Assembly (NCBI RefSeq): GCF_007005445.1
Contig: NZ_CP041387.1
Span: forward strand, 1,736,001-1,800,000
Reading direction: 5' to 3'
Length of the DNA stretch: 64,000 nt
From: Rhodopseudomonas palustris
GTDB taxonomy: Bacteria > Pseudomonadota > Alphaproteobacteria > Rhizobiales > Xanthobacteraceae
The translations under genes and the position numbers were made by a program. The notes under the pieces were generated by a model, which was not told the origin of the DNA, searched no databases, and worked only from the letters and a program-made list of their open reading frames with translations. Of this stretch, positions 1-64,000 are shown piece by piece; positions within the stretch are counted from its first letter, which is position 1; the number at the start of each line of letters is the position of its first letter.

Positions 1-1
1 C

Positions 2-1825
2 CGCGCGGTCGAGCGCCGCAACTATGTGATCGATCGGCTGGTCGAGAATGGCTGGATCAACCAGGCCGACGCCGACAAGGCGCGCAAGGCGCCGCTCGCC
101 GTGACCAACCGTGGCAATGCCGCCCACACCTTCGCCGGCGAATACTTCGCCGAGGAGGTCCGCCGCGACATTCTCGATCGCTACGGCGAGAAGAAGCTTT
201 ACGAGGGCGGCCTCTCGGTGCGCGCCACGCTCGATCCGAAGCTGCAGATCGAGGCGCGCAAGACCATGGTCGCAGGCCTGGTCCGCTACGACGAAGCGCG
301 CGGCTGGCGCGGGCCGGTCACCAAGCTCGAGATCGCAGGGGATTGGGGCGTCAAGCTCGCCGACGTCAAGGCGCTGGCCGACGTCACGCCGTGGCGGATG
401 GCGGTGGTGCTGGAGACGTCCGATCAGTCCGCCCGCATCGGCTTTCAGCCCGGCCGCGAGCTCGGCGGAGCGATCTCCAAGCAACGCGAGACCGGCCTGG
501 TGATGCTCGAAGGCGTCAAATGGGCCAAGCCTGCGGCTGGTCCGTCGCGCGGCAAGACGCCGAGGACGGTGTCGGAAGTGCTGTCGCCGGGAGACGTGGT
601 CTACGTCGATCCGCTGCTCGACAAGGACGGCAAGATGGTCGAGGGGCAATACCGGCTTCGGCAGATCCCCGAAGTGTCGGGGGCGATGGTGGCGATGGAC
701 CCGCTGACCGGCCGCGTGCTGGCGATGGTCGGCGGCTTTTCGTTCGACCAGAGCCAGTTCAACCGCGCCTCCCAGGCGTATCGGCAGCCCGGTTCGTCGT
801 TCAAGCCGCTGGTGTATTCGGCGGCGATGGACAACGGCTACACCCCGTCGACGGTGGTGATCGACGCTCCGATCGAAATCGATCAGGGGCAGGGCGTCGG
901 CGTGTGGCGGCCGGAGAACTACTCGACCGGCAAATATTACGGCCCGACCACGCTGCGCAACGCGCTGCAGCGTTCGCTCAACACCGTTACGGTGCGGCTG
1001 GCGCAGGACGTCGGCATGCCGCTGATCGGCGAATACGCCAAGCGCTTCGGCGTCTATGACGAATTGCCGAACTATTTGTCCTACGCGCTGGGCGCGGGCG
1101 AGACCACGGTGATGCGGATGGTCACCGCCTATTCGATGTTCGCCAATGGCGGGCGCCGGGTGAAGGCGACCCTGATCGACCGCATCCAGGATCGTTACGG
1201 CCGCACCATCTTCAAGCACGACCAGCGCGAGTGCCGCGGCTGCGAGGCGCCGGATGGCTGGAAGAACCAGCAGGAGCCGCAGCTCGTCGACCGCCGCGAG
1301 CAGGTGCTCGATCCGATGACCGCGTATCAGATCACCTCGATGATGGAGGGCGTGGTTCAGGCCGGCACCGCGACGGTTCTGCGCGAGGTCGGCAAGCCGA
1401 TCGCCGGCAAGACCGGAACCACCAACGACGAGAAGGACGCCTGGTTCATCGGATTCTCGCCCGATCTCGTCGTCGGCATCTATTTCGGCTACGACAAACC
1501 GCGCAATCTCGGCCGCGGCGCCACCGGCGGCCATCTCGCGGCGCCGGTCGCCAAGGACTTCTTCAAGCTGGCGCTCGCCGACAAGCCGGCGGTGCCGTTC
1601 CGCGTGCCGGCAGGCATCAAGCTGATCCGCGTCGATGCCAAGAGCGGGATGCGCGCCGGCCCCGGGGATGGCCGCACCATTCTCGAGGCTTTCAAGCCGG
1701 GCACTGCGCCGCCGGACAATTACGCGGTGATCGGCGTCGCCGACGCCGACGGCCGGCAGCCGCAGCAGATGGCGCCGCCCGACGATCGCGGTTTTTTCCG
1801 CCCTGGCACCGGCGGTCTGTATTGA
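2..1825 (+). CDS. mrcA: Penicillin-binding protein 1A, 3' part (5' end outside window)
   Basis: Bifunctional peptidoglycan glycosyltransferase/transpeptidase anchored in the inner membrane. The open frame runs in from the window edge, so the signal anchor and most of the glycosyltransferase domain are missing; about 607 residues remain. Visible transpeptidase motifs in order are SSFK (nucleophile serine, in QPGSSFKPL), SLN (QRSLNTV) and KTGTT (GKTGTTNDEKDAWF). The region between residues about 60 and 200 looks like the OB-like insert usual in class A PBPs. prfB follows in the same direction after 110 bp, a pairing common in alphaproteobacteria. Family assignment is firm; the choice of 1A over other class A PBPs rests on overall sequence and context. 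Confidence 0.93.
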   Translation, partial: RAVERRNYVIDRLVENGWINQADADKARKAPLAVTNRGNAAHTFAGEYFAEEVRRDILDRYGEKKLYEGGLSVRATLDPKLQIEARKTMVAGLVRYDEARGWRGPVTKLEIAGDWGVKLADVKALADVTPWRMAVVLETSDQSARIGFQPGRELGGAISKQRETGLVMLEGVKWAKPAAGPSRGKTPRTVSEVLSPGDVVYVDPLLDKDGKMVEGQYRLRQIPEVSGAMVAMDPLTGRVLAMVGGFSFDQSQFNRASQAYRQPGSSFKPLVYSAAMDNGYTPSTVVIDAPIEIDQGQGVGVWRPENYSTGKYYGPTTLRNALQRSLNTVTVRLAQDVGMPLIGEYAKRFGVYDELPNYLSYALGAGETTVMRMVTAYSMFANGGRRVKATLIDRIQDRYGRTIFKHDQRECRGCEAPDGWKNQQEPQLVDRREQVLDPMTAYQITSMMEGVVQAGTATVLREVGKPIAGKTGTTNDEKDAWFIGFSPDLVVGIYFGYDKPRNLGRGATGGHLAAPVAKDFFKLALADKPAVPFRVPAGIKLIRVDAKSGMRAGPGDGRTILEAFKPGTAPPDNYAVIGVADADGRQPQQMAPPDDRGFFRPGTGGLY

Positions 1826-1935
1826 CGCAGCCAGGGTAGATGCGGCTTCGAGCCCAACGGGCGATTGCGCTTTGCCGCGTCGCCCGTTAAATCGCGTCTC
1901 AGCATTCGCGGCATCGCCGCTTCCGAAGAGATCCC

Positions 1936-3067
1936 ATGCGCGCAGAAATCGAACGCCTCGTCGAAGAGATCAAGCAGTCAGTCGGGCTGCTGAGGAGGCA
2001 TCTTTGACGTCGATCAGTCCACCGTCCGCCTCGCTGAGCTGAACAAGCTCGCCGAGGATCCCAACCTCTGGAACGATCCGCAGAAGGCCCAGAAGCTGAT
2101 GCAGGAGCGCACCTCGCTGGAGGATGCGCTGACCGGCATCGGCAAGGTCGAGCGTGAGCTGACCGACAATATCGACATGATCGAGCTCGGCGAGGCCGAG
2201 GGCGACGAGGGCATCGTCAAGGAAGCCGAAGAGGCGCTCAAGGCGCTGAAGAAAGAAGTTGCGCGCCGCGAGCTGGAAGCGCTGCTGTCCGGCGAAGCCG
2301 ACCGCTTCGACACCTACCTCGAAGTCCACGCCGGTGCCGGCGGCACCGAGAGCCAGGACTGGGCCTCGATGCTGCTGCGGATGTACGTCCGCTGGGCGGA
2401 GAAGCACGGTTTCAAGATCGAGTATCTCGAAGAGTCCGAGGGCGAAGAGGCCGGCATCAAGTCGGCGACGATTCAGATCTCCGGTCACAACGCCTATGGC
2501 TGGCTGAAGACCGAGGCCGGCGTACATCGCCTTGTCCGCATCTCGCCGTTCGACTCCAACGCCCGCCGGCACACCTCGTTCTCGTCGGTGCAGATCTTCC
2601 CGGTGATCGACGACAGCATCAAGATCGACATCAAGGAAAGCGACGTCCGCACCGACACGATGCGGTCGGGCGGGGCCGGCGGCCAGCACGTCAACAAGAC
2701 CGAATCGGCGGTGCGCCTGACCCACATCCCGACTGGCGTCGCGGTGGTCTGTCAGGCCGGCCGCTCGCAGCACAAGAACCGCGCCCAGGCGTGGGATATG
2801 TTGCGCGCCCGGCTGTACGAGATCGAGTTGAAGAAGCGCGAGGAACAGGCGGCCGCCGACCAGGCTGCCAAGACCGAGATCGGCTGGGGCCACCAGATCC
2901 GCTCCTATGTGCTGCAGCCGTATCAGATGGTCAAAGACCTCCGCACCGGCGTGCAGACCTCCGACACCGCCGGCGTGCTCGACGGCGACCTCGACGAGTT
3001 CATGGCCGCGACCCTGGCCCAGCGCGCCTTCGGCGGCGGACCGGGGGCGGTGGAGGACGTGGATTAG
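1936..3067 (+). CDS. prfB: Peptide chain release factor 2, with programmed +1 frameshift
   Basis: Translation termination factor that recognises UGA and UAA and triggers peptidyl-tRNA hydrolysis. The gene is split over two frames: ATG at 1936 opens 23 codons ending CTT at 2002-2004, then in-frame TGA at 2005-2007. Skipping T2005 continues as GAC in the +1 frame to the stop at 3067, giving about 376 residues, the usual RF2 length. The anticodon-mimic SPF ([11 protein letters not shown]) and catalytic GGQ (GGAGGQHVN) are both present. The coding sequence is join(1936..2004, 2006..3067); a call starting at the first ATG of the long frame (2099) would cut off the N-terminal helical domain. Expression is expected to be autoregulated by RF2 level. 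Confidence 0.97.
1993..2008 (+). promoter_or_regulatory. prfB: prfB programmed ribosomal frameshift site
   Basis: Internal Shine-Dalgarno AGGAGG at 1993-1998, three-base spacer CAT, slippery CTT at 2002-2004, then TGA stop followed by C at 2008. This matches the classical RF2 recoding site (SD, 3 nt, CUU UGA C), at which low RF2 lets the ribosome slip +1. Confidence 0.95.
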
Positions 3068-3216
3068 TTCGGAGAGATTTCGTTCAGGCGTTGATGGATG
3101 AAATCGGTGTTCGTTTGCATAGATGGTGCGTCTGTCGGTGGCTGTCGCTGACAGCAGGTAGTCTGGCTAGAAGGACCGCTGATAGCGAGGTCCGTTTGTA
3201 AATACTTCGTCGACTA

Positions 3217-4587
3217 CTAACCCGCCCCCGCCAGCCTCACCCCCGCCCGCAAAAACTTCTGCGGGTCGACGGCTTCGCCGTCGATGCGGGTTTCGTAGTG
3301 CAGATGCGGGCCGGTGGAGCGGCCGGTGGAGCCGATCTCGCCGACTATCTGGCCGATGCTGACCTGCTGGCCGACCTTGGCGATGATCTTCGACAGATGG
3401 CCGTAGCGGGTCGTCAGTCCGTTGCCATGGTCGATCTCGACCATCTGGCCGTAGCCGCCGGCCCAGCCGGCGCTGACGACCTTGCCGATCGCCGTGGCTC
3501 GGACCGGGTCGCCGGTCGAGCCGCGGAAGTCGAGGCCGGTGTGCATGGCGGGGCGGCCGAGGAACGGATCGGTGCGCACGCCGAATCCCGACGAAAACTC
3601 GACCTGCCCCAGCACCGGCTTGCGATACGGCACCAGCGACAGGGCGCGGGTGAGGCGGTCGACCTGGGCGCGGCTGATATTGATGCGATAGAGCTGACGA
3701 TCGAAGCTCGACGCGTTGGCCGAGGGAGCACGCACCGGTACGAACGGGCCGCCGACGCCGCCACGCGGCGCCGACGCTTCGAGCGAACGGCTGTTGAGGC
3801 CGAGATTGCCGAGCACGTCGCGCATCCGCCGTGCGCGGGATTCGTAGGTCTCTTCGACCGCGCCGAGGGTTGCGATCTGTTGTTTCTCGACCTGGTCGAG
3901 CGACGTTTGCAGCCGCGTCAGCACGGTCTCGACGCCCTGGGCCTGGGCGTACTGAGTCGGCGCACGCTCGATCGCGGCCGGCGGCGTGCGTGATTGCAGC
4001 CGCGCTTCGCGATCGGGAGGGGCGACGAAGATCACGGTGTCGTTGATCGGCGAGGGCTTCGGCCGGCCGGTCGTCTCGATATCGAACGACGGCGTGCGGG
4101 CCGGCTTGATGCTCCCCGTAACGGCGACGTCGGGCAGCGCGCTCAGGGCACCAGCGCGGGATTCGAGCAGCGACTGCCGCCGCATGATCTGTTCGAGCTT
4201 CTGATCGAACTGCTCTTGGTCGAGCAGTTGCCGGCTGGTGGTGCGGTCGACCTTGGCCCGCAGCTCGGCGATGCGATCCTCATAGGCGTACTGCATCTCG
4301 GCCTGGCGGGCGATCAGCCGGGTCAGCACGTCGTCGCGGAATGTGAAGTAGGTGGCGGTGGCTGCGGTCCAGCAGCCGAGCAGCACGATGCTGCCGACAG
4401 CGATCCAGAACAGCACAGGGCCGATCCGCACCTGACGTCCGGCGTGGGCGATCGTATAGCTGTTGCCCGCCGGCGCCGGTCGCTGTGCAGGACGAGGCGG
4501 GCGTGCCGGGCGCGGCGCCGCGGGGCGGGCTTGGTCGTGAGCGTGAGGATGCAGCGCTGCTGATGGATGGCCGGAACGGTAAGACAT
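3217..4587 (-). CDS. M23 family metallopeptidase, membrane-anchored
   Basis: Predicted murein DD-endopeptidase or LytM-type regulator acting in the periplasm. The 456-residue product has a Pro/Ala/Arg-rich cytoplasmic head (1-55), one membrane segment (about 57-80), a coiled-coil-like stretch (about 90-140), a low-complexity linker and a C-terminal LytM domain. Zinc ligands are visible as H349 and D353 (HTGLD) and H430 (GPHLHYE), with H397 in YGHL as the catalytic histidine, so the domain looks active rather than a degenerate EnvC/NlpD-type activator. No LysM repeat is seen. It converges on prfB across 149 bp that hold nothing else recognised. Substrate and partner amidases are unknown. Confidence 0.9.
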   Translation of the reverse strand: MSYRSGHPSAALHPHAHDQARPAAPRPARPPRPAQRPAPAGNSYTIAHAGRQVRIGPVLFWIAVGSIVLLGCWTAATATYFTFRDDVLTRLIARQAEMQYAYEDRIAELRAKVDRTTSRQLLDQEQFDQKLEQIMRRQSLLESRAGALSALPDVAVTGSIKPARTPSFDIETTGRPKPSPINDTVIFVAPPDREARLQSRTPPAAIERAPTQYAQAQGVETVLTRLQTSLDQVEKQQIATLGAVEETYESRARRMRDVLGNLGLNSRSLEASAPRGGVGGPFVPVRAPSANASSFDRQLYRINISRAQVDRLTRALSLVPYRKPVLGQVEFSSGFGVRTDPFLGRPAMHTGLDFRGSTGDPVRATAIGKVVSAGWAGGYGQMVEIDHGNGLTTRYGHLSKIIAKVGQQVSIGQIVGEIGSTGRSTGPHLHYETRIDGEAVDPQKFLRAGVRLAGAG

Positions 4588-4680
4588 CGGAACTCCCGCG
4601 CTGACCGGAAGCTGGCTGCGGATCCGATCGAAGCGCGGGGCGATTTGACCCCCGCATAGTTAATTTTCAGAAAATGAAAA

Positions 4681-5289
4681 CTATAGAGATTGCGCTGCGG
4701 CAAGCACCTGATCGGCGTGACCGTCGACCTTCACCTTGCGCCAGACCCGCGCCACGCGGCCCTCGGCATCGATCAGAACCGTGGTGCGAATGATCCCTTC
4801 GAACGTTCTGCCGTACAACGATTTTTCGCCCCAGGCGCGATAGGCTGTGAGCATCGCATGGGTCGGATCGGAGAGCAGCGGAGTCGCCAGCCGATGCTTG
4901 TCGCGGAAGGAATCCTGCGCCTTCACCGTGTCCGCCGAAACGCCGAGCACCGCGGTGCCGCAGGCGTCGAAATCGGCGGCGAGGCGGGTGAAGTCGATCG
5001 CCTCGCGGGTACAGCCGGGCGTGTTGGCCTTCGGATAGAAGAACAACACCAGCTTGCGGCCGGCGAAGTCGGCGAGCGAGATCTTGCCGCCGCCGTCGCG
5101 CGGCAGCGTAAAGGCCGGCGCCTGGCTGCCCTCGGCAAGGCCGGCCGGTTCAGTTGCAGCGGTCTTGCTCGCGGTCTTTTTGGCGGCAGGCGAATTGGCC
5201 GCAGCCTTGTTCGCCGCCGTCTTGGTCGTCGCCTTGGGGGATTTGGCGGCGGTCTCCTTGGACCGTTTCTTGGGTGTCGGCTTGGACAT
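4681..5289 (-). CDS. bcp: Peroxiredoxin, Bcp/PrxQ type, with Lys/Ala-rich N-terminal extension
   Basis: Thiol peroxidase that reduces hydrogen and organic peroxides. The start at 5289 is chosen because AAGGAAGG lies just upstream; the frame stays open further 5' but that part is antisense to the next gene's leader. The first ~48 of 202 residues are a Lys/Ala/Thr tail resembling bacterial histone-H1-like sequences. The AhpC/TSA fold follows, with peroxidatic C93 in PKANTPGCTREA. The resolving cysteine found five residues later in E. coli Bcp is absent (isoleucine there); C110 could substitute. Family assignment is firm; the role of the basic tail, possibly nucleic-acid or membrane contact, is inference. 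Confidence 0.9.
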   Translation of the reverse strand: MSKPTPKKRSKETAAKSPKATTKTAANKAAANSPAAKKTASKTAATEPAGLAEGSQAPAFTLPRDGGGKISLADFAGRKLVLFFYPKANTPGCTREAIDFTRLAADFDACGTAVLGVSADTVKAQDSFRDKHRLATPLLSDPTHAMLTAYRAWGEKSLYGRTFEGIIRTTVLIDAEGRVARVWRKVKVDGHADQVLAAAQSL

Positions 5290-5567
5290 GCGCCTTCCTT
5301 TCGTCGCTTTCGAAAGGTCAACATCGATCATCGCCGGGCGCGATGCGATTTCGCCGCTGCTGGGCAAATCCGTCGACCTCGGGGTATGGTTGCAGGGATT
5401 CGGCGTACCGACCATCCCCGTTTGTTCAATGGGCCCGCTGGGCCGGCGGCGAGTTGAGGTTCAAGCGAGGACAGGCAGCAATGCCGCCACAGGAGCGTAT
5501 CCTGCGCGACGGCGCACATCCTTCCCGCGACCAACAGGCTCCCCACGCGCGCGTGCAACGAGAGGCA

Positions 5568-8500
5568 ATGGCCAAACATCCGACGCCGGACCAGTCCGAC
5601 CCGCACGCCGGCCATGATCGCAACGACCCCACCTGGCACGAAGGCGGCCAGTGGGATCACGAGCACGACGAAGACGCGCGGTATCGCGCTCGCAAATTGC
5701 TCAAGCGTCGCAACCTCGGCCTGCATTCCATCGACGACTGGTCGAGCCGCCGCACGCCCGCGGCGCCTTGGCTGAAGCGGACGCTGCTGACCCTGGCGAT
5801 CGTCGGCATGGTTCTGGTGGCCGGATTCGCCGGGGTGTGGCTTCGGCTCGGCGCCGGTCCGATCAACCTCGACATGGTGACGCCGTGGCTGGCGGACGCG
5901 ATCGAAGACAACATCGGTCACGGCAACACGGTGGAAATCGGCGGCACCCAGATCGAGCGCGCGGGGCGGATTCGGGTCGCGGTGCGAATTCGAGACATCG
6001 TGGTCCGGGACCGCGACAATGTCGTCATCGCCTCCGCGCCGAAGGCGGAGGTGCGATTGTCCGGCTCGGCGTTGCTGATGGGCAGGCTCCGCGCCGAGAG
6101 TTTGCGGCTGGTCGGCGCCGAACTGGCAATCAGGATTGATCCCGAAGGACGGGTGACGGTGTCGACCGGGGCCACGGCGCGGCCGCTCGCCACCGGGGTC
6201 GCACCAACTGGCCGCCCGGCCGAATTCAAGCTGCCCACCGAATCCACGCCGCCGGCCGCCACGCCGATGACTCCCGACGGCTCGTCGTCCGCGACCGCCA
6301 CGCCGGCGCCAGGCAGCGACAACTCTTCGGACCCGATGAAGGGCATGCTGGCCGGGCTGGCATGGCTCGACGGCCTGAGCATGGCGGGGCTGGATGGTCA
6401 GAACCTGAACGAGATCGGGCTCAAGAACGGAAGTCTCGTGGTCGAGGACGAGCAGCGGGGCAACCGCTGGACGTTCGAGAACATCTCCCTCAGCCTGCGC
6501 CGGCCGAGCCATGGCGGCGTGGCGCTGAGTATCGGCGAGGAGGGCACGAAAGCCTGGTCGCTGCGAGTCCAGGTCGGGGCGGCCCAAGACGGAGTACGCG
6601 CGGTCGAACTGCATGCCAACCAAGTGCCGACCCGCACCGTTCTCCTGGCGCTGCGGCTGAAGAACCTGACCTACAGCGCCGATTTTCCACTCACGGGTGA
6701 TTTCAAAGGCGAAGTCGGCCGCGACGGCGTGCCGACCTATTTCCGCGGCAAGCTGACTGCCGGGGCTGGCACCGTGATCGATTTCGACACCCCGGACTAT
6801 CCGATGGCGATCGATCAGATCGAAACCTCGTTCGAATGGGATGCCAATCGCCGGGTGCTGATCGCGCCGTTCAAGGTGCTGGCCGGCCCGAACCGGGTGA
6901 CGCTGCTGGCGTCGCTGGAGCCTCCGAACGGCAGCGTCAATGATTGGCGGCTGGGGCTGTCCGGCGGCACCATCGTTCTTCCGGGCGCGCAGAACGAGAG
7001 CCCGCTGATCTTCAACCGGATCGCCGTGCGTGTCCGGTTCGACGGCGCCAACCGCCGCGTGCTGCTGACCCAGGCCGACGTCAGCAACGGCGAGATCGGC
7101 GTCGCCGGATCGGGCAGCATCGATTACTCCGGGGAGCCGCGACTGACGCTCGGTCTTGCCGGCACGCCGATGTCGGTCTCGGCGCTGAAACGGATGTGGC
7201 CGGTGCTGATCGTGCCGGAACTGCGCGAATGGGTGAACGACCGCATCCGCGCCGGTTCGATCCAGACCATCGACATCGCCATTAACTCGCCGATGAAAAA
7301 CCTGTCGCGGCGCGGCCCGCCGATTCCGGACGAGGGGCTGCTGGTCAATATCCTCGGCAGCGGCGCGACGATCTATCCGGTCGATGGCATGCCGACCGTG
7401 AAGGATGCCGACATGCGGGTGCGAGTGACCGGCCGCACGGCGACTGTCGCGATCAATCAGGCCAATGCGGACACGGACGGCGGTCGCAAGATCGCGCTGT
7501 CGGACATTCTGTTCGAGGTCCCGGATCTGGCGCCGAAGCCGGCGCCGTCGCGGATCAGGTTCAAGCTCGAAGGTCCGGTTCCGGGGGTCGCCGAAGTGCT
7601 CGCCTCCGGCCGGCTCAGCGATGCGGCCGCCTTGCCGATCGATCCCAACACCAGCAAGGGCAACGTCTCGGCGCAGGTCGCTCTCGGCATGCCGATCCAG
7701 CGTGAGCTGACCAAGCAGGACACCAGCTATTCGATTACCGCCGACCTCAGCGGATTCTCTGCCGACAAGGTGGCGATGGGGCAGAAGCTCGAAGCCAATA
7801 CGCTGAAGGTGATCGCCAACAACCAGGGCTATCAGGTCAAGGGCGACGTCAAGATCAACGGCCAGGCGGCGGCGCTGGACTATCGCAAGCCGGTCGACGG
7901 CGACGCCGACGTCAAGCTGCAGGCGACGCTCGACGACGCCAGCCGCGCGCGGCTCGGAGCCGATCTCGGCAGTGGTCTCTCGGGTCCGCTCGGGGTCAAG
8001 CTGAACGGAAAGATCGGCGATAACGAACAGGATTCCAAGTTCGCGATCGAAGCCGATCTCACGCCGGTGAAGATCGACAATCTGCTGCCGGGGTGGAGCA
8101 AGCAGCCGGGCAAGCCCGGCAAGGCCGCCTTCAACGTGGTGCGCAAGCCGCAATCGACCCGGCTCGACGACGTCACCGTCGAGGGCGGCGGCACCCTGAT
8201 CAAGGGCTCTCTTGAAGTCGATCCCGACGGCGACCTGATCAACGTCAACTTCCCGGTGTATTCGCCGTCCGAAGGCGACAAGGCGATGCTGAAGGCGGAC
8301 CGCGGCACCGACGGCGTGCTGAAGGCGGTGATGCGCGGAGATGTGTTCGACGGCCGTGGCTTCATCCGCTCCGCGCTGTCGGGCAGCTCCGCAGATTCAA
8401 AGGGGAAGAGCATCGATTTCGATCTCGACCTCAAGTTCGGTGCGGTCGCCGGCTTCTACGGCGAGGCGGTGCGTAGCCTCGAGGTCAAGACGACGCGGCG

Positions 8501-9200
8501 GAACGGCGCGATCCGCAGTTTCAACATGACCGGCAAACTCGGTCGCGACACCCCGATCACCGCCGATCTGCGCGGCCGCAATCAGGGCCGCGAAGTGATT
8601 TATCTCGAGACCAACGACGCCGGCGCGTTCTTCCGCTTCACCGACAGCTACGCGAAGATGTACGGCGGCCAGCTCTCGCTGGCGGTCGAGCCGCCGACAG
8701 CCGAACCGCGCGAGAAGGAAGGCCTGATCAATGTCCGCGACTTCACCGTCAAGGGCGAGGCGGCGCTCGATCGCGTCGCGGCCGGCGCTCCGGGCGGCAC
8801 GCCGCAGGGACTGTCGTTCTCGCGGCTGCGCGCCGAGTTCAGCCGCCAGAACGGCACGCTCACCATTCGCGACGGCGTGGTGAAGGGCCCGACGATCGGC
8901 GCCACCATCGAGGGCTCGATCGACTACCCCGCCAACCAGGTGCGGATGAGCGGCACCTTCGTGCCGATGTACGGGCTGAACAACATGTTCGGGCAGATCC
9001 CGATCGTCGGCCTGTTCCTCGGCGGCGGCAGCAACGAGGGCCTGATCGGCGTCACCTACGAAGTGGTGGGCACCCCGGGCAAGCCGGTGCTGCGGGTCAA
9101 TCCGATCTCGGCGATGGCGCCGGGCGTGCTGCGCAAGATCTTCGAGTTCAACACCGGCCGACAAAACAGCGGCGCCGATTTCCCGGCGCCGCCCAACTGA
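5568..9200 (+). CDS. AsmA-like / DUF3971 (YhdP-type) large envelope protein
   Basis: Very long (about 1,210 residues) single-anchor envelope protein. A hydrophilic His/Asp-rich cytoplasmic head (1-65) precedes one membrane segment (about 71-92); the rest is predicted periplasmic beta-rich sequence like DUF3971 and AsmA-like C-terminal regions, the family of YhdP and TamB that forms bridge-like conduits for phospholipid transport. It ends in an AsmA-type block (GPTIGATIEGSIDYP) and the conserved YGLNNMFGQIPIVGLFLGG region. ATG 5568 has AGAGG seven bases upstream; ATG 5481 in the same frame is an alternative adding 29 residues. It is divergent from bcp. Lipid transport is inferred from family only. 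Confidence 0.85.
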   Translation: MAKHPTPDQSDPHAGHDRNDPTWHEGGQWDHEHDEDARYRARKLLKRRNLGLHSIDDWSSRRTPAAPWLKRTLLTLAIVGMVLVAGFAGVWLRLGAGPINLDMVTPWLADAIEDNIGHGNTVEIGGTQIERAGRIRVAVRIRDIVVRDRDNVVIASAPKAEVRLSGSALLMGRLRAESLRLVGAELAIRIDPEGRVTVSTGATARPLATGVAPTGRPAEFKLPTESTPPAATPMTPDGSSSATATPAPGSDNSSDPMKGMLAGLAWLDGLSMAGLDGQNLNEIGLKNGSLVVEDEQRGNRWTFENISLSLRRPSHGGVALSIGEEGTKAWSLRVQVGAAQDGVRAVELHANQVPTRTVLLALRLKNLTYSADFPLTGDFKGEVGRDGVPTYFRGKLTAGAGTVIDFDTPDYPMAIDQIETSFEWDANRRVLIAPFKVLAGPNRVTLLASLEPPNGSVNDWRLGLSGGTIVLPGAQNESPLIFNRIAVRVRFDGANRRVLLTQADVSNGEIGVAGSGSIDYSGEPRLTLGLAGTPMSVSALKRMWPVLIVPELREWVNDRIRAGSIQTIDIAINSPMKNLSRRGPPIPDEGLLVNILGSGATIYPVDGMPTVKDADMRVRVTGRTATVAINQANADTDGGRKIALSDILFEVPDLAPKPAPSRIRFKLEGPVPGVAEVLASGRLSDAAALPIDPNTSKGNVSAQVALGMPIQRELTKQDTSYSITADLSGFSADKVAMGQKLEANTLKVIANNQGYQVKGDVKINGQAAALDYRKPVDGDADVKLQATLDDASRARLGADLGSGLSGPLGVKLNGKIGDNEQDSKFAIEADLTPVKIDNLLPGWSKQPGKPGKAAFNVVRKPQSTRLDDVTVEGGGTLIKGSLEVDPDGDLINVNFPVYSPSEGDKAMLKADRGTDGVLKAVMRGDVFDGRGFIRSALSGSSADSKGKSIDFDLDLKFGAVAGFYGEAVRSLEVKTTRRNGAIRSFNMTGKLGRDTPITADLRGRNQGREVIYLETNDAGAFFRFTDSYAKMYGGQLSLAVEPPTAEPREKEGLINVRDFTVKGEAALDRVAAGAPGGTPQGLSFSRLRAEFSRQNGTLTIRDGVVKGPTIGATIEGSIDYPANQVRMSGTFVPMYGLNNMFGQIPIVGLFLGGGSNEGLIGVTYEVVGTPGKPVLRVNPISAMAPGVLRKIFEFNTGRQNSGADFPAPPN

Positions 9201-9241
9201 TCGTCTCGTCTTTTCGCGTAGGTAGAACGCCGGGGCGCTTC

Positions 9242-9805
9242 TCAGCGCTGGCGCAGCCACGGAACCATGCGGCCGAGGGTGGCGTCGTGCCGGCCGTATT
9301 GATGCCACAGCGCGCCGACGACGTGGATGAACACCACGATCACGGTGGCCAGGAACAACGGTCCATGCGCCGCATGCAGCGCGCCGGCCACTGCCTTGTT
9401 GGCTTCAAACAGCGGCGGAATGCCGAGCAGATCGATGCCGCGGCCGGAGAACAGCGTCATGCCGACGCCGGTGGCGGGCAGGGCGATCAGCAGCAGATAC
9501 AGCAGGCCGTGGCTGATCCGGGCGATCACTTCGGTGACGCGCGGCGACGGCACCAGCTCCGGAGCGCCGTGGATCCGGATCCACAGGACCCGGAGCACGG
9601 CGAGGCCCAGCACCACAGTGCCGATCGCCTTGTGCCAATTGTACATCGTGCTGCGCAGCGGGTCGGCTTTGTCCAGCCCCTGCGCGTAGTTCATCGAGGC
9701 GAAGAGCGCGATCACGGCGAAGAAGATCACCCAGTGAATGGTGACGGCGAGCGCCCCGTATTCGCTGGGTTGTTTGTCGGCGGAGGCGATGGTTGTAGTC
9801 GTCAT
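9242..9805 (-). CDS. Cytochrome b561 family protein
   Basis: Small diheme inner-membrane electron carrier, predicted 187 residues with four membrane segments. Candidate heme ligands are histidines in TIHW, NWHK, ISHG, AAHG and FIHVVGALWH. Start 9805 (MTTTT) is preferred because GGAG sits six bases upstream; the frame stays open upstream without a better ribosome site. It converges on the AsmA-like gene with a 41-bp gap. Related proteins in E. coli (CybB/YodB) oxidise ubiquinol or superoxide; the partner here is unknown. Confidence 0.9.
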   Translation of the reverse strand: MTTTTIASADKQPSEYGALAVTIHWVIFFAVIALFASMNYAQGLDKADPLRSTMYNWHKAIGTVVLGLAVLRVLWIRIHGAPELVPSPRVTEVIARISHGLLYLLLIALPATGVGMTLFSGRGIDLLGIPPLFEANKAVAGALHAAHGPLFLATVIVVFIHVVGALWHQYGRHDATLGRMVPWLRQR

Positions 9806-10028
9806 GATATCTCCGAAGGAAAATCGCGGCACGTCGAAGCCCGCGGCGCGAGCTGCCCACCGGACGATGATGCCCGGCAGAGCGGCGGCAGCGATGTGAT
9901 CGAGCGCAATTCCGCCGAACACATTTTGCTGATCGCGGGCGTGGGAGGCCGCCAATGGCCCGGTCTATGCCACGCGAGGATTGCGAAGTCATGACCGAAG
10001 GCTGCGAGTGCCTTGCAATTACAACGGC

Positions 10029-11246
10029 TTATTGTCGCTCCCGCAGGGCGGGCACCACCAGAAATGGAATCATGCCGAGCACCACGCTGACCAGTGCGAA
10101 GCCGAGCACCGGGTTGTAGCTCTGGGTCAGGTCGTGCAGCAGGCCGCCGCACCACGAGCCGAACGCCGAGCCGAGGCCGCTGCCGATCGCGATCGTGCCG
10201 TAGATGGTGCCGACATGCTTGCCGCGGAACACACTCATCGCAGTAGCGGTGATCAGCGGGCCGCGCGAGCCGATCATCGAGCCGAAGCAGATCACGAAGC
10301 CGCCGAGCAGCACCGGGTTCGGATACCATTGCAGCAGCCAGAGCAGCGCGAGGCCGGTGATCGAGACCGCATAGGAGAACAGGATCGACGGCCGCCGCCC
10401 GATCACCCCGTCGAGCCAACTCACCCCGAGCATGCCGGCCACCAGCACCACGCCGGAAAAGCCCCACGCGGTCGCAGCCTGCAGCGGCGCGAAGCCGGCG
10501 TCGACCAGATAAGCCACCACCTGCGCTGCGATCGAATACATCCCGATCGCGGTGAAAAAGAAGGTCGCGAACAGCGCCCAGAACGCGTTGTGGCGCATCG
10601 CGCTCCGCAGCGTCCAGCCGTCATCGTCCGCATCCTGTTGGGGTCGCTGCGCGTGGGCGTCCGCGCCGGCGGCGAAACGCCGCCACGGCAGCAACGACAG
10701 CGGCAGCAGCAGGACCAGCATCGCGCCGCCCAGCATGAGATAGGCCTCGCGCCAGCCGACCCGTTCGATCAGCACCTGCGCGATCGGCAGCATCACCAAG
10801 ACGCCGGCGCCGATCGCCGAATACACCACCGCCATCGCGGTCGGCAGCTTTGCGCCGAACCAGCGGCCGAGCAGGATCGAGTTCGGCACGTTGCCGGTGA
10901 GGGCGATACCGAGTCCGGCGCACAGGCCGACCGTGATCTGCAATTGCCACAGCCGCTCGGCGTAGGCCGCGACGACGAAGGCGCCGCCGAGCAGCACCAT
11001 GCCGAGCGTATAGACCGCGCGCGGACCGGAGCGATCGAACAGCCGGCCGACCAGCGGCGAAGCCAGCCCGGTGCACAGCGCCGTCAGCGAATAGATCGAC
11101 ACCACCTCGGCGCGGTCCCAGCCGAACGAGGCCGAGATTGGCAGCAGGAACACGGTGAAGCTCTCACCGAGCCCGCGGCCGAGCAGCGACAGCACGAAGC
11201 ACAGGCCGAGAATGAACAGGCCGGTGCGCGAGGCACGGTGATCCAA
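10029..11246 (-). CDS. MFS transporter
   Basis: Twelve-helix major facilitator superfamily permease, 405 residues, the usual length. The motif-A-like loop GRLFDRSGPRAVYTLG follows helix 2. The start is TTG at 11244-11246, supported by GGAAGGAT just upstream; no in-frame ATG or GTG fits better. The overall character resembles the oxalate/formate (OFA) and monocarboxylate-type MFS groups found in this bacterial family, but the substrate cannot be read from sequence. A repeated AACGCGTTTT box lies just upstream of the start. Confidence 0.85.
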   Translation of the reverse strand: MDHRASRTGLFILGLCFVLSLLGRGLGESFTVFLLPISASFGWDRAEVVSIYSLTALCTGLASPLVGRLFDRSGPRAVYTLGMVLLGGAFVVAAYAERLWQLQITVGLCAGLGIALTGNVPNSILLGRWFGAKLPTAMAVVYSAIGAGVLVMLPIAQVLIERVGWREAYLMLGGAMLVLLLPLSLLPWRRFAAGADAHAQRPQQDADDDGWTLRSAMRHNAFWALFATFFFTAIGMYSIAAQVVAYLVDAGFAPLQAATAWGFSGVVLVAGMLGVSWLDGVIGRRPSILFSYAVSITGLALLWLLQWYPNPVLLGGFVICFGSMIGSRGPLITATAMSVFRGKHVGTIYGTIAIGSGLGSAFGSWCGGLLHDLTQSYNPVLGFALVSVVLGMIPFLVVPALRERQ

Positions 11247-11267
11247 GAGCGATCCTTCCCGAACAAC

Positions 11268-11295
11268 AACGCGTTTTTGCTATCGAACGCGTTTT
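11268..11295 (-). promoter_or_regulatory. Tandem AACGCGTTTT boxes upstream of MFS gene
   Basis: Two identical 10-base copies, each with the palindromic core AACGCGTT, start 18 bp apart (11268 and 11286), 22-49 bases upstream of the MFS start. Spacing and position suit an operator overlapping the promoter. The regulator is unknown. Confidence 0.4.
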
Positions 11296-11330
11296 GGTCG
11301 GAAAGGAGCAGGGCCGGGCCGCGAATGGGG

Positions 11331-12587
11331 CTATGCAAGCCGCAGCAGCACGTGCTTCTTCTTGCCCATCGACAGCTTGATCACGCCGTCGGCCGACAGA
11401 TCGGTCGCGGTCAGCGTCATCTTCTCGTCGGTGACCGGCGCATCGTTGACCTTGAGGCCACCGGCCTTGATCTGCCGACGTGCTTCGCCGTTGGAGGCGA
11501 CCAGCCCGGTCTTCTCCGCGAACGCCGCCAGCACGCCGATCCCGGCGTCAAGCTCGGCGCGGGCGATCTCGACGCTCGGCAAATCCTGCGCAGTGCCGCC
11601 CTGTTCAAAGGTGGTGCGCGCGGTGGCTTCGGCCTTTTCGGCCGCCTCACGGCCGTGCATCAGCGCGGTTGCCTCGGTGGCCAGGATCTTCTTGGCGTCG
11701 TTGATCTCGGCGCCCTGCAGCTTCGACAGCCGCTCGATCTCGTCCATCGGCAGCAGCGTGAACAGCTTCAAGAAGCGGCCGACGTCGGCGTCCTCGGTGT
11801 TGCGCCAGTACTGCCAGTAATCGTAGGGCGCCAGCATATCGCCGTTGAGCCAGACGGCACCGGCGGCGGTCTTGCCCATCTTGGCTCCCGAGGCCGTCGT
11901 GAGTAGCGGGCAGGTCAGCGCGTGAAGCTGATGCGTGCCCATCCGGCGGCCGAGGTCGACGCCGTTGACGATGTTGCCCCACTGATCCGAGCCGCCCATC
12001 TGCAGATTGCATTTGTAACGGCGCGCCAGCTCGACGAAGTCGTAGGACTGCAGGATCATGTAGTTGAATTCGATGAACGACAGTTCCTGCTCGCGGTCGA
12101 GCCGCAGCTTCACCGAGTCCATCGTCAGCATGCGGTTGATCGAGAAGTGGCGGCCGACGTCGCGCAGCATCTCGATGTAGTTGAGCTTGGTCAGCCACTC
12201 GGCGTTGTCGGCCATCACCGCGTCGCTGTGGCCGTCGCCGAACTTGATGAACTTCGAGAACGTGCCCTTGATCGACTCCTTGTTGGCGTCGATCTGCTCG
12301 TAGGTGAGGATCTTGCGGGTCTCGTCGCGGCCCGACGGATCGCCGACGCGCGTGGTGCCGCCGCCCATCAGCGCGATCGGCTTGTTGCCGGTCGCCTGCA
12401 GCCAATGCAGCATCATGATCGAGAGCAGATGACCGACGTGCAGCGACGCGGCGGTGCAATCGTAACCGACATACGCGACCACTTCGCCCTTCGCCGCGAG
12501 CGCATCGAGCGAGTCGGGGTCGGAAATCTGATGAATGAATCCCCGGCTCTGGAGAACATTCATAAAATCAGACTTAAAAGCGGTCAT
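11331..12587 (-). CDS. tyrS: Tyrosyl-tRNA synthetase
   Basis: Class I aminoacyl-tRNA synthetase charging tRNA-Tyr, cytoplasmic homodimer; 418 residues, the standard bacterial size. The HIGH signature appears as HVGH ([10 protein letters not shown]) and the KMSKS loop as KMGKT, a common TyrRS variant. [10 protein letters not shown] forms part of the tyrosine pocket and DQWG is also conserved. A C-terminal S4-like RNA-binding domain (about 350-418) is present. Transcribed divergently from anmK with a good promoter upstream. Confidence 0.97.
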
Positions 12588-12680
12588 CTGTATCGGTCTC
12601 TGATCACGGTTATTTCACGCATCGCGCAGATCGCGCACGACGACGTCCAGGAAAGTCTTTCGGGCGCGTTACCCTGTGGC

Positions 12681-12708
12681 ATTATAAGAACTAGGTGTTT
12701 GACACAAG
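12681..12708 (-). promoter_or_regulatory. Putative sigma-70 promoter of tyrS
   Basis: On the minus strand CTTGTG (12708-12703) and a perfect TATAAT (12686-12681) are separated by 16 bases, about 95 bases upstream of the tyrS start. Alphaproteobacterial housekeeping -35 boxes are typically CTTGAC-like, so the match is reasonable. Confidence 0.55.
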
Positions 12709-12744
12709 TTGGACATTCCGCAGCGGCCAGAGAAGGCGCGTGCC

Positions 12745-13848
12745 ATGATGATGACGGCGATCGGACTGATGAGCGGGACGTCGCTCGACGGCGTCGATGT
12801 CGCTCTGATCAAGACCGACGGACGGCGCGTCGCTGCGCTGGGGCCGTCGGGCTACCGGCCCTACACCGAGACCGAGCGCGGCCTGCTGCGCCAGGCGCTC
12901 GCGGAAGCGGTGCAACTGACGGCGCGCGATGCCCGGCCAGGCGTGCTCGCCGAGGCTGAACGTGCGGTGACGATCGCCCATGCCGAGGCGGTCGCCGCCT
13001 TCGTGGCGCAGAACCGGCTGTCGCCGGAGAGCATCGACATCGTCGGCTTCCACGGCCAGACTGTGCTGCACCGGCCGGCCGAGAAGCTCACCGTGCAGAT
13101 CGGCGACGCCGATGCGCTGGCCAAGGCGATCCGCATGCCGGTGGTGTGCGACTTCCGCGCTGCCGACGTCGCCGCCGGCGGGCAGGGCGCGCCGCTGGTG
13201 CCGGTGTATCACCGCGCGCTGGCGCAGTCGCTCGGCCGTGACGGCCCGATCGGCGTCGTCAACATCGGTGGCGTGTCCAACGTCACCTATATCGATGGCA
13301 GCGACGCGCTGATCGCCTGCGATACCGGCCCCGGCAATGCGCTGCTGGACGACTTCATGTTCCGCACGCTCGGCAAGCCGTTCGATTGCGAAGGCAGGCT
13401 GGCGGCGCAGGGGACGATCGACCAGACGTGGCTCACCGACGCCCTGCAGCATCCGTTCTTCGCCAGGCCGTCGCCGAAATCGCTCGACCGCAACGACTTC
13501 GCCGGGCTGACCTTGCGCGACTGGCCGGCGGCCGACGGCGCGGCGACGCTGACGGCGTTCACCGCCGGCGCCATCGCGGCGGTGGTGCCGCTGCTGCCGA
13601 AGCCGCCTCAGAGTTGGATCGTCACCGGCGGCGGGGCGCGTAACCTGACGATGATGCGGATGCTGCGCGAAGCGCTGGCACCCGCGAGGGTCGAGACCGC
13701 GGATGCGCTGGGCTGGTCGGCCGACGCGATGGAGGCACAGGCGTTCGCCTTCCTTGCCGCGCGCGGGCTCAAGGGCCTGCCGCTGACCTATCCGGCGACG
13801 ACCGGCGTCGCGTTCCCGATGACCGGCGGACTGATCGCCCGGCGCTAG
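12745..13848 (+). CDS. anmK: Anhydro-N-acetylmuramic acid kinase
   Basis: Phosphorylates and opens 1,6-anhydro-MurNAc recovered from cell-wall turnover, giving MurNAc-6-phosphate; cytoplasmic, ASKHA fold. The N-terminal nucleotide-binding motif GLMSGTSLDGVD is diagnostic, and GFHGQTVLH, NIGGVSNVTY, CDTGPGNALLDD and TGGGARN follow in family order. 367 residues from ATG 12745 (AGAAGG upstream); a TTG 36 bases earlier is in frame but weaker. The next two codons are also ATG, so the exact start could shift by two residues. Confidence 0.96.
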   Translation: MMMTAIGLMSGTSLDGVDVALIKTDGRRVAALGPSGYRPYTETERGLLRQALAEAVQLTARDARPGVLAEAERAVTIAHAEAVAAFVAQNRLSPESIDIVGFHGQTVLHRPAEKLTVQIGDADALAKAIRMPVVCDFRAADVAAGGQGAPLVPVYHRALAQSLGRDGPIGVVNIGGVSNVTYIDGSDALIACDTGPGNALLDDFMFRTLGKPFDCEGRLAAQGTIDQTWLTDALQHPFFARPSPKSLDRNDFAGLTLRDWPAADGAATLTAFTAGAIAAVVPLLPKPPQSWIVTGGGARNLTMMRMLREALAPARVETADALGWSADAMEAQAFAFLAARGLKGLPLTYPATTGVAFPMTGGLIARR

Positions 13849-13867
13849 CGCCGGGCGGTACGTCCGA

Positions 13868-14515
13868 TCAGCGGACGTTGGCGAGCCGCATGTCGAGATA
13901 AGAGGTGATCGTCTCCATCAGCGGCTCCATCTTGTCCTCGAAGAAATGGTTGGCGCCGGGAATGGTCTGCTGGTCGATGACGATGCCCTTCTGGGTCTTC
14001 AGCTTCTCGACCAGTGTGTTGACGTCCTTGGCCGGAGCCACGATGTCCTTCTCGCCATGGACGATCAGGCCGGACGACGGGCACGGCGCCAGGAACGAGA
14101 AATCGTAGCGGTTCGGTTCCGGCGCGATCGAGATGAAGCCTTCGACCTCCGGCCGGCGCATCAGAAGCTGCATGCCGATCCAGGCGCCGAACGAGAACCC
14201 GGCGACCCAGCAGGCGCGCGCTTCCGGATTGATGGTCTGCGCCCAGTCGAGCGCCGAGGCCGCGTCCGCAAGCTCGCCGGTGCCGTGGTCGAATGAACCC
14301 TGGCTGCGGCCGACGCCGCGAAAATTGAACCGCAATACGGAGAAGCCACGGGCGACGAAGGCGTAGTACACCTGATAGACGATCGGATGGTTCATGTTGC
14401 CACGGAACTGCGGATGCGGGTGCAGCACCATCGCGATCGGCGCGTTCTTCTGCTTCGCCGGGTGGTAGCGGCCTTCAAGTCGGCCCGCCGGACCGGTGAA
14501 AATAACTTCGGGCAT
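13868..14515 (-). CDS. Alpha/beta hydrolase (COG2945-like)
   Basis: Cytoplasmic alpha/beta-hydrolase of 215 residues without a signal peptide. Nucleophile serine lies in GFSFGA, acid in HGEKD, base histidine in GANHFF; the oxyanion strand carries HPHPQFRGNM and the FNFRGVGRSQG loop is typical of the COG2945 subgroup. The substrate is unknown. It converges on anmK (20-bp gap) and is divergent from the cysteine desulfurase that opens the suf cluster; similar hydrolases sit there in relatives, but no role in Fe-S assembly is established. Confidence 0.85.
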   Translation of the reverse strand: MPEVIFTGPAGRLEGRYHPAKQKNAPIAMVLHPHPQFRGNMNHPIVYQVYYAFVARGFSVLRFNFRGVGRSQGSFDHGTGELADAASALDWAQTINPEARACWVAGFSFGAWIGMQLLMRRPEVEGFISIAPEPNRYDFSFLAPCPSSGLIVHGEKDIVAPAKDVNTLVEKLKTQKGIVIDQQTIPGANHFFEDKMEPLMETITSYLDMRLANVR

Positions 14516-14751
14516 CAGGGATCCTTGCGCGACATCGTGGGATTCGGCCTGGCGCGCCGGGCGCGCGCGGTTTCTGCCTGCAACGGCCGCCGGCTGCCGC
14601 AGAGCGGAAGGGGCAGGCGGCCGGCGGAAACGGGGAGCTGCGTTCTAGCATGGAGCGCGGGGCCGAATGCAAGCATATTGAGCAGGGTGGCCGCCGGCGG
14701 CGATGCACACGCGCGTGCGGCGGTCCGGCCCGGAACAAGGAATGAAGCGCT

Positions 14752-15924
14752 TTGACGGTCAATCGAGTGTATCTGGACGGGAATGCGACCACGCCGTTAC
14801 GGCCGGAAGCCAAGGCGGCGATGGCGGCGGCGTTGGATGTCGTCGGCAATCCCTCGTCGGTCCACGCCGAAGGCCGTGCGGCGCGCGGGCTGCTCGAACA
14901 GGCCCGGACGGACGTTGCCGCCATGGTCGGAGCTGCGCCGCGCGACGTGGTGTTCACGTCCGGCGGCACCGAAGCCAACATGCTGGCGCTCATGCCGGAA
15001 CTCCGGACCAGCGCGGAACCTGTTGAAAGGTTGCTGCTTTCATCCATCGAACATGCCTCCGTTCTGAGCGGCGGCCGGTTCCCGCCCGACCGCGTCGGCC
15101 AGATCCGGGTGACGACCGACGGGGTGCTCGACCTCGATCACCTGCGCGCCTTGCTGGCTGACGGGGGACCGGCGCTGGTGTCGGTGATGCTCGCCAACAA
15201 CGAGACCGGCGCTCTTCAGCCGATTCGTGAAGTGGCTGAGATTGTGCATCAAGCGGGCGGCGTGCTGCACGTCGACGCGATCCAGGCGCTCAGCAAAATT
15301 CAATTCGGAATCAAGCAGCTCGGTGCCGATCTTGTGTCGCTGTCTGCACACAAGATCGGGGGGCCCAAGGGCGTCGGCGCGTTGGTGCTGAGCCCGAAGC
15401 TCGCCGGACTGGAGCCGGTTCTGCGCGGCGGCGGGCAGGAACTCGGGCGACGCGGCGGTACCGAGAATCTGGTCGGGATCGCGGGCTTCGGCGCTGCGGC
15501 GGCCGCGGCTCTCCCGGCGATGGCGGACGACATGGCCCGGATCGAAGGTTTGCGAACACGGCTCGAGGCGGGCTTGCGACACATCTCCGCGGGTGAAGGG
15601 GTGATTGTTTGCGCCGGCGTGCCGCGCCTGCCGAACACCACGCTGTTCGCGGTTCTAGGACTCCGGGCCGAAACGGCGGTGATCGGCTTCGATCTGGCCG
15701 GAATCGCGGTATCGTCCGGCTCGGCCTGCTCCTCCGGCAAGGTGCAGCCGTCGCACGTTCTGGAGGCGATGGGGTTCGGTCCGGAACTTGCACGATCGGC
15801 AATACGGATCAGTCTCGGCTGGTGGAGTAGCGAATCCGACATCGATCGTTGTCTGGAGGCTTGGATAAAGCTCACAGGCAACCTAGCTAAAAGGGATCGT
15901 GAAACAGTGCTTGAACGGTTCTAA
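14752..15924 (+). CDS. Cysteine desulfurase, IscS/NifS class
   Basis: PLP enzyme that removes sulfur from cysteine as a persulfide for Fe-S assembly. The Schiff-base lysine is K201 in SLSAHKIGG and the catalytic loop cysteine is in SSGSACSSGK, the long-loop form of group I (IscS/NifS) enzymes, distinct from SufS downstream. The start is TTG at 14752, with AAGGA ten bases upstream; an in-frame stop at 14743 rules out a longer form and the next option, GTG 14767, would trim the conserved N-terminus. 390 residues. First gene of the suf cluster; 83 bp to sufB. No iscR gene is present in the window. Confidence 0.92.
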   Translation: MTVNRVYLDGNATTPLRPEAKAAMAAALDVVGNPSSVHAEGRAARGLLEQARTDVAAMVGAAPRDVVFTSGGTEANMLALMPELRTSAEPVERLLLSSIEHASVLSGGRFPPDRVGQIRVTTDGVLDLDHLRALLADGGPALVSVMLANNETGALQPIREVAEIVHQAGGVLHVDAIQALSKIQFGIKQLGADLVSLSAHKIGGPKGVGALVLSPKLAGLEPVLRGGGQELGRRGGTENLVGIAGFGAAAAAALPAMADDMARIEGLRTRLEAGLRHISAGEGVIVCAGVPRLPNTTLFAVLGLRAETAVIGFDLAGIAVSSGSACSSGKVQPSHVLEAMGFGPELARSAIRISLGWWSSESDIDRCLEAWIKLTGNLAKRDRETVLERF

Positions 15925-16007
15925 GAGGGTTTCATCCCGTGACGGATCGTGTAAGCATGTCTTTCGCAGATCCACCGCGGTCCTTGAAACCGTGAGCGGA
16001 GGTTTAT

Positions 16008-17504
16008 ATGGCTGCCGTCCAAGAGACCGTCGATCGGGTCCGCCAGATCGACGTCGATCAATATCGCTATGGATTCGAGACCCTGATCGAATCCGAGAAG
16101 GCTCCGAAGGGGCTTTCGGAAGACATCGTCCGCTTCATTTCGGCCAAGAAGAACGAGCCGGACTGGATGCTGCAGTGGCGGCTGGAGGCTTACCGCCGCT
16201 GGCTGACCATGACCGAGCCGACCTGGGCGCGGGTGTCCTATCCGAAGATCGACTTCCAGGATCTGTATTATTACGCCGCGCCGAAGCCGAAGAAGACCAT
16301 CGGCTCGCTCGACGAGATCGATCCCGAGATCCTGAAGACCTACGAGAAGCTCGGCATTCCGCTGCGTGAAGTGGCGCTGCTCGAGGGCGTCGAGCCGGCA
16401 CCGGGCGGACCGGACACGCCGAGCCGGAAGATCGCGGTCGATGCGGTGTTCGACTCGGTGTCGGTAGCGACCACGTTCCAGGCAGAGCTGAAGAAGGCCG
16501 GCGTGATCTTCATGCCGATCTCTGAAGCGATCCGCCAGCATCCCGAGCTGGTGCAGAAATATCTCGGCAGCGTGGTGCCGACATCCGACAATTTCTACGC
16601 CACGCTGAACTCGGCGGTGTTCTCCGACGGCTCGTTCGTCTACGTGCCGCCGGGCGTGCGCTGCCCGATGGAGCTGTCGACCTATTTCCGGATCAACGAG
16701 CGCAACACCGGCCAGTTCGAGCGGACGCTGATCATCGCCGACAAGGGCTCTTACGTCAGCTATCTCGAAGGCTGCACTGCGCCGCAGCGCGACGAGAACC
16801 AGCTCCACGCCGCGGTGGTCGAACTGGTGACGCTGGACGACGCCGAGATCAAATATTCGACGGTTCAGAACTGGTACCCGGGCAATTCGGAAGGCAAGGG
16901 CGGCATCTACAACTTCGTCACCAAGCGTGGCGACTGCCGCGGCGCCAATTCCAAGATCTCCTGGACCCAGGTCGAGACCGGGTCGGCGATCACTTGGAAG
17001 TATCCGAGCTGCATCCTGCGCGGTGACAATTCGCGCGGCGAGTTCTATTCGATCGCGATCTCGAACGGCTATCAGCAGGTCGATAGCGGCACCAAGATGA
17101 TCCATCTCGGCAAGAACACGACGAGCCGGATCATCTCCAAGGGCATCGCCGCCGGCAAGTCGCAGAACACCTATCGCGGCCTCGTCACCGCCCACCGCAA
17201 GGCGACCGGCGCGCGCAACTTCACCGCCTGCGACTCGCTGTTGATCGGCGACCAATGTGGCGCGCACACCGTGCCCTACATCGAGGCCAAGAACTCCTCG
17301 GCGCTGTTCGAGCATGAAGCGACCACGTCGAAGATCTCCGAGGACGTGCTGTTCTATTGCATCCAGCGCGGCCTCAGCCAGGAAGAGGCGGTCGGCCTCG
17401 TCGTCAACGGCTTCGTCAAGGACGTGCTGCAGCAACTGCCGATGGAGTTCGCGGTCGAAGCCCAGAAGCTGATCTCGATCAGCCTCGAGGGTTCGGTCGG
17501 GTAA
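16008..17504 (+). CDS. sufB: Fe-S cluster assembly scaffold SufB
   Basis: Core of the SufBC2D scaffold on which Fe-S clusters form. 498 residues, a typical SufB length; strong ribosome site GGAGG before ATG 16008. Family hallmarks include the C-terminal beta-helix core with [12 protein letters not shown], the [19 protein letters not shown] block and [19 protein letters not shown], which contains cysteines expected to accept sulfur or join SufD. The C-terminal helical part [14 protein letters not shown] contacts SufC. Preceded by the IscS-like gene and followed by sufC after a 134-bp gap that carries a palindromic repeat. Confidence 0.97.
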
Positions 17505-17575
17505 GGCCGGCAAGATTCACGAGGTGGCCGCGCCGCGGCCGCCTCGCAGGACCCGCAACGAAAAACTCATATCAA

Positions 17576-17618
17576 CTCATCCTTCGAGGCGCGCGCCGCC
17601 GCCGATCCTCAGGGTGAG
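17576..17618. repeat. Short palindromic repeat in sufB-sufC gap
   Basis: An imperfect inverted repeat opens CTCATCCTTCGAG and closes CTCAGGGTGAG. It shares CATCCTTCGAGGC with the longer element at 59836-59939, marking it as another copy of that family. It lies inside the suf operon and may fold in the mRNA between sufB and sufC. Confidence 0.7.
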
Positions 17619-17638
17619 AGCCAAACAGGAAGGTCGTT

Positions 17639-18397
<759 letters not shown>

Positions 18398-18420
18398 CGG
18401 CCGCCGATCGGGACACGGCC

Positions 18421-19734
18421 ATGAACATCGCAGTGGTGAAAGCCGAAAAGCCGGACACAGCGAGCGATAATTTCGCCGCTGCCGGCGCCCGCCTGCCTGT
18501 CGCCGGTAAGCTCGACGAGACGCGCCGCCAGGCGCTCGACGTTTTTCAGCGTATCGGCCTGCCGCATCGGCGGATTGAGGATTGGAAGTACACCGACTTG
18601 CGGGCGTCGATGCGCGAGGTGTTGCCTGTTGCGCCTGCGCCCGATGCGTCCGCGCTGGTCCGCGCCGAGGCCGCCGCCGGCCTGCACGCGATTGCCGGCG
18701 TCCGCCGCCTGGTGTTGGTCGACGGCGCGCTGGCGCCCGGCCTGTCAGACCTTGCCGGCCTTGAAGCCGGCTTATCGATCCGCAGCCTGCGCGCGGAGCT
18801 GCAGAGCGGCGACGACTGCGTGCTGTCGCTCGACACTGCCGATCCGATGGTGGCGCTCAACACCGCGCTGATGACCGACGGCGTCGTCATCGAGGTGGCG
18901 GACGGCACTACGCTCGCCCGGCCGCTGCACATCCTGCACATCGCTTCCGGTGGCGCGCCGGTGGCGATGTTCACGCGGTCGCGGATCGCGCTCGGCAAGG
19001 ACGCCGCGGCGACGGTGGTCGAGAGCTACGTGGCGGGCGAGGGCGCCGGCAGCTATCAGGTTCACGATGCTGCTGTGATTGCGGTCGGTGACTACGCCCG
19101 TCTCGACTACGTGCGGATCGTCGAAGACTCCCGCGAGGCATTCAACATCACCTCGGCGGCGGTCTCGGTCGGCGCGCACGCACATTTCAACGCGTTCGGC
19201 ATCACTACCGGCGGTCTCGTCAGCCGCTATCAGGCGGTGGTGACGGTGGCCGGCTCGCATTCCAAGGTCGAGACCAACGGCGTCAATCTCCTCAACGGCA
19301 AGCAGCATGCCGACACCACGCTGGTGATGAACCATGACGTCCCGGACTGCGTCAGCCGCGAGGGCTTTCGCGCGGTGTGCGACGATCGCGGTCACTCGGT
19401 GTTCCAGGGGCGGATCAATGTCCGGCAGCCGGCGCAGCAGACTGACGCCAAGATGATGACCCGGGCGCTGCTGCTGTCCGACGAGGCCGAGGTCGACAAC
19501 AAGCCGGAGCTCGAAATCTTCGCCGACGACGTCACCTGCGGTCATGGCGCCGCGGTGGGCGCGCTGGACGATTCTTTGCTGTTCTATCTGCGCGCCCGCG
19601 GCCTGCCGCAGAAGGAAGCCGAGGCGATGCTGATCCAGGCGTTCGTCGGCGAGGCGATCGAAGCGATCGCGGACGATAATTTGCGTGAGCTGGTGACCGC
19701 CGCTGCGGTGCGCTGGTTGGAGGCTAGGCGATGA
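18421..19734 (+). CDS. sufD: Fe-S cluster assembly protein SufD
   Basis: Paralogue and partner of SufB in the SufBC2D complex, needed for iron acquisition by the scaffold. 437 residues from ATG 18421; the frame is open further upstream only because it overlaps sufC out of frame. The N-terminal helical region has GLPHRRIEDWKYTDLR, typical of SufD, and the C-terminal block CGHGAAVGALDDSLLFYLRARGL is the region of the SufB/SufD contact. Its last bases overlap the sufS start (ATGA), implying translational coupling. Confidence 0.96.
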   Translation: MNIAVVKAEKPDTASDNFAAAGARLPVAGKLDETRRQALDVFQRIGLPHRRIEDWKYTDLRASMREVLPVAPAPDASALVRAEAAAGLHAIAGVRRLVLVDGALAPGLSDLAGLEAGLSIRSLRAELQSGDDCVLSLDTADPMVALNTALMTDGVVIEVADGTTLARPLHILHIASGGAPVAMFTRSRIALGKDAAATVVESYVAGEGAGSYQVHDAAVIAVGDYARLDYVRIVEDSREAFNITSAAVSVGAHAHFNAFGITTGGLVSRYQAVVTVAGSHSKVETNGVNLLNGKQHADTTLVMNHDVPDCVSREGFRAVCDDRGHSVFQGRINVRQPAQQTDAKMMTRALLLSDEAEVDNKPELEIFADDVTCGHGAAVGALDDSLLFYLRARGLPQKEAEAMLIQAFVGEAIEAIADDNLRELVTAAAVRWLEARR

Positions 19735-20978
19735 GTACGCATCCGGCGGTCAGCAACGGCAGCTACGACGTCGACCTCGTCCGCGAGGACTTTCCGGCGC
19801 TGTCGCTGGAGGTCTACGGCAAGAAGCTGGTGTATCTCGACAACGCCGCCTCGGCGCAGAAGCCGCGTCAAGTGCTGACGCGGATGACGCAGGCGTATGA
19901 GAGCGAATACGCCAACGTGCATCGCGGCCTGCACTATCTCGCGAACGCCGCCACCGAGGCCTATGAGGGCGGGCGCACGCGCGTGCAGCATCTGCTCAAC
20001 GCCAAGCGGCCCGAAGAAATCATCTTCACCCGCAACGCCACCGAGGCGATCAACCTGGTGGCGTCGTCGTGGGGCGCGCCGAACATCGGCGAGGGCGACG
20101 AGATCGTGCTCTCGATCATGGAGCACCATTCCAACATCGTGCCGTGGCACTTCCTGCGCGAGCGCCAGGGCGCGGTGATCAAGTGGGCGCCGGTCGATGA
20201 TGAAGGCAACTTCCTGCTCGACGAGTTCGAGAAGCTGCTGGCCGCCAAGACCAAGCTGGTTGCGATCACCCAGATGTCGAACGCGCTCGGCACGGTCGTT
20301 CCGGTCAAGGACGTCGTTAGGATCGCCCATGCCCGCGGCATTCCGGTGCTGGTCGACGGCAGCCAGGCGGCGGTGCATCTCGCGATCGATGTCCAGGACA
20401 TCGACTGCGACTTCTATGTGATGACCGGCCACAAGATCTACGGCCCGACCGGGATCGGCGCGCTGTATGGCAAGTACGATGTGCTCGCCAAGATGCGGCC
20501 CTTCAACGGCGGCGGCGAGATGATCCGCGAGGTTGCGCAGGATTGGGTGACCTACGGCGATCCGCCGCATCGATTCGAGGCCGGCACGCCGGCGATCGTC
20601 GAGGCGGTCGGACTCGGCGCGGCGATCGATTACGTCAATTCGATCGGCAAGGAGCGGATCGCCGCGCATGAACACGATCTTTTGACCTATGCCGAGGATC
20701 GGCTCCGCGAGATCAACGCACTGCGGATCATCGGCAGCGCCAAGGGCAAAGGCCCGGTGATTTCCTTCGAAATGAAGGGCGCGCACCCGCACGACGTCGC
20801 CACGGTGATCGACCGGCAGGGCATCGCGGTCCGGGCCGGCACCCATTGCGTGATGCCGTTGCTGGAGCGGTTCCAAGTCACTGCAACGTGCCGTGCGTCG
20901 TTCGGCATGTATAATACCCGTGAGGAAGTGGACCAACTCGTCAGTGCGCTGATCAAGGCGCGGGATCTGTTCGCATGA
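19731..20978 (+). CDS. sufS: Cysteine desulfurase SufS
   Basis: Group II PLP cysteine desulfurase dedicated to the SUF machinery. 415 residues. The PLP lysine is K235 in MTGHKIYGPTG and the catalytic cysteine is C373 in RAGTHCVMP, the short-loop group II signature. The start overlaps sufD and the end overlaps the next gene, both through ATGA, so the genes are probably translated as a unit. No sufE or sufU is seen in the window; the sulfur acceptor is either encoded elsewhere or SufB takes sulfur directly. Confidence 0.97.
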   Translation: MSTHPAVSNGSYDVDLVREDFPALSLEVYGKKLVYLDNAASAQKPRQVLTRMTQAYESEYANVHRGLHYLANAATEAYEGGRTRVQHLLNAKRPEEIIFTRNATEAINLVASSWGAPNIGEGDEIVLSIMEHHSNIVPWHFLRERQGAVIKWAPVDDEGNFLLDEFEKLLAAKTKLVAITQMSNALGTVVPVKDVVRIAHARGIPVLVDGSQAAVHLAIDVQDIDCDFYVMTGHKIYGPTGIGALYGKYDVLAKMRPFNGGGEMIREVAQDWVTYGDPPHRFEAGTPAIVEAVGLGAAIDYVNSIGKERIAAHEHDLLTYAEDRLREINALRIIGSAKGKGPVISFEMKGAHPHDVATVIDRQGIAVRAGTHCVMPLLERFQVTATCRASFGMYNTREEVDQLVSALIKARDLFA

Positions 20979-21343
20979 CCGATACGATCGAAGCCAAAGC
21001 CAACATGCAGACCGTTTCGGCGCTGCCGCCGGAGGAGACCGAGCGGCTCGGCACTGAGATCGTGGCCGCGCTGAAGACTGTGTTCGACCCGGAAATCCCC
21101 GCCGACATTTACGAACTCGGACTAATCTACAAAGTCGAGATCAAGGACGACCGCACCGTCGACCTCGACATGACGCTGACGACGCCGAACTGTCCGGCGG
21201 CCGCCGAGCTGCCGACCATGGTCGAGAACGCGGTGGCCTCGGTGCCCGGTGTCGGCGTGGTCAACGTCAACATTGTCTGGGAGCCGCCGTGGACGCCGGA
21301 GCGGATGAGCGACGAAGCCCGGCTCGTGCTGAATATGTGGTGA
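20975..21343 (+). CDS. sufT: SufT-like Fe-S assembly protein (MIP18/DUF59 family)
   Basis: 122-residue protein of the DUF59/MIP18 family, which assists Fe-S protein maturation. The conserved core is DPEIPADIYELGLIYKV followed by the hyper-conserved TTPNCPAA, whose C73 is the functional cysteine in this family, and GVGVVNVNIVWEPPW. It overlaps sufS by four bases (ATGA). Placement inside the cluster supports the role; the target apoproteins are not known. Confidence 0.92.
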   Translation: MTDTIEAKANMQTVSALPPEETERLGTEIVAALKTVFDPEIPADIYELGLIYKVEIKDDRTVDLDMTLTTPNCPAAAELPTMVENAVASVPGVGVVNVNIVWEPPWTPERMSDEARLVLNMW

Positions 21344-21350
21344 GGACGGA

Positions 21351-21767
21351 TTGGGTCTGCGTCTGAACGGAGTGATCGAAACGGCGCTGTATGTCGACGA
21401 CCTCGATCGCGCCCGAAGCTTCTACCAGGACGTCCTGCTGCTGAGTCCGATGACGAGCGATCAGCGGTTTTGTGCTTTCGACGTGGGCAGCCGCAACGTG
21501 CTGCTGCTGTTCAAGCGGGGCAGCACGCTGGAGACGGTCCATCTGCCGGGTGGCACGATCCCGCCGCATGATGGCAGCGGACCTGTCCACATCGGACTGT
21601 CGGTCGATCGCGACCGGCTCGGCGAATGGGAAGCGCGCCTGACGGAGCATGGCGTGGAGATCGAAGGACGCACGGAGTGGCCGCGCGGCGGGTCGAGTAT
21701 CTATTTCCGTGATCCGGATCGCCATCTGTTGGAACTTGTGACGCCGGGTGTCTGGCCGATTCATTAG
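21351..21767 (+). CDS. VOC superfamily (glyoxalase/dioxygenase fold) protein in suf cluster
   Basis: 138-residue vicinal-oxygen-chelate fold protein with paired beta-alpha-beta-beta-beta modules. Likely metal ligands are the first-strand E10 (VIETALYV), a histidine in VHIGLSV and a glutamate in HLLELVTPG. The start is TTG at 21351 with GAGGACGG overlapping the preceding stop region; GTG at 21372 is the alternative. Only seven bases separate it from the sufT-like gene, so it is probably co-transcribed with suf. The reaction cannot be read from sequence; a role linked to Fe-S assembly is only suggested by position. Confidence 0.85.
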   Translation: MGLRLNGVIETALYVDDLDRARSFYQDVLLLSPMTSDQRFCAFDVGSRNVLLLFKRGSTLETVHLPGGTIPPHDGSGPVHIGLSVDRDRLGEWEARLTEHGVEIEGRTEWPRGGSSIYFRDPDRHLLELVTPGVWPIH

Positions 21768-21896
21768 GCCCGATCCTACCGCGAGGTGGTAGCACCTTTC
21801 GAAGTGGCGGTTGCGTAACTATCTGAAGGTCCGGCTGGTCGCCGGTGAAGCGGCGAACGTCTCCGGGCAGGCCCGGCAACAGGAGTGGGAAACACC

Positions 21897-22268
21897 ATGG
21901 CTACGGCACGTCCTCGGCCTCAAGTGATGCGCCTCACCGACGCGGCGGCCGGTCGCGTCAAGGAACTGATGGGCCGCGCCGACAGCGAGATTCTCGGCCT
22001 GCGCGTCGGGATCAAGAATGGCGGCTGCGCCGGGCAGTCCTACACGGTCGAGTACGCTCACGATATCAAGCCGAACGACGAAGTCATCGAAGACAAGGGC
22101 GTGAAGATCCTGGTCGATCCGAAGGCGGTGTTGTTCCTGCTTGGTACCGAGATGGACTACAAGGCCGACAGGATGCAGGCGCAGTTCGTGTTCAACAACC
22201 CGAACCAGATCTCAGCGTGCGGCTGCGGCGAGTCCGTGGAGCTGAAGCCGGCCTCGATCGACGGCTGA
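21897..22268 (+). CDS. sufA: A-type Fe-S carrier SufA/IscA
   Basis: Small carrier passing Fe-S clusters from the scaffold to apoproteins. 123 residues with the three conserved cysteines C44 (NGGCAGQSY), C108 and C110 (ACGCGES). ATG 21897 is the best start; an in-frame GTG at 21885 lies too close to the AGGAG at 21881. A 129-bp gap from the VOC gene may hold a separate promoter, although no clear one is visible. It ends the suf cluster. Confidence 0.95.
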   Translation: MATARPRPQVMRLTDAAAGRVKELMGRADSEILGLRVGIKNGGCAGQSYTVEYAHDIKPNDEVIEDKGVKILVDPKAVLFLLGTEMDYKADRMQAQFVFNNPNQISACGCGESVELKPASIDG

Positions 22269-22316
22269 GTTCCATCGGATCTGATTCAAACTTTACATTC
22301 CGTCAGAAGTGCAGAG

Positions 22317-22340
22317 CGCGCGGTACGCTACCGCGCGGTA
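22317..22340 (+). terminator. Possible terminator after suf cluster
   Basis: Perfect 9-bp stem CGCGCGGTA / TACCGCGCG with a 3-base loop, followed by GTATTT rather than a strong T-run. Its position between sufA and the next unit suits a terminator or mRNA 3' end. Confidence 0.5.
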
Positions 22341-22422
22341 TTTGCGTCTGCGAATTAAGTGCGCTTTAAGGGGCGGCAAGTGAATACCTCTCCAAGGGTG
22401 AAACGATCAGGGGAGGATCACC

Positions 22423-24387
22423 ATGAAGCGCCGCGATTTTCTGCTTGGAGCTGCAGCCGTCGGTCTCGGTGGACCGCTGCTGGCGAAGGCGGCAATCTCT
22501 TCCCTGCACGCCGAACCGGCGGCGCGGAAAGGGGCGAAGATCGCCAAGGTCGCGATCTTTCCGGCGATCGGCTTCTCCCGCGTCGGCAATGCCGAGGACT
22601 GGTTTCTGGCACCGGAGGTGCCGGGCCTGCTCGACGAGCCCGAAGGCGGCTTCAAGGACAAGCAGGGACGGATCAAGAAACAGGTGCAGCGCTTCCGCCT
22701 GTTCGGCTACGACGACCAGGGCCGGGTGGTGCGCGAACTCGATGCCGCCGACGGCGTGACCTGGAGCGTGCACGTCGCCAATACCAAGGCGGCCTGGTAC
22801 GGCTTCATCAACGCGATGGATCGCGGCGACAGCGCGCCTGGCGTCCCCGGCGCGCAGCGCAACGCCTTCATCGCCGCCGACAAGCGCGAAGCGATGCTGT
22901 GCATCGACGCCGGCAAGCTGGAGATCGCCGGCGCCTCGACCAACCCCAAGGGCGGTGACGACAAGTATCGGATGAAGGGCCGGTTCTGGCAGACGCTCGA
23001 CGTCTCGCTCGGCCATCTGCGCACCGACGACAAGGGACGCCTGCTGGTATTTGCTGCGGACGGCGTGTCGCGCACCGCGCTGCCGCAGAATCCGGTGCGC
23101 GATTTCACCAACAATGACGGCTGGCACGACGATTGGGCCGACGGCTGGGTCAAGGCGACCGTCACCGTCGACGGCCAAAAGCTCGATTGCGATCCAGCCT
23201 GGGTGGTGTGCTGCGGGCCGAAATTTGCGCCGCAGCTCGAGCCTATCGTGACCCTGTACGACGCCGCGCACGAAGCGATGGTCGCGCTCGGTCAGATCAA
23301 GCCGCCGGCCGACAAAGTGTCGTTCCGCCGCGACGTGCTGCCGATCCTGCGCCGTGCCGGCACGATGCAGTGGGTTGCCGCAGCCTCGTTCCTCGGCGCG
23401 GCGTGGAACGACATCGGCGATCTGTCGGACCCGGCGACGATCGAGATGTTGGCAAAGCCGGGCGCGGAGGCGAGGGCCGAGCGCAAGAAGGTGTTCGATG
23501 CCTTCCGTAGGCCCGACGGCACCGACCAGCGCAATCACGCCATTCCGATCATGCTCGGCGACGGCGTCAATTATCAGGACAGTGCGCATTCCTGGCTGGC
23601 ACTGACTCGGCCGCAATACCGCGTGCTGGAATTGTGGGCCGACGGCAAGTTCGAGGCCGACTACGCCGACAAGAGCGCCGACGCCGTCCGCCTCCTCGAC
23701 GATCTGCCGATCGAACTACGCCCCGAGGCGATGACACGCGCCGCGCTCGACGCCTGTTCGGGTGGTGCGTTCCATCCCGGCGTCGAGATCACCTGGCCGA
23801 TCCGCCACAAGGAGCTGTATCGCGGCCCGAACGAGACCAGGCTGCCGTTCCGTATTGCGCTGTCGAACCGCAAGAGCCTGGCGCAGGACGTCGGGCTGCA
23901 GCTCAACCCGGTCAACGTGTTTGCCGGCAATCCCGACAAGCCGGATCAGGGCAGGCCGATCGGCCCGCAGGCGCCCGGCGATCTGACGCGCTGGATGGGC
24001 GTGCCGTGGCAGGGCGATGCGTTCAGTTGCCAGGCCGTGCTCACCGCCAGCGGCTTTCCGACACCGGTGTGGTGGCCGGCGTTGCTGCCGGTCGATGTGC
24101 TGCCCGAGGCGTTCTATCAGCAGATGATGCGCACCGATCTGACCGAAGAAGAACGGCTGCGGTTCTATCACACGCGGGTGCCGTGGGCGCGCGGCGCGGC
24201 CGGCATCGGGCTGCACGTCGAGGCCGGCTACACCGATGGCCTGCGCCGGATGATCGAGCTCTGGACGCAGATGGGCGTCGTCGTGCGCCGCCCCGGCCCG
24301 AAGGGGCTGCCCGGTGTGCCCGATCAACTTTATGTCGAGGTGCAGCGCGGTTCGATGGATATCGCGGCGCCAACGCTACCGCGCTGA
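22423..24387 (+). CDS. LodA/GoxA-like quinoprotein oxidase with Tat signal
   Basis: Predicted cysteine-tryptophylquinone (CTQ) oxidase of the LodA family, whose known members oxidatively deaminate lysine (epsilon-amine) or glycine with release of peroxide. 654 residues. The N-terminus MKRRDFLLGAAAVGLGG is a Tat-type leader. Family blocks include NNDGWHDDWADG (230-241), DACSGGAFHPGVE (443-455) and PWQGDAFSC. C536 with D532 four residues earlier matches the LodA Cys516/Asp512 spacing as I recall it; W588 (VPWARG) is my candidate for the crosslinked Trp, W550/W551 being alternatives. AGGGGAGG precedes the ATG. The LodB-like partner starts 5 bp after the stop. Family is fairly sure; substrate unknown. 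Confidence 0.82.
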   Translation: MKRRDFLLGAAAVGLGGPLLAKAAISSLHAEPAARKGAKIAKVAIFPAIGFSRVGNAEDWFLAPEVPGLLDEPEGGFKDKQGRIKKQVQRFRLFGYDDQGRVVRELDAADGVTWSVHVANTKAAWYGFINAMDRGDSAPGVPGAQRNAFIAADKREAMLCIDAGKLEIAGASTNPKGGDDKYRMKGRFWQTLDVSLGHLRTDDKGRLLVFAADGVSRTALPQNPVRDFTNNDGWHDDWADGWVKATVTVDGQKLDCDPAWVVCCGPKFAPQLEPIVTLYDAAHEAMVALGQIKPPADKVSFRRDVLPILRRAGTMQWVAAASFLGAAWNDIGDLSDPATIEMLAKPGAEARAERKKVFDAFRRPDGTDQRNHAIPIMLGDGVNYQDSAHSWLALTRPQYRVLELWADGKFEADYADKSADAVRLLDDLPIELRPEAMTRAALDACSGGAFHPGVEITWPIRHKELYRGPNETRLPFRIALSNRKSLAQDVGLQLNPVNVFAGNPDKPDQGRPIGPQAPGDLTRWMGVPWQGDAFSCQAVLTASGFPTPVWWPALLPVDVLPEAFYQQMMRTDLTEEERLRFYHTRVPWARGAAGIGLHVEAGYTDGLRRMIELWTQMGVVVRRPGPKGLPGVPDQLYVEVQRGSMDIAAPTLPR

Positions 24388-24392
24388 TCTTG

Positions 24393-25496
24393 ATGGGCCG
24401 GATCGCCGTAATCGGCGCAGGGGTGGCGGCGCTGGCCGCCACGCGCACGCTGGTGCTCGCCGGACGACGGCCGCTGCTGATCGCGCCCGATCGTGACGTG
24501 ATCAGCCGCGGCGAAACGTTGTCACCCGCGGCCGCGGGATTGCTGGATCACCTGCAATGGTCCGATCTGCTCGACGACGAAACATCGGTGATGAGCGAAG
24601 GCCGTTTTTCGGTCTGGGGCGACGCGAAGTTGCGCCGTGCCGCGCCAGGCGAGGGGGCCGGCTGGCACATCGACCGCGCCGCATTCGAGCGGCGGATGCG
24701 CGGCAAGCTGCAGAGCGATGCGATCGAATGTTCTGCGATCATCGTGACCATGCTGGCGCATCACTGCGACGGAGTCGTGATCGAACTCGGAGATGGCCGC
24801 GTCGTGTTCGCCGACGCGGCGATCGATTGCAGCGGCCGCGCCGCGTTGTCGTCGGGGACCGCTGCGGGGCGTCGCCGCACCGACCGGCTGGTCGCGGTGT
24901 GGCGCGTGCTGGTCCTGCCGGACGAGACTGAGCCCGCTGCGGCGACGCTGGTCGAAGCAGTTGCGCTCGGCTGGTGGTACATGGCTCCGCTACCTAGCCG
25001 CCGCATGATGCTCGGCCTGTTCACCGACACCGATCTGTTACCGCCCGGCGCGACGCAAGATGGCGCCAGGTGGACCGAGTTGGCTGCGTCGACGATCGCG
25101 ATCGCACCGCGGCTGCGCAGCCTTGGTCTCGATGAGATCGCTGGGTGCGAGCCGCCGCAGGTCGCGCCCGCCGCCACCGTCACGGCCAGCCGGTTGATCG
25201 AAGGGCGCATCCTGCGCGCCGGCGACGCTGCGGCGGCGCTCGATCCGCTTGGTGCCAACGGGCTCGCCACCGCGCTGTGGAGCGGGGTGGCGGCCGCGGA
25301 GGCGGCATTGACACTCGCCGACGGCGAGCGCGAGCGCGCCGACGCCTATGAGCGCGATTACTTGCAAGGGATTGCGCAGCATCTCTTCACCCAGCAGGCG
25401 ATGTATGCCGCCGAAGCGCGCTTCGCCGATGCGCCGTTCTGGCAACGCCGCCGGCCCGCTGCATCGTCCCACCCTCAAGAGGAGACACTGCCATGA
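24393..25496 (+). CDS. LodB-like FAD-dependent maturation flavoprotein
   Basis: 367-residue flavoprotein of the monooxygenase/tryptophan-halogenase fold. LodB-type partners are needed to form the CTQ cofactor of LodA-type enzymes in the cytoplasm. The N-terminal dinucleotide motif is IGAGVAALAATRTL, and the FAD ribityl motif is GDAAAALDPLGANG. No signal peptide or membrane segment is seen, in keeping with cytoplasmic cofactor synthesis before Tat export of the folded partner. ATG 24393 lies 5 bp after the LodA-like stop; its last bases overlap the RidA-like start (ATGA). The assignment leans on linkage as well as sequence. Confidence 0.8.
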   Translation: MGRIAVIGAGVAALAATRTLVLAGRRPLLIAPDRDVISRGETLSPAAAGLLDHLQWSDLLDDETSVMSEGRFSVWGDAKLRRAAPGEGAGWHIDRAAFERRMRGKLQSDAIECSAIIVTMLAHHCDGVVIELGDGRVVFADAAIDCSGRAALSSGTAAGRRRTDRLVAVWRVLVLPDETEPAAATLVEAVALGWWYMAPLPSRRMMLGLFTDTDLLPPGATQDGARWTELAASTIAIAPRLRSLGLDEIAGCEPPQVAPAATVTASRLIEGRILRAGDAAAALDPLGANGLATALWSGVAAAEAALTLADGERERADAYERDYLQGIAQHLFTQQAMYAAEARFADAPFWQRRRPAASSHPQEETLP

Positions 25497-25969
25497 CCAA
25501 CTTTTTGCGCACGCTGCTCGCGGCGGCTGCCCTTGCCGTCGCGATGCCGGGCCTGGCTTCCGCCGAATCCAGCGCGGTGAAGATCATTGCGCCGACCGAC
25601 AAGACCATCACGCCGAGTGGCACCTGGAGCATCGGCGCGCGCGCCGGCGACTTCGTCTTCATCGGCGGCATGCGCGGTACCGACCGCGTCACCGGCAACA
25701 TGGTCGACGGCGACGAGGCCCGGATCCGGCGGATGTTCGACAACATGCTGGCGGCGGCCGAAGCGGCCGGGGCGACGAAATCGGATGCGGTGCGCCTCAC
25801 GGTGTTCGTCACCGACGTCGCCAAGTATCGGCCGGTGGTCAACAAGGTGCAGAAGGATATCTGGGGCGACGGCCCGTATCCGCCGCGCACCGTATTGCAG
25901 GTGCCGGCGCTGGATCAGGGTGACATCGCCGAGATCGACGGCACGTTCTACGCGCCGGAGAAAAAATAG
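25493..25969 (+). CDS. RidA/YjgF-family protein with Sec signal peptide
   Basis: RidA proteins deaminate reactive enamines and imines formed by amino-acid-converting enzymes. This 158-residue copy carries an export signal: residues 1-24 form a charged start, hydrophobic core and AxA cleavage site (LASA|ES). The core has GDFVFIGGM, the R132 of YPPRTVLQVPAL and E147 fifteen residues later, matching the catalytic Arg/Glu pair spacing of E. coli RidA as I recall it. Its start overlaps the LodB-like stop (ATGA), so the three genes are one transcription unit. A periplasmic role in clearing the oxidase's imine product is inferred. Confidence 0.85.
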   Translation: MTNFLRTLLAAAALAVAMPGLASAESSAVKIIAPTDKTITPSGTWSIGARAGDFVFIGGMRGTDRVTGNMVDGDEARIRRMFDNMLAAAEAAGATKSDAVRLTVFVTDVAKYRPVVNKVQKDIWGDGPYPPRTVLQVPALDQGDIAEIDGTFYAPEKK

Positions 25970-26051
25970 CCTTCAGCCGGCACTTTCGCCGCTATGCTGA
26001 GCGGCGGTGCGTATGGTCGCACCGCCCGATCCGTCAGCGCTGCGAGTCGCC

Positions 26052-26570
26052 ATGGACCGCGAATTCCTCGCCGACCTGTTCTCGCCGTTCGGCCCTGTGA
26101 CGATCCGGCGGATGTTCTCCGGCTTCGGTGTCTCCGCCGACGGCGTGACCTTCGCGCTGGTGATCCGGGATGCGATCTATCTACGCACCGACGCGGACGG
26201 CGCGGCCCGGTTCGAGGCCGAGCGCAGCCGTCCGTTTCGCTATGATACGCGCGACAAGACCGTGACGGTGGGGTCGTACTGGCTGCTGCCGGAGCGGCTG
26301 CTCGACGATCCCGAGGAGTTCGCCGACTGGGCGAGGATCGCTTTCGCCGTGGCCGAGCGTGCGGCGCTCGCCAAGGCGGCCCGCAAGCCGCGAAAGGCGG
26401 CGATCAAGACGGGGACATCGGCCAAACGCGAGGCGAAGTCCGCCGCGAAGGCGGTGAAGAAGGCTGGTGCGAAGACGGCGAAAGCCAAGGCTGCGACAGC
26501 CAAGACGGAGAAGGCTAAGGCTGAGAAGGCTAAGACCGCCGCCCCGAAGCGCAGCCGGCTTCCTCGGTGA
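26052..26570 (+). CDS. TfoX/Sxy N-terminal domain protein with Lys/Ala-rich tail
   Basis: About 172 residues. The N-terminal ~105 form a TfoX-N domain (FSPFGPVTIRRMFSGFGVSADG, then YLRTD and the SYWLLPERLLDD block). The remainder is almost entirely Lys/Ala/Thr, like a histone H1 C-terminal tail. TfoX/Sxy promotes CRP-dependent competence genes in gamma-proteobacteria, but stand-alone TfoX-N proteins in alphaproteobacteria have no established function. ATG 26052 fits the domain boundary; GTG 26007 and ATG 26013 in frame could add up to 15 residues. The tail hints at nucleic-acid binding, which is inference. Confidence 0.8.
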   Translation: MDREFLADLFSPFGPVTIRRMFSGFGVSADGVTFALVIRDAIYLRTDADGAARFEAERSRPFRYDTRDKTVTVGSYWLLPERLLDDPEEFADWARIAFAVAERAALAKAARKPRKAAIKTGTSAKREAKSAAKAVKKAGAKTAKAKAATAKTEKAKAEKAKTAAPKRSRLPR

Positions 26571-26574
26571 GTGT

Positions 26575-27642
26575 TCAGGCCACCGCAGCCTGGGTATCGT
26601 TCGAATGTTCCGGGTCGGTCTCGCACACGACGCGATTGCGACCGTTGCGCTTGGCCGCGTACAGGCAGGCGTCGGCGCGGCCGATCAGGGATTCGACGTC
26701 GTCGTTCGGCTTCAGCGTCGACACCCCGGCGGACAGCGTCACGCGGCCCAGGATTTCGCCTGTCGATTTCTTCTTCAGCTCCTTGGACATCACCTGCCGG
26801 CGGATGTTGTCGGCGACGATGATTGCCTGGCGCAGCGGCGTGTTCGGCAGCACCACGGCGAATTCCTCGCCGCCGTAGCGAGCGGTGAAGTCCTGGCCCT
26901 TGATGCTCTGCTTCAAAGTGAGCCCGACCAGGCGCAGCACCTGATCGCCGGTGAGGTGGCCGTAAGTGTCGTTGAATGATTTGAAGTGGTCGATGTCCAT
27001 CATCAGGAGCGACAGCGGCTGATGGCTCGCAGCGGCGCTGCGCAGCGCGTCGTGGACGGTACGATCGAAATGTTTGCGATTGCCGAGCCCGGTCAAAGGG
27101 TCGGTGAGGCTCTCGTTGCGGATCGCTTCCAGGCTGAGCTGGAGGTTGGCGATCTCCTGCTTCGATGCCGACAGCCGCTGTTCCAGCGCGCTGTTGGTCT
27201 GCTGCATCTCGCGCGTGGTGACGACGAGGCGCTCGACGATCGCCTTGATCTGGTCGTGGTCGGTCGCCAGCGACAGTTTCTGGCTTTCGCCGTGGAGATC
27301 GTCACCGAAGCTGGCGGTGCTGCCGAGGGTTTCGGCGAGCATCGCCATGATGTCGTCGATCTCTCCCGCGACGCGTGCGCCGATCCGGTCGATCCGATCG
27401 GTGGCGCGGCCTTGCGACAGATAGGTATCGTGGAGCTGGTCGAGGTCCGCCTCGCTCAGGCTGCCGCGATGCGCCAGCGTGTCGTTGATTGCGCGATTCA
27501 GCTCTTGGTTGTGGCCGGTCGCATAGGTGTACCAGATCTCGTAGTTGCGAGGTCCGGCGCCGTGGCGGAGGTTCTTGATTTGGGAAAGAGCCACCTCGGC
27601 ATAGGCCATGGTGCGATCATGGTCGTCCTGCAGCGCGGCCAC
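26575..27642 (-). CDS. GGDEF diguanylate cyclase, cytoplasmic
   Basis: Predicted to make cyclic di-GMP from two GTP. 355 residues: an N-terminal helical sensory region (about 1-180, no membrane segment) with coiled coil before the GGDEF domain (about 185-340). The active site reads GGEEF (ARYGGEEFAVV), a functional variant. The product-inhibition I-site RxxD normally five residues upstream is KGQD here, so feedback control may be weakened. The GTG start at 27642 is preferred because GGAGGGG lies just upstream. The gene ends 4 bp from the TfoX-N gene, convergent. The signal sensed is unknown. Confidence 0.93.
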   Translation of the reverse strand: MAALQDDHDRTMAYAEVALSQIKNLRHGAGPRNYEIWYTYATGHNQELNRAINDTLAHRGSLSEADLDQLHDTYLSQGRATDRIDRIGARVAGEIDDIMAMLAETLGSTASFGDDLHGESQKLSLATDHDQIKAIVERLVVTTREMQQTNSALEQRLSASKQEIANLQLSLEAIRNESLTDPLTGLGNRKHFDRTVHDALRSAAASHQPLSLLMMDIDHFKSFNDTYGHLTGDQVLRLVGLTLKQSIKGQDFTARYGGEEFAVVLPNTPLRQAIIVADNIRRQVMSKELKKKSTGEILGRVTLSAGVSTLKPNDDVESLIGRADACLYAAKRNGRNRVVCETDPEHSNDTQAAVA

Positions 27643-27744
27643 GAGCCACCCCTCCGATCGGCGTTTTTCAACGCATCTTCGTGAAACGGCGAGAGAGTAT
27701 GGCTGGCGCGGTGAAGGCTCGGTAAACTCCGCCGCGAGCGCCCA

Positions 27745-29154
27745 TCAGCCCCGCGCGCGCACCGGGCGCAGCAGGAACGCCGGCAAATGCGAGTGGTCCC
27801 CCGCCTCCGAGGAGGTGTCGCGGGCGGGCGGGGCGGAGCCGAATGCGGCATGGGCGGCGGGCGCCGCGGGCGGGGCAGCGGCCGGAGCACTACGCGGTTC
27901 ACGGCGCGGTTTGCGCTCGCGCGGTTCACGGGGCTCACGCCGCGGCTCGCGATGGCGGCCTTCCGCTGCGCGCCGCGACCGTGCCGGGCGTTCGGTTTCC
28001 GGCTCGCCGGCGGTTTCGCTCGCCACCGATGGGGCGGCCTCCGCGCGCGGGATGTCCTGGCCGATCAGCTTCTCGATTGCGGCCATCGACTTCTGGTCGG
28101 ACGGCGCGACGATCGTCAAGGCCGTGCCTGCGCGGCCGGCGCGGCCGGTGCGGCCGATCCGGTGCACGTAGTCGTCAGGATGATGCGGAACGTCGAAGTT
28201 GAAGACGTGGCTGACTTCGGGAATGTCGAGACCGCGGGCGGCGACATCGGAAGCGACCAGGATCGGCAGCTCACCCTTGCGGAAGGCTTCCAGCGCGGCC
28301 ATTCGGGCGGTCTGGTCCATGTCGCCGTGCAGCGCGCCGACGCTGAAACCGTGGCGCTGGAGCGACCGGGCGAGCAGTGCGACTTCGCGCTTGCGGTTAC
28401 AGAAGATAATGGCGTTCTTCAGATCGGTGGCGCCGCGGATCAGGTGTCGCAGCGTCTCGCGCTTCTCGTGAGGTTCGCGTCCACATGGGACCTGCGACTG
28501 TGTCACGGTGACCGCCGTCGAGGCGGGCTTGCTGACTTCGATCTTTTCGGGATTGTGCAGGAAGGTTTCGGTGATCCGCCGAATTTCGGTCGGCATCGTC
28601 GCGGTGAAGAACAGCGTCTGCCGCGTGAACGGGACCAGTTTGCAGATCCGCTCGATGTCCGGAATGAAGCCCATGTCGAGCATGCGGTCGGCTTCGTCGA
28701 TCACCAGCATCTCGACGCCGGTCAGCAGCAGGCCGCCGCGTTCGGTATGGTCGAGCAGGCGTCCCGGCGTAGCGATCAGTACGTCGACCCCGCGGGTCAG
28801 TTTGAGATCCTGGTCTCCGAACGAAACGCCGCCGATCAAAAGGGCGACGTTGAGTTTCTGGCCGGCGCCGTATTTGTCGAACTGCTCTTTGACCTGGGCT
28901 GCCAGTTCGCGGGTCGGTTCGAGAATCAGGGTGCGGGGCATGCGGGCGCGGGCACGCCCCTTTTCCAGCAGTGTCAGCATCGGCAGCACGAAGGCGGCGG
29001 TCTTGCCGGTGCCGGTCTGCGCGATCCCGAGGACGTCTCTGCGGGCAAGGACGTGGGGGATCGCCTGCTGCTGAATCGGGGTGGGCGAAACGTAACCGGC
29101 GGCGGCGACGGCGGCTTGGACCTTCGTGGAAAGTCCCAGATTGGTAAAAGACAT
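27745..29154 (-). CDS. DEAD-box RNA helicase, RhlE-like
   Basis: ATP-dependent RNA helicase of 469 residues. Motifs in order: Q motif (TPIQQQAIP), I (AQTGTGKT), Ia (PTRELA), II DEAD (VIDEADRML), III TAT (FFTATM, where SAT is usual), V (ASDVAARGLDIP) and VI (HRIGRTGRAG). After about residue 370 comes an Arg/Pro/Ala-rich tail typical of RNA-binding extensions in RhlE-type helicases, ending near PVRARG. Start 29154 (MSFTNLGL) matches family N-termini; the frame is open upstream without support. Roles in ribosome biogenesis or cold growth are known for the family only. Confidence 0.93.
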   Translation of the reverse strand: MSFTNLGLSTKVQAAVAAAGYVSPTPIQQQAIPHVLARRDVLGIAQTGTGKTAAFVLPMLTLLEKGRARARMPRTLILEPTRELAAQVKEQFDKYGAGQKLNVALLIGGVSFGDQDLKLTRGVDVLIATPGRLLDHTERGGLLLTGVEMLVIDEADRMLDMGFIPDIERICKLVPFTRQTLFFTATMPTEIRRITETFLHNPEKIEVSKPASTAVTVTQSQVPCGREPHEKRETLRHLIRGATDLKNAIIFCNRKREVALLARSLQRHGFSVGALHGDMDQTARMAALEAFRKGELPILVASDVAARGLDIPEVSHVFNFDVPHHPDDYVHRIGRTGRAGRAGTALTIVAPSDQKSMAAIEKLIGQDIPRAEAAPSVASETAGEPETERPARSRRAAEGRHREPRREPREPRERKPRREPRSAPAAAPPAAPAAHAAFGSAPPARDTSSEAGDHSHLPAFLLRPVRARG

Positions 29155-29428
29155 CGAGCCTCTGTTGTCGGGGGCGCGGCCTGATCCTAGTGCCTTCGGC
29201 CGGAACTCGGGATCACGCCACTTGATCGAACCGCCGCATGGATTCTTAGAAAAACCACTGTCGCGCTCAACCCCGGAGCGGCTAGCAATCTTGCACGGGG
29301 AAGTCGGATCACGGACAGGCGGCTCAATCGGGGCATCGCTTGACGCAATACCGGGCCGCATCACGGCCGGAACATAGGCCGGAATCGGCCAAAGTCAATG
29401 CGCCCGCGCATGAAACGGCTGCAAAGGC

Positions 29429-30445
29429 TTAATGTTTCTGCGCATCGGGATCCCGCCCGGGCCGGCAGCGACGCAGTGTTTCGGTCGGCGATTCCCCGAA
29501 CGCGTCGCGATAGTCCTGGGCGAAGCGACTTGGATTGGCGAAGCCGCAGCGCAGTGCGACCCCGATCAACGTACTGGCGGCGCCGCTCTCCAGCAGCCTC
29601 TTGGCGTGCTGGAGTTTTGCCCGCTTGACGTAGGCCGAGGGCGAGTAGCCGCGGTGCTTGAGAAACGCGCGGGTGAGTGTCGAGATGCTCACCCCTGCGA
29701 CACGCGCCATGTCCTCGACGCTGATGTCCTCGTCGCAGCGGCTGTCGACAAAGTGCTCCGCGGTGCGCACGTAGCGCGGCACATCGTCGTTCACGGCGGT
29801 ATCGAGCAGGTGCGCGAGATTGTGCCGGCTGCAATACAGCAGGGCAGTGATGCAGGATTGCTCCAGATGCAGCAGGACGTTTCTCGGCCAGACCGAGAAC
29901 TTCGCATCGAGTCGCGATGCGAGTAGCGTCGTGAGGTCTCTGAAACCGAGATAGCGCGGTTGGTCGTTGGCGATCACCGGGTCGAACAGGATCGGTTGGC
30001 GCGGCTTGAAACCGAGCAGCGATGCGATCGAGCGTTCGAGTACGCGCTGCGGCAATCGCAGCAGCAATTGTCGCGAGTTTCGCCCGAATTCCAGTTGGGC
30101 GCTGGTGCCGGGCGAACAGATACAAGCTTCTCCTTGCGACAGTTCGACGCGGTGCTGGCCGCTCGAGAGCTGCGCGTTGCCCTCCAGGCAAAGCTGCACC
30201 AGGGCGATCTCCCGCTTCGGTATCAGCAGCCGGGTCGCTCCGGAGCTGTGGAGGAAGTACAAACCGATATGCGGAAGTTCGGCGAGGTTGGTTCGCATGA
30301 AGAAGTCGCTCGGCTTCGAGGTGGTCATGTCGACGCCGTAGCGCCGCAAGATGTCTCTCGCTTCCACCGGATCGCGACTCCGTACCAGCGGGAAATCCTG
30401 CAGCAACTCCTGTGTTGAATCTGAAACGACGACTTTCGACTTCAT
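29429..30445 (-). CDS. AraC-family transcriptional regulator
   Basis: 338-residue regulator: an N-terminal cupin-like ligand region of the AraC-binding type (about 40-200) and a C-terminal double helix-turn-helix (about 225-325) with ISVEDMARVAGVSISTLTRAFLKHRGYSP and the second HTH around GVALRCGFANPSRFAQDYRDAFGESP. It lies upstream of the helicase in the same orientation with a 274-bp gap, so they are probably separate units. Divergent from the chemoreceptor gene. The target genes cannot be deduced; the 327-bp upstream gap contains a dyad at 30581-30597. Confidence 0.92.
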   Translation of the reverse strand: MKSKVVVSDSTQELLQDFPLVRSRDPVEARDILRRYGVDMTTSKPSDFFMRTNLAELPHIGLYFLHSSGATRLLIPKREIALVQLCLEGNAQLSSGQHRVELSQGEACICSPGTSAQLEFGRNSRQLLLRLPQRVLERSIASLLGFKPRQPILFDPVIANDQPRYLGFRDLTTLLASRLDAKFSVWPRNVLLHLEQSCITALLYCSRHNLAHLLDTAVNDDVPRYVRTAEHFVDSRCDEDISVEDMARVAGVSISTLTRAFLKHRGYSPSAYVKRAKLQHAKRLLESGAASTLIGVALRCGFANPSRFAQDYRDAFGESPTETLRRCRPGRDPDAQKH

Positions 30446-30772
30446 CTCGAGCTCACGCTGATCTCCGGTGGTTTGCTCCGACTATTTCGATCGTTGTGCC
30501 GGCGTTGTCGACCCGTCTCCTGGTTTTGTCCTAACTGACCGAATTTGTACTTACCCGCGATTAGCGGCCGCCTGATACGGACAATCATCGATGTTGTGTG
30601 TGCGGGGACACCTTCGTCCGAATGCTGATCGGTTCGATCGATTTGCGTATCTCGCGGCCATCGCGGGGGCGCGAGTCTAGCCGAAGCCGGCGCGGTCGGC
30701 GCTAACAACATCGGCCAATTGATCGAGCGTGCGGTGTCGCGCGTCGGTGCATTCTTGCTGGGGGTATCTGCC
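30446..30772. other. Gap between AraC regulator and chemoreceptor genes
   Basis: 327 bp with no gene, of visibly lower GC than its surroundings around 30490-30660. It should hold both divergent promoters. The only notable structure is an interrupted dyad at 30581-30597, ACAATCATCGATGTTGT, whose arms ACAA-CATC and GATG-TTGT pair with one extra T. No clear -10/-35 pair was found. Confidence 0.45.
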
Positions 30773-32458
30773 ATGCAGCTTTCGAACGTCAAACTGCTCT
30801 ACAAGATCATCGCGTGTTTCATATTGCTCAGTGTGGTGGTGGGCGCCGGCGTCTGGTTCGCCGCTTCGAAGATGGGAGAGATCGAGCGCAGCTACGCATC
30901 GATGCTCGAAAACGAAGTGCAGGGCATGAAGGCGAACTTCCGTGCCAACGCCCGCCTGTACAATATCGGGCGCCTGACCTGGCGGATCATCGCAGAAACC
31001 GACCAGGCTGAGATGCAGCGTCTCGGTCTGGAGGTCGCGACCAACCAAAAGGAATTCACCGAATTCGTCGCACAGGCGAAAAAGGGATTGCCGATCTTCG
31101 CAGCCGACTTCGATCGCATCGGCCGGATGTTCGACGATATGATGACGAAGAAGTACATCCCGCTCGAGAAAGCTGCAATGGCCAACGACAACGTTTTGGC
31201 GCTTCGCCTCGTCAAGGACATGGCGCATGACAACCAGGCCGTGCGTGACGTGCAGTTCTCGATCACCACGCGACTCGACAAGGATCTGAGCGAACGATCG
31301 CATTCTGCGTCCGCCGATGTCGCGCGCACGATCAAGCTGACGGTGTTGCTGGTCGGTGGCGGGTTCCTCGCAGTGCTGGCACTGGCGTTCGTGATCGTGC
31401 AATTCGGGATCGCGCGTCCGATCGGTCGGCTCGTCGGGGATCTGCAGGCGATGGCTCGCGGCGAGGACATCGAGGTGTCGGGCACCGAGCGCGGCGATGA
31501 AATCGGCCAGACCGCCAACGCGGTCGAAGGCATCAAGCTGATGCTCGCCGAGAAGGCCAGGCAGGAGGCGGCGAGCAAGGCCGATCAGGACCGTGTCGTT
31601 GCGGCGCAGCGCAAGCAGGAGATGGAGAAGCTCGCGCATCACTTCGAGGCGGCGGTGGGCGAAGTGATTCAGGCGGTGTCCTCGGCCTCGACCGAACTGG
31701 AAGCATCTGCAACCACGCTGACCTCGAGCGCGCAGCGCGCGCAGGAAGTCACGACGTCGGTCGCTGCGGCCTCCGAACAGGCGTCGGCGAACGTCCAGTC
31801 GGTGGCGTCGGCGACCGAGGAGATGGCCTCGTCGGTCACGGAGATCAGTCGTCAGGTTCAGGATTCCGCTCGCATCGCCCATGAGGCAGTAACGCAGGCC
31901 CAGCGCACCAACGAGCGCGTCGGGGAATTGTCGCAGGCCGCAACGCGGATCGGCGACGTGGTCGAACTGATCAACACCATCGCCGGTCAGACCAATCTGC
32001 TGGCGCTCAATGCCACCATCGAAGCGGCCCGCGCCGGTGAGGCCGGCCGTGGCTTCGCCGTGGTGGCGTCGGAAGTGAAGGCGCTGGCCGAACAGACCGC
32101 CAAGGCCACCGGCGAGATCAGCCAGCAGATCGGCAGCATCCAGACCGCAACCCAAGACTCGGTGAGCGCGATCCGCGAGATCGGCGCCACCATCTCGAAG
32201 ATGTCGGAGATCGCCTCGACGATCGCCTCCGCCGTCGAAGAGCAGGGGGCGGCGACGCAGGAGATCTCGCGCAACGTCCAGCAGGCTGCGCAAGGCACTC
32301 AACAGGTGTCCGCCAGCGTGGTCGATGTCCAGCGCGGCGCCAATGAAACCGGGTCAGCCTCCACCCAGGTGTTGTCGGCGGCGCGGTCGCTCGCCAACGA
32401 CAGCAACCGGCTCAAGATGGAAGTCGGCAAGTTCCTCGAGACCGTCCGCGCCGCATAA
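30773..32458 (+). CDS. Methyl-accepting chemotaxis protein
   Basis: Transmembrane chemoreceptor of 561 residues. TM1 is about 10-30, a roughly 155-residue helical periplasmic ligand domain (four-helix-bundle type) follows, TM2 is about 188-210, then HAMP (211-263) and the long signalling coiled coil. The hairpin tip that binds CheA/CheW is intact ([18 protein letters not shown], then [13 protein letters not shown]). The C-terminus ends FLETVRAA without the NWETF-type tether for CheR/CheB. ATG 30773 places a short basic head before TM1; a TTG 54 bases earlier is unlikely. The ligand is unknown and no other che genes are nearby. Confidence 0.93.
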
Positions 32459-32492
32459 TGCACGCGTAGCGTTCTCGTCGTCGCGATGAAAT

Positions 32493-32529
32493 GCCCTCGG
32501 CGCCGCATCCCAATGTCTGCGCCGAGGGC
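32493..32529. repeat. Perfect inverted repeat after chemoreceptor gene
   Basis: GCCCTCGGCGC / GCGCCGAGGGC, 11-bp perfect arms with a 15-base loop, starting 34 bp after the chemoreceptor stop. There is no T-run. It may act with the adjacent hairpin to end transcription or protect the 3' end. Confidence 0.55.
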
Positions 32530-32537
32530 CTGATCGT

Positions 32538-32559
32538 GGCCGCTGCTCGCGGCCCTTTT
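32538..32559 (+). terminator. Intrinsic terminator after chemoreceptor gene
   Basis: Stem GGCCGC / GCGGCC with loop TGCTC, followed directly by CTTTTC. Located 79 bp after the chemoreceptor stop and 100 bp before the next gene. Confidence 0.6.
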
Positions 32560-32660
32560 CGGTTGAACCATGTCCGCGTTCTGGTCGACTATGGCGCATG
32601 CGGCGCGATCCGGCCGCAGCGCGTCGAGGGACTGGAATGCGATCGATCGGAAGGGCCGGC

Positions 32661-34151
32661 ATGCGGCGCTCAGGTGCGGCGCTGACTGCCATCACGATTG
32701 TTCTGACGCTGCTCTTCGCCGGCTCCGCATCGGCCGCCAAGCGTGTCGCGCTGGTGATCGGAAATGACGACTACCGCAATGTGCCGAAACTGCAGAAGGC
32801 GGTGAATGATGCGCGAACCATAGGTGACGCGCTGAAGAGGCTCGGCTTCCAGGTGATGGTGGCGGAAAACCAGACCCGCTCCGCCTTCAGCCAGAGTCTT
32901 CTGGCGTTCGACACGGCGATCGAGCCCGGCGACACCGCGTTCTTCTTCTACGCCGGCCACGGCTTCGAGATCTCCGGGCAGAACTTCCTGCTGCCGACCG
33001 ACGTGCCGGCCGCGACCGAGGGCCAGGAAGAACTGGTGCGCGACGCCTCGATCATGGCCGACCGCATCGTCGACCGGCTGCAGAACCGCGGCGCCCGCAC
33101 CGCGATCCTGGTGCTCGACGCCTGCCGCAACAATCCGTTCGAGCGCCGCGGCGTGCGCGCGCTGGCCGGCCGCGGCGGGCTGGCGCCGATGACCACGCTG
33201 CCCGAAGGGGTGTTCTCGATCTTTTCGGCCGGCCCGCGGCAGACCGCGCTCGATCGGCTGTCGGACAATGACAGCAATCCGAACTCGGTGTTCACTCGCG
33301 TCTTCGTCAAGCAGTTGCTCGATCCAGGCGAGAACCTGGTGCAAGTGGCGCAGCGCACCCGCCGCACCGTCAGCGAGCTGGCCGATCAGATCGGCCACAA
33401 GCAGGTGCCGGTGTATTTCGACCAGATGGTCGACGACGTGTTCCTGAACGGCCGCCCGCAGCCGGGCACGGCCGCCGCTGGCGCTGCCGAGCCGCCGCAG
33501 AAGCTCGCCGCGCTGCCGCCGGTGGCGCCGCTGAAGCCGCCGGCCGCGGAGGCGCTGAATGCGCCGATCGCCAGCTTCTCCCGGCACAATGGCGGCTGGA
33601 CGGTATCGTTCTCGATCGCCGATCCGGCGCTCGGTATCTCGTGGCGGATCGGCGAGGGTGCGTTCCGCGAAACCGGGTTCATCGATGCGCTCGATCCGCG
33701 TACCCGCAAGCGGATGCCGAACCCGTCGATCCAGCTTCCTGCCGACGCGCCGGCCGGCACCATCGAGCTGCGCTATATCGATGCGCAAGGCGAGATGCAG
33801 GGGCCGTTCCCGATCAAGTTCGAACCGGAGGCGGCGCTGCTGCGCGACCAGCGCAAGATCCTCGACATGACCGCGACGAGCTGGCTGTCGTTCCGGCAGT
33901 TCAACGGCCTGCTCGTGTACTACACGCACCTGTTGTCGTATCGCTGCGCAATCCGTGAAGTGCGGATCGGCATCGACAGCGCGGTGCCGGACAAGGTGCT
34001 GACGATGCCGGCCTGCGACATGCGCGATCCGGTGGCGATCCCGAGCAGCGCGCAGCCGTATCTGAAGCTGGCACCGAACGTGACGTCGGTTTCGGTCGAG
34101 CTGACTTATCGCGACGGCAGCGTGTCGGAGATCAAGACGTTTCGGAAGTAG
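32661..34151 (+). CDS. Secreted caspase-fold (C14-like) protein
   Basis: 496-residue protein with a Sec signal peptide (1-26, AxA-type site SASA|A), placing it in the periplasm. The N-terminal caspase-like (peptidase C14, orthocaspase) domain spans about 27-270: catalytic H100 in FFYAGHGFE and C155 in LVLDACRNNPF, both intact. A Pro/Ala linker follows, then a C-terminal beta-rich domain (about 300-496) that I do not recognise. Start 32661 is chosen because it gives a clean signal peptide and GGAAGGG lies upstream; two ATG-like starts further 5' would bury it. Such proteins cut after Arg/Lys in characterised cases; the substrate here is unknown. Confidence 0.9.
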   Translation: MRRSGAALTAITIVLTLLFAGSASAAKRVALVIGNDDYRNVPKLQKAVNDARTIGDALKRLGFQVMVAENQTRSAFSQSLLAFDTAIEPGDTAFFFYAGHGFEISGQNFLLPTDVPAATEGQEELVRDASIMADRIVDRLQNRGARTAILVLDACRNNPFERRGVRALAGRGGLAPMTTLPEGVFSIFSAGPRQTALDRLSDNDSNPNSVFTRVFVKQLLDPGENLVQVAQRTRRTVSELADQIGHKQVPVYFDQMVDDVFLNGRPQPGTAAAGAAEPPQKLAALPPVAPLKPPAAEALNAPIASFSRHNGGWTVSFSIADPALGISWRIGEGAFRETGFIDALDPRTRKRMPNPSIQLPADAPAGTIELRYIDAQGEMQGPFPIKFEPEAALLRDQRKILDMTATSWLSFRQFNGLLVYYTHLLSYRCAIREVRIGIDSAVPDKVLTMPACDMRDPVAIPSSAQPYLKLAPNVTSVSVELTYRDGSVSEIKTFRK

Positions 34152-34178
34152 TTGCGACGTCGCCGCGCCGGTCCCGTC

Positions 34179-35615
34179 TCACGAGAGAAGGCTCCAGAAG
34201 CCGGTCTTGCGGCCGTGCTCCGCTCGCAGGCGAGTCTTGTAGGTGACGTGGCTGTCGAAGCCGCCGAAGTCCGAGATCGCGCCGGACAGGCTCTCGCATT
34301 CCAACAGATGCCGCGCGGCATGGCGGTAGCGGGCTGAGCGGCCCTGGATCAAGGTGAAGTCGATCATCGCCCGCAGCGCCAGCGTCGCGGCGAGCGGATA
34401 TTTGCCGGCGAGCGCATCGGCTGCCGGGGAAAGAAATTCGTAGTGATTGCCGTCGAGTTCTCTCGCGCGCCGGGTCACCAGTCCGGCGGCGCGATCCAGC
34501 GCGGGCCATGCCACGAGAAAGGCCAGAGCCGGCAGCACATGATCGAACCGCTCGACATAGTCCAGCGCGCGTCGTTCGGCTTCGACGTCGTCGAAATCCG
34601 GTAGGCGTTTGAGATAAGCGCGCAGATGCTCGACGCTCAGGAACCGCTCGAAACAAGACCACCGCGCGGCCTGCGCTTGGTCACGCCGGCCCAGTGCGTC
34701 GAGGACTTCGATCCGCGCATCCTCCCAGTCGAAATTGGGAAATCTGGATGGATGCGATTTGGCATCGTCCACGATCCGCAGTGCCTCGTCGGCGCGACCG
34801 GCCGCCAGCAGCCGCCGTGCGAGCTCCGCGGCAATGCCGGGACTCTTCCGCGCTTCGATGCTGTACTGGGCAATGTAGGAGTCGACGTCGCCCTGGACGT
34901 CGGCGATGGTTCGGAGGCTCGCGGCGATCATCCGTTCACGGCGGGAGGACATGATCTGATCGAGGTAGATCGGGCCCCCTGATCCCAAACCGATCACCGT
35001 TCGGTCTTGGTCGGGAGGCACTTGCACAGGCTGTTTGGACAGCTCGATCAGCCGTTGTTTCAGATGGTCCAGACCGGCGCTCCCGAGCACCGGGCCAAGC
35101 GACTCGATCAGATCCTCGTCCATGCTGTAGGGGCTCTGTTCGAGTGCCTTGAAAGCTCGTTCGGCCAAGGCAATCGGATCTGACTGTGCGGCTTTTGCGA
35201 GCGGCCCGAGATCGCGGATCGCATCGACGAAGATCGGGAACAGGCGTCCGTTGCTGTCGTCGCTGCGCTGCAAGACATCGTCGGCCATGTCGACCAACTG
35301 CCACATCAGATCCTGTGCCGCCGCGGGATCATTGGCGGCGACATGGTCGATAATCGTGCGACGTTGCGTCTCCAGGTCCGCGGCGAGTTCCTTGACTTTG
35401 GGCCCCTCCAGCATGCTTTGCGCGCGGGCGATCTGGCCCAGCCTCTTGCCGATTTCGCCGGCGACCGCCTTCGGCGAGGTGAGGGCCGTGATCTCCAGCT
35501 TGAGCCGCCGTTTCGCCGGAGCGTCGTTGGCGGTGATCTCCAACAGCAGTTCGGCCAGACGCGGCGCCCCGAGTGCTTCCAATTGGCGAGCCGTCAACGT
35601 TGATTTCGGCGCCAT
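34179..35615 (-). CDS. DUF6880-like helical-repeat protein, function unknown
   Basis: 478 residues, no signal peptide or membrane segment. The sequence is almost wholly alpha-helical with TPR/HEAT-like texture (for example AAELARRLLAAGRADEALRIVDDAK). An N-terminal block LTARQLEALGAPRLAELLLEI is followed by KRRLKLEI and SPKAVAGEIGKRL, which I associate with the DUF6880 family annotated in rhizobia and relatives. No catalytic motif is visible. It converges on the caspase-fold gene (27 bp) and lies 18 bp upstream of the small membrane protein gene in the same orientation. Confidence 0.75.
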   Translation of the reverse strand: MAPKSTLTARQLEALGAPRLAELLLEITANDAPAKRRLKLEITALTSPKAVAGEIGKRLGQIARAQSMLEGPKVKELAADLETQRRTIIDHVAANDPAAAQDLMWQLVDMADDVLQRSDDSNGRLFPIFVDAIRDLGPLAKAAQSDPIALAERAFKALEQSPYSMDEDLIESLGPVLGSAGLDHLKQRLIELSKQPVQVPPDQDRTVIGLGSGGPIYLDQIMSSRRERMIAASLRTIADVQGDVDSYIAQYSIEARKSPGIAAELARRLLAAGRADEALRIVDDAKSHPSRFPNFDWEDARIEVLDALGRRDQAQAARWSCFERFLSVEHLRAYLKRLPDFDDVEAERRALDYVERFDHVLPALAFLVAWPALDRAAGLVTRRARELDGNHYEFLSPAADALAGKYPLAATLALRAMIDFTLIQGRSARYRHAARHLLECESLSGAISDFGGFDSHVTYKTRLRAEHGRKTGFWSLLS

Positions 35616-35633
35616 GGTCGACGCGTCCGGCGG

Positions 35634-35837
35634 CTACGACCGTCGCGAAATGAAGATCAGCAACAGCCCGCCGAACGCGGTCGAGGCGCCGTACCACATC
35701 CACTGCGACTGGTTGATCATGAAGCTCTGGGCCGGCCACTGGATGAGGCCGGCGCCCTGGCCGGTCCAGACCAAGCCGACCAGCAGGGCGATGACACCGA
35801 TGATGAGAAACAGTGTGCGCATACGAGAATTAGGCAC
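35634..35837 (-). CDS. Small two-helix membrane protein
   Basis: 67-residue protein with two membrane segments: LFLIIGVIALLVGLVWTGQ near the N-terminus and WYGASTAFGGLLLIFIS near the C-terminus, ending in RRS. The start is GTG 35837, because GGAG lies five bases upstream; ATG 35822 (MRTLF) is the alternative but lacks a ribosome site. Function unknown. It sits between the DUF6880-like gene and parE, all transcribed leftward. Confidence 0.75.
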   Translation of the reverse strand: MPNSRMRTLFLIIGVIALLVGLVWTGQGAGLIQWPAQSFMINQSQWMWYGASTAFGGLLLIFISRRS

Positions 35838-35962
35838 GGTTTCTCCGCCCGGCACAAGGCCCGCGAAAGTCGACAGACACTTGCCGCCGCTGAACGACCA
35901 TCTGGTCGACGGATGTTGCCGTCGGCTCATCCGCCGGAAGCACCTGAGCGCAGGGAAGCGCG

Positions 35963-38014
<2,052 letters not shown>

Positions 38015-38469
38015 GAGTCTTGAAAGAGGTCCTGAGATCTTTAGGGGGCGCGCCAGCTCACCGCTCCGCGCGAATCGCTGGAAGCAACTATGCCATGGAA
38101 GGCCGCCGGTGGTGACGGCCGGCGACGCCCGGCGGCGACGGCCTTCCGATCGTGCCGCCGGTGCGGCGGATCGCCGGATGGCGCATATAGGCCGGCGGGC
38201 GGGCGTTGGGAAGGCCAGCCAGGGGCCGGACGCCATCCCATGACACCGTCTGCGGACAGGGCGCGGCGGTATGACGTGCAGAGCGGCGTCCGAAACGCAG
38301 GATCGAGCGGCTTCCGGGGCAGACCGCCGCATTCAGGCCATTTGGGTCTGGTCTGCCGACCGCCCCGGGCAATCCGTCACGGCTGGTTGAGCTTGTCGGG
38401 CGTGCGTTGGTCGTGCGATGCGACAGCCTCGTGACCCCACGGCAGGGGCGCCTGCAGATCAGTAGGACA
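38015..38469. other. 455-bp gap between parE and DedA gene
   Basis: No gene was found on either strand. The region is very GC-rich and should contain the divergent promoters of parE and the DedA gene. The only clear structure is an inverted repeat GGAAGGCCG (38097-38105) / CGGCCTTCC (38139-38147). No promoter boxes were convincing. Confidence 0.4.
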
Positions 38470-38997
38470 ATGGACGAAGCATTTCGCGGCCTCATCGAAT
38501 TCGTGCGCGAGCATCAGGTGTGGGCTGCGCCGGTGGTTCTGGCGCTGGCGTTCGGGGAGTCGCTCGCTTTCATTTCCCTCGTGGTTCCCGCCTGGGGGGC
38601 GCTGGTGGCGATCGGGGCGCTGGTCGGTGCCTCCGGTATCAGCTTCTGGCCGGTCTGGATCGCCGGCGCCGCCGGGGCTGCGCTGGGCGACTGGGTGTCC
38701 TATTGGTTCGGCTATCGGTACAAGAATAGCGTCGCCCAGATCTGGCCGCTGTCGAAGTTCCCGGGGCTGCTGACGCGGGGCGAGGATTTCGTGCAGAAAT
38801 GGGGGGTGCCGAGCATCTTCATCGGCCGCTTCTTCGGGCCGCTGCGCGCCTCGGTGCCGCTCGCGGCCGGTATCTTCGAAATGCCGTACTGGCAGTTCCA
38901 GATCGCCAACGTATTGTCGGCGCTGGTGTGGTCGGCGGTGCTGCTGCTGTTCGGGGACGGGCTGTCGATCGGGGTCGGCTGGTTGCTGCGGACCTAG
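38470..38997 (+). CDS. DedA/SNARE-associated (VTT) membrane protein
   Basis: Integral inner-membrane protein of 175 residues with four to five hydrophobic segments. DedA hallmarks are the FGESLAFISLVVPAWGALVAIGAL segment with its E and P, GDWVSYWFGYRYK, and the FIGRFFGPLRASVPLAAG motif with functional arginines. Family members act in lipid flipping, notably undecaprenyl phosphate or phosphatidylethanolamine, and affect envelope charge; which lipid applies here is unknown. ATG 38470 has AGGA just upstream. Confidence 0.92.
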   Translation: MDEAFRGLIEFVREHQVWAAPVVLALAFGESLAFISLVVPAWGALVAIGALVGASGISFWPVWIAGAAGAALGDWVSYWFGYRYKNSVAQIWPLSKFPGLLTRGEDFVQKWGVPSIFIGRFFGPLRASVPLAAGIFEMPYWQFQIANVLSALVWSAVLLLFGDGLSIGVGWLLRT

Positions 38998-39086
38998 CCG
39001 ACGGCTCGATCAAATGCGCGTCATGACGTGATCCTGCCATCGCTTGCCGCCTAGACTGAGCGGCCAATCATCAGCGAGGACACGCC

Positions 39087-40076
39087 ATGGACCTGACCCG
39101 ACGTCACGCCCTCACTGCGAGCGCCGCGCTTGCAGCCACACCGTTGCTGCGCAGCATGCCCGCCCATGCGGCGGCGCCGGTCGCCGACAAGCAGGCCCCG
39201 AGCTTTTATCGCTACCGGGTCGGCGACGCCCAGGTGAACGTGATCTCCGACGGCATCAACACCTTCCCGCTGTCCGACGGCTTCGTCATCAACGTCATGA
39301 AAGACGAGGTCAGCGAAGCGCTGGAAGCCTCATTCCTGCCGAAGGACAAGGTTTCGATCCAGTTCGCGCCGCTGGTGATCAACACGGGCGGCAAGCTGGT
39401 GGTGGTCGACACCGGCAACGGTCCCGGCGCGTTCGCGTCCAGCAAGGGCAATGTCGGCCAGTTCGCCAGCAACGTGACGGCTGCAGGGTTCGATCCGAAG
39501 GCGGTCGATCTGGTGGTGATCTCGCATTTCCACGCCGACCACATCAACGGCCTGCTCGACGCCTCCGGCAAGCCGGCGTTTCCGAACGCCGAGGTGCTGG
39601 TGCCGGCGGCGGAGTGGAAATATTTCATGGACGACGGCGAGATGAGCCGCGCGCCTTCGGGGCGGATGCAGAGCGTGTTTCAGACCGCGCGAAAAGTGTT
39701 CGACACCGGGCTCAACAAGAAGGTCACGCCCTACGAGTGGGGCAAGGACGTCGCGCCGGGCCTTTTGGCTGTCGAGACCCGTGGCCACACCCCGGGGCAC
39801 ACCTCGTTCGTGCTGTCGTCCGGATCGGACAAGGTGTTCATCCAGTCCGACGTCACCAATCTGCCGGCGCTGTTCGTCGCGCATCCGGGCTGGCACCTGA
39901 TGTTCGATCAGGATCCGGCGATGGCCGAGACCACCCGCCGCAAGACCTACGACATGCTCGCCGCCGAGAAGATGCGGGTGCAGGGCTTCCATTTCCCGTT
40001 CCCGGCGATGGGCCACGTCGCCAAGGACGGCGACGGCTACCGGCTGGTGCCGGCGCCATGGAGTCCAGTAATCTGA
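39087..40076 (+). CDS. Exported metallo-beta-lactamase-fold hydrolase (Tat leader)
   Basis: 329-residue MBL-fold enzyme. The leader TRRHALTASAALAATPLL followed by AHA is Tat-like (twin Arg), with export to the periplasm expected. The zinc motif is HFHADH (ISHFHADHINGLLD), with further ligands in GHTPGHTSF, SDVTNL and FHFPFPAMGH. Overall sequence resembles the quorum-quenching lactonase/alkylsulfatase-like MBL groups, but substrate cannot be assigned. It converges on the next hydrolase with a 3-bp gap. Confidence 0.88.
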   Translation: MDLTRRHALTASAALAATPLLRSMPAHAAAPVADKQAPSFYRYRVGDAQVNVISDGINTFPLSDGFVINVMKDEVSEALEASFLPKDKVSIQFAPLVINTGGKLVVVDTGNGPGAFASSKGNVGQFASNVTAAGFDPKAVDLVVISHFHADHINGLLDASGKPAFPNAEVLVPAAEWKYFMDDGEMSRAPSGRMQSVFQTARKVFDTGLNKKVTPYEWGKDVAPGLLAVETRGHTPGHTSFVLSSGSDKVFIQSDVTNLPALFVAHPGWHLMFDQDPAMAETTRRKTYDMLAAEKMRVQGFHFPFPAMGHVAKDGDGYRLVPAPWSPVI

Positions 40077-40079
40077 CGA

Positions 40080-40985
40080 TCAGGCTTGCCTGAGAAAGGC
40101 GCTTGCACGCGCGCGGACCTCGTCGAGGTGGGTGAACAGGCTGACGTGTTCGCCGCCTTCGATCGTCATCAGCTCGCCGCGCGGGGACTCCCGCGCGACG
40201 CGTTCGCCGTGCGCGAACGGTACGATACGATCCGCAGTGCCATGGATCGCGAGTAGTGGCGGCACAAGGCGCGCGGCGTCGATCGGCGGCATCGTGGCGA
40301 ACGTGGCGGTGTCGCTGAGCGTTCCGGGCAGACGCTCCGCCATCCGCACGAACACACTGGTCTGCAGCGCCGCAAGCATCGCGCTTGCCGACGGATCGGC
40401 CAGCGTTCGCGCTCGCACGACCGGATCCGGAATAGCCCGCTCGGCAGACCTTTCCGGATGGCGCGCGGCTCGCCGCGCCAGCCAGGCGGTCAGCCACGGC
40501 AGCCGTGCCATCCAGCGCATCATTGGCAGCCGTGACCGGACCTCCGTGGGGATAGCCAGAGTGCCGGTGCAGCACGATACAAGAACTACGGCTGCACAGC
40601 GGTCGGGATGGCGGAGGGCGAAGTGCAGTGCCGACGGGCCGCCCGCCGAGACGGCGATCACTGCGGCGCGCTCGATCGCCAGCGTGTCGAGCAGTGCCGC
40701 GTAGAGATCGGCCTGCGCGCTCGGGGACGTGCCGCTCGATTGCGGCGTGCCGAGATAGCCGGGCCGCGACAGAGCCAGCACGCGATGCGCCGGAGCGTCG
40801 CCGAGCACCGCGCGGCCGAGCAGCAGGCTCTGGTCGTAGCCGCCCATGCCGCCGTGCAAAGCAAGCACGGCCGGACCGTCGCCCCAATGAGCGAGTTCGA
40901 TCGGCCCGCGCGCGGTCTGAACGAGCGTGGCCGCGGGCAGGGCGAGCGGCAGCGCGCCGCCGCCCCAGGTCTGGGGAGTCGTCAT
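40080..40985 (-). CDS. Alpha/beta hydrolase
   Basis: 301-residue alpha/beta-hydrolase without a signal peptide. The nucleophile serine is in VIAVSAGGPS (G is replaced by V before the nucleophile elbow), the acid in IHGTADRI and the base in GGEHVSLF. The N-terminal HGGMGGYDQS loop supplies the oxyanion hole. The substrate is unknown; cap-domain sequence does not match a class I recognise. GAGG lies before ATG 40985. Confidence 0.85.
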   Translation of the reverse strand: MTTPQTWGGGALPLALPAATLVQTARGPIELAHWGDGPAVLALHGGMGGYDQSLLLGRAVLGDAPAHRVLALSRPGYLGTPQSSGTSPSAQADLYAALLDTLAIERAAVIAVSAGGPSALHFALRHPDRCAAVVLVSCCTGTLAIPTEVRSRLPMMRWMARLPWLTAWLARRAARHPERSAERAIPDPVVRARTLADPSASAMLAALQTSVFVRMAERLPGTLSDTATFATMPPIDAARLVPPLLAIHGTADRIVPFAHGERVARESPRGELMTIEGGEHVSLFTHLDEVRARASAFLRQA

Positions 40986-41017
40986 GACAGGCCTCGTTTG
41001 TCGGGCTTAGCCCGCGA

Positions 41018-41563
41018 TCAGGCCGCGAGCCGCGGGGCGAGGTGGCGGATCAGCGCCACCGCTTCCGGCGGCGGCTTCTGCTCGACCCGGCGATACACCC
41101 GGCCGTCGCGGGTGCGGGTCATCAGGCCGGTGTCGCACATCATGCGGCGCAGCAGGGCGTGATCGCCGAAGCCGTGATGGCCGAGCAGCAGCTCGTTGAG
41201 CTGCTTCTCGCTCATCTCGCGTCCCGCCGGCACCCGCGACCACATCACCCACAGGCAGAGCAGGCGATGGCTGGCCTTCTTCGGCCACCGGGCGAGACCA
41301 CCGCCTGTATCGAAGTAACGGGTCGCCTGCGCGACCTTCTGCAGATCGGCCACCGATTCAGGTTCGGGCTGGCGTTGCAGCCGCTGCTCGGCGTCGAACT
41401 GCGCGCGAAAATGCTGGAAGTTGCGGTAGCCGGCCGAGCGCGCCAGCAGGTTCAGCATCTCGACATGGCCGAGCTTGTGACCCTGGGCGTCAAGCTCGCG
41501 GTTGAGCGCACGCGCCAGCGCGGAGACATCCTGGGTGGCGAAGGGGAAAGCAGTTCTGGTCAT
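41018..41563 (-). CDS. DUF2087 domain protein
   Basis: 181 residues, soluble, Arg-rich. The C-terminal half shows the DUF2087 pattern: ARWPKKASHRLLCLWVMW, a helix-turn-helix-like stretch EKQLNELLLGHHGFGDHALLRRMMCDTGLMTRTRDGRVYRRV. The N-terminal half (ALNRELDAQGHKLGHVEMLNLLARSAGYRNFQH) resembles the helical domain often found with it. DUF2087 is frequently fused to transcription-factor domains and may bind nucleic acid, but no function is established. GAGG lies before ATG 41563. Confidence 0.78.
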   Translation of the reverse strand: MTRTAFPFATQDVSALARALNRELDAQGHKLGHVEMLNLLARSAGYRNFQHFRAQFDAEQRLQRQPEPESVADLQKVAQATRYFDTGGGLARWPKKASHRLLCLWVMWSRVPAGREMSEKQLNELLLGHHGFGDHALLRRMMCDTGLMTRTRDGRVYRRVEQKPPPEAVALIRHLAPRLAA

Positions 41564-42011
41564 GACCTCATCCTCGATCGTGCCGAACGATGAATGTCGT
41601 TGGTCGCTGACTTACGACGGCGGCACGGGACAAGTGTCTGCCGATCAAGGAAACAGGCAGGTTTAGCTTCCCCGAGGGGACAGCGACGCCTTGGTGAACT
41701 GCCGACCAGTGCGCGGGGAAATACAGCCCAATAGTGCGCTTGGCAAGCCGTGCGTGCGGCAGCGTCGTCATGAGCGAGACCGAGATCTGCGCGCGCCATG
41801 GGTTGACCTGGTACGTAACCGCTCCTATCAACGCGCCATGCTCAACGCGCTCACCACCGCCAAAGCCCGCCGCCGCAGTCCCGCGGCATGGGCTGACGCG
41901 CGCGTCTGACAGCGTCGTCCCTGCCGCCGGTTACGGTCCGCGGCAGGTGAGCCTCACATCCCCCTTACGCGCATCGATCCGGCGGCTCCCGTTCAAACCA
42001 GGAGCCTTTCG
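41564..42011. other. 448-bp gap before PaiB-like gene
   Basis: No gene is supported: the short open frames on both strands lack ribosome sites and family-like sequence. It should carry the divergent promoters of the DUF2087 and PaiB-like genes. Base composition around 41620-41720 is less GC-rich than the flanks. No repeats or hairpins stood out. Confidence 0.4.
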
Positions 42012-42677
42012 ATGTATGCGCCACCCCAGTTCAAGCCCGACCGGTCCGCCTGCCTTGCGTTTGCGGCGGCGCGCGGTTTCGGCCTCGCTTGCGCCCATGA
42101 CGCCGCCGGGCCGATCGCTTCGCCGCTGCCGTTCGCGATCCAATATGCCAGCGACGGCACACCGCTGTTGTCGTTCCACATCGCGCGCAACAACCCGCTG
42201 GCGCGCTGCGCCGACGCCCGCACCCCGTGGCTGATGGCGGTGACCGCCGGTCATGCCTATGTGTCGGCCGACTGGTACGCATCGCCGGACCAGGTGCCGA
42301 CCTGGCTGTATCGCAACGTGCAACTGACCGGCCCGGCGGCTGTGATGTCGGCCAGCGAACTGGAGGCGCAGCTCGACGACGTCAGCGCCGTGTTCGAGAC
42401 CGCGCTGGCGCCGAAGCGGCCGTGGACCATGGCCAAGATGGCGGCCGGCCGGCGCAATGCGATGAAGCAGGCGATCGTCGGGGTGATGATGCGGGTGGAT
42501 TCGGTGGCGGGCAGTTTCAAGCTCAACCAGCACAAGTCCGACGCCGATCACGTCGCGGTCGCCACCGCGCTGGCGCGTCAGCCCGACCCCGGCTCGCAGG
42601 AAATAGCGGCCGAGATGGTCGCGCTGCGGCCGCATCTGGATTACACCGTGCCGGCACTCGCCGGCGAACCCGCTTGA
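42012..42677 (+). CDS. PaiB-like FMN-binding regulator/oxidoreductase
   Basis: 221-residue PaiB-family protein with the split-barrel flavin fold. The family pattern is clear: MYAPPQFKPD at the N-terminus, SPLPF, SFHIARNNPL, AYVSADWYASPDQVPTWLYRNVQLTG, and FKLNQHKSDADH near the C-terminus. In Bacillus PaiB was reported as a negative regulator of sporulation and protease genes; elsewhere heme or flavin binding has been shown, and the role is unsettled. AGGAG precedes ATG 42012. argC follows after 14 bp, so the two are probably co-transcribed. Confidence 0.9.
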   Translation: MYAPPQFKPDRSACLAFAAARGFGLACAHDAAGPIASPLPFAIQYASDGTPLLSFHIARNNPLARCADARTPWLMAVTAGHAYVSADWYASPDQVPTWLYRNVQLTGPAAVMSASELEAQLDDVSAVFETALAPKRPWTMAKMAAGRRNAMKQAIVGVMMRVDSVAGSFKLNQHKSDADHVAVATALARQPDPGSQEIAAEMVALRPHLDYTVPALAGEPA

Positions 42678-42691
42678 TCAAGGAGCGATAA

Positions 42692-43687
42692 ATGACCCTG
42701 ACCGACAGCACCAATCCAGGCCAGACGCGGGCTGCGAGCGGCAAGCCGGTGGTGTTCATCGACGGCGCTGCCGGCACCACCGGGCTCGGCATCCGCGAGC
42801 GGCTGGCCCGCCACGGCCAGGTCACCGTTAAGGACATCGCCGAGGACAAGCGTAAGGACGCCGCCGCCAAGCGGGCGCTGATGGCCGAGGTCGACCTCGT
42901 CATCCTGTGCCTGCCTGACGATGCCGCCAAGGAGACCGTGGCGCTGATCGACGAGCTCGGTGCGGCCGGCCCGAAGGTGCTCGACGCCTCGACCGCCTTC
43001 CGGGTCGCGCCGGACTGGGTCTATGGCTTCGCCGAACTGGCGCCGGACCAGGCCGACAACATCCGCGCCGCCAAGAAGGTGGCCAATCCCGGCTGCTACC
43101 CGACCGGCGGCATCGCGCTGCTGCGGCCGCTGGTCGACGCCGGTCTGCTGCCGGCCGACTATCCGGTGACGATCAACGCCGTCAGCGGTTATTCCGGTGG
43201 CGGCAAGTCGATGATCGCGGCCTACGAGGCCGGTACCGCGCCGGCGTTCGAGCTGTATGGCCTCGGCTTCGCGCACAAGCATCTACCCGAAACCGAGAAG
43301 TACTCGGCCCTGTCGCGGCGGCCGATCTTCATCCCCTCGGTCGGCAATTTCCGCCAGGGCATGCTGGTGTCGGTGCCGCTGCATCTCGACACGCTGCCCG
43401 GCAAGCCCGCGGTCGCCGACCTCCATGCCGCGCTGGCGCAGCGCTATGCCGGCAGCACCTATGTGTCGGTGCCGCCGCTCGATGCTGCGCCGTACGCCGG
43501 CGGCCGGATCGAGCCGGAAGCGCTCAACGACACCAATCGGCTCGAACTCTACGTCTTCGGCAGCGACACGCACCGCCAGGCGGTGCTGGTGGCGCGGCTC
43601 GACAATCTCGGCAAGGGCGCCTCCGGTGCCGCGGTGCAGAACATGCGACTGATGCTGGGCTTGCCCGACACCGGTGGGGTCGACTAG
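42692..43687 (+). CDS. argC: N-acetyl-gamma-glutamyl-phosphate reductase (type 2)
   Basis: NADPH-dependent third step of arginine biosynthesis. 331 residues. The NADP motif is [12 protein letters not shown] and the catalytic cysteine is in [22 protein letters not shown], with histidine in HLPE, completes the active site. Length and the shorter N-terminus fit the type 2 (proteobacterial) class of ArgC. AAGGAG precedes the ATG. No other arg genes are in the window. Confidence 0.96.
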
Positions 43688-43752
43688 CGGATCGCTCTCA
43701 GCATTGCGGCTCGCGGTTTCGCGACCGGGAGCCGCGTCACTCGGAAATCGAC

Positions 43753-44352
43753 ATGACCCAAGCTTTCGACGACGACACGCTGCGGTTCTACCGCGGCAAC
43801 GCCACCGCTTACGCCGAGCGCCAGCCACGCAGCGTGACGCTGACCAAGTTTCTGGGCGAACTGCCGGCGGGCGCCAGGATCCTCGAACTCGGCTGCGGGG
43901 CCGGCTACCAGGCCGAAGCGATGCTCGCGGCCGGCTTCGACGTCGACGCCACCGACGGCTCCCCGGAACTCGCCGCTGAGGCTTCGCGCCGGCTCGGGCG
44001 ACCGGTCCGCACGATGCTGTTCCATCAGCTCGACGCGATCGACGCTTACGACGCCGTTTGGGCTCACGCCTGCCTGTTGCACGTGCCGCGGGACGAGCTG
44101 GCCGACGTCCTGAAGCTGATCTGGCGGGCGCTGAAGCCTGGCGGACTGTTCTATGCCAGCTACAAGTCCGGCGACAGCGAGGGGCGGGACAAGCTCGCGC
44201 GCTACTACAATTACCCGTCCGAGGAGTGGCTTCGTGGGCGTTATGCGGAAGCTGGCACTTGGGCATCGGTCGCGGTCGAGACCAGCGAAGGCAAGGGGTT
44301 CGACCAGGAACTTGCTCGGTTCCTTCATGTAACGGTACGGAAGCCGGAGTGA
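43753..44352 (+). CDS. Class I SAM-dependent methyltransferase
   Basis: 199-residue methyltransferase of the UbiE/MenG-like fold. Motif I is ILELGCGAGYQAEAML; the acidic residue of motif II is in DVDATDGSPELA; post-I VWAHACLLHVPRDEL matches class I core. The substrate is unknown. It follows argC by 65 bp in the same direction and could be co-transcribed, although no functional link to arginine synthesis is apparent. Confidence 0.9.
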   Translation: MTQAFDDDTLRFYRGNATAYAERQPRSVTLTKFLGELPAGARILELGCGAGYQAEAMLAAGFDVDATDGSPELAAEASRRLGRPVRTMLFHQLDAIDAYDAVWAHACLLHVPRDELADVLKLIWRALKPGGLFYASYKSGDSEGRDKLARYYNYPSEEWLRGRYAEAGTWASVAVETSEGKGFDQELARFLHVTVRKPE

Positions 44353-44390
44353 CTGCTTACCGTCACTGAGTTCCCAGGCGACTGTGCAAA

Positions 44391-44583
44391 GTGAGACACC
44401 GTGTTGCTGTTGCGTCTCACCAAGTCGGCTGCTGTTCAGTTAGCGTACGGTTAGTACCCGGGCCGCAACATATGCGATTAGTTTGCAGTGATAATTGAGT
44501 GAGTTGTGCCGGGCGTCCTTGCCAGCGCCCGGCGACCTGAGCCAAGCTCTTAAGCGGGAGGCCGAAGGCAGGATCGCCTTCGG
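44391..44583 (+). other. Hairpin-rich leader region upstream of radical SAM gene
   Basis: Within the 255-bp gap before the radical SAM gene lie three inverted repeats: GTGAGAC / GTCTCAC (44391-44420), GCCGGGCG / CGCCCGGC (44508-44533, 10-base loop) and CCGAAGGC / GCCTTCGG (44562-44583, 6-base loop). The last ends 24 bases before the ATG. No known riboswitch class was recognised; a terminator for the upstream gene, a structured 5' UTR or a small RNA are possible. Confidence 0.5.
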
Positions 44584-44607
44584 TTGCGAGAGCAGGCGAG
44601 GGCGGCA

Positions 44608-46404
44608 ATGGCGAGTGTGCAACCGGCGGCGCGGCCGTCGAAGCGGTTCCAGATCGAACTGATCAAACCGTCGCATTACGATGACGACGGCTACGTCATT
44701 CAGTGGTTCAGGTCCTTCATACCCTCAAACTCACTGGCGGTGGTTTACAGCCTGGTGGAGGACGCCCGGCAGCGCCGAGCGTTGGGCGACGTTGAGATCG
44801 ACATTACCGCTGCCGACGAGATCAATACCCGGACGCGCATTCCGCAGATCATCGAGCGGTTCCGGGCCCAAGACTTCTTCGGGCTGGTGTTCATCGTCGG
44901 GGTGCAGTCCAATCAGTTCCCGCGCGCGATGGACATCGCCCGTCCGCTGCGGGCTGCCGGCGTGCCGGTGGCGATCGGCGGCTTCCACGTCTCCGGCTGC
45001 ATCGCTATGCTCCCCGGGATCCAGCCCGATCTGCAGCAGGCGCTCGATCTCGGCGTCACGTTGTACGCCGGCGAGCTCGAAGGCCGCTGCGACGAGCTGC
45101 TGCGCGACGCTGCCGGCGGCGCGCTGAAGCCGCTGTACAACTACCTGAACGACCTGCCGTGCCTGGAAGGCGCGCCGACGCCGGTGCTGCCGCGCAAATT
45201 CCTCAAGGGCACGTTCAGCCTGCAGACCTCGTTCGATGCCGGCCGCGGCTGTCCGTATCAGTGCTCGTTCTGCACCATCATCAACGTCCAGGGCCGCAAA
45301 TCGCGCGGCCGCAGCGCCGACGATATCGAGCGCTTGGTGCGCGCCAACATGGCGCAGGGCGTCAACTGGTTCTTCATGACCGACGACAACTTCGCCCGCA
45401 ACAAGGACTGGGAGGTGATCCTCGACCGGCTCGCCGCGCTGCGCCGCGAATTTGGCGCGACCGAGCAGAAGGACATCAAGCTGGTGATCCAGGTCGACAC
45501 GTTGTGCCACAAGATCGACGGCTTCATCGAAAAGGCGCGGGCGGCCGGCGTTGTCCGGACGTTCCTTGGTCTCGAAAGTATCAACCCGCAGAATCTCGCC
45601 TCGGCCAAGAAACGCCAGAACAAGATCACCGAATATCGCCAGATGCTGCTGGCCTGGAAAAAGGCCGGGGTGATCACTTATGCGGGCTACATTCTCGGTT
45701 TCCCGCACGACACCCCGGAGAGCATCGCCGAGGACATCGCGATCATCCAGAAGGAGCTGCCGCTCGACATCCTGGAGTTCTTCTGCCTGACGCCGTTGCC
45801 GGGCTCCGAGGATCACCAGCGCCTGTTCAAGCAGGGCGTGGCGATGGACAGCGATCTCAACCGGTTCGATATCGAGCACGTGGTCACGCCGCACCCGAAA
45901 ATGAGCCGGCAGGAGTGGCAGCGCGCGTATCTCAAGGCTTGGGAGTTGTACTATTCGGCCGAGCACATCGAACGGATGATGCGCCGCGCCGCGGCGACCG
46001 GTGTCGGCGTGTCGCGGTTGGCGTCGATGATCTTCCTGTTCTCGTCGATGGTGCGGATCGAGAAGGTGCACCCGCTGCAGGGTGGCATCATCCGGCTGAA
46101 ATATCGGCTGGACCGCCGCCCGTCGCTGCCGGTCGAGCCGGCGCTGGTGTTCTATCCGAAGCTGATCGCCGAGGGCGCGCGCAAGCTGGTGCAGAACGTC
46201 CGGCACTGGTTCTGGATCGACGGGCTGCGCCGCAAGATTCGCAACGACCCGAACCGGCTGAGCTACACCGACACCGCGATCACCCCGGTCGGCGACCACG
46301 AGGTCGAAGAGCTGGAGCTGTTCACCCACACCCAGGCCGCCCAGGACGCGGTGGAGCACATCCGCAAGATCAACCAGCTCACCCACGCCAAGTCGGTGGC
46401 GTAG
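44608..46404 (+). CDS. Radical SAM protein with N-terminal B12-binding-like domain
   Basis: 598-residue radical SAM enzyme. The [4Fe-4S] motif is C215xxxC219xxC222 (RGCPYQCSFC) in the canonical spacing. Residues about 10-180 resemble a cobalamin-binding Rossmann domain, but no DxHxxG motif is seen, so cobalamin binding is not supported. The core contains the MTDDNF, FLGLESI and GYILGFPHDTPES features of the large B12-radical SAM group. The C-terminal ~200 residues are basic and specific to this subgroup. The substrate is unknown. ATG 44608 (GAGG upstream) is preferred to a TTG 24 bases earlier, which falls beside the hairpin. Confidence 0.88.
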   Translation: MASVQPAARPSKRFQIELIKPSHYDDDGYVIQWFRSFIPSNSLAVVYSLVEDARQRRALGDVEIDITAADEINTRTRIPQIIERFRAQDFFGLVFIVGVQSNQFPRAMDIARPLRAAGVPVAIGGFHVSGCIAMLPGIQPDLQQALDLGVTLYAGELEGRCDELLRDAAGGALKPLYNYLNDLPCLEGAPTPVLPRKFLKGTFSLQTSFDAGRGCPYQCSFCTIINVQGRKSRGRSADDIERLVRANMAQGVNWFFMTDDNFARNKDWEVILDRLAALRREFGATEQKDIKLVIQVDTLCHKIDGFIEKARAAGVVRTFLGLESINPQNLASAKKRQNKITEYRQMLLAWKKAGVITYAGYILGFPHDTPESIAEDIAIIQKELPLDILEFFCLTPLPGSEDHQRLFKQGVAMDSDLNRFDIEHVVTPHPKMSRQEWQRAYLKAWELYYSAEHIERMMRRAAATGVGVSRLASMIFLFSSMVRIEKVHPLQGGIIRLKYRLDRRPSLPVEPALVFYPKLIAEGARKLVQNVRHWFWIDGLRRKIRNDPNRLSYTDTAITPVGDHEVEELELFTHTQAAQDAVEHIRKINQLTHAKSVA

Positions 46405-46425
46405 TCGGCCGCTGCTTGTTCTCGT

Positions 46426-46561
46426 CATTCCGGGGCGCGCGCCAGCGCGAACCCGGAATCTCGCGGTGATCGCCAAGGAAGATGCCGCAAGGTGCGCGGC
46501 GGCGCCGTGCACAAGCACGTCGAGATTCCGGGTTCACGCGCTGCGCTCGCGCCCCGGAATG
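46426..46561. repeat. Composite palindromic intergenic repeat
   Basis: 136 bp with perfect nested inverted repeats: outer CATTCCGGGGCGCG (46426-46439) / CGCGCCCCGGAATG (46548-46561), inner GAACCCGGAATCTCG (46449-46463) / CGAGATTCCGGGTTC (46521-46535). The terminal sequence also occurs at 58910-59013. Starts 22 bp after the radical SAM gene stop. Confidence 0.85.
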
Positions 46562-46647
46562 ATTCCGAGCACCTTTCGGATCTGTTCTCAAGTTTCCGCC
46601 GTCATGCTTAAATCGCTCCGTTCCATTCAAACGGCTTTGGAGGCGGA

Positions 46648-47010
46648 ATGACGGTGGCTCCTGTGCTGGTGATCCTCAGCGCGGCGACGGCGTTGGGGTT
46701 GTATCTCGGGCTGCTCTATCTGCGCGGCGAGCGGAAGCAGGGGCTGGTGGCGCTGCATCTGTTGCTCGGCTTCGCGGGACTGGAAACTTTGGTGATGCTG
46801 CTGCATGGCACCCCCGACGGAACCCCGGCGGCCGGCAGTATCAGCTTCGGAAAAGTCGCAGTGGGTTTGTTCGCGGTCTCGGCATTTTCAGGCTTCATCG
46901 CGGCGTTGGCGCGGCGGTCGCCGGTTGCCGCCAATGTGCTCCTCGGCACCCACATCACGGTCGGGCTCGCCGGCTTCGCGCTGCTGCTGGCCTGGGTGTC
47001 GGGGACGTAG
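46648..47010 (+). CDS. Small four-helix membrane protein, function unknown
   Basis: 120 residues with four predicted membrane segments and short loops. No motif or family is recognised beyond an 'integral membrane' pattern conserved in composition only. GGAGG lies just before ATG 46648. It stands between a palindromic repeat and the convergent GntR gene (29 bp), so it is probably monocistronic. Confidence 0.7.
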   Translation: MTVAPVLVILSAATALGLYLGLLYLRGERKQGLVALHLLLGFAGLETLVMLLHGTPDGTPAAGSISFGKVAVGLFAVSAFSGFIAALARRSPVAANVLLGTHITVGLAGFALLLAWVSGT

Positions 47011-47039
47011 CGCACACGCATTGGCCGCCGGTGTCGGCC

Positions 47040-47738
47040 TCAGCGGGCGGCGGAGAGAACTTCGTCGTCGTCCGTCGGCACAGGTGCGGACTTCAATTGC
47101 GCCTCCTGTTCGATCAGCCGCAGCGTCTGCGCCAGATGGCGCTCGGTGGTCGCAACCACGCCGTCGCGATCGCGACCTCGATACAGCGCCAGCAGTTCGG
47201 CGTGGTCGCGATTGTTCATGTCGCGGATGTCGGGATCGGCGAACAGCGACAGCACCACGTAAGGCGAGGCGGCGTGGGCCAGATTGTAGACCACGCCGCC
47301 GAGCCGGCCGCTGGTGGTGTTGCCGGTCAGGGCGGCATGAAACTCCTCGTTGAGGCCGGCCCAGCTCTGCGCCGACACCTTGCCGCACATCTTGCGATAG
47401 CAGACCTCGGCGCGGGCCAGATCGTCTTCGGTGATGCGATCGAAGGTGCGGGCGGCCAACAGTGGCTCCAGCCGGATCCGCATCTGGTAGATTTCCTGGA
47501 CGTCGTCCAGTGTCAGCCCGCGCACCACGGCGCCGCGCCTTGCGTCGAGCGAGATCAGCCCTTCGGACAGCAAGTCCCGAAACGCTTCCCGCACCGGCGT
47601 GGTGCTGACCTCGAGCTGGCGCGCGATCTCCTCCTGGCGCAGCCGAGTTCCGGCCGGGTAGCGCCCTTGCAGAATCTTGGTCCGCAGATCGAGCAGGACA
47701 TGCTGGCGGACCGTCGTTGGCTGTCCGCGTCTCCGCAT
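47040..47738 (-). CDS. GntR-family (FadR/FCD) transcriptional regulator
   Basis: 232-residue regulator. An N-terminal winged helix (about 10-75) has EEIARQLEVSTTPVREAFRDL, the GntR signature, and the C-terminal helical FCD ligand domain (about 85-220) carries the metal/ligand residues of that group (MRIRLEP, NEEFHAAL, NNRDHAELL). Divergent from the ABC-importer/amidase genes across 300 bp containing a perfect 15-base palindrome. It most probably represses that operon until its substrate or a breakdown product binds. Confidence 0.93.
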   Translation of the reverse strand: MRRRGQPTTVRQHVLLDLRTKILQGRYPAGTRLRQEEIARQLEVSTTPVREAFRDLLSEGLISLDARRGAVVRGLTLDDVQEIYQMRIRLEPLLAARTFDRITEDDLARAEVCYRKMCGKVSAQSWAGLNEEFHAALTGNTTSGRLGGVVYNLAHAASPYVVLSLFADPDIRDMNNRDHAELLALYRGRDRDGVVATTERHLAQTLRLIEQEAQLKSAPVPTDDDEVLSAAR

Positions 47739-48038
47739 CGTTCACTCCCCTGATTGCCTTCGGCTCGTCGCGACCGCCCGGCGGCTCGTCCAGGTTGTCG
47801 CGCAGCCGCCGTTCGATCCCGCAATATCACAGTTCGGCTCGGGATCGCTGCCGCATCGCTGTGCATTATGCACAATGCATTACAGTCGCCGGCAGACGCC
47901 GGCACGCAGCGGCGGCGTTCGAGGCGAGAGCGGGTGACGTCGCGCTAATCGTTGTGGCGCAACGGAAACTGATGCTTCTGCGACTTTGGTTGGGGTGCTG
48001 GCATGGCCTTTGCAAAGCATTCGCAAAGGAGCAAATCC
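47739..48038. other. Divergent control region between GntR and ABC importer genes
   Basis: 300 bp without a gene. Notable is an AT-richer core around 47820-47885 holding the palindrome listed separately. The ABC ATPase gene has a strong ribosome site (AAAGGAGC) at its end. Confidence 0.5.
47860..47874. promoter_or_regulatory. Perfect palindrome, candidate GntR operator
   Basis: TGTGCATTATGCACA is a perfect palindrome about its central base (7-bp arms). It overlaps a second dyad TGCATT / AATGCA (47862-47879). Position between the divergent GntR and importer genes, and the short palindromic form usual for FadR-type operators, make it the likely binding site. Confidence 0.6.
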
Positions 48039-48827
48039 ATGGCAGAGCCGCAGATCCAACTCAGCGTTCGAGACGTCCGCAAGGTGTTTCCCGGAAAGGG
48101 CGGCGCCGTGCCGGTTCTCGACGGTCTGTCCTTCGATATCTACGAGCGCGACTTCGTCAGCATCATCGGGCCGAGCGGGTGCGGCAAGACGACGATCTTC
48201 AATGTGATCGCCGGATTGCTCAACGCCGACAGCGGCAGCCTGATCTATCGCGGTGAGCCGGTCAGCAGCCTGCGCGGCCGCATCGGCTACATGATGCAGA
48301 AGGACCTGCTGTTTCCCTGGCGGACAGTGCTGGAAAACGTGCTGCTCGGCCTGCGCGTGCGCGGCGTCGCCGACGCCGAAGCGCTCGACACCGCCCGCGA
48401 GTATCTGTCGACCTTCGGCCTGTCCGGCTTCGAGAAGGCCTATCCGAAAACACTGTCGGGCGGCATGCGCCAGCGCGTGGCGCTGATCCGGACGCTGATC
48501 ATGGACCCCGACATTCTGCTGCTCGACGAGCCGTTCTCCGCGCTCGACTACCAGACGCGGCTGTATCTCGAAGGCGTGCTGATGGAGGCGGTCGAGACCT
48601 TCCACAAGACCGTCATCCTGATCACCCACGACGTCGACGAGGCCGTGGCCCTGTCCAAGCGCGTGGTGGCGCTGAGCGGGCGGCCGACCCGGGTCAAGAA
48701 CGTCCACCACATCGATATCGAGCGTGCCGGACCGGTCGAGGCGCGCAGCGATCACCGCTTCTCCGAGTATTTCCACATGCTCTGCGGCGAGCTCGACATT
48801 CAAACCCGAAAAGTGAAGTCCCACTGA
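48039..48827 (+). CDS. ABC transporter ATP-binding protein (nitrate/sulfonate/taurine type)
   Basis: 262-residue ATPase of an importer of the SsuB/TauB/NrtD family. Walker A GPSGCGKTT, Q-loop YMMQKDLLFPW, ABC signature LSGGMRQRVAL, Walker B ILLLDEPFSALD and the H-loop in LITHDVDEA are intact. ATG 48039 has AAAGGAGC seven bases upstream, better than the in-frame start 36 bases earlier. Its stop overlaps the permease start (ATGA region), indicating coupling. The substrate is not evident from sequence; context with the amidase suggests an amide or N-substituted compound. Confidence 0.94.
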   Translation: MAEPQIQLSVRDVRKVFPGKGGAVPVLDGLSFDIYERDFVSIIGPSGCGKTTIFNVIAGLLNADSGSLIYRGEPVSSLRGRIGYMMQKDLLFPWRTVLENVLLGLRVRGVADAEALDTAREYLSTFGLSGFEKAYPKTLSGGMRQRVALIRTLIMDPDILLLDEPFSALDYQTRLYLEGVLMEAVETFHKTVILITHDVDEAVALSKRVVALSGRPTRVKNVHHIDIERAGPVEARSDHRFSEYFHMLCGELDIQTRKVKSH

Positions 48828-49705
48828 TGAGCAGCGCAACAGACGTCGGATCGCCGTCGGGCGGCAATGCCGCGATTGCCAATCGCGAAAAGATCAGCGC
48901 GGCCCAGCGCCTGATCGTGGCGTTCGATACTCACATCGGCCGTACCGTGCTGCAGACGCTGGCCGTTGTGGCGTTTTTCCTGGTGTGGGAGTTCGGCGTC
49001 CATATGGGGTGGATTTCCGAATTCCTGGTCGGCAAGCCGTCCGGAATCTGGCTGCGTTTCGAGACTCAGATGCTCGACGGCTCGCTGATCGTCGACAGCG
49101 GATACACCTTGTACGAGGCGATCCTCGGTTTCGTCGTCGGCACTATCATCGGATCGATCCTCGGCCTCGCGATGTGGTACTCGGTCTTCGTTGCGCGGAT
49201 GACCGAACCGTTCATCGTGGCGTTGAACAGCGTGCCGAAGATCGCTCTGGCACCGGTCATTCTGTTGTGGTTCGGCACGGGTCTGTTGTCGAAGGTGGTT
49301 CTGGTGGTGTCGATGACGGCGCTGGTGGCGCTGATCGCGGCCTATCAAGCGGCCAAGGACAGCGACAAGGATCTGCAATCGCTGATGATCTCGATGGGCG
49401 GCTCCAAGCACCAGATCTTTTACAGCGTGATCATCCCGTCTTCGTTGCCGGCGATCATCGCGACCTTCCGGATCAACATCGGCTTCGCGCTGGTCGGCGC
49501 GGTGGTCGGAGAGTTTATCTCCTCCAAGCGTGGCCTCGGCCATCTCGTCTACAACGCATCGAGCCTCTACGACCTCAACTCGGTCTGGGTCGGCCTGTTC
49601 GTCCTGATGTTCATGGGCTTCGTGCTCTACCACGGGATCGATGCGCTGGAGCGCTACCTGCTGCCTTGGAAGCAGGACGCCGGACACGTCCGGATTCAGG
49701 CCTAG
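48827..49705 (+). CDS. ABC transporter permease (SsuC/TauC type)
   Basis: 292-residue inner-membrane permease with six predicted helices. The EAA-loop docking site for the ATPase is around GGSKHQIFYSVIIPSSLPAIIA. An unusually long hydrophilic N-terminus of about 40 residues precedes the first helix. The start overlaps the ATPase stop by one base. Pairs with the ATPase and binding protein on either side. Confidence 0.93.
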   Translation: MSSATDVGSPSGGNAAIANREKISAAQRLIVAFDTHIGRTVLQTLAVVAFFLVWEFGVHMGWISEFLVGKPSGIWLRFETQMLDGSLIVDSGYTLYEAILGFVVGTIIGSILGLAMWYSVFVARMTEPFIVALNSVPKIALAPVILLWFGTGLLSKVVLVVSMTALVALIAAYQAAKDSDKDLQSLMISMGGSKHQIFYSVIIPSSLPAIIATFRINIGFALVGAVVGEFISSKRGLGHLVYNASSLYDLNSVWVGLFVLMFMGFVLYHGIDALERYLLPWKQDAGHVRIQA

Positions 49706-49761
49706 ACCCGGCCGCACCAACTACCACCATCCTGTTCACTCAACCTCGGAGCCGAAACCTC

Positions 49762-50739
49762 ATGCGTTCGATCGGAAGACTCGTCGGTGCAGCCACTGTC
49801 GTGGCGTCGCTTGTGATCTCGACAGCGGTGCCAACCGCGGCGATGGCCAAGCAGGTCAAGATCTCGCAGGCCTTTCAATCCATGCTCTACCTGCCGTTCT
49901 ACGTCGCGCTGGACAAGGGCTTCTTCAAGCAGCAGGGCCTCGACGTCGACAAGGAAACCGCAGGCTCGCCGACGACGGCGCTGTCCGCGGTTCTGTCGGG
50001 GAGTGCGTCGTTCTCGATCCACGGCCCGGAATGGACCGCGATCGCCAACTCGAAGGGTGCCGACGTCGCCATCATCTGCAACGTCGTGAATGGCGCCGCG
50101 GTGTGGGTCGCTGCCACGCCCGACTTCAAGTACGACACGCTGCAGGATCTGAAAGGCCAGAAGGTCGTCGCCGGTCTGATGCCGACCACCAGCACTTCGC
50201 TGTTCATGAAGCTGCTGAAGGACAACGGCATGAAGCCGGATTCCGACGTCGATCTACTGCAGGTGCAGATCGGCTCCGAACCGGGCCCGTTCCTCGGCGG
50301 TCAGGCCAAGCTCGCGGTGCTGTACGAGCCGGGCCTCGACCAAGTGGTGGCCAAGGGCATGAAGGTGGTGATCGGCTTCCCGAAAGCCTACGGTCCGTAT
50401 GCGTTCTCGTCGATCACCGCGCGCAAGGGTGTCGATCCCAAGGACGCGCAGGCGGTCGTCAATGCGATGGAGCTGGCGCTGCGCTTCATGAAGAACAATC
50501 CGGATGAGACGGTCGCAATCGCCCAGAAGGAATTCCCGACGCTCGATCCTAAGATCGTCGAAGCGGCGGTGCGGCGGATGATGGCGGAGAACGTCTATCC
50601 GAGCAGCGTGCAGACCACGCAGCAGGCGTTCGAGACCGCGATGCAGACCCAGATCGCGCTCGGCAATCTGAAGCAGGCTCCGAAGTACGAGGATTTCGTC
50701 ATCCAGGACTACGTCAAGCCGGCGCTCGCGTTGAAGTAA
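49762..50739 (+). CDS. ABC transporter substrate-binding protein (SsuA/NMT1-like)
   Basis: 325-residue periplasmic binding protein. A Sec signal peptide covers about residues 1-30, ending in AMA, followed by the NMT1/SsuA-type fold starting KQVKISQAFQSMLYLPFYVALDKGFFKQQGLDV, which is characteristic of nitrate/sulfonate/taurine/thiamine-precursor binders. The ligand is unknown. ATG 49762 lies 57 bp after the permease stop. A hairpin follows the stop, before the amidase. Confidence 0.93.
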   Translation: MRSIGRLVGAATVVASLVISTAVPTAAMAKQVKISQAFQSMLYLPFYVALDKGFFKQQGLDVDKETAGSPTTALSAVLSGSASFSIHGPEWTAIANSKGADVAIICNVVNGAAVWVAATPDFKYDTLQDLKGQKVVAGLMPTTSTSLFMKLLKDNGMKPDSDVDLLQVQIGSEPGPFLGGQAKLAVLYEPGLDQVVAKGMKVVIGFPKAYGPYAFSSITARKGVDPKDAQAVVNAMELALRFMKNNPDETVAIAQKEFPTLDPKIVEAAVRRMMAENVYPSSVQTTQQAFETAMQTQIALGNLKQAPKYEDFVIQDYVKPALALK

Positions 50740-50741
50740 TC

Positions 50742-50786
50742 AAGACGAAACGCCGGCGGTCCGAGGTGATCGCCGGCGTTGTCTTC
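50742..50786 (+). terminator. Intra-operon stem-loop between binding protein and amidase
   Basis: AACGCCGGCG (50749-50758) / CGCCGGCGTT (50772-50781) form a perfect 10-bp stem, extended by AAGAC / GTCTT outside a two-base bulge. No T-run follows. It probably protects the upstream mRNA or attenuates into the amidase gene. Confidence 0.5.
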
Positions 50787-50814
50787 CCGTGCCGTGCCGA
50801 GGACCATTTCCATC

Positions 50815-52092
50815 ATGTCGTCTCCGTTGGGACTGCTCGCAGTCCACCGCGCGTTCCGTGAAGGAACGCTGAGCCCCGCCGAGTATCTTGCAACCTGCAC
50901 CCAGCGCGCCGACGAGGTCGAGCCGTGGCTGAAGGCGTTCTGTCATCGTCTGCCGGCCGATCAGCTCGCGGGCGGCGAGGGGCCGCTGGCCGGCATCCCG
51001 ATCGGCATCAAGGACATCATCGCCACCGCCGGCATCCCGACCACCAACGGATCGCGGGTCTACGCCGATCACGTTCCGGATCAGGACGCGCCGATCGTCG
51101 CGCGGATCAAACAGCTTGGCGGTATCGTGTTCGGCAAGACGGTGAGCACCGAGTTCGCCTGGCGCAGCCCCGGGCCGACGGTGAATCCCCACAACCCGCA
51201 GCACACGCCCGGCGGCTCGTCGAGCGGCTCGGCTGCCGCGGTGGCGGCCGGCATCGTGCCGATGGCGCTCGGCACCCAGACGGTCGGCTCTGTGGTGCGG
51301 CCCGCCGCCTATTGCGGCATCGTGGGCTTCAAGCCGAGCTTCGGCGCGATTGTTCGCGACGGCGTTCACCCATTGGCGCAATCGCTCGATCACGTCGGAT
51401 TCTTGACCCGATCGGTCGAGGACGCGGCGTTCGCATTTGGCTTGCTGGCCGACGGCGCCGACGCCGGGGCGGCAGCCCAAGCCGTCGAGGGAGACGTCCT
51501 TCCGGCCGCCTCGTCGCTCCGCCTCGGTGTGGTTCGTCCGCCGATCTGGGATCGGGTCAGTGCCGAACAGAACCAGGCGTTCGAGGCGGCGCTGGACACG
51601 CTCCGACGCGCGGGCGCCAGCGTTGAGCCGCTGGCGCTTCCCGAACGTTATTGGCAGGGCTTCGAAGCCGCGGAAATCATCCTGGCGGCGGAGGCGGCTG
51701 CGATCTTCAATGAGCTGGTGACGCAGCATCCCGACCTGACCAGTCCGCAACTGAAGGAACTGGTGGCGGCCGGCAACGCGATCAGCGCGCCGCGCTACAT
51801 CTGGGCCCATCAGTTGCAGGCATCGCTGCAACAGGAGCTCCCCCGCCATCTGAGCGGCCTCGACGGCATCCTGACGGCCCCCGCGCCGGGAGAGGCGCCG
51901 GAAGGATTGGCCTACACCGGAGACGCCAGCTTCTGTGCGCTGTGGACCATGCTGGGCGTGCCGGCGCTGACGATGCCGATCGCCCGGTCGGCCCGCGGCC
52001 TGCCGCTCGGCCTGCAGGTGATCGGCGGCTTTGGCGAGGACGCCAGGCTGCTGCGCACCGCGCGGGTGGTCGAAGCGCAACTGGCGAACTGA
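50815..52092 (+). CDS. Amidase (amidase-signature family)
   Basis: 425-residue amidase-signature hydrolase. The catalytic triad fits K66 (GIPIGIKDI), cis-Ser S136 region (GGSSSGSAAA) and nucleophile S159 in QTVGSVVRPAAYCG, where most family members read GGSIRxPA. Length is short but complete (Glu-tRNA amidotransferase GatA is about 480-490), and no gatC/gatB is nearby, so this is a catabolic amidase. Substrate unknown; linkage to the importer and GntR regulator suggests the imported amide. ATG 50815 has AGGA about ten bases upstream. Confidence 0.9.
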   Translation: MSSPLGLLAVHRAFREGTLSPAEYLATCTQRADEVEPWLKAFCHRLPADQLAGGEGPLAGIPIGIKDIIATAGIPTTNGSRVYADHVPDQDAPIVARIKQLGGIVFGKTVSTEFAWRSPGPTVNPHNPQHTPGGSSSGSAAAVAAGIVPMALGTQTVGSVVRPAAYCGIVGFKPSFGAIVRDGVHPLAQSLDHVGFLTRSVEDAAFAFGLLADGADAGAAAQAVEGDVLPAASSLRLGVVRPPIWDRVSAEQNQAFEAALDTLRRAGASVEPLALPERYWQGFEAAEIILAAEAAAIFNELVTQHPDLTSPQLKELVAAGNAISAPRYIWAHQLQASLQQELPRHLSGLDGILTAPAPGEAPEGLAYTGDASFCALWTMLGVPALTMPIARSARGLPLGLQVIGGFGEDARLLRTARVVEAQLAN

Positions 52093-52133
52093 CTCGATCG
52101 ACGCGCGGCTGCTGCTTTGCCGCCGCGCGACGG

Positions 52134-53939
52134 TTAGGATCGCACCTTGACGTAGCTGCCCGGCGCGTCTTCCAGCGGCGGGTAGGCTTCGTTGCCGATG
52201 GCGCGGGCCGGGACCTGCTCGTCGTCGAACTGGCCGATCCAGCGGCGCCAGTCCGGCCACCACGAGCCTTTGTGTTCCTCGGCGCCGTTCAGCCAGTTGG
52301 CGACCGAACCGGCAAGGATGTCCGGGTTGGTCCAGTACTGGTACTTGTTGGCCGCCGGCGGATTGATCACGCCGGCGATATGGCCGGAGCCGGACAGCAC
52401 GAACTTCACCGGACCACCGAAGAACTGCGAGCCGTACAGCACCGACTCCGCCGGCGCGATGTGGTCTTCGCGGGTGGCGAGGTTGTAGATCGGCACCTTG
52501 ACCTTGGTGAGATCGAGCGTGGTGTTGTCCAGCACCATGGTGCCGGCCGACAGCTTGTTGTCGAGATAGCAGTTGCGTAGGTAGTACGAGTGGTTCGCCG
52601 CCGGCATCCTTGTGGCGTCGGAATTCCAGTGCAGCAGGTCGAACGCCTGCGGCGGCTGGCCCTTCAGGTAGTTATTGACGACGTAGGACCAGATCAGGTC
52701 GTTCGGCCGCAGCATGTTGAAGGCCATCGCCATCTTGGCGCCTTCGAGCACCCCGGTGATCTTCATTTCACGTTCGACCGCCGAGATCTGCTCCTCGTCG
52801 ACGAACACCATCAGGTCGCCGGCGTGGGTAAAATCGACCTGCGTGGTCAGGAAGGTCGCTGAGGTCACGCGGACCCGGCGGCGTTCGGCGAGCCACGCCA
52901 GCGTCGAGGCGAGCAGGGTGCCGCCGACGCAGTAACCCAGCGTGTGCACCTTCATCTCGCCGGTGACGTGCTCGATCACGTCCATCGCGGTCAGCGGGCC
53001 GAGCTTCATGTAGTCCGCGAAATCCTTGTCGGCGAGGCTCTTGTCCGGGTTGACCCAGGAGATCACGAACACCGTGAGGCCCTGGTCGACGCACCATTTG
53101 ATGAACGATTTTTCGGGTTTCAGGTCGAGAATGTAGTATTTGTTGATCCACGGCGGCACGATCAGCAGCGGGGTGCGCTGCACCGTCTCGGTGGCGGGCT
53201 CATACTGGATGAGCTGCATGATCTCGTTCTGGAAGATCACTTTGCCCGGGGTCACCGCCATGTTGACGCCGACCTCGAGCCCGGCCGGGTCGGATTGTCG
53301 GATCTTCAGGTGGCCGCGACCGGATTGGATGTCGTCGGCCAGCATCTTCATGCCGCGCACCAGATTGTCGCCGCTTGCTTCCAGCGTCTGGCGCGTCAGC
53401 TCCGGATTGGTCATCACGAAATTGGACGGCGCCAGCGCAGTGGTGAGCTGCTGGACGTAGAACGCCGCCTTGCGCTTGGTGTGGGGATCAATCTCGGCGT
53501 TCTTCACCAGTTCGTCCGCCCACTGCGTGGTCAGCAGATAGGCCTGCATCAGGAAGTCGTAGAACGCGTTGGTCTTCCATTCCGCCGCTGCGAACCGCTT
53601 GTCGCGCGGCGAGGGGGCGATCGCCGGCTCGGCCTGTTCGCCGGCGAGGCGCTTCGAAGCTGCGCCCCACAATTCGAGATACGACTTGCCGAGCTTCTGC
53701 TGTAGCTCGTTGGACCGGGTCTGATCGGACAGCCAATAATTGGCGACCGTGGAGAAGCTCCGGACCATTTCGGTCAGACCCGGTGGCGGGTGACCTTCCG
53801 GCGGCACCGCGCCGTTCTGCGACTTCATCATCGTCGCCAGGGCCTGGCTGCCAGACTCCATCGCCTGCGCCAGATTGCGGGCGAATGCATCCGGATCGAA
53901 CTTCGGGGGCGCCTTGGATTCAGGGAGCATGTCGGTCAT
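52134..53939 (-). CDS. phaC: Poly(3-hydroxyalkanoate) synthase, class I
   Basis: Polymerises (R)-3-hydroxyacyl-CoA into PHA granules. 601 residues, class I length. The PHA-synthase lipase-like box is GYCVGG with nucleophile C337; the catalytic Asp is in TREDHIAPAES and the His in GSGHIAGVINPP. The N-terminal ~220 residues are the variable class I domain. No phaA/phaB or phasin gene lies in the window. Converges on the amidase (41-bp gap). Confidence 0.96.
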   Translation of the reverse strand: MTDMLPESKAPPKFDPDAFARNLAQAMESGSQALATMMKSQNGAVPPEGHPPPGLTEMVRSFSTVANYWLSDQTRSNELQQKLGKSYLELWGAASKRLAGEQAEPAIAPSPRDKRFAAAEWKTNAFYDFLMQAYLLTTQWADELVKNAEIDPHTKRKAAFYVQQLTTALAPSNFVMTNPELTRQTLEASGDNLVRGMKMLADDIQSGRGHLKIRQSDPAGLEVGVNMAVTPGKVIFQNEIMQLIQYEPATETVQRTPLLIVPPWINKYYILDLKPEKSFIKWCVDQGLTVFVISWVNPDKSLADKDFADYMKLGPLTAMDVIEHVTGEMKVHTLGYCVGGTLLASTLAWLAERRRVRVTSATFLTTQVDFTHAGDLMVFVDEEQISAVEREMKITGVLEGAKMAMAFNMLRPNDLIWSYVVNNYLKGQPPQAFDLLHWNSDATRMPAANHSYYLRNCYLDNKLSAGTMVLDNTTLDLTKVKVPIYNLATREDHIAPAESVLYGSQFFGGPVKFVLSGSGHIAGVINPPAANKYQYWTNPDILAGSVANWLNGAEEHKGSWWPDWRRWIGQFDDEQVPARAIGNEAYPPLEDAPGSYVKVRS

Positions 53940-54266
53940 GGGGCAACACTACAGTCCGGTGCAAAAAATCCGCTGAGATTTGTCGTCGCGCCCCTGGATG
54001 ATGGCATAGTTCGGTAAACGTCGCTGATTTCGATGTGCTGCACTGCGACAAATTGCGCTTGATTTGGCCACATTGGCATCCCACTGAGACGGTCGGGTCG
54101 GTTATTGTCGTCGGTCGGTGCTGGCCGGTTCGGACCCAATTGAGCTAGAGTGTAAATTCGCAAGTGCGGCGATCGTTGCGAGCCGCGACGATCGAGAAGG
54201 CGGGGCCGCGTGAAGGCGAGTTGGGGAATGCGAGGAGCTGGCACGGGGGGGCGAACAGGGGGCGGC
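53940..54266. other. Divergent region between phaC and lipoprotein gene
   Basis: 327 bp without a confident gene. It has a less GC-rich core around 54000-54170. A possible PhaR-type site (separate entry) lies about 100 bases upstream of phaC. Weak reading frames on the right side could extend the lipoprotein gene upstream. Confidence 0.4.
54036..54050 (-). promoter_or_regulatory. Possible PhaR operator upstream of phaC
   Basis: TGCTGCACTGCGACA, followed by AATTGCGC, resembles the TGC/GCA-rich boxes bound by PhaR upstream of phasin and pha genes in alphaproteobacteria. The match is by recollection of the motif style, not alignment. Confidence 0.35.
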
Positions 54267-54575
54267 ATGCGGGGCACTTTGATTGCCGCGTTGCTGGTAG
54301 CCGGTTGCGCGCTCGGCGGATGCTCGGTTTCGCTGTCCGATATGCCGCTGCTCGGCGGCAGCGATACTCCCGCCAAACCCAAGGAAGCCGCATTTCCGGC
54401 CGTGAACGACCTGCCGGCTGATCGCGAGGAAGCGGTGCTGGCGCCGGCCGAGCGCAACAAGATCGAGCAGGAATTGATTGCGGCCCGCGAACGCCAGGCG
54501 AACGCGAATGCCAGCGCGGGCGCTCCGGCGCCGGCCGCGGGTACCGCGGCCGCCAGAACGGCGGCGTCGAGATAG
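54267..54575 (+). CDS. Small predicted lipoprotein
   Basis: 102 residues from ATG 54267: a short hydrophobic leader LIAALLVAGC with lipobox (V-A-G-C, or L-G-G-C five residues on) directs lipidation. The mature part has a Pro/Lys stretch, then AERNKIEQELIAARERQAN, a helical segment, and an Ala/Thr-rich end. No family recognised. GTG 54210 and ATG 54228 in frame would add up to 19 residues of Gly/Arg-rich sequence, which makes a poor signal peptide. Function unknown. Confidence 0.65.
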   Translation: MRGTLIAALLVAGCALGGCSVSLSDMPLLGGSDTPAKPKEAAFPAVNDLPADREEAVLAPAERNKIEQELIAARERQANANASAGAPAPAAGTAAARTAASR

Positions 54576-54759
54576 CCGGACCGACGCCGCCATCGACGAC
54601 TCGCCGCCGGGGCAGGTGAAGATCGCGAGCAGGCTGCATGTCAGCCTTGTCGCCAACAGCCGCAAATTCGATCGAATCAGGGAGTTGCTGCGCGTTTATC
54701 GGATTCCCCTCCGATCAAGAACGCGGTAACGATCCCACCGTTACCCGGAGTCGAGGACC

Positions 54760-55980
54760 ATGGAAGAATTCTACCGCATCCGCCGCTTGCCGCCTTACGT
54801 GTTCGAGCAGGTCAACCGGGCCAAGGCCGCCGCGCGCAACGCCGGAGCCGACATCATCGATCTCGGGATGGGCAATCCGGATCTGCCGGCGCCGCAGCAC
54901 GTCCTGGACAAGCTGAAGGACACCCTCGGCAAGCCGCGCACCGACCGCTACTCCGCCTCCCGCGGCATCACCGGTCTGCGCAAAGCCCAGGCCGCCTATT
55001 ACGACCGCCGGTTCGGCGTGAAGCTGAATCCCGACACCCAGGTGGTGGCGACCCTCGGCTCCAAGGAAGGCTTCGCCAACGTCGCCCAGGCGATCACCGC
55101 TCCCGGCGACGTCGTGCTGTGCCCCAACCCGAGCTATCCGATCCACGCCTTCGGCTTCCTGATGGCGGGCGGCGTGATCCGCTCGGTGCCGGCCGAGCCG
55201 AGCCCCGACTTCTTCGCCGCGGCCGAGCGCTCGATCATCCATTCGATCCCCAAGCCGATCGCGCTGATCGCCTGCTATCCGTCTAACCCCACCGCCTATG
55301 TGGCTAGCCTCGACTTCTACAAGGATCTGGTGGCGTTCGCGAAGAAGCACGAGATCATGATCCTGTCGGATCTGGCCTATGCAGAGGTGTATTTCGACGA
55401 CAACAATCCGCCGCCGTCGGTGCTGCAGGTGCCGGGCGCGATGGACGTCACCGTCGAGTTCACCTCGATGTCCAAGACGTTTTCGATGGCCGGCTGGCGC
55501 ATGGGCTTCGCTGTCGGCAACGAGCGCATCATCGCCGCGCTGGCGCGGGTGAAGTCGTATCTCGATTACGGTGCGTTCACCCCGGTCCAGGTCGCCGCCA
55601 CTGCGGCCCTCAACGGGCCCGACGACTGCATCAAGGAAATGCGCGAGACCTATCGTAAGCGCCGCGACACCCTGGTGGAGAGCTTCGGTCGCGCCGGCTG
55701 GGACATTCCGCCGCCGTCCGCCTCGATGTTCGCCTGGGCGCCGCTGCCGCCGGCGTTCCGCGAGATCGGCAGCATGCAGTTCGCCACCCTGATGGTGGAG
55801 AAGTGTGGTGTTGTGGTGTCGCCCGGCGTCGGCTTCGGCGAGCACGGCGAGGGCTTTGTCCGCATCGCGATGGTGGAAAACGAGCAGCGCATCCGCCAGG
55901 CCGCGCGCGGCGTCCGACGCTTCCTTGAAAGCGGCGTCGAAACGTTGCACAACGTGGTGCCTCTCGCCGTTCAGCGATAG
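54760..55980 (+). CDS. alaC: Alanine/LL-diaminopimelate-type PLP aminotransferase (AlaC-like)
   Basis: Class I/II PLP aminotransferase of 406 residues, close in sequence to E. coli AlaC (YfdZ), a glutamate-pyruvate aminotransferase; many relatives are annotated LL-diaminopimelate aminotransferase. The N-terminus RIRRLPPYVF and DLGMGNPDLPAP, YSASRGITGLRKA, NPSYPIH and the PLP lysine in SMSKTFSMAGWRMGF are typical. It is followed by a hairpin and hom after 77 bp, a pairing common in alphaproteobacteria that hints at a link to aspartate-family metabolism. The exact substrate is unproved. Confidence 0.88.
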   Translation: MEEFYRIRRLPPYVFEQVNRAKAAARNAGADIIDLGMGNPDLPAPQHVLDKLKDTLGKPRTDRYSASRGITGLRKAQAAYYDRRFGVKLNPDTQVVATLGSKEGFANVAQAITAPGDVVLCPNPSYPIHAFGFLMAGGVIRSVPAEPSPDFFAAAERSIIHSIPKPIALIACYPSNPTAYVASLDFYKDLVAFAKKHEIMILSDLAYAEVYFDDNNPPPSVLQVPGAMDVTVEFTSMSKTFSMAGWRMGFAVGNERIIAALARVKSYLDYGAFTPVQVAATAALNGPDDCIKEMRETYRKRRDTLVESFGRAGWDIPPPSASMFAWAPLPPAFREIGSMQFATLMVEKCGVVVSPGVGFGEHGEGFVRIAMVENEQRIRQAARGVRRFLESGVETLHNVVPLAVQR

Positions 55981-55989
55981 GCCCTCATT

Positions 55990-56013
55990 GGAGGCCGCCC
56001 GCCGGCCTCCGGG
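55990..56013 (+). terminator. Stem-loop after alaC
   Basis: GGAGGCC (55990-55996) / GGCCTCC (56004-56010) with a 7-base loop, followed by GGGTCTTT. It could end the alaC transcript or reduce read-through to hom. Confidence 0.45.
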
Positions 56014-56057
56014 TCTTTCCCCAAGAAAAGCCGTTCCGGGCAGCAGGTCAGCGCGTC

Positions 56058-57383
56058 ATGGTCGCGCCACTCAGAGTGGGTATTGCGGGTCTCGGCACCG
56101 TGGGTGCCGAAGTCGTCCGTGTCATCGAACGGCAGGAGCGGACCTTGTCCGCTCGCTGCGGCCGTCCCGTGCGCGTGGTCGCGGTGACCGCGCGCTCCAA
56201 GGCGAAGAAGCGCGGGCTCGATCTTGCCGGCATCAAATGGGCCAAGAGCCCGCTGGCGATCGCCACCGATCCCGAGGTCGACTGCTTCGTCGAGCTGATC
56301 GGCGGCGCCGGCGATCCCGCCGGTCCTGCGATCGAGGCGGCGCTGGCTGCCGGCAAGGCGGTGGTTACCGCCAACAAGGCGCTGATCGCCAAGCACGGCC
56401 TCAAGCTCGCGTCGCTCGCCGAGAAGCACAATGCGGCGCTGAACTACGAGGCCGCCGTCGGCGCCGCGATCCCGGTGATCAAGACGCTGCGCGAGGGCCT
56501 CGCCGGCACCGACATCGACCGCATCTACGGCATTCTCAACGGCACCTGTAACTACATCCTGACCCGGATGGAGCAGGAGGGGCTGTCGTTCGACGACTGT
56601 CTCGCCGATGCCCAGCGGCTCGGTTACGCCGAAGCCGATCCGACCTTCGATATCGACGGCCACGACACCGCGCAGAAGCTGGCGATCCTGGCGAGCCTGG
56701 CGTTCGGCACCAAGGTATCGGAGAGCTCGGTCTACGTCGAAGGCATCCGCTCGATCACGCCGGAAGATCTGCGCGCAGCCGACGATCTCGGCTACCGCGT
56801 CAAGCTGCTCGGCGTCGCGGTGCGAACCGCCAAGGGCATCGAGCAGCGCGTGCATCCCACCATGGTGCCGAAGACATCGTCGATCGCGCAGGTGATGGGC
56901 GTCACCAACGCGGTGTCGATCGACGGCGACGGCATTCCGCCGATCACCCTGGTCGGCGCCGGCGCCGGTGCCGCTGCGACCGCGTCCGCCGTGGTGGCGG
57001 ATATCGCCGATGTCGCCCGCGGCATCCGCGCGGTGCCGTTCGGCCGGCCGGTGGCCGGGCTGAAGGCGACCGCGAAGGCGCCGATGCAGCGCCACGAGGG
57101 TGGCTATTACTTGCGGCTGCTGGCGCGCGATCACGCCGGCACCGCCGCGACCATCGCCAAGCGGCTGGCCGAGCAGGACATCTCGATCGAGTCGATCGTG
57201 CAGCGGCATCCGCACCGCAGCGTCGATGCCAACGGCAAGGCCGCCAAATCGTCGGTTCCGGTGCCGGTGATCCTGATTACTTACGCCACCGCCGAAGACG
57301 CGGTGCGCCGCGCCCTGCAGGCGGTGCAGCGCGACAAGGTGATCAGCGGCCGGCCACAGGTGATCCGGATCGAGAAGAACTGA
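56058..57383 (+). CDS. hom: Homoserine dehydrogenase
   Basis: NAD(P)-dependent reduction of aspartate semialdehyde to homoserine, entry to threonine, methionine and isoleucine synthesis. 441 residues: a Rossmann domain (VGIAGLGTVGAEVV), a catalytic domain with NKALIAKHG, LNGTCNYILTRM and EADPTFDIDGHDTAQKLAIL, and a C-terminal ACT domain (about 350-430) for threonine feedback control. A strong terminator follows before glpX. Confidence 0.96.
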   Translation: MVAPLRVGIAGLGTVGAEVVRVIERQERTLSARCGRPVRVVAVTARSKAKKRGLDLAGIKWAKSPLAIATDPEVDCFVELIGGAGDPAGPAIEAALAAGKAVVTANKALIAKHGLKLASLAEKHNAALNYEAAVGAAIPVIKTLREGLAGTDIDRIYGILNGTCNYILTRMEQEGLSFDDCLADAQRLGYAEADPTFDIDGHDTAQKLAILASLAFGTKVSESSVYVEGIRSITPEDLRAADDLGYRVKLLGVAVRTAKGIEQRVHPTMVPKTSSIAQVMGVTNAVSIDGDGIPPITLVGAGAGAAATASAVVADIADVARGIRAVPFGRPVAGLKATAKAPMQRHEGGYYLRLLARDHAGTAATIAKRLAEQDISIESIVQRHPHRSVDANGKAAKSSVPVPVILITYATAEDAVRRALQAVQRDKVISGRPQVIRIEKN

Positions 57384-57397
57384 GTTCGACCATTTGT

Positions 57398-57431
57398 ACA
57401 GCCCCCGCCATAAGCGCGGGGGCGCTGTTTT
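57398..57431 (+). terminator. Intrinsic terminator between hom and glpX
   Basis: GCCCCCGC (57401-57408) / GCGGGGGC (57416-57423) form an 8-bp GC stem, with ACA / TGT extending it past a small bulge, followed by TTTT at 57428-57431. It runs directly into the GAGGAG ribosome site of glpX. Confidence 0.7.
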
Positions 57432-57445
57432 GAGGAGCTGGGCCG

Positions 57446-58450
57446 ATGTCGACCACCATTTCCGTTCCGCCGCAATTGCTGCTGGAGCGCATCCTGACGC
57501 TGGAGATCGTGCGCGTGACCGAGCGCGCTGCGGTGTCGGCTGCGCGGCTGCGCGGCCACGGCAACGAGAAGGGCGCCGACCAGGCCGCGGTGGACGCGAT
57601 GCGCCGCGAACTCAACAAGATGCCGATCGAAGGCACCATCGTGATCGGCGAGGGCGAGCGCGACGAAGCCCCGATGCTGTTCATCGGTGAGAAGGTCGGC
57701 GCCGGTATCGACGCCGGTCCGAAGGTCGACATCGCGGTCGACCCGCTCGAAGGCACCACGCTGTGCGCCAAGAACATGCCGGGCTCGATCGCCACCATGG
57801 CGATGGCCGAAGGCGGCACGCTGCTGCACGCGCCCGACGTCTACATGCAGAAGATCGCGATCGGCCCGGGCTACGACAAGAACCTGATCGACATCGATGC
57901 GCCGCCGGAAGACAACATCCGCCGCCTGGCAAATGCCAAGGACGTGTCGGTGCACGATATCACCGTGCTGGTGCTCGACCGGCCCCGCCACGCCGAGCTG
58001 ATCGCCAAGATCCGCGCCACCGGTGCCGGCGTCCAGCTCATCACCGACGGCGACGTCGCCGGCGTGATTCACTGCGCCGATCCGGACAATACCGGCGTTG
58101 ACATCTACATGGGCACCGGCGGTGCGCCGGAGGGCGTGCTGGCCGCGGCGGCGCTGCGCTGCATCGGCGGCCAGATGCAATGCCGGCTGCTGCTCGATAC
58201 CCACTCCAAGCGCAACCGCGCCGAGTCGATGGGCATCGAAGATCCGAACTTCGTGTACCAGATCGAGGACATGGTGAAGGGCGACTGCCTGTTTGCCGCC
58301 ACCGGCGTCACCGACGGTTCGCTGCTCTCGGGCGTCAAGTTCCGCAAGGACGTGATCCAGACCGAGACCGTGGTGATGCGTTCGGTCACCGGCACGGTGC
58401 GCTACATCAAGGCCGATCACCGCCAGTTCGAAAAATTCCATCTCGATTAA
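57446..58450 (+). CDS. glpX: Fructose-1,6-bisphosphatase, class II
   Basis: Class II (GlpX) FBPase for gluconeogenesis and possibly the Calvin cycle (also sedoheptulose bisphosphate). 334 residues. Metal and phosphate motifs: GEGERDEAPMLFIGEKVGAG, DIAVDPLEGTT, TGVTDGSLLSGVKF. Follows hom and a terminator; ATG 57446 has GAGGAG eight bases upstream, so the ribosome site overlaps the terminator tail. A GNAT gene follows by 12 bp. Confidence 0.95.
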   Translation: MSTTISVPPQLLLERILTLEIVRVTERAAVSAARLRGHGNEKGADQAAVDAMRRELNKMPIEGTIVIGEGERDEAPMLFIGEKVGAGIDAGPKVDIAVDPLEGTTLCAKNMPGSIATMAMAEGGTLLHAPDVYMQKIAIGPGYDKNLIDIDAPPEDNIRRLANAKDVSVHDITVLVLDRPRHAELIAKIRATGAGVQLITDGDVAGVIHCADPDNTGVDIYMGTGGAPEGVLAAAALRCIGGQMQCRLLLDTHSKRNRAESMGIEDPNFVYQIEDMVKGDCLFAATGVTDGSLLSGVKFRKDVIQTETVVMRSVTGTVRYIKADHRQFEKFHLD

Positions 58451-58462
58451 GGAGATCGTCGG

Positions 58463-58906
58463 ATGGCCGTCGAGATTCGTCCCGTCGGCCCCGACGAACG
58501 GGCCGCGTGGGAGCCGCTGTGGGCCGGCTACCTGGAGTTCTACAAAGCGACCCTCGCGCGCGGCACCTCCGACGTCACCTGGGCGCGGTTTCACGATCCC
58601 GCCGAGCCGATGCATCTGCTCGGCGCCTATGTCGATGGAACGCTCACCGGCATCGTGCAGTTCATCTATCACCGGTCGTGCTGGACGGCCGGTGACTACT
58701 GCTACCTGCAGGACCTGTTCGTCGCCGACACCGCCCGCGGGCTCGGCCTCGGCCGCAAGCTGATCGAAGCGGTGTACGCACGCGCCAAGGCCGACGGCTG
58801 CAGCCGCGTGCATTGGCTGACCCAGACCGGCAACGCCACCGCACGTCTGCTCTACGACCGCATTGCCGAGGATTCCGGCTTCATGCAGTATCGCAAGGTG
58901 TTTTAA
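58463..58906 (+). CDS. GNAT-family N-acetyltransferase
   Basis: 147-residue GNAT protein. The acetyl-CoA loop is DTARGLGLGRKLIEAVYARA and the C-terminal YDRIAEDSGFMQYRK contains the family's last helix. Related single-domain members act on small amines or amino groups. It starts 12 bp after glpX and probably shares its transcript, ended by the palindromic repeat downstream. The substrate is unknown. Confidence 0.88.
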   Translation: MAVEIRPVGPDERAAWEPLWAGYLEFYKATLARGTSDVTWARFHDPAEPMHLLGAYVDGTLTGIVQFIYHRSCWTAGDYCYLQDLFVADTARGLGLGRKLIEAVYARAKADGCSRVHWLTQTGNATARLLYDRIAEDSGFMQYRKVF

Positions 58907-58909
58907 CGC

Positions 58910-59013
58910 GTCATTCCGGGGCGCCCACGGCGTAGCTGTGGGCGCCCCGGAATCTGAAGCCTGTTACTTGCCTATCGGGATTCCGGCTTGCCGCTTCGCG
59001 CGCCCGGAATGAC
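58910..59013. repeat. Palindromic intergenic repeat after GNAT gene
   Basis: Outer GTCATTCCGGG (58910-58920) / CCCGGAATGAC (59003-59013). An inner perfect 16-bp stem ATTCCGGGGCGCCCAC (58913-58928) / GTGGGCGCCCCGGAAT (58938-58953) has a 9-base loop. Same family as 46426-46561; it starts 4 bp after the GNAT stop and could end transcription. Confidence 0.85.
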
Positions 59014-59081
59014 ACGAGAGGGCGAGAGAAGAACAAGCAGGCAGGAAGCGACGACTGAATGCGTCGCAAGGGAGGACAACG

Positions 59082-59810
59082 ATGGCCGGAAGAGCCGAAC
59101 CGACAGACGTGCAAGCCCTGATCTTCGACGTGTTCGGCACCGTGGTCGACTGGCGCACCAGCCTGATCGATGACTTGACGGCCTATGCGGTGCGGCGTGG
59201 CCTCAATGGCGATTGGACCGGGCTGGTCGATGCGTGGCGGCAGGCATACGTGCCGTCGATGGATGAGGTGCGACGCAACCCGCAGGCCGCCTTCATCATT
59301 CTCGACGACCTGCATCGCCGGTCGCTGGAGCGGCTGGTCGATGAATTCGGCATCAAGGGGCTGACCGAGGACGATCTCAGCTACATGGTCACCGGCTGGC
59401 ATCGGTTGAAGCCGTGGCCGGACGTCGTGTCCGCGCTGACCCGGCTGAAAACCAAGTACATCCTTTCGCCGCTGTCGAACGGCAATGTCGGCTTGCTGAC
59501 GCGGATGGCGAAGAATGCCGGCCTGCCATGGGATCTCATCCTCGGCGGTGACGTGTTCGGACATTACAAACCGGATTCTGAAACCTATCTCGGCGCCGCG
59601 CGTCTACTCAATCTGCCGCCGGAGCAGGTGATGATGGTCGCCGCGCACAACAACGATCTGGCCGCTGCGCAGGCGCTCGGCCTGAAAACCGCCTTCATTC
59701 CGCGCCCGACCGAATACGGCCCGCTGCAGACGCTCGACTTCGACGCCACCGGCGACTGGACCGTGGTGGCGAAGGATCTCAACGGGGTGGCCGACGCGCT
59801 GGGGTGTTAA
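59082..59810 (+). CDS. Haloacid dehalogenase type II (HAD superfamily)
   Basis: 242-residue L-2-haloacid dehalogenase-type HAD. Nucleophile D16 (LIFDVFGTVVDW), motif II serine in PLSNGNVG, lysine in GHYKPDSETY, and motif IV VAAHNNDL, where aspartate is retained as D. The W after VD and the R near position 24 fit the substrate pocket of type II dehalogenases. It may act on 2-halo acids or have another physiological substrate; sequence alone does not decide. It is followed by palindromic repeat sequence then recJ. Confidence 0.88.
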   Translation: MAGRAEPTDVQALIFDVFGTVVDWRTSLIDDLTAYAVRRGLNGDWTGLVDAWRQAYVPSMDEVRRNPQAAFIILDDLHRRSLERLVDEFGIKGLTEDDLSYMVTGWHRLKPWPDVVSALTRLKTKYILSPLSNGNVGLLTRMAKNAGLPWDLILGGDVFGHYKPDSETYLGAARLLNLPPEQVMMVAAHNNDLAAAQALGLKTAFIPRPTEYGPLQTLDFDATGDWTVVAKDLNGVADALGC

Positions 59811-59835
59811 AGGCAAATCCGCCACAGAGCACGCC

Positions 59836-59939
59836 GTCATCCTGAGGCGCCGCGCGTCGCGCGGCCTCGAAGGATGGGCCACAGTTGTTGGTCGTCGACG
59901 CATCCTTCGAGGCTCGCTTCGCTCGCGCCTCAGGATGAC
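59836..59939. repeat. Palindromic intergenic repeat upstream of recJ
   Basis: Outer GTCATCCTGAGGCGC (59836-59850) / GCGCCTCAGGATGAC (59925-59939); inner CTCGAAGGATG (59866-59876) / CATCCTTCGAG (59901-59911). The same CATCCTTCGAGGC core appears in the sufB-sufC gap. Starts 26 bp after the dehalogenase stop. Confidence 0.85.
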
Positions 59940-60027
59940 GACACCGTGCCGGTTGTGTGCGGGGAACGCCCTTGGACGCGCCGCCTCGGTTTGCGCCGTC
60001 CGCGCTTCGTGCTTATCTGCGCTGACC

Positions 60028-61869
60028 ATGACGCCTCCCGTATCCGTCTTACCACCCGAAATCGTGCCGGCGTTTCTCGGCGTGACCCGCTCGGCCACCG
60101 GCAAGGCGTGGCGCGACCGGCTCGACGCGCGCGCCACTGCGAAGGCGCAGGCGATGGTGCAGCGCTATCAATTGCCCGAGATGCTGGCGCGGGTGTTGGC
60201 CGGGCGCGGCGTCGAGATCGATCAGGTCGAGGACTTTCTCGACCCGACCATCCGCAAGCTGATGCCCGACCCGGCGTCGTTGACCCAGATGGAGGCCGGT
60301 GCCAAGCGGATCGCCGATGCCGCTTTACGCAGCGAGAAGGTGGCGATCTTCGGCGATTACGACGTCGACGGCGCGACCTCGTCGGCTTTGCTCGCCTGGC
60401 ATTTGCGCCATTGCGGGCTCGATCCGTTGATCCACATTCCCGACCGGATCTTCGAAGGCTACGGCCCGAACATCGACGCCATCCGCATGCTGGCCGGCAA
60501 GGGCGCGACGCTGCTGATCACCGTCGACTGCGGCACCACCAGCTTCGAACCGCTGGCCGAAGCGCGCCGGCTCGGGATGAGCGTGGTGGTGATCGATCAT
60601 CATCAATGCGGCGACGATCTGCCCGAGGTCGAGGCGCTGATCAACCCGAACCGGCCCGACGATCTGTCCGGGCTTGGCCATCTCGCCGCGGTCGGCCTGG
60701 TGCTGATGACGCTGGTCGCGGTCAATCGCGAGCTGCGGCATCGCGGGTTCTGGAGCACCGAGCGGCCCGAGCCGAATCTTTTGGACATGCTGCACCACGT
60801 CGCGCTCGGCACCGTGGCGGACGTCGCGCCGCTGATCGGGCTGAACCGCGCCTTCGTCGCCAAGGGTCTGATCGCGATGCGCCGCCGCGATCACGTCGGC
60901 CATACCGCGCTGATGGATGTGGCGCGGCTGAATGGTCCGCCGGAGGCGTGGCATCTCGGCTTCATGCTCGGGCCGCGGATCAATGCCGGCGGCCGCATTG
61001 GTCGCGCCGATCTCGGCGTCCGGCTGCTTCTGGAATCCGACGTTTCCGAAGCCGCCCGGATCGCCGCCGAGCTCGACCGCCTCAACAGCGAGCGCCGCGA
61101 GATCGAACAGAAGGCCGAGGCCCAGGCGGAAGCCGAAGCGCTGGCGTCGCTCGGCCTCGAGGACAAGGGCGCGGTGATCGTCACCGCGTCCGAAGGCTGG
61201 CACCCCGGCGTGGTCGGGCTGGTCGCGTCGCGGCTGAAGGAGAAATTTGGCCGCCCCTCATTCGCGATCGCGCTGGAGCCCGGCGGCATCGGCACCGGCT
61301 CGGGCCGTTCGATTTCCGGCGTCGATCTCGGCAAGGCGGTGCGCCAGGCGGTGCACGATGGGCTGCTGCTGAAGGGCGGCGGCCACGCCATGGCGGCCGG
61401 CGTGACGCTGCGGAAGGAGCGGCTCGCCGAATTCCGCGCCTGGCTGGAGACGACGCTCGCCGGCGACGTCGCCAAGTCGCGCCACGTCAACGAGCTGTAC
61501 ATCGACGGCGCGGTGTCGGCTCGCGGCGTCACGACAGGACTGGCGGCGACGCTGAACCGGGCAGGGCCGTTCGGTGCCGGCAATCCGGAGCCGATCGTGG
61601 CGCTGCCCGCGCACCAACTGATCTATGCCGATGAAGTCGGGCAGGCGCATCTGCGGCTTCGCTTCAAGGCGGGGGACGGCGCGATCGTCAATGGCATCGC
61701 GTTCCGCAGCGTCGGCCAGAAGCTCGGCAATGCGCTGACTGAGAACCGCGGCCAGACCCTGCACGTCGCCGGTTGCCTCAGCGTCGACCGCTGGCAGGGC
61801 GCCGAGCGCGTGCAGCTCCGTGTCATCGACGTCGCGGTGCCCGACGCCGGACCGACGATGATCAGGTGA
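60028..61869 (+). CDS. recJ: Single-stranded-DNA-specific exonuclease RecJ
   Basis: 5'-3' exonuclease on single-stranded DNA in recombination and mismatch repair. 613 residues. DHH motifs: DYDVDGATSSA (motif I), DCGTTS (II), VIDHHQCGDDLP (DHH, III); DHHA1 region GGGHAMAAG, then a C-terminal OB domain. ATG 60028 matches family N-termini; the frame is open upstream through the repeat but without homology. Upstream ribosome site is weak. Confidence 0.95.
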   Translation: MTPPVSVLPPEIVPAFLGVTRSATGKAWRDRLDARATAKAQAMVQRYQLPEMLARVLAGRGVEIDQVEDFLDPTIRKLMPDPASLTQMEAGAKRIADAALRSEKVAIFGDYDVDGATSSALLAWHLRHCGLDPLIHIPDRIFEGYGPNIDAIRMLAGKGATLLITVDCGTTSFEPLAEARRLGMSVVVIDHHQCGDDLPEVEALINPNRPDDLSGLGHLAAVGLVLMTLVAVNRELRHRGFWSTERPEPNLLDMLHHVALGTVADVAPLIGLNRAFVAKGLIAMRRRDHVGHTALMDVARLNGPPEAWHLGFMLGPRINAGGRIGRADLGVRLLLESDVSEAARIAAELDRLNSERREIEQKAEAQAEAEALASLGLEDKGAVIVTASEGWHPGVVGLVASRLKEKFGRPSFAIALEPGGIGTGSGRSISGVDLGKAVRQAVHDGLLLKGGGHAMAAGVTLRKERLAEFRAWLETTLAGDVAKSRHVNELYIDGAVSARGVTTGLAATLNRAGPFGAGNPEPIVALPAHQLIYADEVGQAHLRLRFKAGDGAIVNGIAFRSVGQKLGNALTENRGQTLHVAGCLSVDRWQGAERVQLRVIDVAVPDAGPTMIR

Positions 61870-61911
61870 TGAGTACGCTTGAGACGGCCTCGGGATCAGA
61901 AAGCCGAATTA

Positions 61912-61992
61912 GTCATGGCCGTCATCGCCGGACTTGATCCGGCGATCCATCTTTCAAGAGTGATGGATGGCCGGGTCGAGCCCGGCCATGAC
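61912..61992. repeat. Palindromic intergenic repeat after recJ
   Basis: Ends GTCATGGCC / GGCCATGAC. It includes the pairs CGCCGGA/TCCGGCG (61926-61944) and CCGGG/CCCGG inside a GGATGGCCGGG block. This is a third repeat family, distinct from those at 46426/58910 and 17576/59836. Starts 43 bp after recJ, in the convergent gap with the small hypothetical gene. Confidence 0.75.
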
Positions 61993-62026
61993 GTGAGTTG
62001 CATTCAGATGAGCGGGATGCTCGAAG

Positions 62027-62317
62027 CTAAGTGCAGATCTCGCCCTGCATCACCAATTCCCGAAACAGCTCGACCGCTTTCGGATTGAGTGCGCCTTCTT
62101 CCGGCAGCACCAGTGGCAGGTCGGGCGGGGCGAGGATGGCGAACTGGCGGCCCCATTCGTAAACCCACGCCAGACCGTCCTGGAACATCACCTCGTCGTC
62201 ATAGCGAGGGGTACGGCCTGAACGGGCCTCGGCGAAGCCGCGTCGGAAGGTGGTGTTCCAGACGATTTCGTCCAGCGGAGCTTGGAAGGTTTCGGCCTGC
62301 GGGCGCACGTCGGTCAT
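62027..62317 (-). CDS. Hypothetical small protein (96 residues)
   Basis: 96-residue soluble protein, acidic and proline-rich in the C-terminal half (LAPPDLPLVLPEEGALNP). No family is recognised and no signal or membrane segment is seen. It sits 83 bp downstream of the FUSC gene in the same orientation and converges on recJ across the third repeat family. Coding status is supported by codon-like third-position GC and its clean position between genes, but not by similarity. Confidence 0.6.
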   Translation of the reverse strand: MTDVRPQAETFQAPLDEIVWNTTFRRGFAEARSGRTPRYDDEVMFQDGLAWVYEWGRQFAILAPPDLPLVLPEEGALNPKAVELFRELVMQGEICT

Positions 62318-62400
62318 GGCTCAATCCGGCGATACATCCTGAAGAAAGGGCGGAAGGGTATTATTCCACGGCTCGGCCACGGCAAAACCCTGACTTTCGG

Positions 62401-63519
62401 TCAATCGCCCCGGTCGTGCTTGGCGGGGATCAGATAGGCCGGGATCAGCCGGCGGATCAAGCCGGCCGATGCCTTGCGAAACGCAGGATTGTGCAGGCAG
62501 ACGCCGCCGATCAGGCCGACCACGCAGCCGATCGCGGTATCTATGAACCGTGCCTCGATGATTTGGTGCACCGGCTCCTGGCCGAGCGTGGCGGCATCGG
62601 CGAGGAAGATGGTGAGCGGGGTGATGAAGATCACCGCAAATCCGTAGTGCCGGATCACCGCGGTCTCGATGATGAAGCTGAGCGCGATCACCGCGAAGGC
62701 GATGCTCCATTTCTCCAGTGGCAGCGCCAGCAGCACGGCGGCGAGGCCGAGTCCGATCACCGTGCCGAGCAGACGGTGCAGGTGCCGGTTCCAGACCGCT
62801 CGGACCGACAGGCCCTGGATCACCGCGAGACAGCTCACCGGCACCCAATACGGCCGTTCGAGCTGCAGCGCCTGGGCCAGCGCCAGTGCGCCGCCGACGA
62901 ATACGCCGATCACCACCGCGTCGAGCACGACGTGCTCGAAATCGTCGGTCGCCAGCGGCGGCACCGGCAGCGGATCACGGATCCGCAGCACCACCACCGA
63001 GTAGATCATCGCGATCAGGGTGGCGAGCAGGCTGCCGAGCACGAACAGCCCCGCCTTCAGCGGTAGCTGCATCAGATCGCCCGGCGTATAGGCGGCGATC
63101 GCGGCGGCCATCACGAAGAACATGCTGCCGGGTGGGCCGATCCGATAGAACCGGCACAGCATCGTCACCAGGATCGCCGTGAAGGTGAGCGCCGGCACCA
63201 AGAGCCAGGGTAGCAGATGCACGATCAGTCCGAGCGTGTAGCAGGCGGCATAGCCGAAGCCGGCCGCCATCATCGACACCATGCGATGGTGCAGCGGCGT
63301 GCGCGGCAGGTACAGAAACGCCATGCCGCCGAGCGACGAGATCAGGCCGTAGTCGAGATGATCGAAGTAGGCGCCGATCAGCATCGGCACGCCGGCCGCC
63401 AGCGCCGCCGAGAACGGCATCTGCCACGGCCGGTCGCTCGGATTGAAGGTGACGAGCGCGCGCCACTCCTCCTGCGCCAGCGCCTTGATCCGGTGCCACG
63501 TCCAGTGATGTTGAAGCAT
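62401..63519 (-). CDS. FUSC-family membrane protein
   Basis: 372-residue inner-membrane protein, two clusters of hydrophobic helices (about 35-165 and 205-320) with a central hydrophilic stretch, as in the FUSC/YccS/aromatic-acid exporter (AaeB) family. Unlike AaeB (about 650 residues) it lacks the long cytoplasmic domains. A typical basic stretch VRAVWNRHLHRLLGTVIGLGLAA begins the second half. Export of aromatic or fusaric acid-like compounds is a family property; not shown here. It lies 17 bp from the lytic transglycosylase gene in the same direction. Confidence 0.85.
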   Translation of the reverse strand: MLQHHWTWHRIKALAQEEWRALVTFNPSDRPWQMPFSAALAAGVPMLIGAYFDHLDYGLISSLGGMAFLYLPRTPLHHRMVSMMAAGFGYAACYTLGLIVHLLPWLLVPALTFTAILVTMLCRFYRIGPPGSMFFVMAAAIAAYTPGDLMQLPLKAGLFVLGSLLATLIAMIYSVVVLRIRDPLPVPPLATDDFEHVVLDAVVIGVFVGGALALAQALQLERPYWVPVSCLAVIQGLSVRAVWNRHLHRLLGTVIGLGLAAVLLALPLEKWSIAFAVIALSFIIETAVIRHYGFAVIFITPLTIFLADAATLGQEPVHQIIEARFIDTAIGCVVGLIGGVCLHNPAFRKASAGLIRRLIPAYLIPAKHDRGD

Positions 63520-63536
63520 CGAAGAGCCTGCGGTCT

Positions 63537-64000
63537 CTATCCACCCTGCCGCAGTCGTGCCAGCACCTTAAGCCCGCCGTAGCCGTCGGCGGGCCGCAGG
63601 CCGGTCTTGAGCTGGAAGTCGCGGATCGCCTTCATGGTGTCGTTGCCGACCCGGCCGTCGGTGCCCCCGGTGTCGAAGCCTGCCCGGGTCAGCCGCGTCT
63701 GCATCTCCTGCACCTCGGCGAGCGTCAGCGCGCGCTCCGAGCCGGGGAACGGATGCACGAACGGGCCACCGCCGAGAATGCGATCGCCGAGGTGGCAGAT
63801 CGCGAGTGCGTAGTTCATCGACGGGTTGTAGCTCTTCACCGCGTAGAAGTTGGGCCCGATCAGGAATTTCGGGCCGCCGTCGACCGGCACCCACATCGTC
63901 GCGCTGGCCGCGGAATTGGGAAATGGCTGGCCGTCGGCGCGGGTGACGCCGGAACGCGACCACTCCGAGTAAGTGCGGCGGCCGCTGGCTGCGCCGCCGG
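63537..64000 (-). CDS. Lytic murein transglycosylase, C-terminal part (5' end outside window)
   Basis: 3' end of an MltB-like lytic transglycosylase; about 153 residues are inside the window and the frame is open at the edge. Visible are the RTYSEWSRSG and FLIGPNFYAVKSYNPSMNYALAICHLGDRI block of the catalytic fold and a C-terminal peptidoglycan-binding domain (LTLAEVQEMQTRLTRAGFDTGGTDGRVGNDTMKAIRDFQ). The enzyme cleaves glycan strands to 1,6-anhydro-muropeptides, the source of the AnmK substrate made elsewhere in this window. The catalytic glutamate lies outside the window. Confidence 0.88.
   Translation of the reverse strand, partial: GGAASGRRTYSEWSRSGVTRADGQPFPNSAASATMWVPVDGGPKFLIGPNFYAVKSYNPSMNYALAICHLGDRILGGGPFVHPFPGSERALTLAEVQEMQTRLTRAGFDTGGTDGRVGNDTMKAIRDFQLKTGLRPADGYGGLKVLARLRQGG

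Follow-up and report, generated by a model that had tools for sequence, protein, structure and literature searches.

Does a Rid gene that lies directly behind the genes of a quinoprotein oxidase and its presumed maturase serve that oxidase? The question arises from a locus in the window, by which we mean the whole 64,000-nucleotide stretch of Rhodopseudomonas palustris DNA that was analysed. Three genes with ATG starts follow one another there on the forward strand: goxA (22423-24387, 654 amino acids), a goxB-like gene in which no leader was seen (24393-25496, 367 amino acids) and ridA (25493-25969, 158 amino acids). The first two are spaced by 5 bp, while the start of ridA overlaps the stop of the goxB-like gene by 4 bp (ATGA), and the tightly packed three-gene unit of the original prediction is thus borne out. 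All three products matched Pfam domains above the respective cut-offs, namely LodA_N and LodA_C, Trp_halogenase and FAD_binding_3, and Ribonuc_L-PSP (Rid). No match to a promoter or terminator consensus was found at the gox unit.

The first protein had been proposed to be a LodA-type oxidase. Judged by its sequence, it is instead GoxA-type (the glycine oxidase group, by family), with 875.2 bits against the NCBIfam GoxA model (NF038173, cut-off 750) and 181.2 bits against the LodA model (NF038172), whose cut-off of 600 rules out the LodA assignment. Its best matches among solved structures are GoxA entries, such as 6byw. The CTQ cysteine and tryptophan, which the original prediction called for, were both located: C536 (24028..24030, forward strand) and W551 (24073..24075, forward strand) align with positions 682 and 697 of the PDB GoxA chain and are invariant in a 14-row alignment. 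D532 (24016..24018, forward strand) aligns with position 678, and H451, Y603 and F228 correspond to its residues 583, 766 and 316, which we take to be active-site residues. The protein begins with a predicted twin-arginine leader (MKRRDFLLG..., 22423..22512, forward strand, cleavage site placed by eye), whose residues R3-R4-D5-F6-L7 are invariant in the same alignment and which scores 16.6 bits against Pfam TAT_signal (cut-off 22.7).

Directly behind goxA lies a flavoprotein gene, in agreement with the maturase-like partner that had been expected. Its best NCBIfam maturase model is GoxB (NF038174), at 263.1 bits and below the cut-off of 400, followed by QhpG (154 bits) and LodB (130 bits). The corresponding partner in L081, a locus with the second of two types of linked Rid protein, passes the GoxB model with 497.7 bits. 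The nearest PDB chain to the window protein is CmlS (3i3l), which is named as a relative of GoxB and QhpG in a passage of PMC7876137.

The three-gene goxA-goxB-ridA arrangement is a variant of the already known goxAB operon. It resembles goxAB of M. mediterranea in having a CTQ oxidase, here one with a Tat-like leader that passes the GoxA model, followed by a flavoprotein gene. However, the M. mediterranea operon comprises two genes only, with neighbours in opposite orientation, and no Rid gene is mentioned in the parts of the account that describe it (PMC3948610). The lodAB system, encoding L-lysine epsilon-oxidase, shares with the window unit the superfamily, the CTQ cysteine and tryptophan and the flavoprotein partner, but the window oxidase passes the GoxA model and falls short of the LodA one.

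The third protein belongs to the Rid (YjgF/YER057c/UK114) superfamily, with 55.2 bits against PF01042 (cut-off 27.3), and scores 52.5 against TIGR00004 (RidA proper), under the cut-off of 106.25. It carries a predicted Sec-type leader that ends in ASA (25493..25564, forward strand, cleavage after A24 by eye). A hydrophobic leader was present in all 23 gox-linked Rid rows that were scored, including that of the window (a rough score, with starts set by eye), so that the leader-bearing Rid protein of the original prediction holds. By alignment, R132 (25886..25888, forward strand) is the equivalent of RidA Arg105, the imine-deaminase arginine. This residue is retained in every one of the 22 gox-linked rows versus two of the four other Rid proteins of the same genome. 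The Tyr17 position is occupied by Trp in the rows of type 1 (17/17). Six comparisons of ridA gave dN/dS values of 0.08-0.14, with dS above 1 in the most distant, and this constraint is similar to that on goxA.

These features also bear on the idea that RidA serves exported GoxA as a partner protein, acting in its assembly, as a holdase or as a peroxide shield, and not as an enzyme working on the GoxA product. Such a role, which we regard as distinctly unlikely, would fit the similar constraint on the two genes, the Trp at the Tyr17 position and the 4-bp goxB-ridA overlap, which recurs in 10 of 11 Rhodopseudomonas rows besides the window (some rows being one record twice). It is opposed by the conservation of the deaminase arginine in every linked row across two Rid lineages, and by the many GoxA loci that have no such partner.

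Is the linkage a peculiarity of this strain? Of the 80 GoxA loci fetched in the suggested search for oxidase-maturase-ridA synteny, 20 carry ridA immediately after goxB, which excludes a strain-specific arrangement. In this tblastn recount 19 genes were intact and one was a fragment, weak Rid-profile matches (e.g. L032/L067) having been left out. The 5.04-Mb genome of the window contains five PF01042 matches, the RidA studied here counted; compared with this density, the linkage exceeds chance. The other 60 loci, including one where the contig ends at that point, had no ridA behind goxB, and GoxA function in general therefore does not depend on the gene. In the close GoxA group it was missing from six of 21 loci (Alcaligenes L057 and L058, Bradyrhizobium L061, L062 and L067, and L065), and L059 holds the fragment, while among the more distant loci it was present in 5/59. 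Two of the 80 loci (L101 and L116) had a Rid gene at another place in their flanks, and of these a tblastn recheck retained L116 only. Three further GoxA-type loci of a class sample had no ridA within the approximately 360 bases covered behind goxB. No third gene other than ridA was recurrent, ten chosen downstream ORFs of ridA-less loci belonging to unrelated families, one of them to no family, and no GoxA-Rid domain fusion appeared among 120 listed of 514 proteins, some candidates of which were scored.

Within a genus sample of 16 genomes, all 12 with GoxA also had ridA, and the other four had neither. In one relative, G108, exactly the gox-ridA block is absent between sufA and tfoX; the left edge of this block in the window is the 154-bp gap between sufA and goxA (22269..22422, forward strand), in which no sigma-70-like site was found.

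On the GoxA tree the ridA-bearing loci occupy two distinct regions, and the Rid lineages that they carry differ between the two. The five loci of type 2 form one clade in the GoxA tree (SH-aLRT 100), and in the Rid tree a single clade for both linked types is rejected (p-AU 1.8e-53). From these separate positions and different lineages we infer that Rid genes were recruited behind goxB at least twice. A ridA that merely hitch-hikes with goxAB, with no joint work of the two proteins, would be consistent with the several close GoxA loci that lack the gene and with the fragment in L059. We nevertheless consider such neutral neighbourhood very improbable, given that two Rid lineages were taken into the same position and strand, that ridA is under purifying selection and that its presence or absence follows the block as a whole. 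The repeated pairing suggests that GoxA and the Rid protein work together outside the cell, and the recurrence with which a leader-bearing Rid protein is linked to a quinoprotein oxidase hints at extracytoplasmic imine stress.

Leader-bearing Rid relatives are not confined to gox loci. Other genera of the family have them behind purL-like genes and, in L166, with a BolA and a glutaredoxin gene on either side, and type-2-like Rid proteins with leaders are found in genomes where GoxA was not detected. Export alone hence does not point to GoxA, and these proteins would fit a general exported scavenger of imines or enamines, captured into the gox operon for its expression and fed mainly by other extracytoplasmic reactions. 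This explanation is, in our estimate, unlikely, since in the genus sample ridA occurs only alongside GoxA (12/12 versus 0/4) and two separate Rid lineages were recruited into the same slot.

We therefore return to a joint role of the two proteins. The GoxB-like flavoprotein would help to build the CTQ cofactor of GoxA inside the cell, and the folded oxidase would then exit by the Tat route, as its leader and the known gox and lod systems indicate. Outside the cytoplasm, GoxA would, by family, convert glycine or a close relative into glyoxylate, ammonia and hydrogen peroxide. The co-translated Rid protein, leaving by the Sec route, would hydrolyse 2-iminoacetate or related imines, arising from the oxidation itself or from glyoxylate and ammonia, such that imines would not build up near the oxidase. 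The probable task of RidA would thus be to remove iminoacetate or related imines that glycine oxidation gives rise to outside the cytoplasm; to the proposal as a whole, a three-gene goxAB variant whose exported Rid protein clears imines from the GoxA reaction, we give an even chance. In favour of this proposal we counted the GoxA identity with its CTQ residues, the GoxB-like partner, the kept arginine, the leaders, the recurrence of ridA behind goxB, the co-occurrence in the genus, the two lineages, the block absence in G108, the dN/dS of ridA and the published clustering of Rid genes with FAD amine oxidases; against it we counted the absence of ridA from most GoxA loci, the aldehyde release ascribed to quinone-cofactor oxidases, the leader-bearing Rid relatives away from gox loci, the Trp at the Tyr17 position and the TIGR00004 and GoxB scores below their cut-offs.

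Quinone-cofactor (CTQ/TTQ) amine oxidases are generally thought to release an aldehyde, with the nitrogen staying on the cofactor and no free imine let go. A free imine would accordingly have to arise in a later step or by some unusual reaction. It is conceivable, if rather doubtful, that this branch of CTQ oxidases releases 2-iminoacetate or another small imine unhydrolysed and that the exported Rid protein, recruited at least two times, finishes the reaction; if true, this would amount to a dedicated extracytoplasmic imine-clearing module in which a Rid protein serves a quinoprotein oxidase. The Rid-GoxA link makes it testable whether CTQ oxidases release aldehyde or imine.

Rid genes are reported to cluster with those of FAD-dependent amine oxidases, and their products to hydrolyse the imines that those oxidases make, in sections of PMC4433059 and PMC5619798. 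The window unit is alike in that a Rid gene adjoins an amine or amino acid oxidase, but the oxidases of the described clusters are flavoenzymes whose reaction passes through an imine (PMC4433059, same sections). The main text of PMC4433059 contains neither 'signal peptide' nor 'quino' nor 'periplasm', and the Rid family literature, in the portions available, presents these proteins as a guard against imines from PLP enzymes and flavin oxidases. A keyword search of the open-licence literature gave no paper joining lod or gox with Rid genes among the matches listed; in PMC13310141, one of these matches, LoDA stands for low DMSP accumulators and the other matching word is an author's name. A Rid protein of chitin oxidation (PMC9537276) was set aside as a parallel, since it belongs to a different pathway, which an excerpt of that paper describes as cytoplasmic.

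In the PDB, the window RidA matches 3lme_A (E 9.5e-81), a Rid-family chain nearly identical to its mature part in the alignment. The entry is titled 'possible translation initiation inhibitor', and our literature search found no paper on its function; the link to GoxA offers a candidate function for this solved structure. Finally, Rhp-PSP, a Rid protein with antiviral action from R. palustris JSC-3b, was set aside as a counterpart of the window RidA, from which both peptides given in the available part of its description are absent; these peptides resemble L159, a Rid paralogue encoded in the same genome as the window.

The linkage of goxA, goxB and ridA is real and conserved, and it gives the gox operon a new, three-gene form. 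In the window's genome (5.04 Mb, one contig), whose closest relatives among named records belong to Rhodopseudomonas, goxA (22423-24387, + strand), a goxB-like flavoprotein gene (24393-25496, +) and ridA (25493-25969, +), which encodes a Rid protein with a leader, reproduce the coordinates and packing of the original prediction, with 5 bp between the first two genes and a 4-bp ATGA overlap between the last two. The first protein had been described as a LodA-like oxidase. It does comprise LodA_N and LodA_C domains, but it is not of the LodA type: it reaches 875 bits with the NCBIfam glycine oxidase (GoxA) model (cut-off 750) and 181 bits with the LodA model (cut-off 600). The best matches in the PDB were GoxA chains, and the Cys and Trp expected to form CTQ are both present, with C536 and W551 aligning to positions 682 and 697 of the PDB GoxA chain, and D532 to position 678. 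Its leader, MKRRDFL, is twin-arginine-like, scoring below the cut-off of the Pfam Tat model; a twin-arginine motif was reported for most of group II in a 2015 survey (PMC4417212). As a flavoprotein akin to GoxB, LodB and QhpG, the second protein is in line with the maturase-like partner anticipated; GoxB is its top model (263 bits, under the cut-off of 400). Its nearest PDB chain is CmlS, the structure used as comparison for GoxB and QhpG (PMC7876137). As printed, the alignment with PDB 3LME shows near-identity over the mature part of RidA.

Among 391 sampled genomes of the family, which like those of the genus sample are not phylogenetically independent, a GoxA/LodA-like match reached E 1e-10 in 58; in 17, including the own genome, a match had 69% identity or more. 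In 15 of these 17 (all except G309 and G327) ridA lies directly behind goxB. These 15 also supply all but one of the 16 best RidA places (at least 189 bits); the remaining place is in G098, a genome without a GoxA match, where the RidA relative lies behind a purL-like gene. In the genus sample, all 12 genomes with GoxA (of 16) carry the ridA, and the other four have no match to the window's RidA at E 1e-15. Class-wide, 11 of 385 genomes matched at E 1e-60, own genome counted; ridA was absent from the ~360 bases covered behind goxB in three further GoxA-type loci (L183-L185, 46-52% identity) and from the covered flanks of the other seven matches, which are more LodA-like.

We then considered 80 GoxA loci, the best 80 of 256 and thus biased to close relatives, where ridA is the gene after goxB in 20 by tblastn (19 intact and a fragment in L059). 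The L059 copy (6445-6684) lacks its 5' half and is likely decaying. A Rid gene elsewhere in the flank was seen in two loci (L101 and L116), tblastn confirming L116 only. The linkage occurs in 15/21 close loci (69-94% identity) and in 5/59 more distant ones, among which the L068 contig ends behind goxB. Together with its absence from the class-sample flanks, these counts mean that a minority of the GoxA loci covered have the linkage, in two separate regions of the GoxA tree. The conserved synteny that the original prediction had set against a single-strain linkage is borne out by these 20 loci and the 15 family genomes. The distant carriers are Devosia equisanguinis, alphaproteobacterium BAL199, Roseibium hamelinense, Lamprobacter modestohalophilus and Thalassobaculum litoreum. 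Curated cut-offs were passed by GoxA of loci L081 and L085 and by GoxB of L081. Thalassobaculum litoreum has two gox loci (L090 and L112), one of them with ridA.

A quick-method tree of 86 GoxA rows places the five distant ridA-bearing loci in a single clade (SH-aLRT 100), separate from a Rhodopseudomonas-Methylobacterium-Bradyrhizobium group of 25 rows, 18 of which carry the Rhodopseudomonas-side (type-1) ridA, its presence taking four changes. In a Rid topology test (43 rows, with the tested group chosen after seeing a first tree), forcing all 22 gox-linked rows into a single clade cost 138.5 log-likelihood units (p-AU 1.8e-53). The Rid proteins of the two GoxA groups are different lineages, which points to at least two recruitments. 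Type-1 Rid as a single clade gave p-AU 0.053, and 64% of bootstrap trees recovered the Rid of the five distant loci (type 2) as a clade.

In G108, a genome without GoxA, ~60 bases separate the end of sufA-homologous DNA from the start of tfoX-matching DNA, compared with ~3.78 kb in the window. The genomes G125, G089 and G181 have sufA and no tfoX match at E 1e-15, and therefore offer no comparison as clean. dN/dS was 0.08-0.14 for ridA (six comparisons), 0.06-0.18 for goxA and 0.14-0.37 for goxB, with dS above 1 in the most distant pair (locus L055). That ridA is a neutral neighbour of goxAB is kept as a rival reading. Downstream of ridA, a TfoX_N protein (26007-26570) has a long Lys/Ala-rich tail, and just ahead of the sufA-like gene lies an ORF (21351-21767) that starts with TTG and is glyoxalase/VOC-like.

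Imine hydrolysis by Rid requires an arginine (PMC4433059, PMC5619798). This residue is kept in 22/22 gox-linked rows; among the four remaining Rid proteins of the own genome, two have it. In the linked rows, N and E occupy two further checked positions, and the Tyr17 position holds Trp in 17/17 type-1 and Tyr in 5/5 type-2 rows (E. coli numbering). By a rough score, with starts chosen by eye and many rows from one genus, a hydrophobic leader was present in 23/23 scored Rid rows (mean hydropathy at least 2.0 over ten residues), the four own-genome paralogues reaching at most 1.81. A general exported scavenger and a partner protein of GoxA are further rival readings. For the clearing of imines, a parallel exists in Rid genes that adjoin FAD amine oxidase genes and whose products hydrolyse the imines formed (PMC4433059). 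The chemistry of a CTQ oxidase differs from that of these imine-making enzymes. Quinoprotein oxidases generally release the carbonyl product and retain the nitrogen on the cofactor, yet glyoxylate and ammonia could still combine into a free imine, or this GoxA branch may let go the imine itself. As for mechanism, we infer with about even odds that RidA clears imines linked to the GoxA reaction.

The original prediction had placed ridA outside the described lodAB systems. Consistent with this, none of the papers listed by keyword searches of open-licence literature linked lod or gox with Rid families, print elsewhere being possible. The 2015 survey names lodB-like genes, tyrosinases and multicopper oxidases as lod neighbours and, in 10 genomes, a small gene that separates lodA from lodB, and its main text does not contain the terms L-PSP, YjgF, endoribonuclease or translation initiation inhibitor (PMC4417212).

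Relatives of the type-1 Rid also exist away from gox genes, with a leader by eye in 12 of 20 fetched loci and a purL-like gene upstream in 4/4 loci where that ORF was scanned with Pfam (L164, L165, L166 and L168). The order purL, small ORF, ridA, small ORF recurs in other genera of the family (L162, L165, L166, L169 and L178, and also L164 and L168); the small ORFs were scanned in L166, where BolA and glutaredoxin genes flank the Rid relative, one on either side. Finally, locus L167 (genome G021; 5983-6909 and 7086-7781) displays three consecutive Rid domains, two of them fused in a single leader-bearing ORF.
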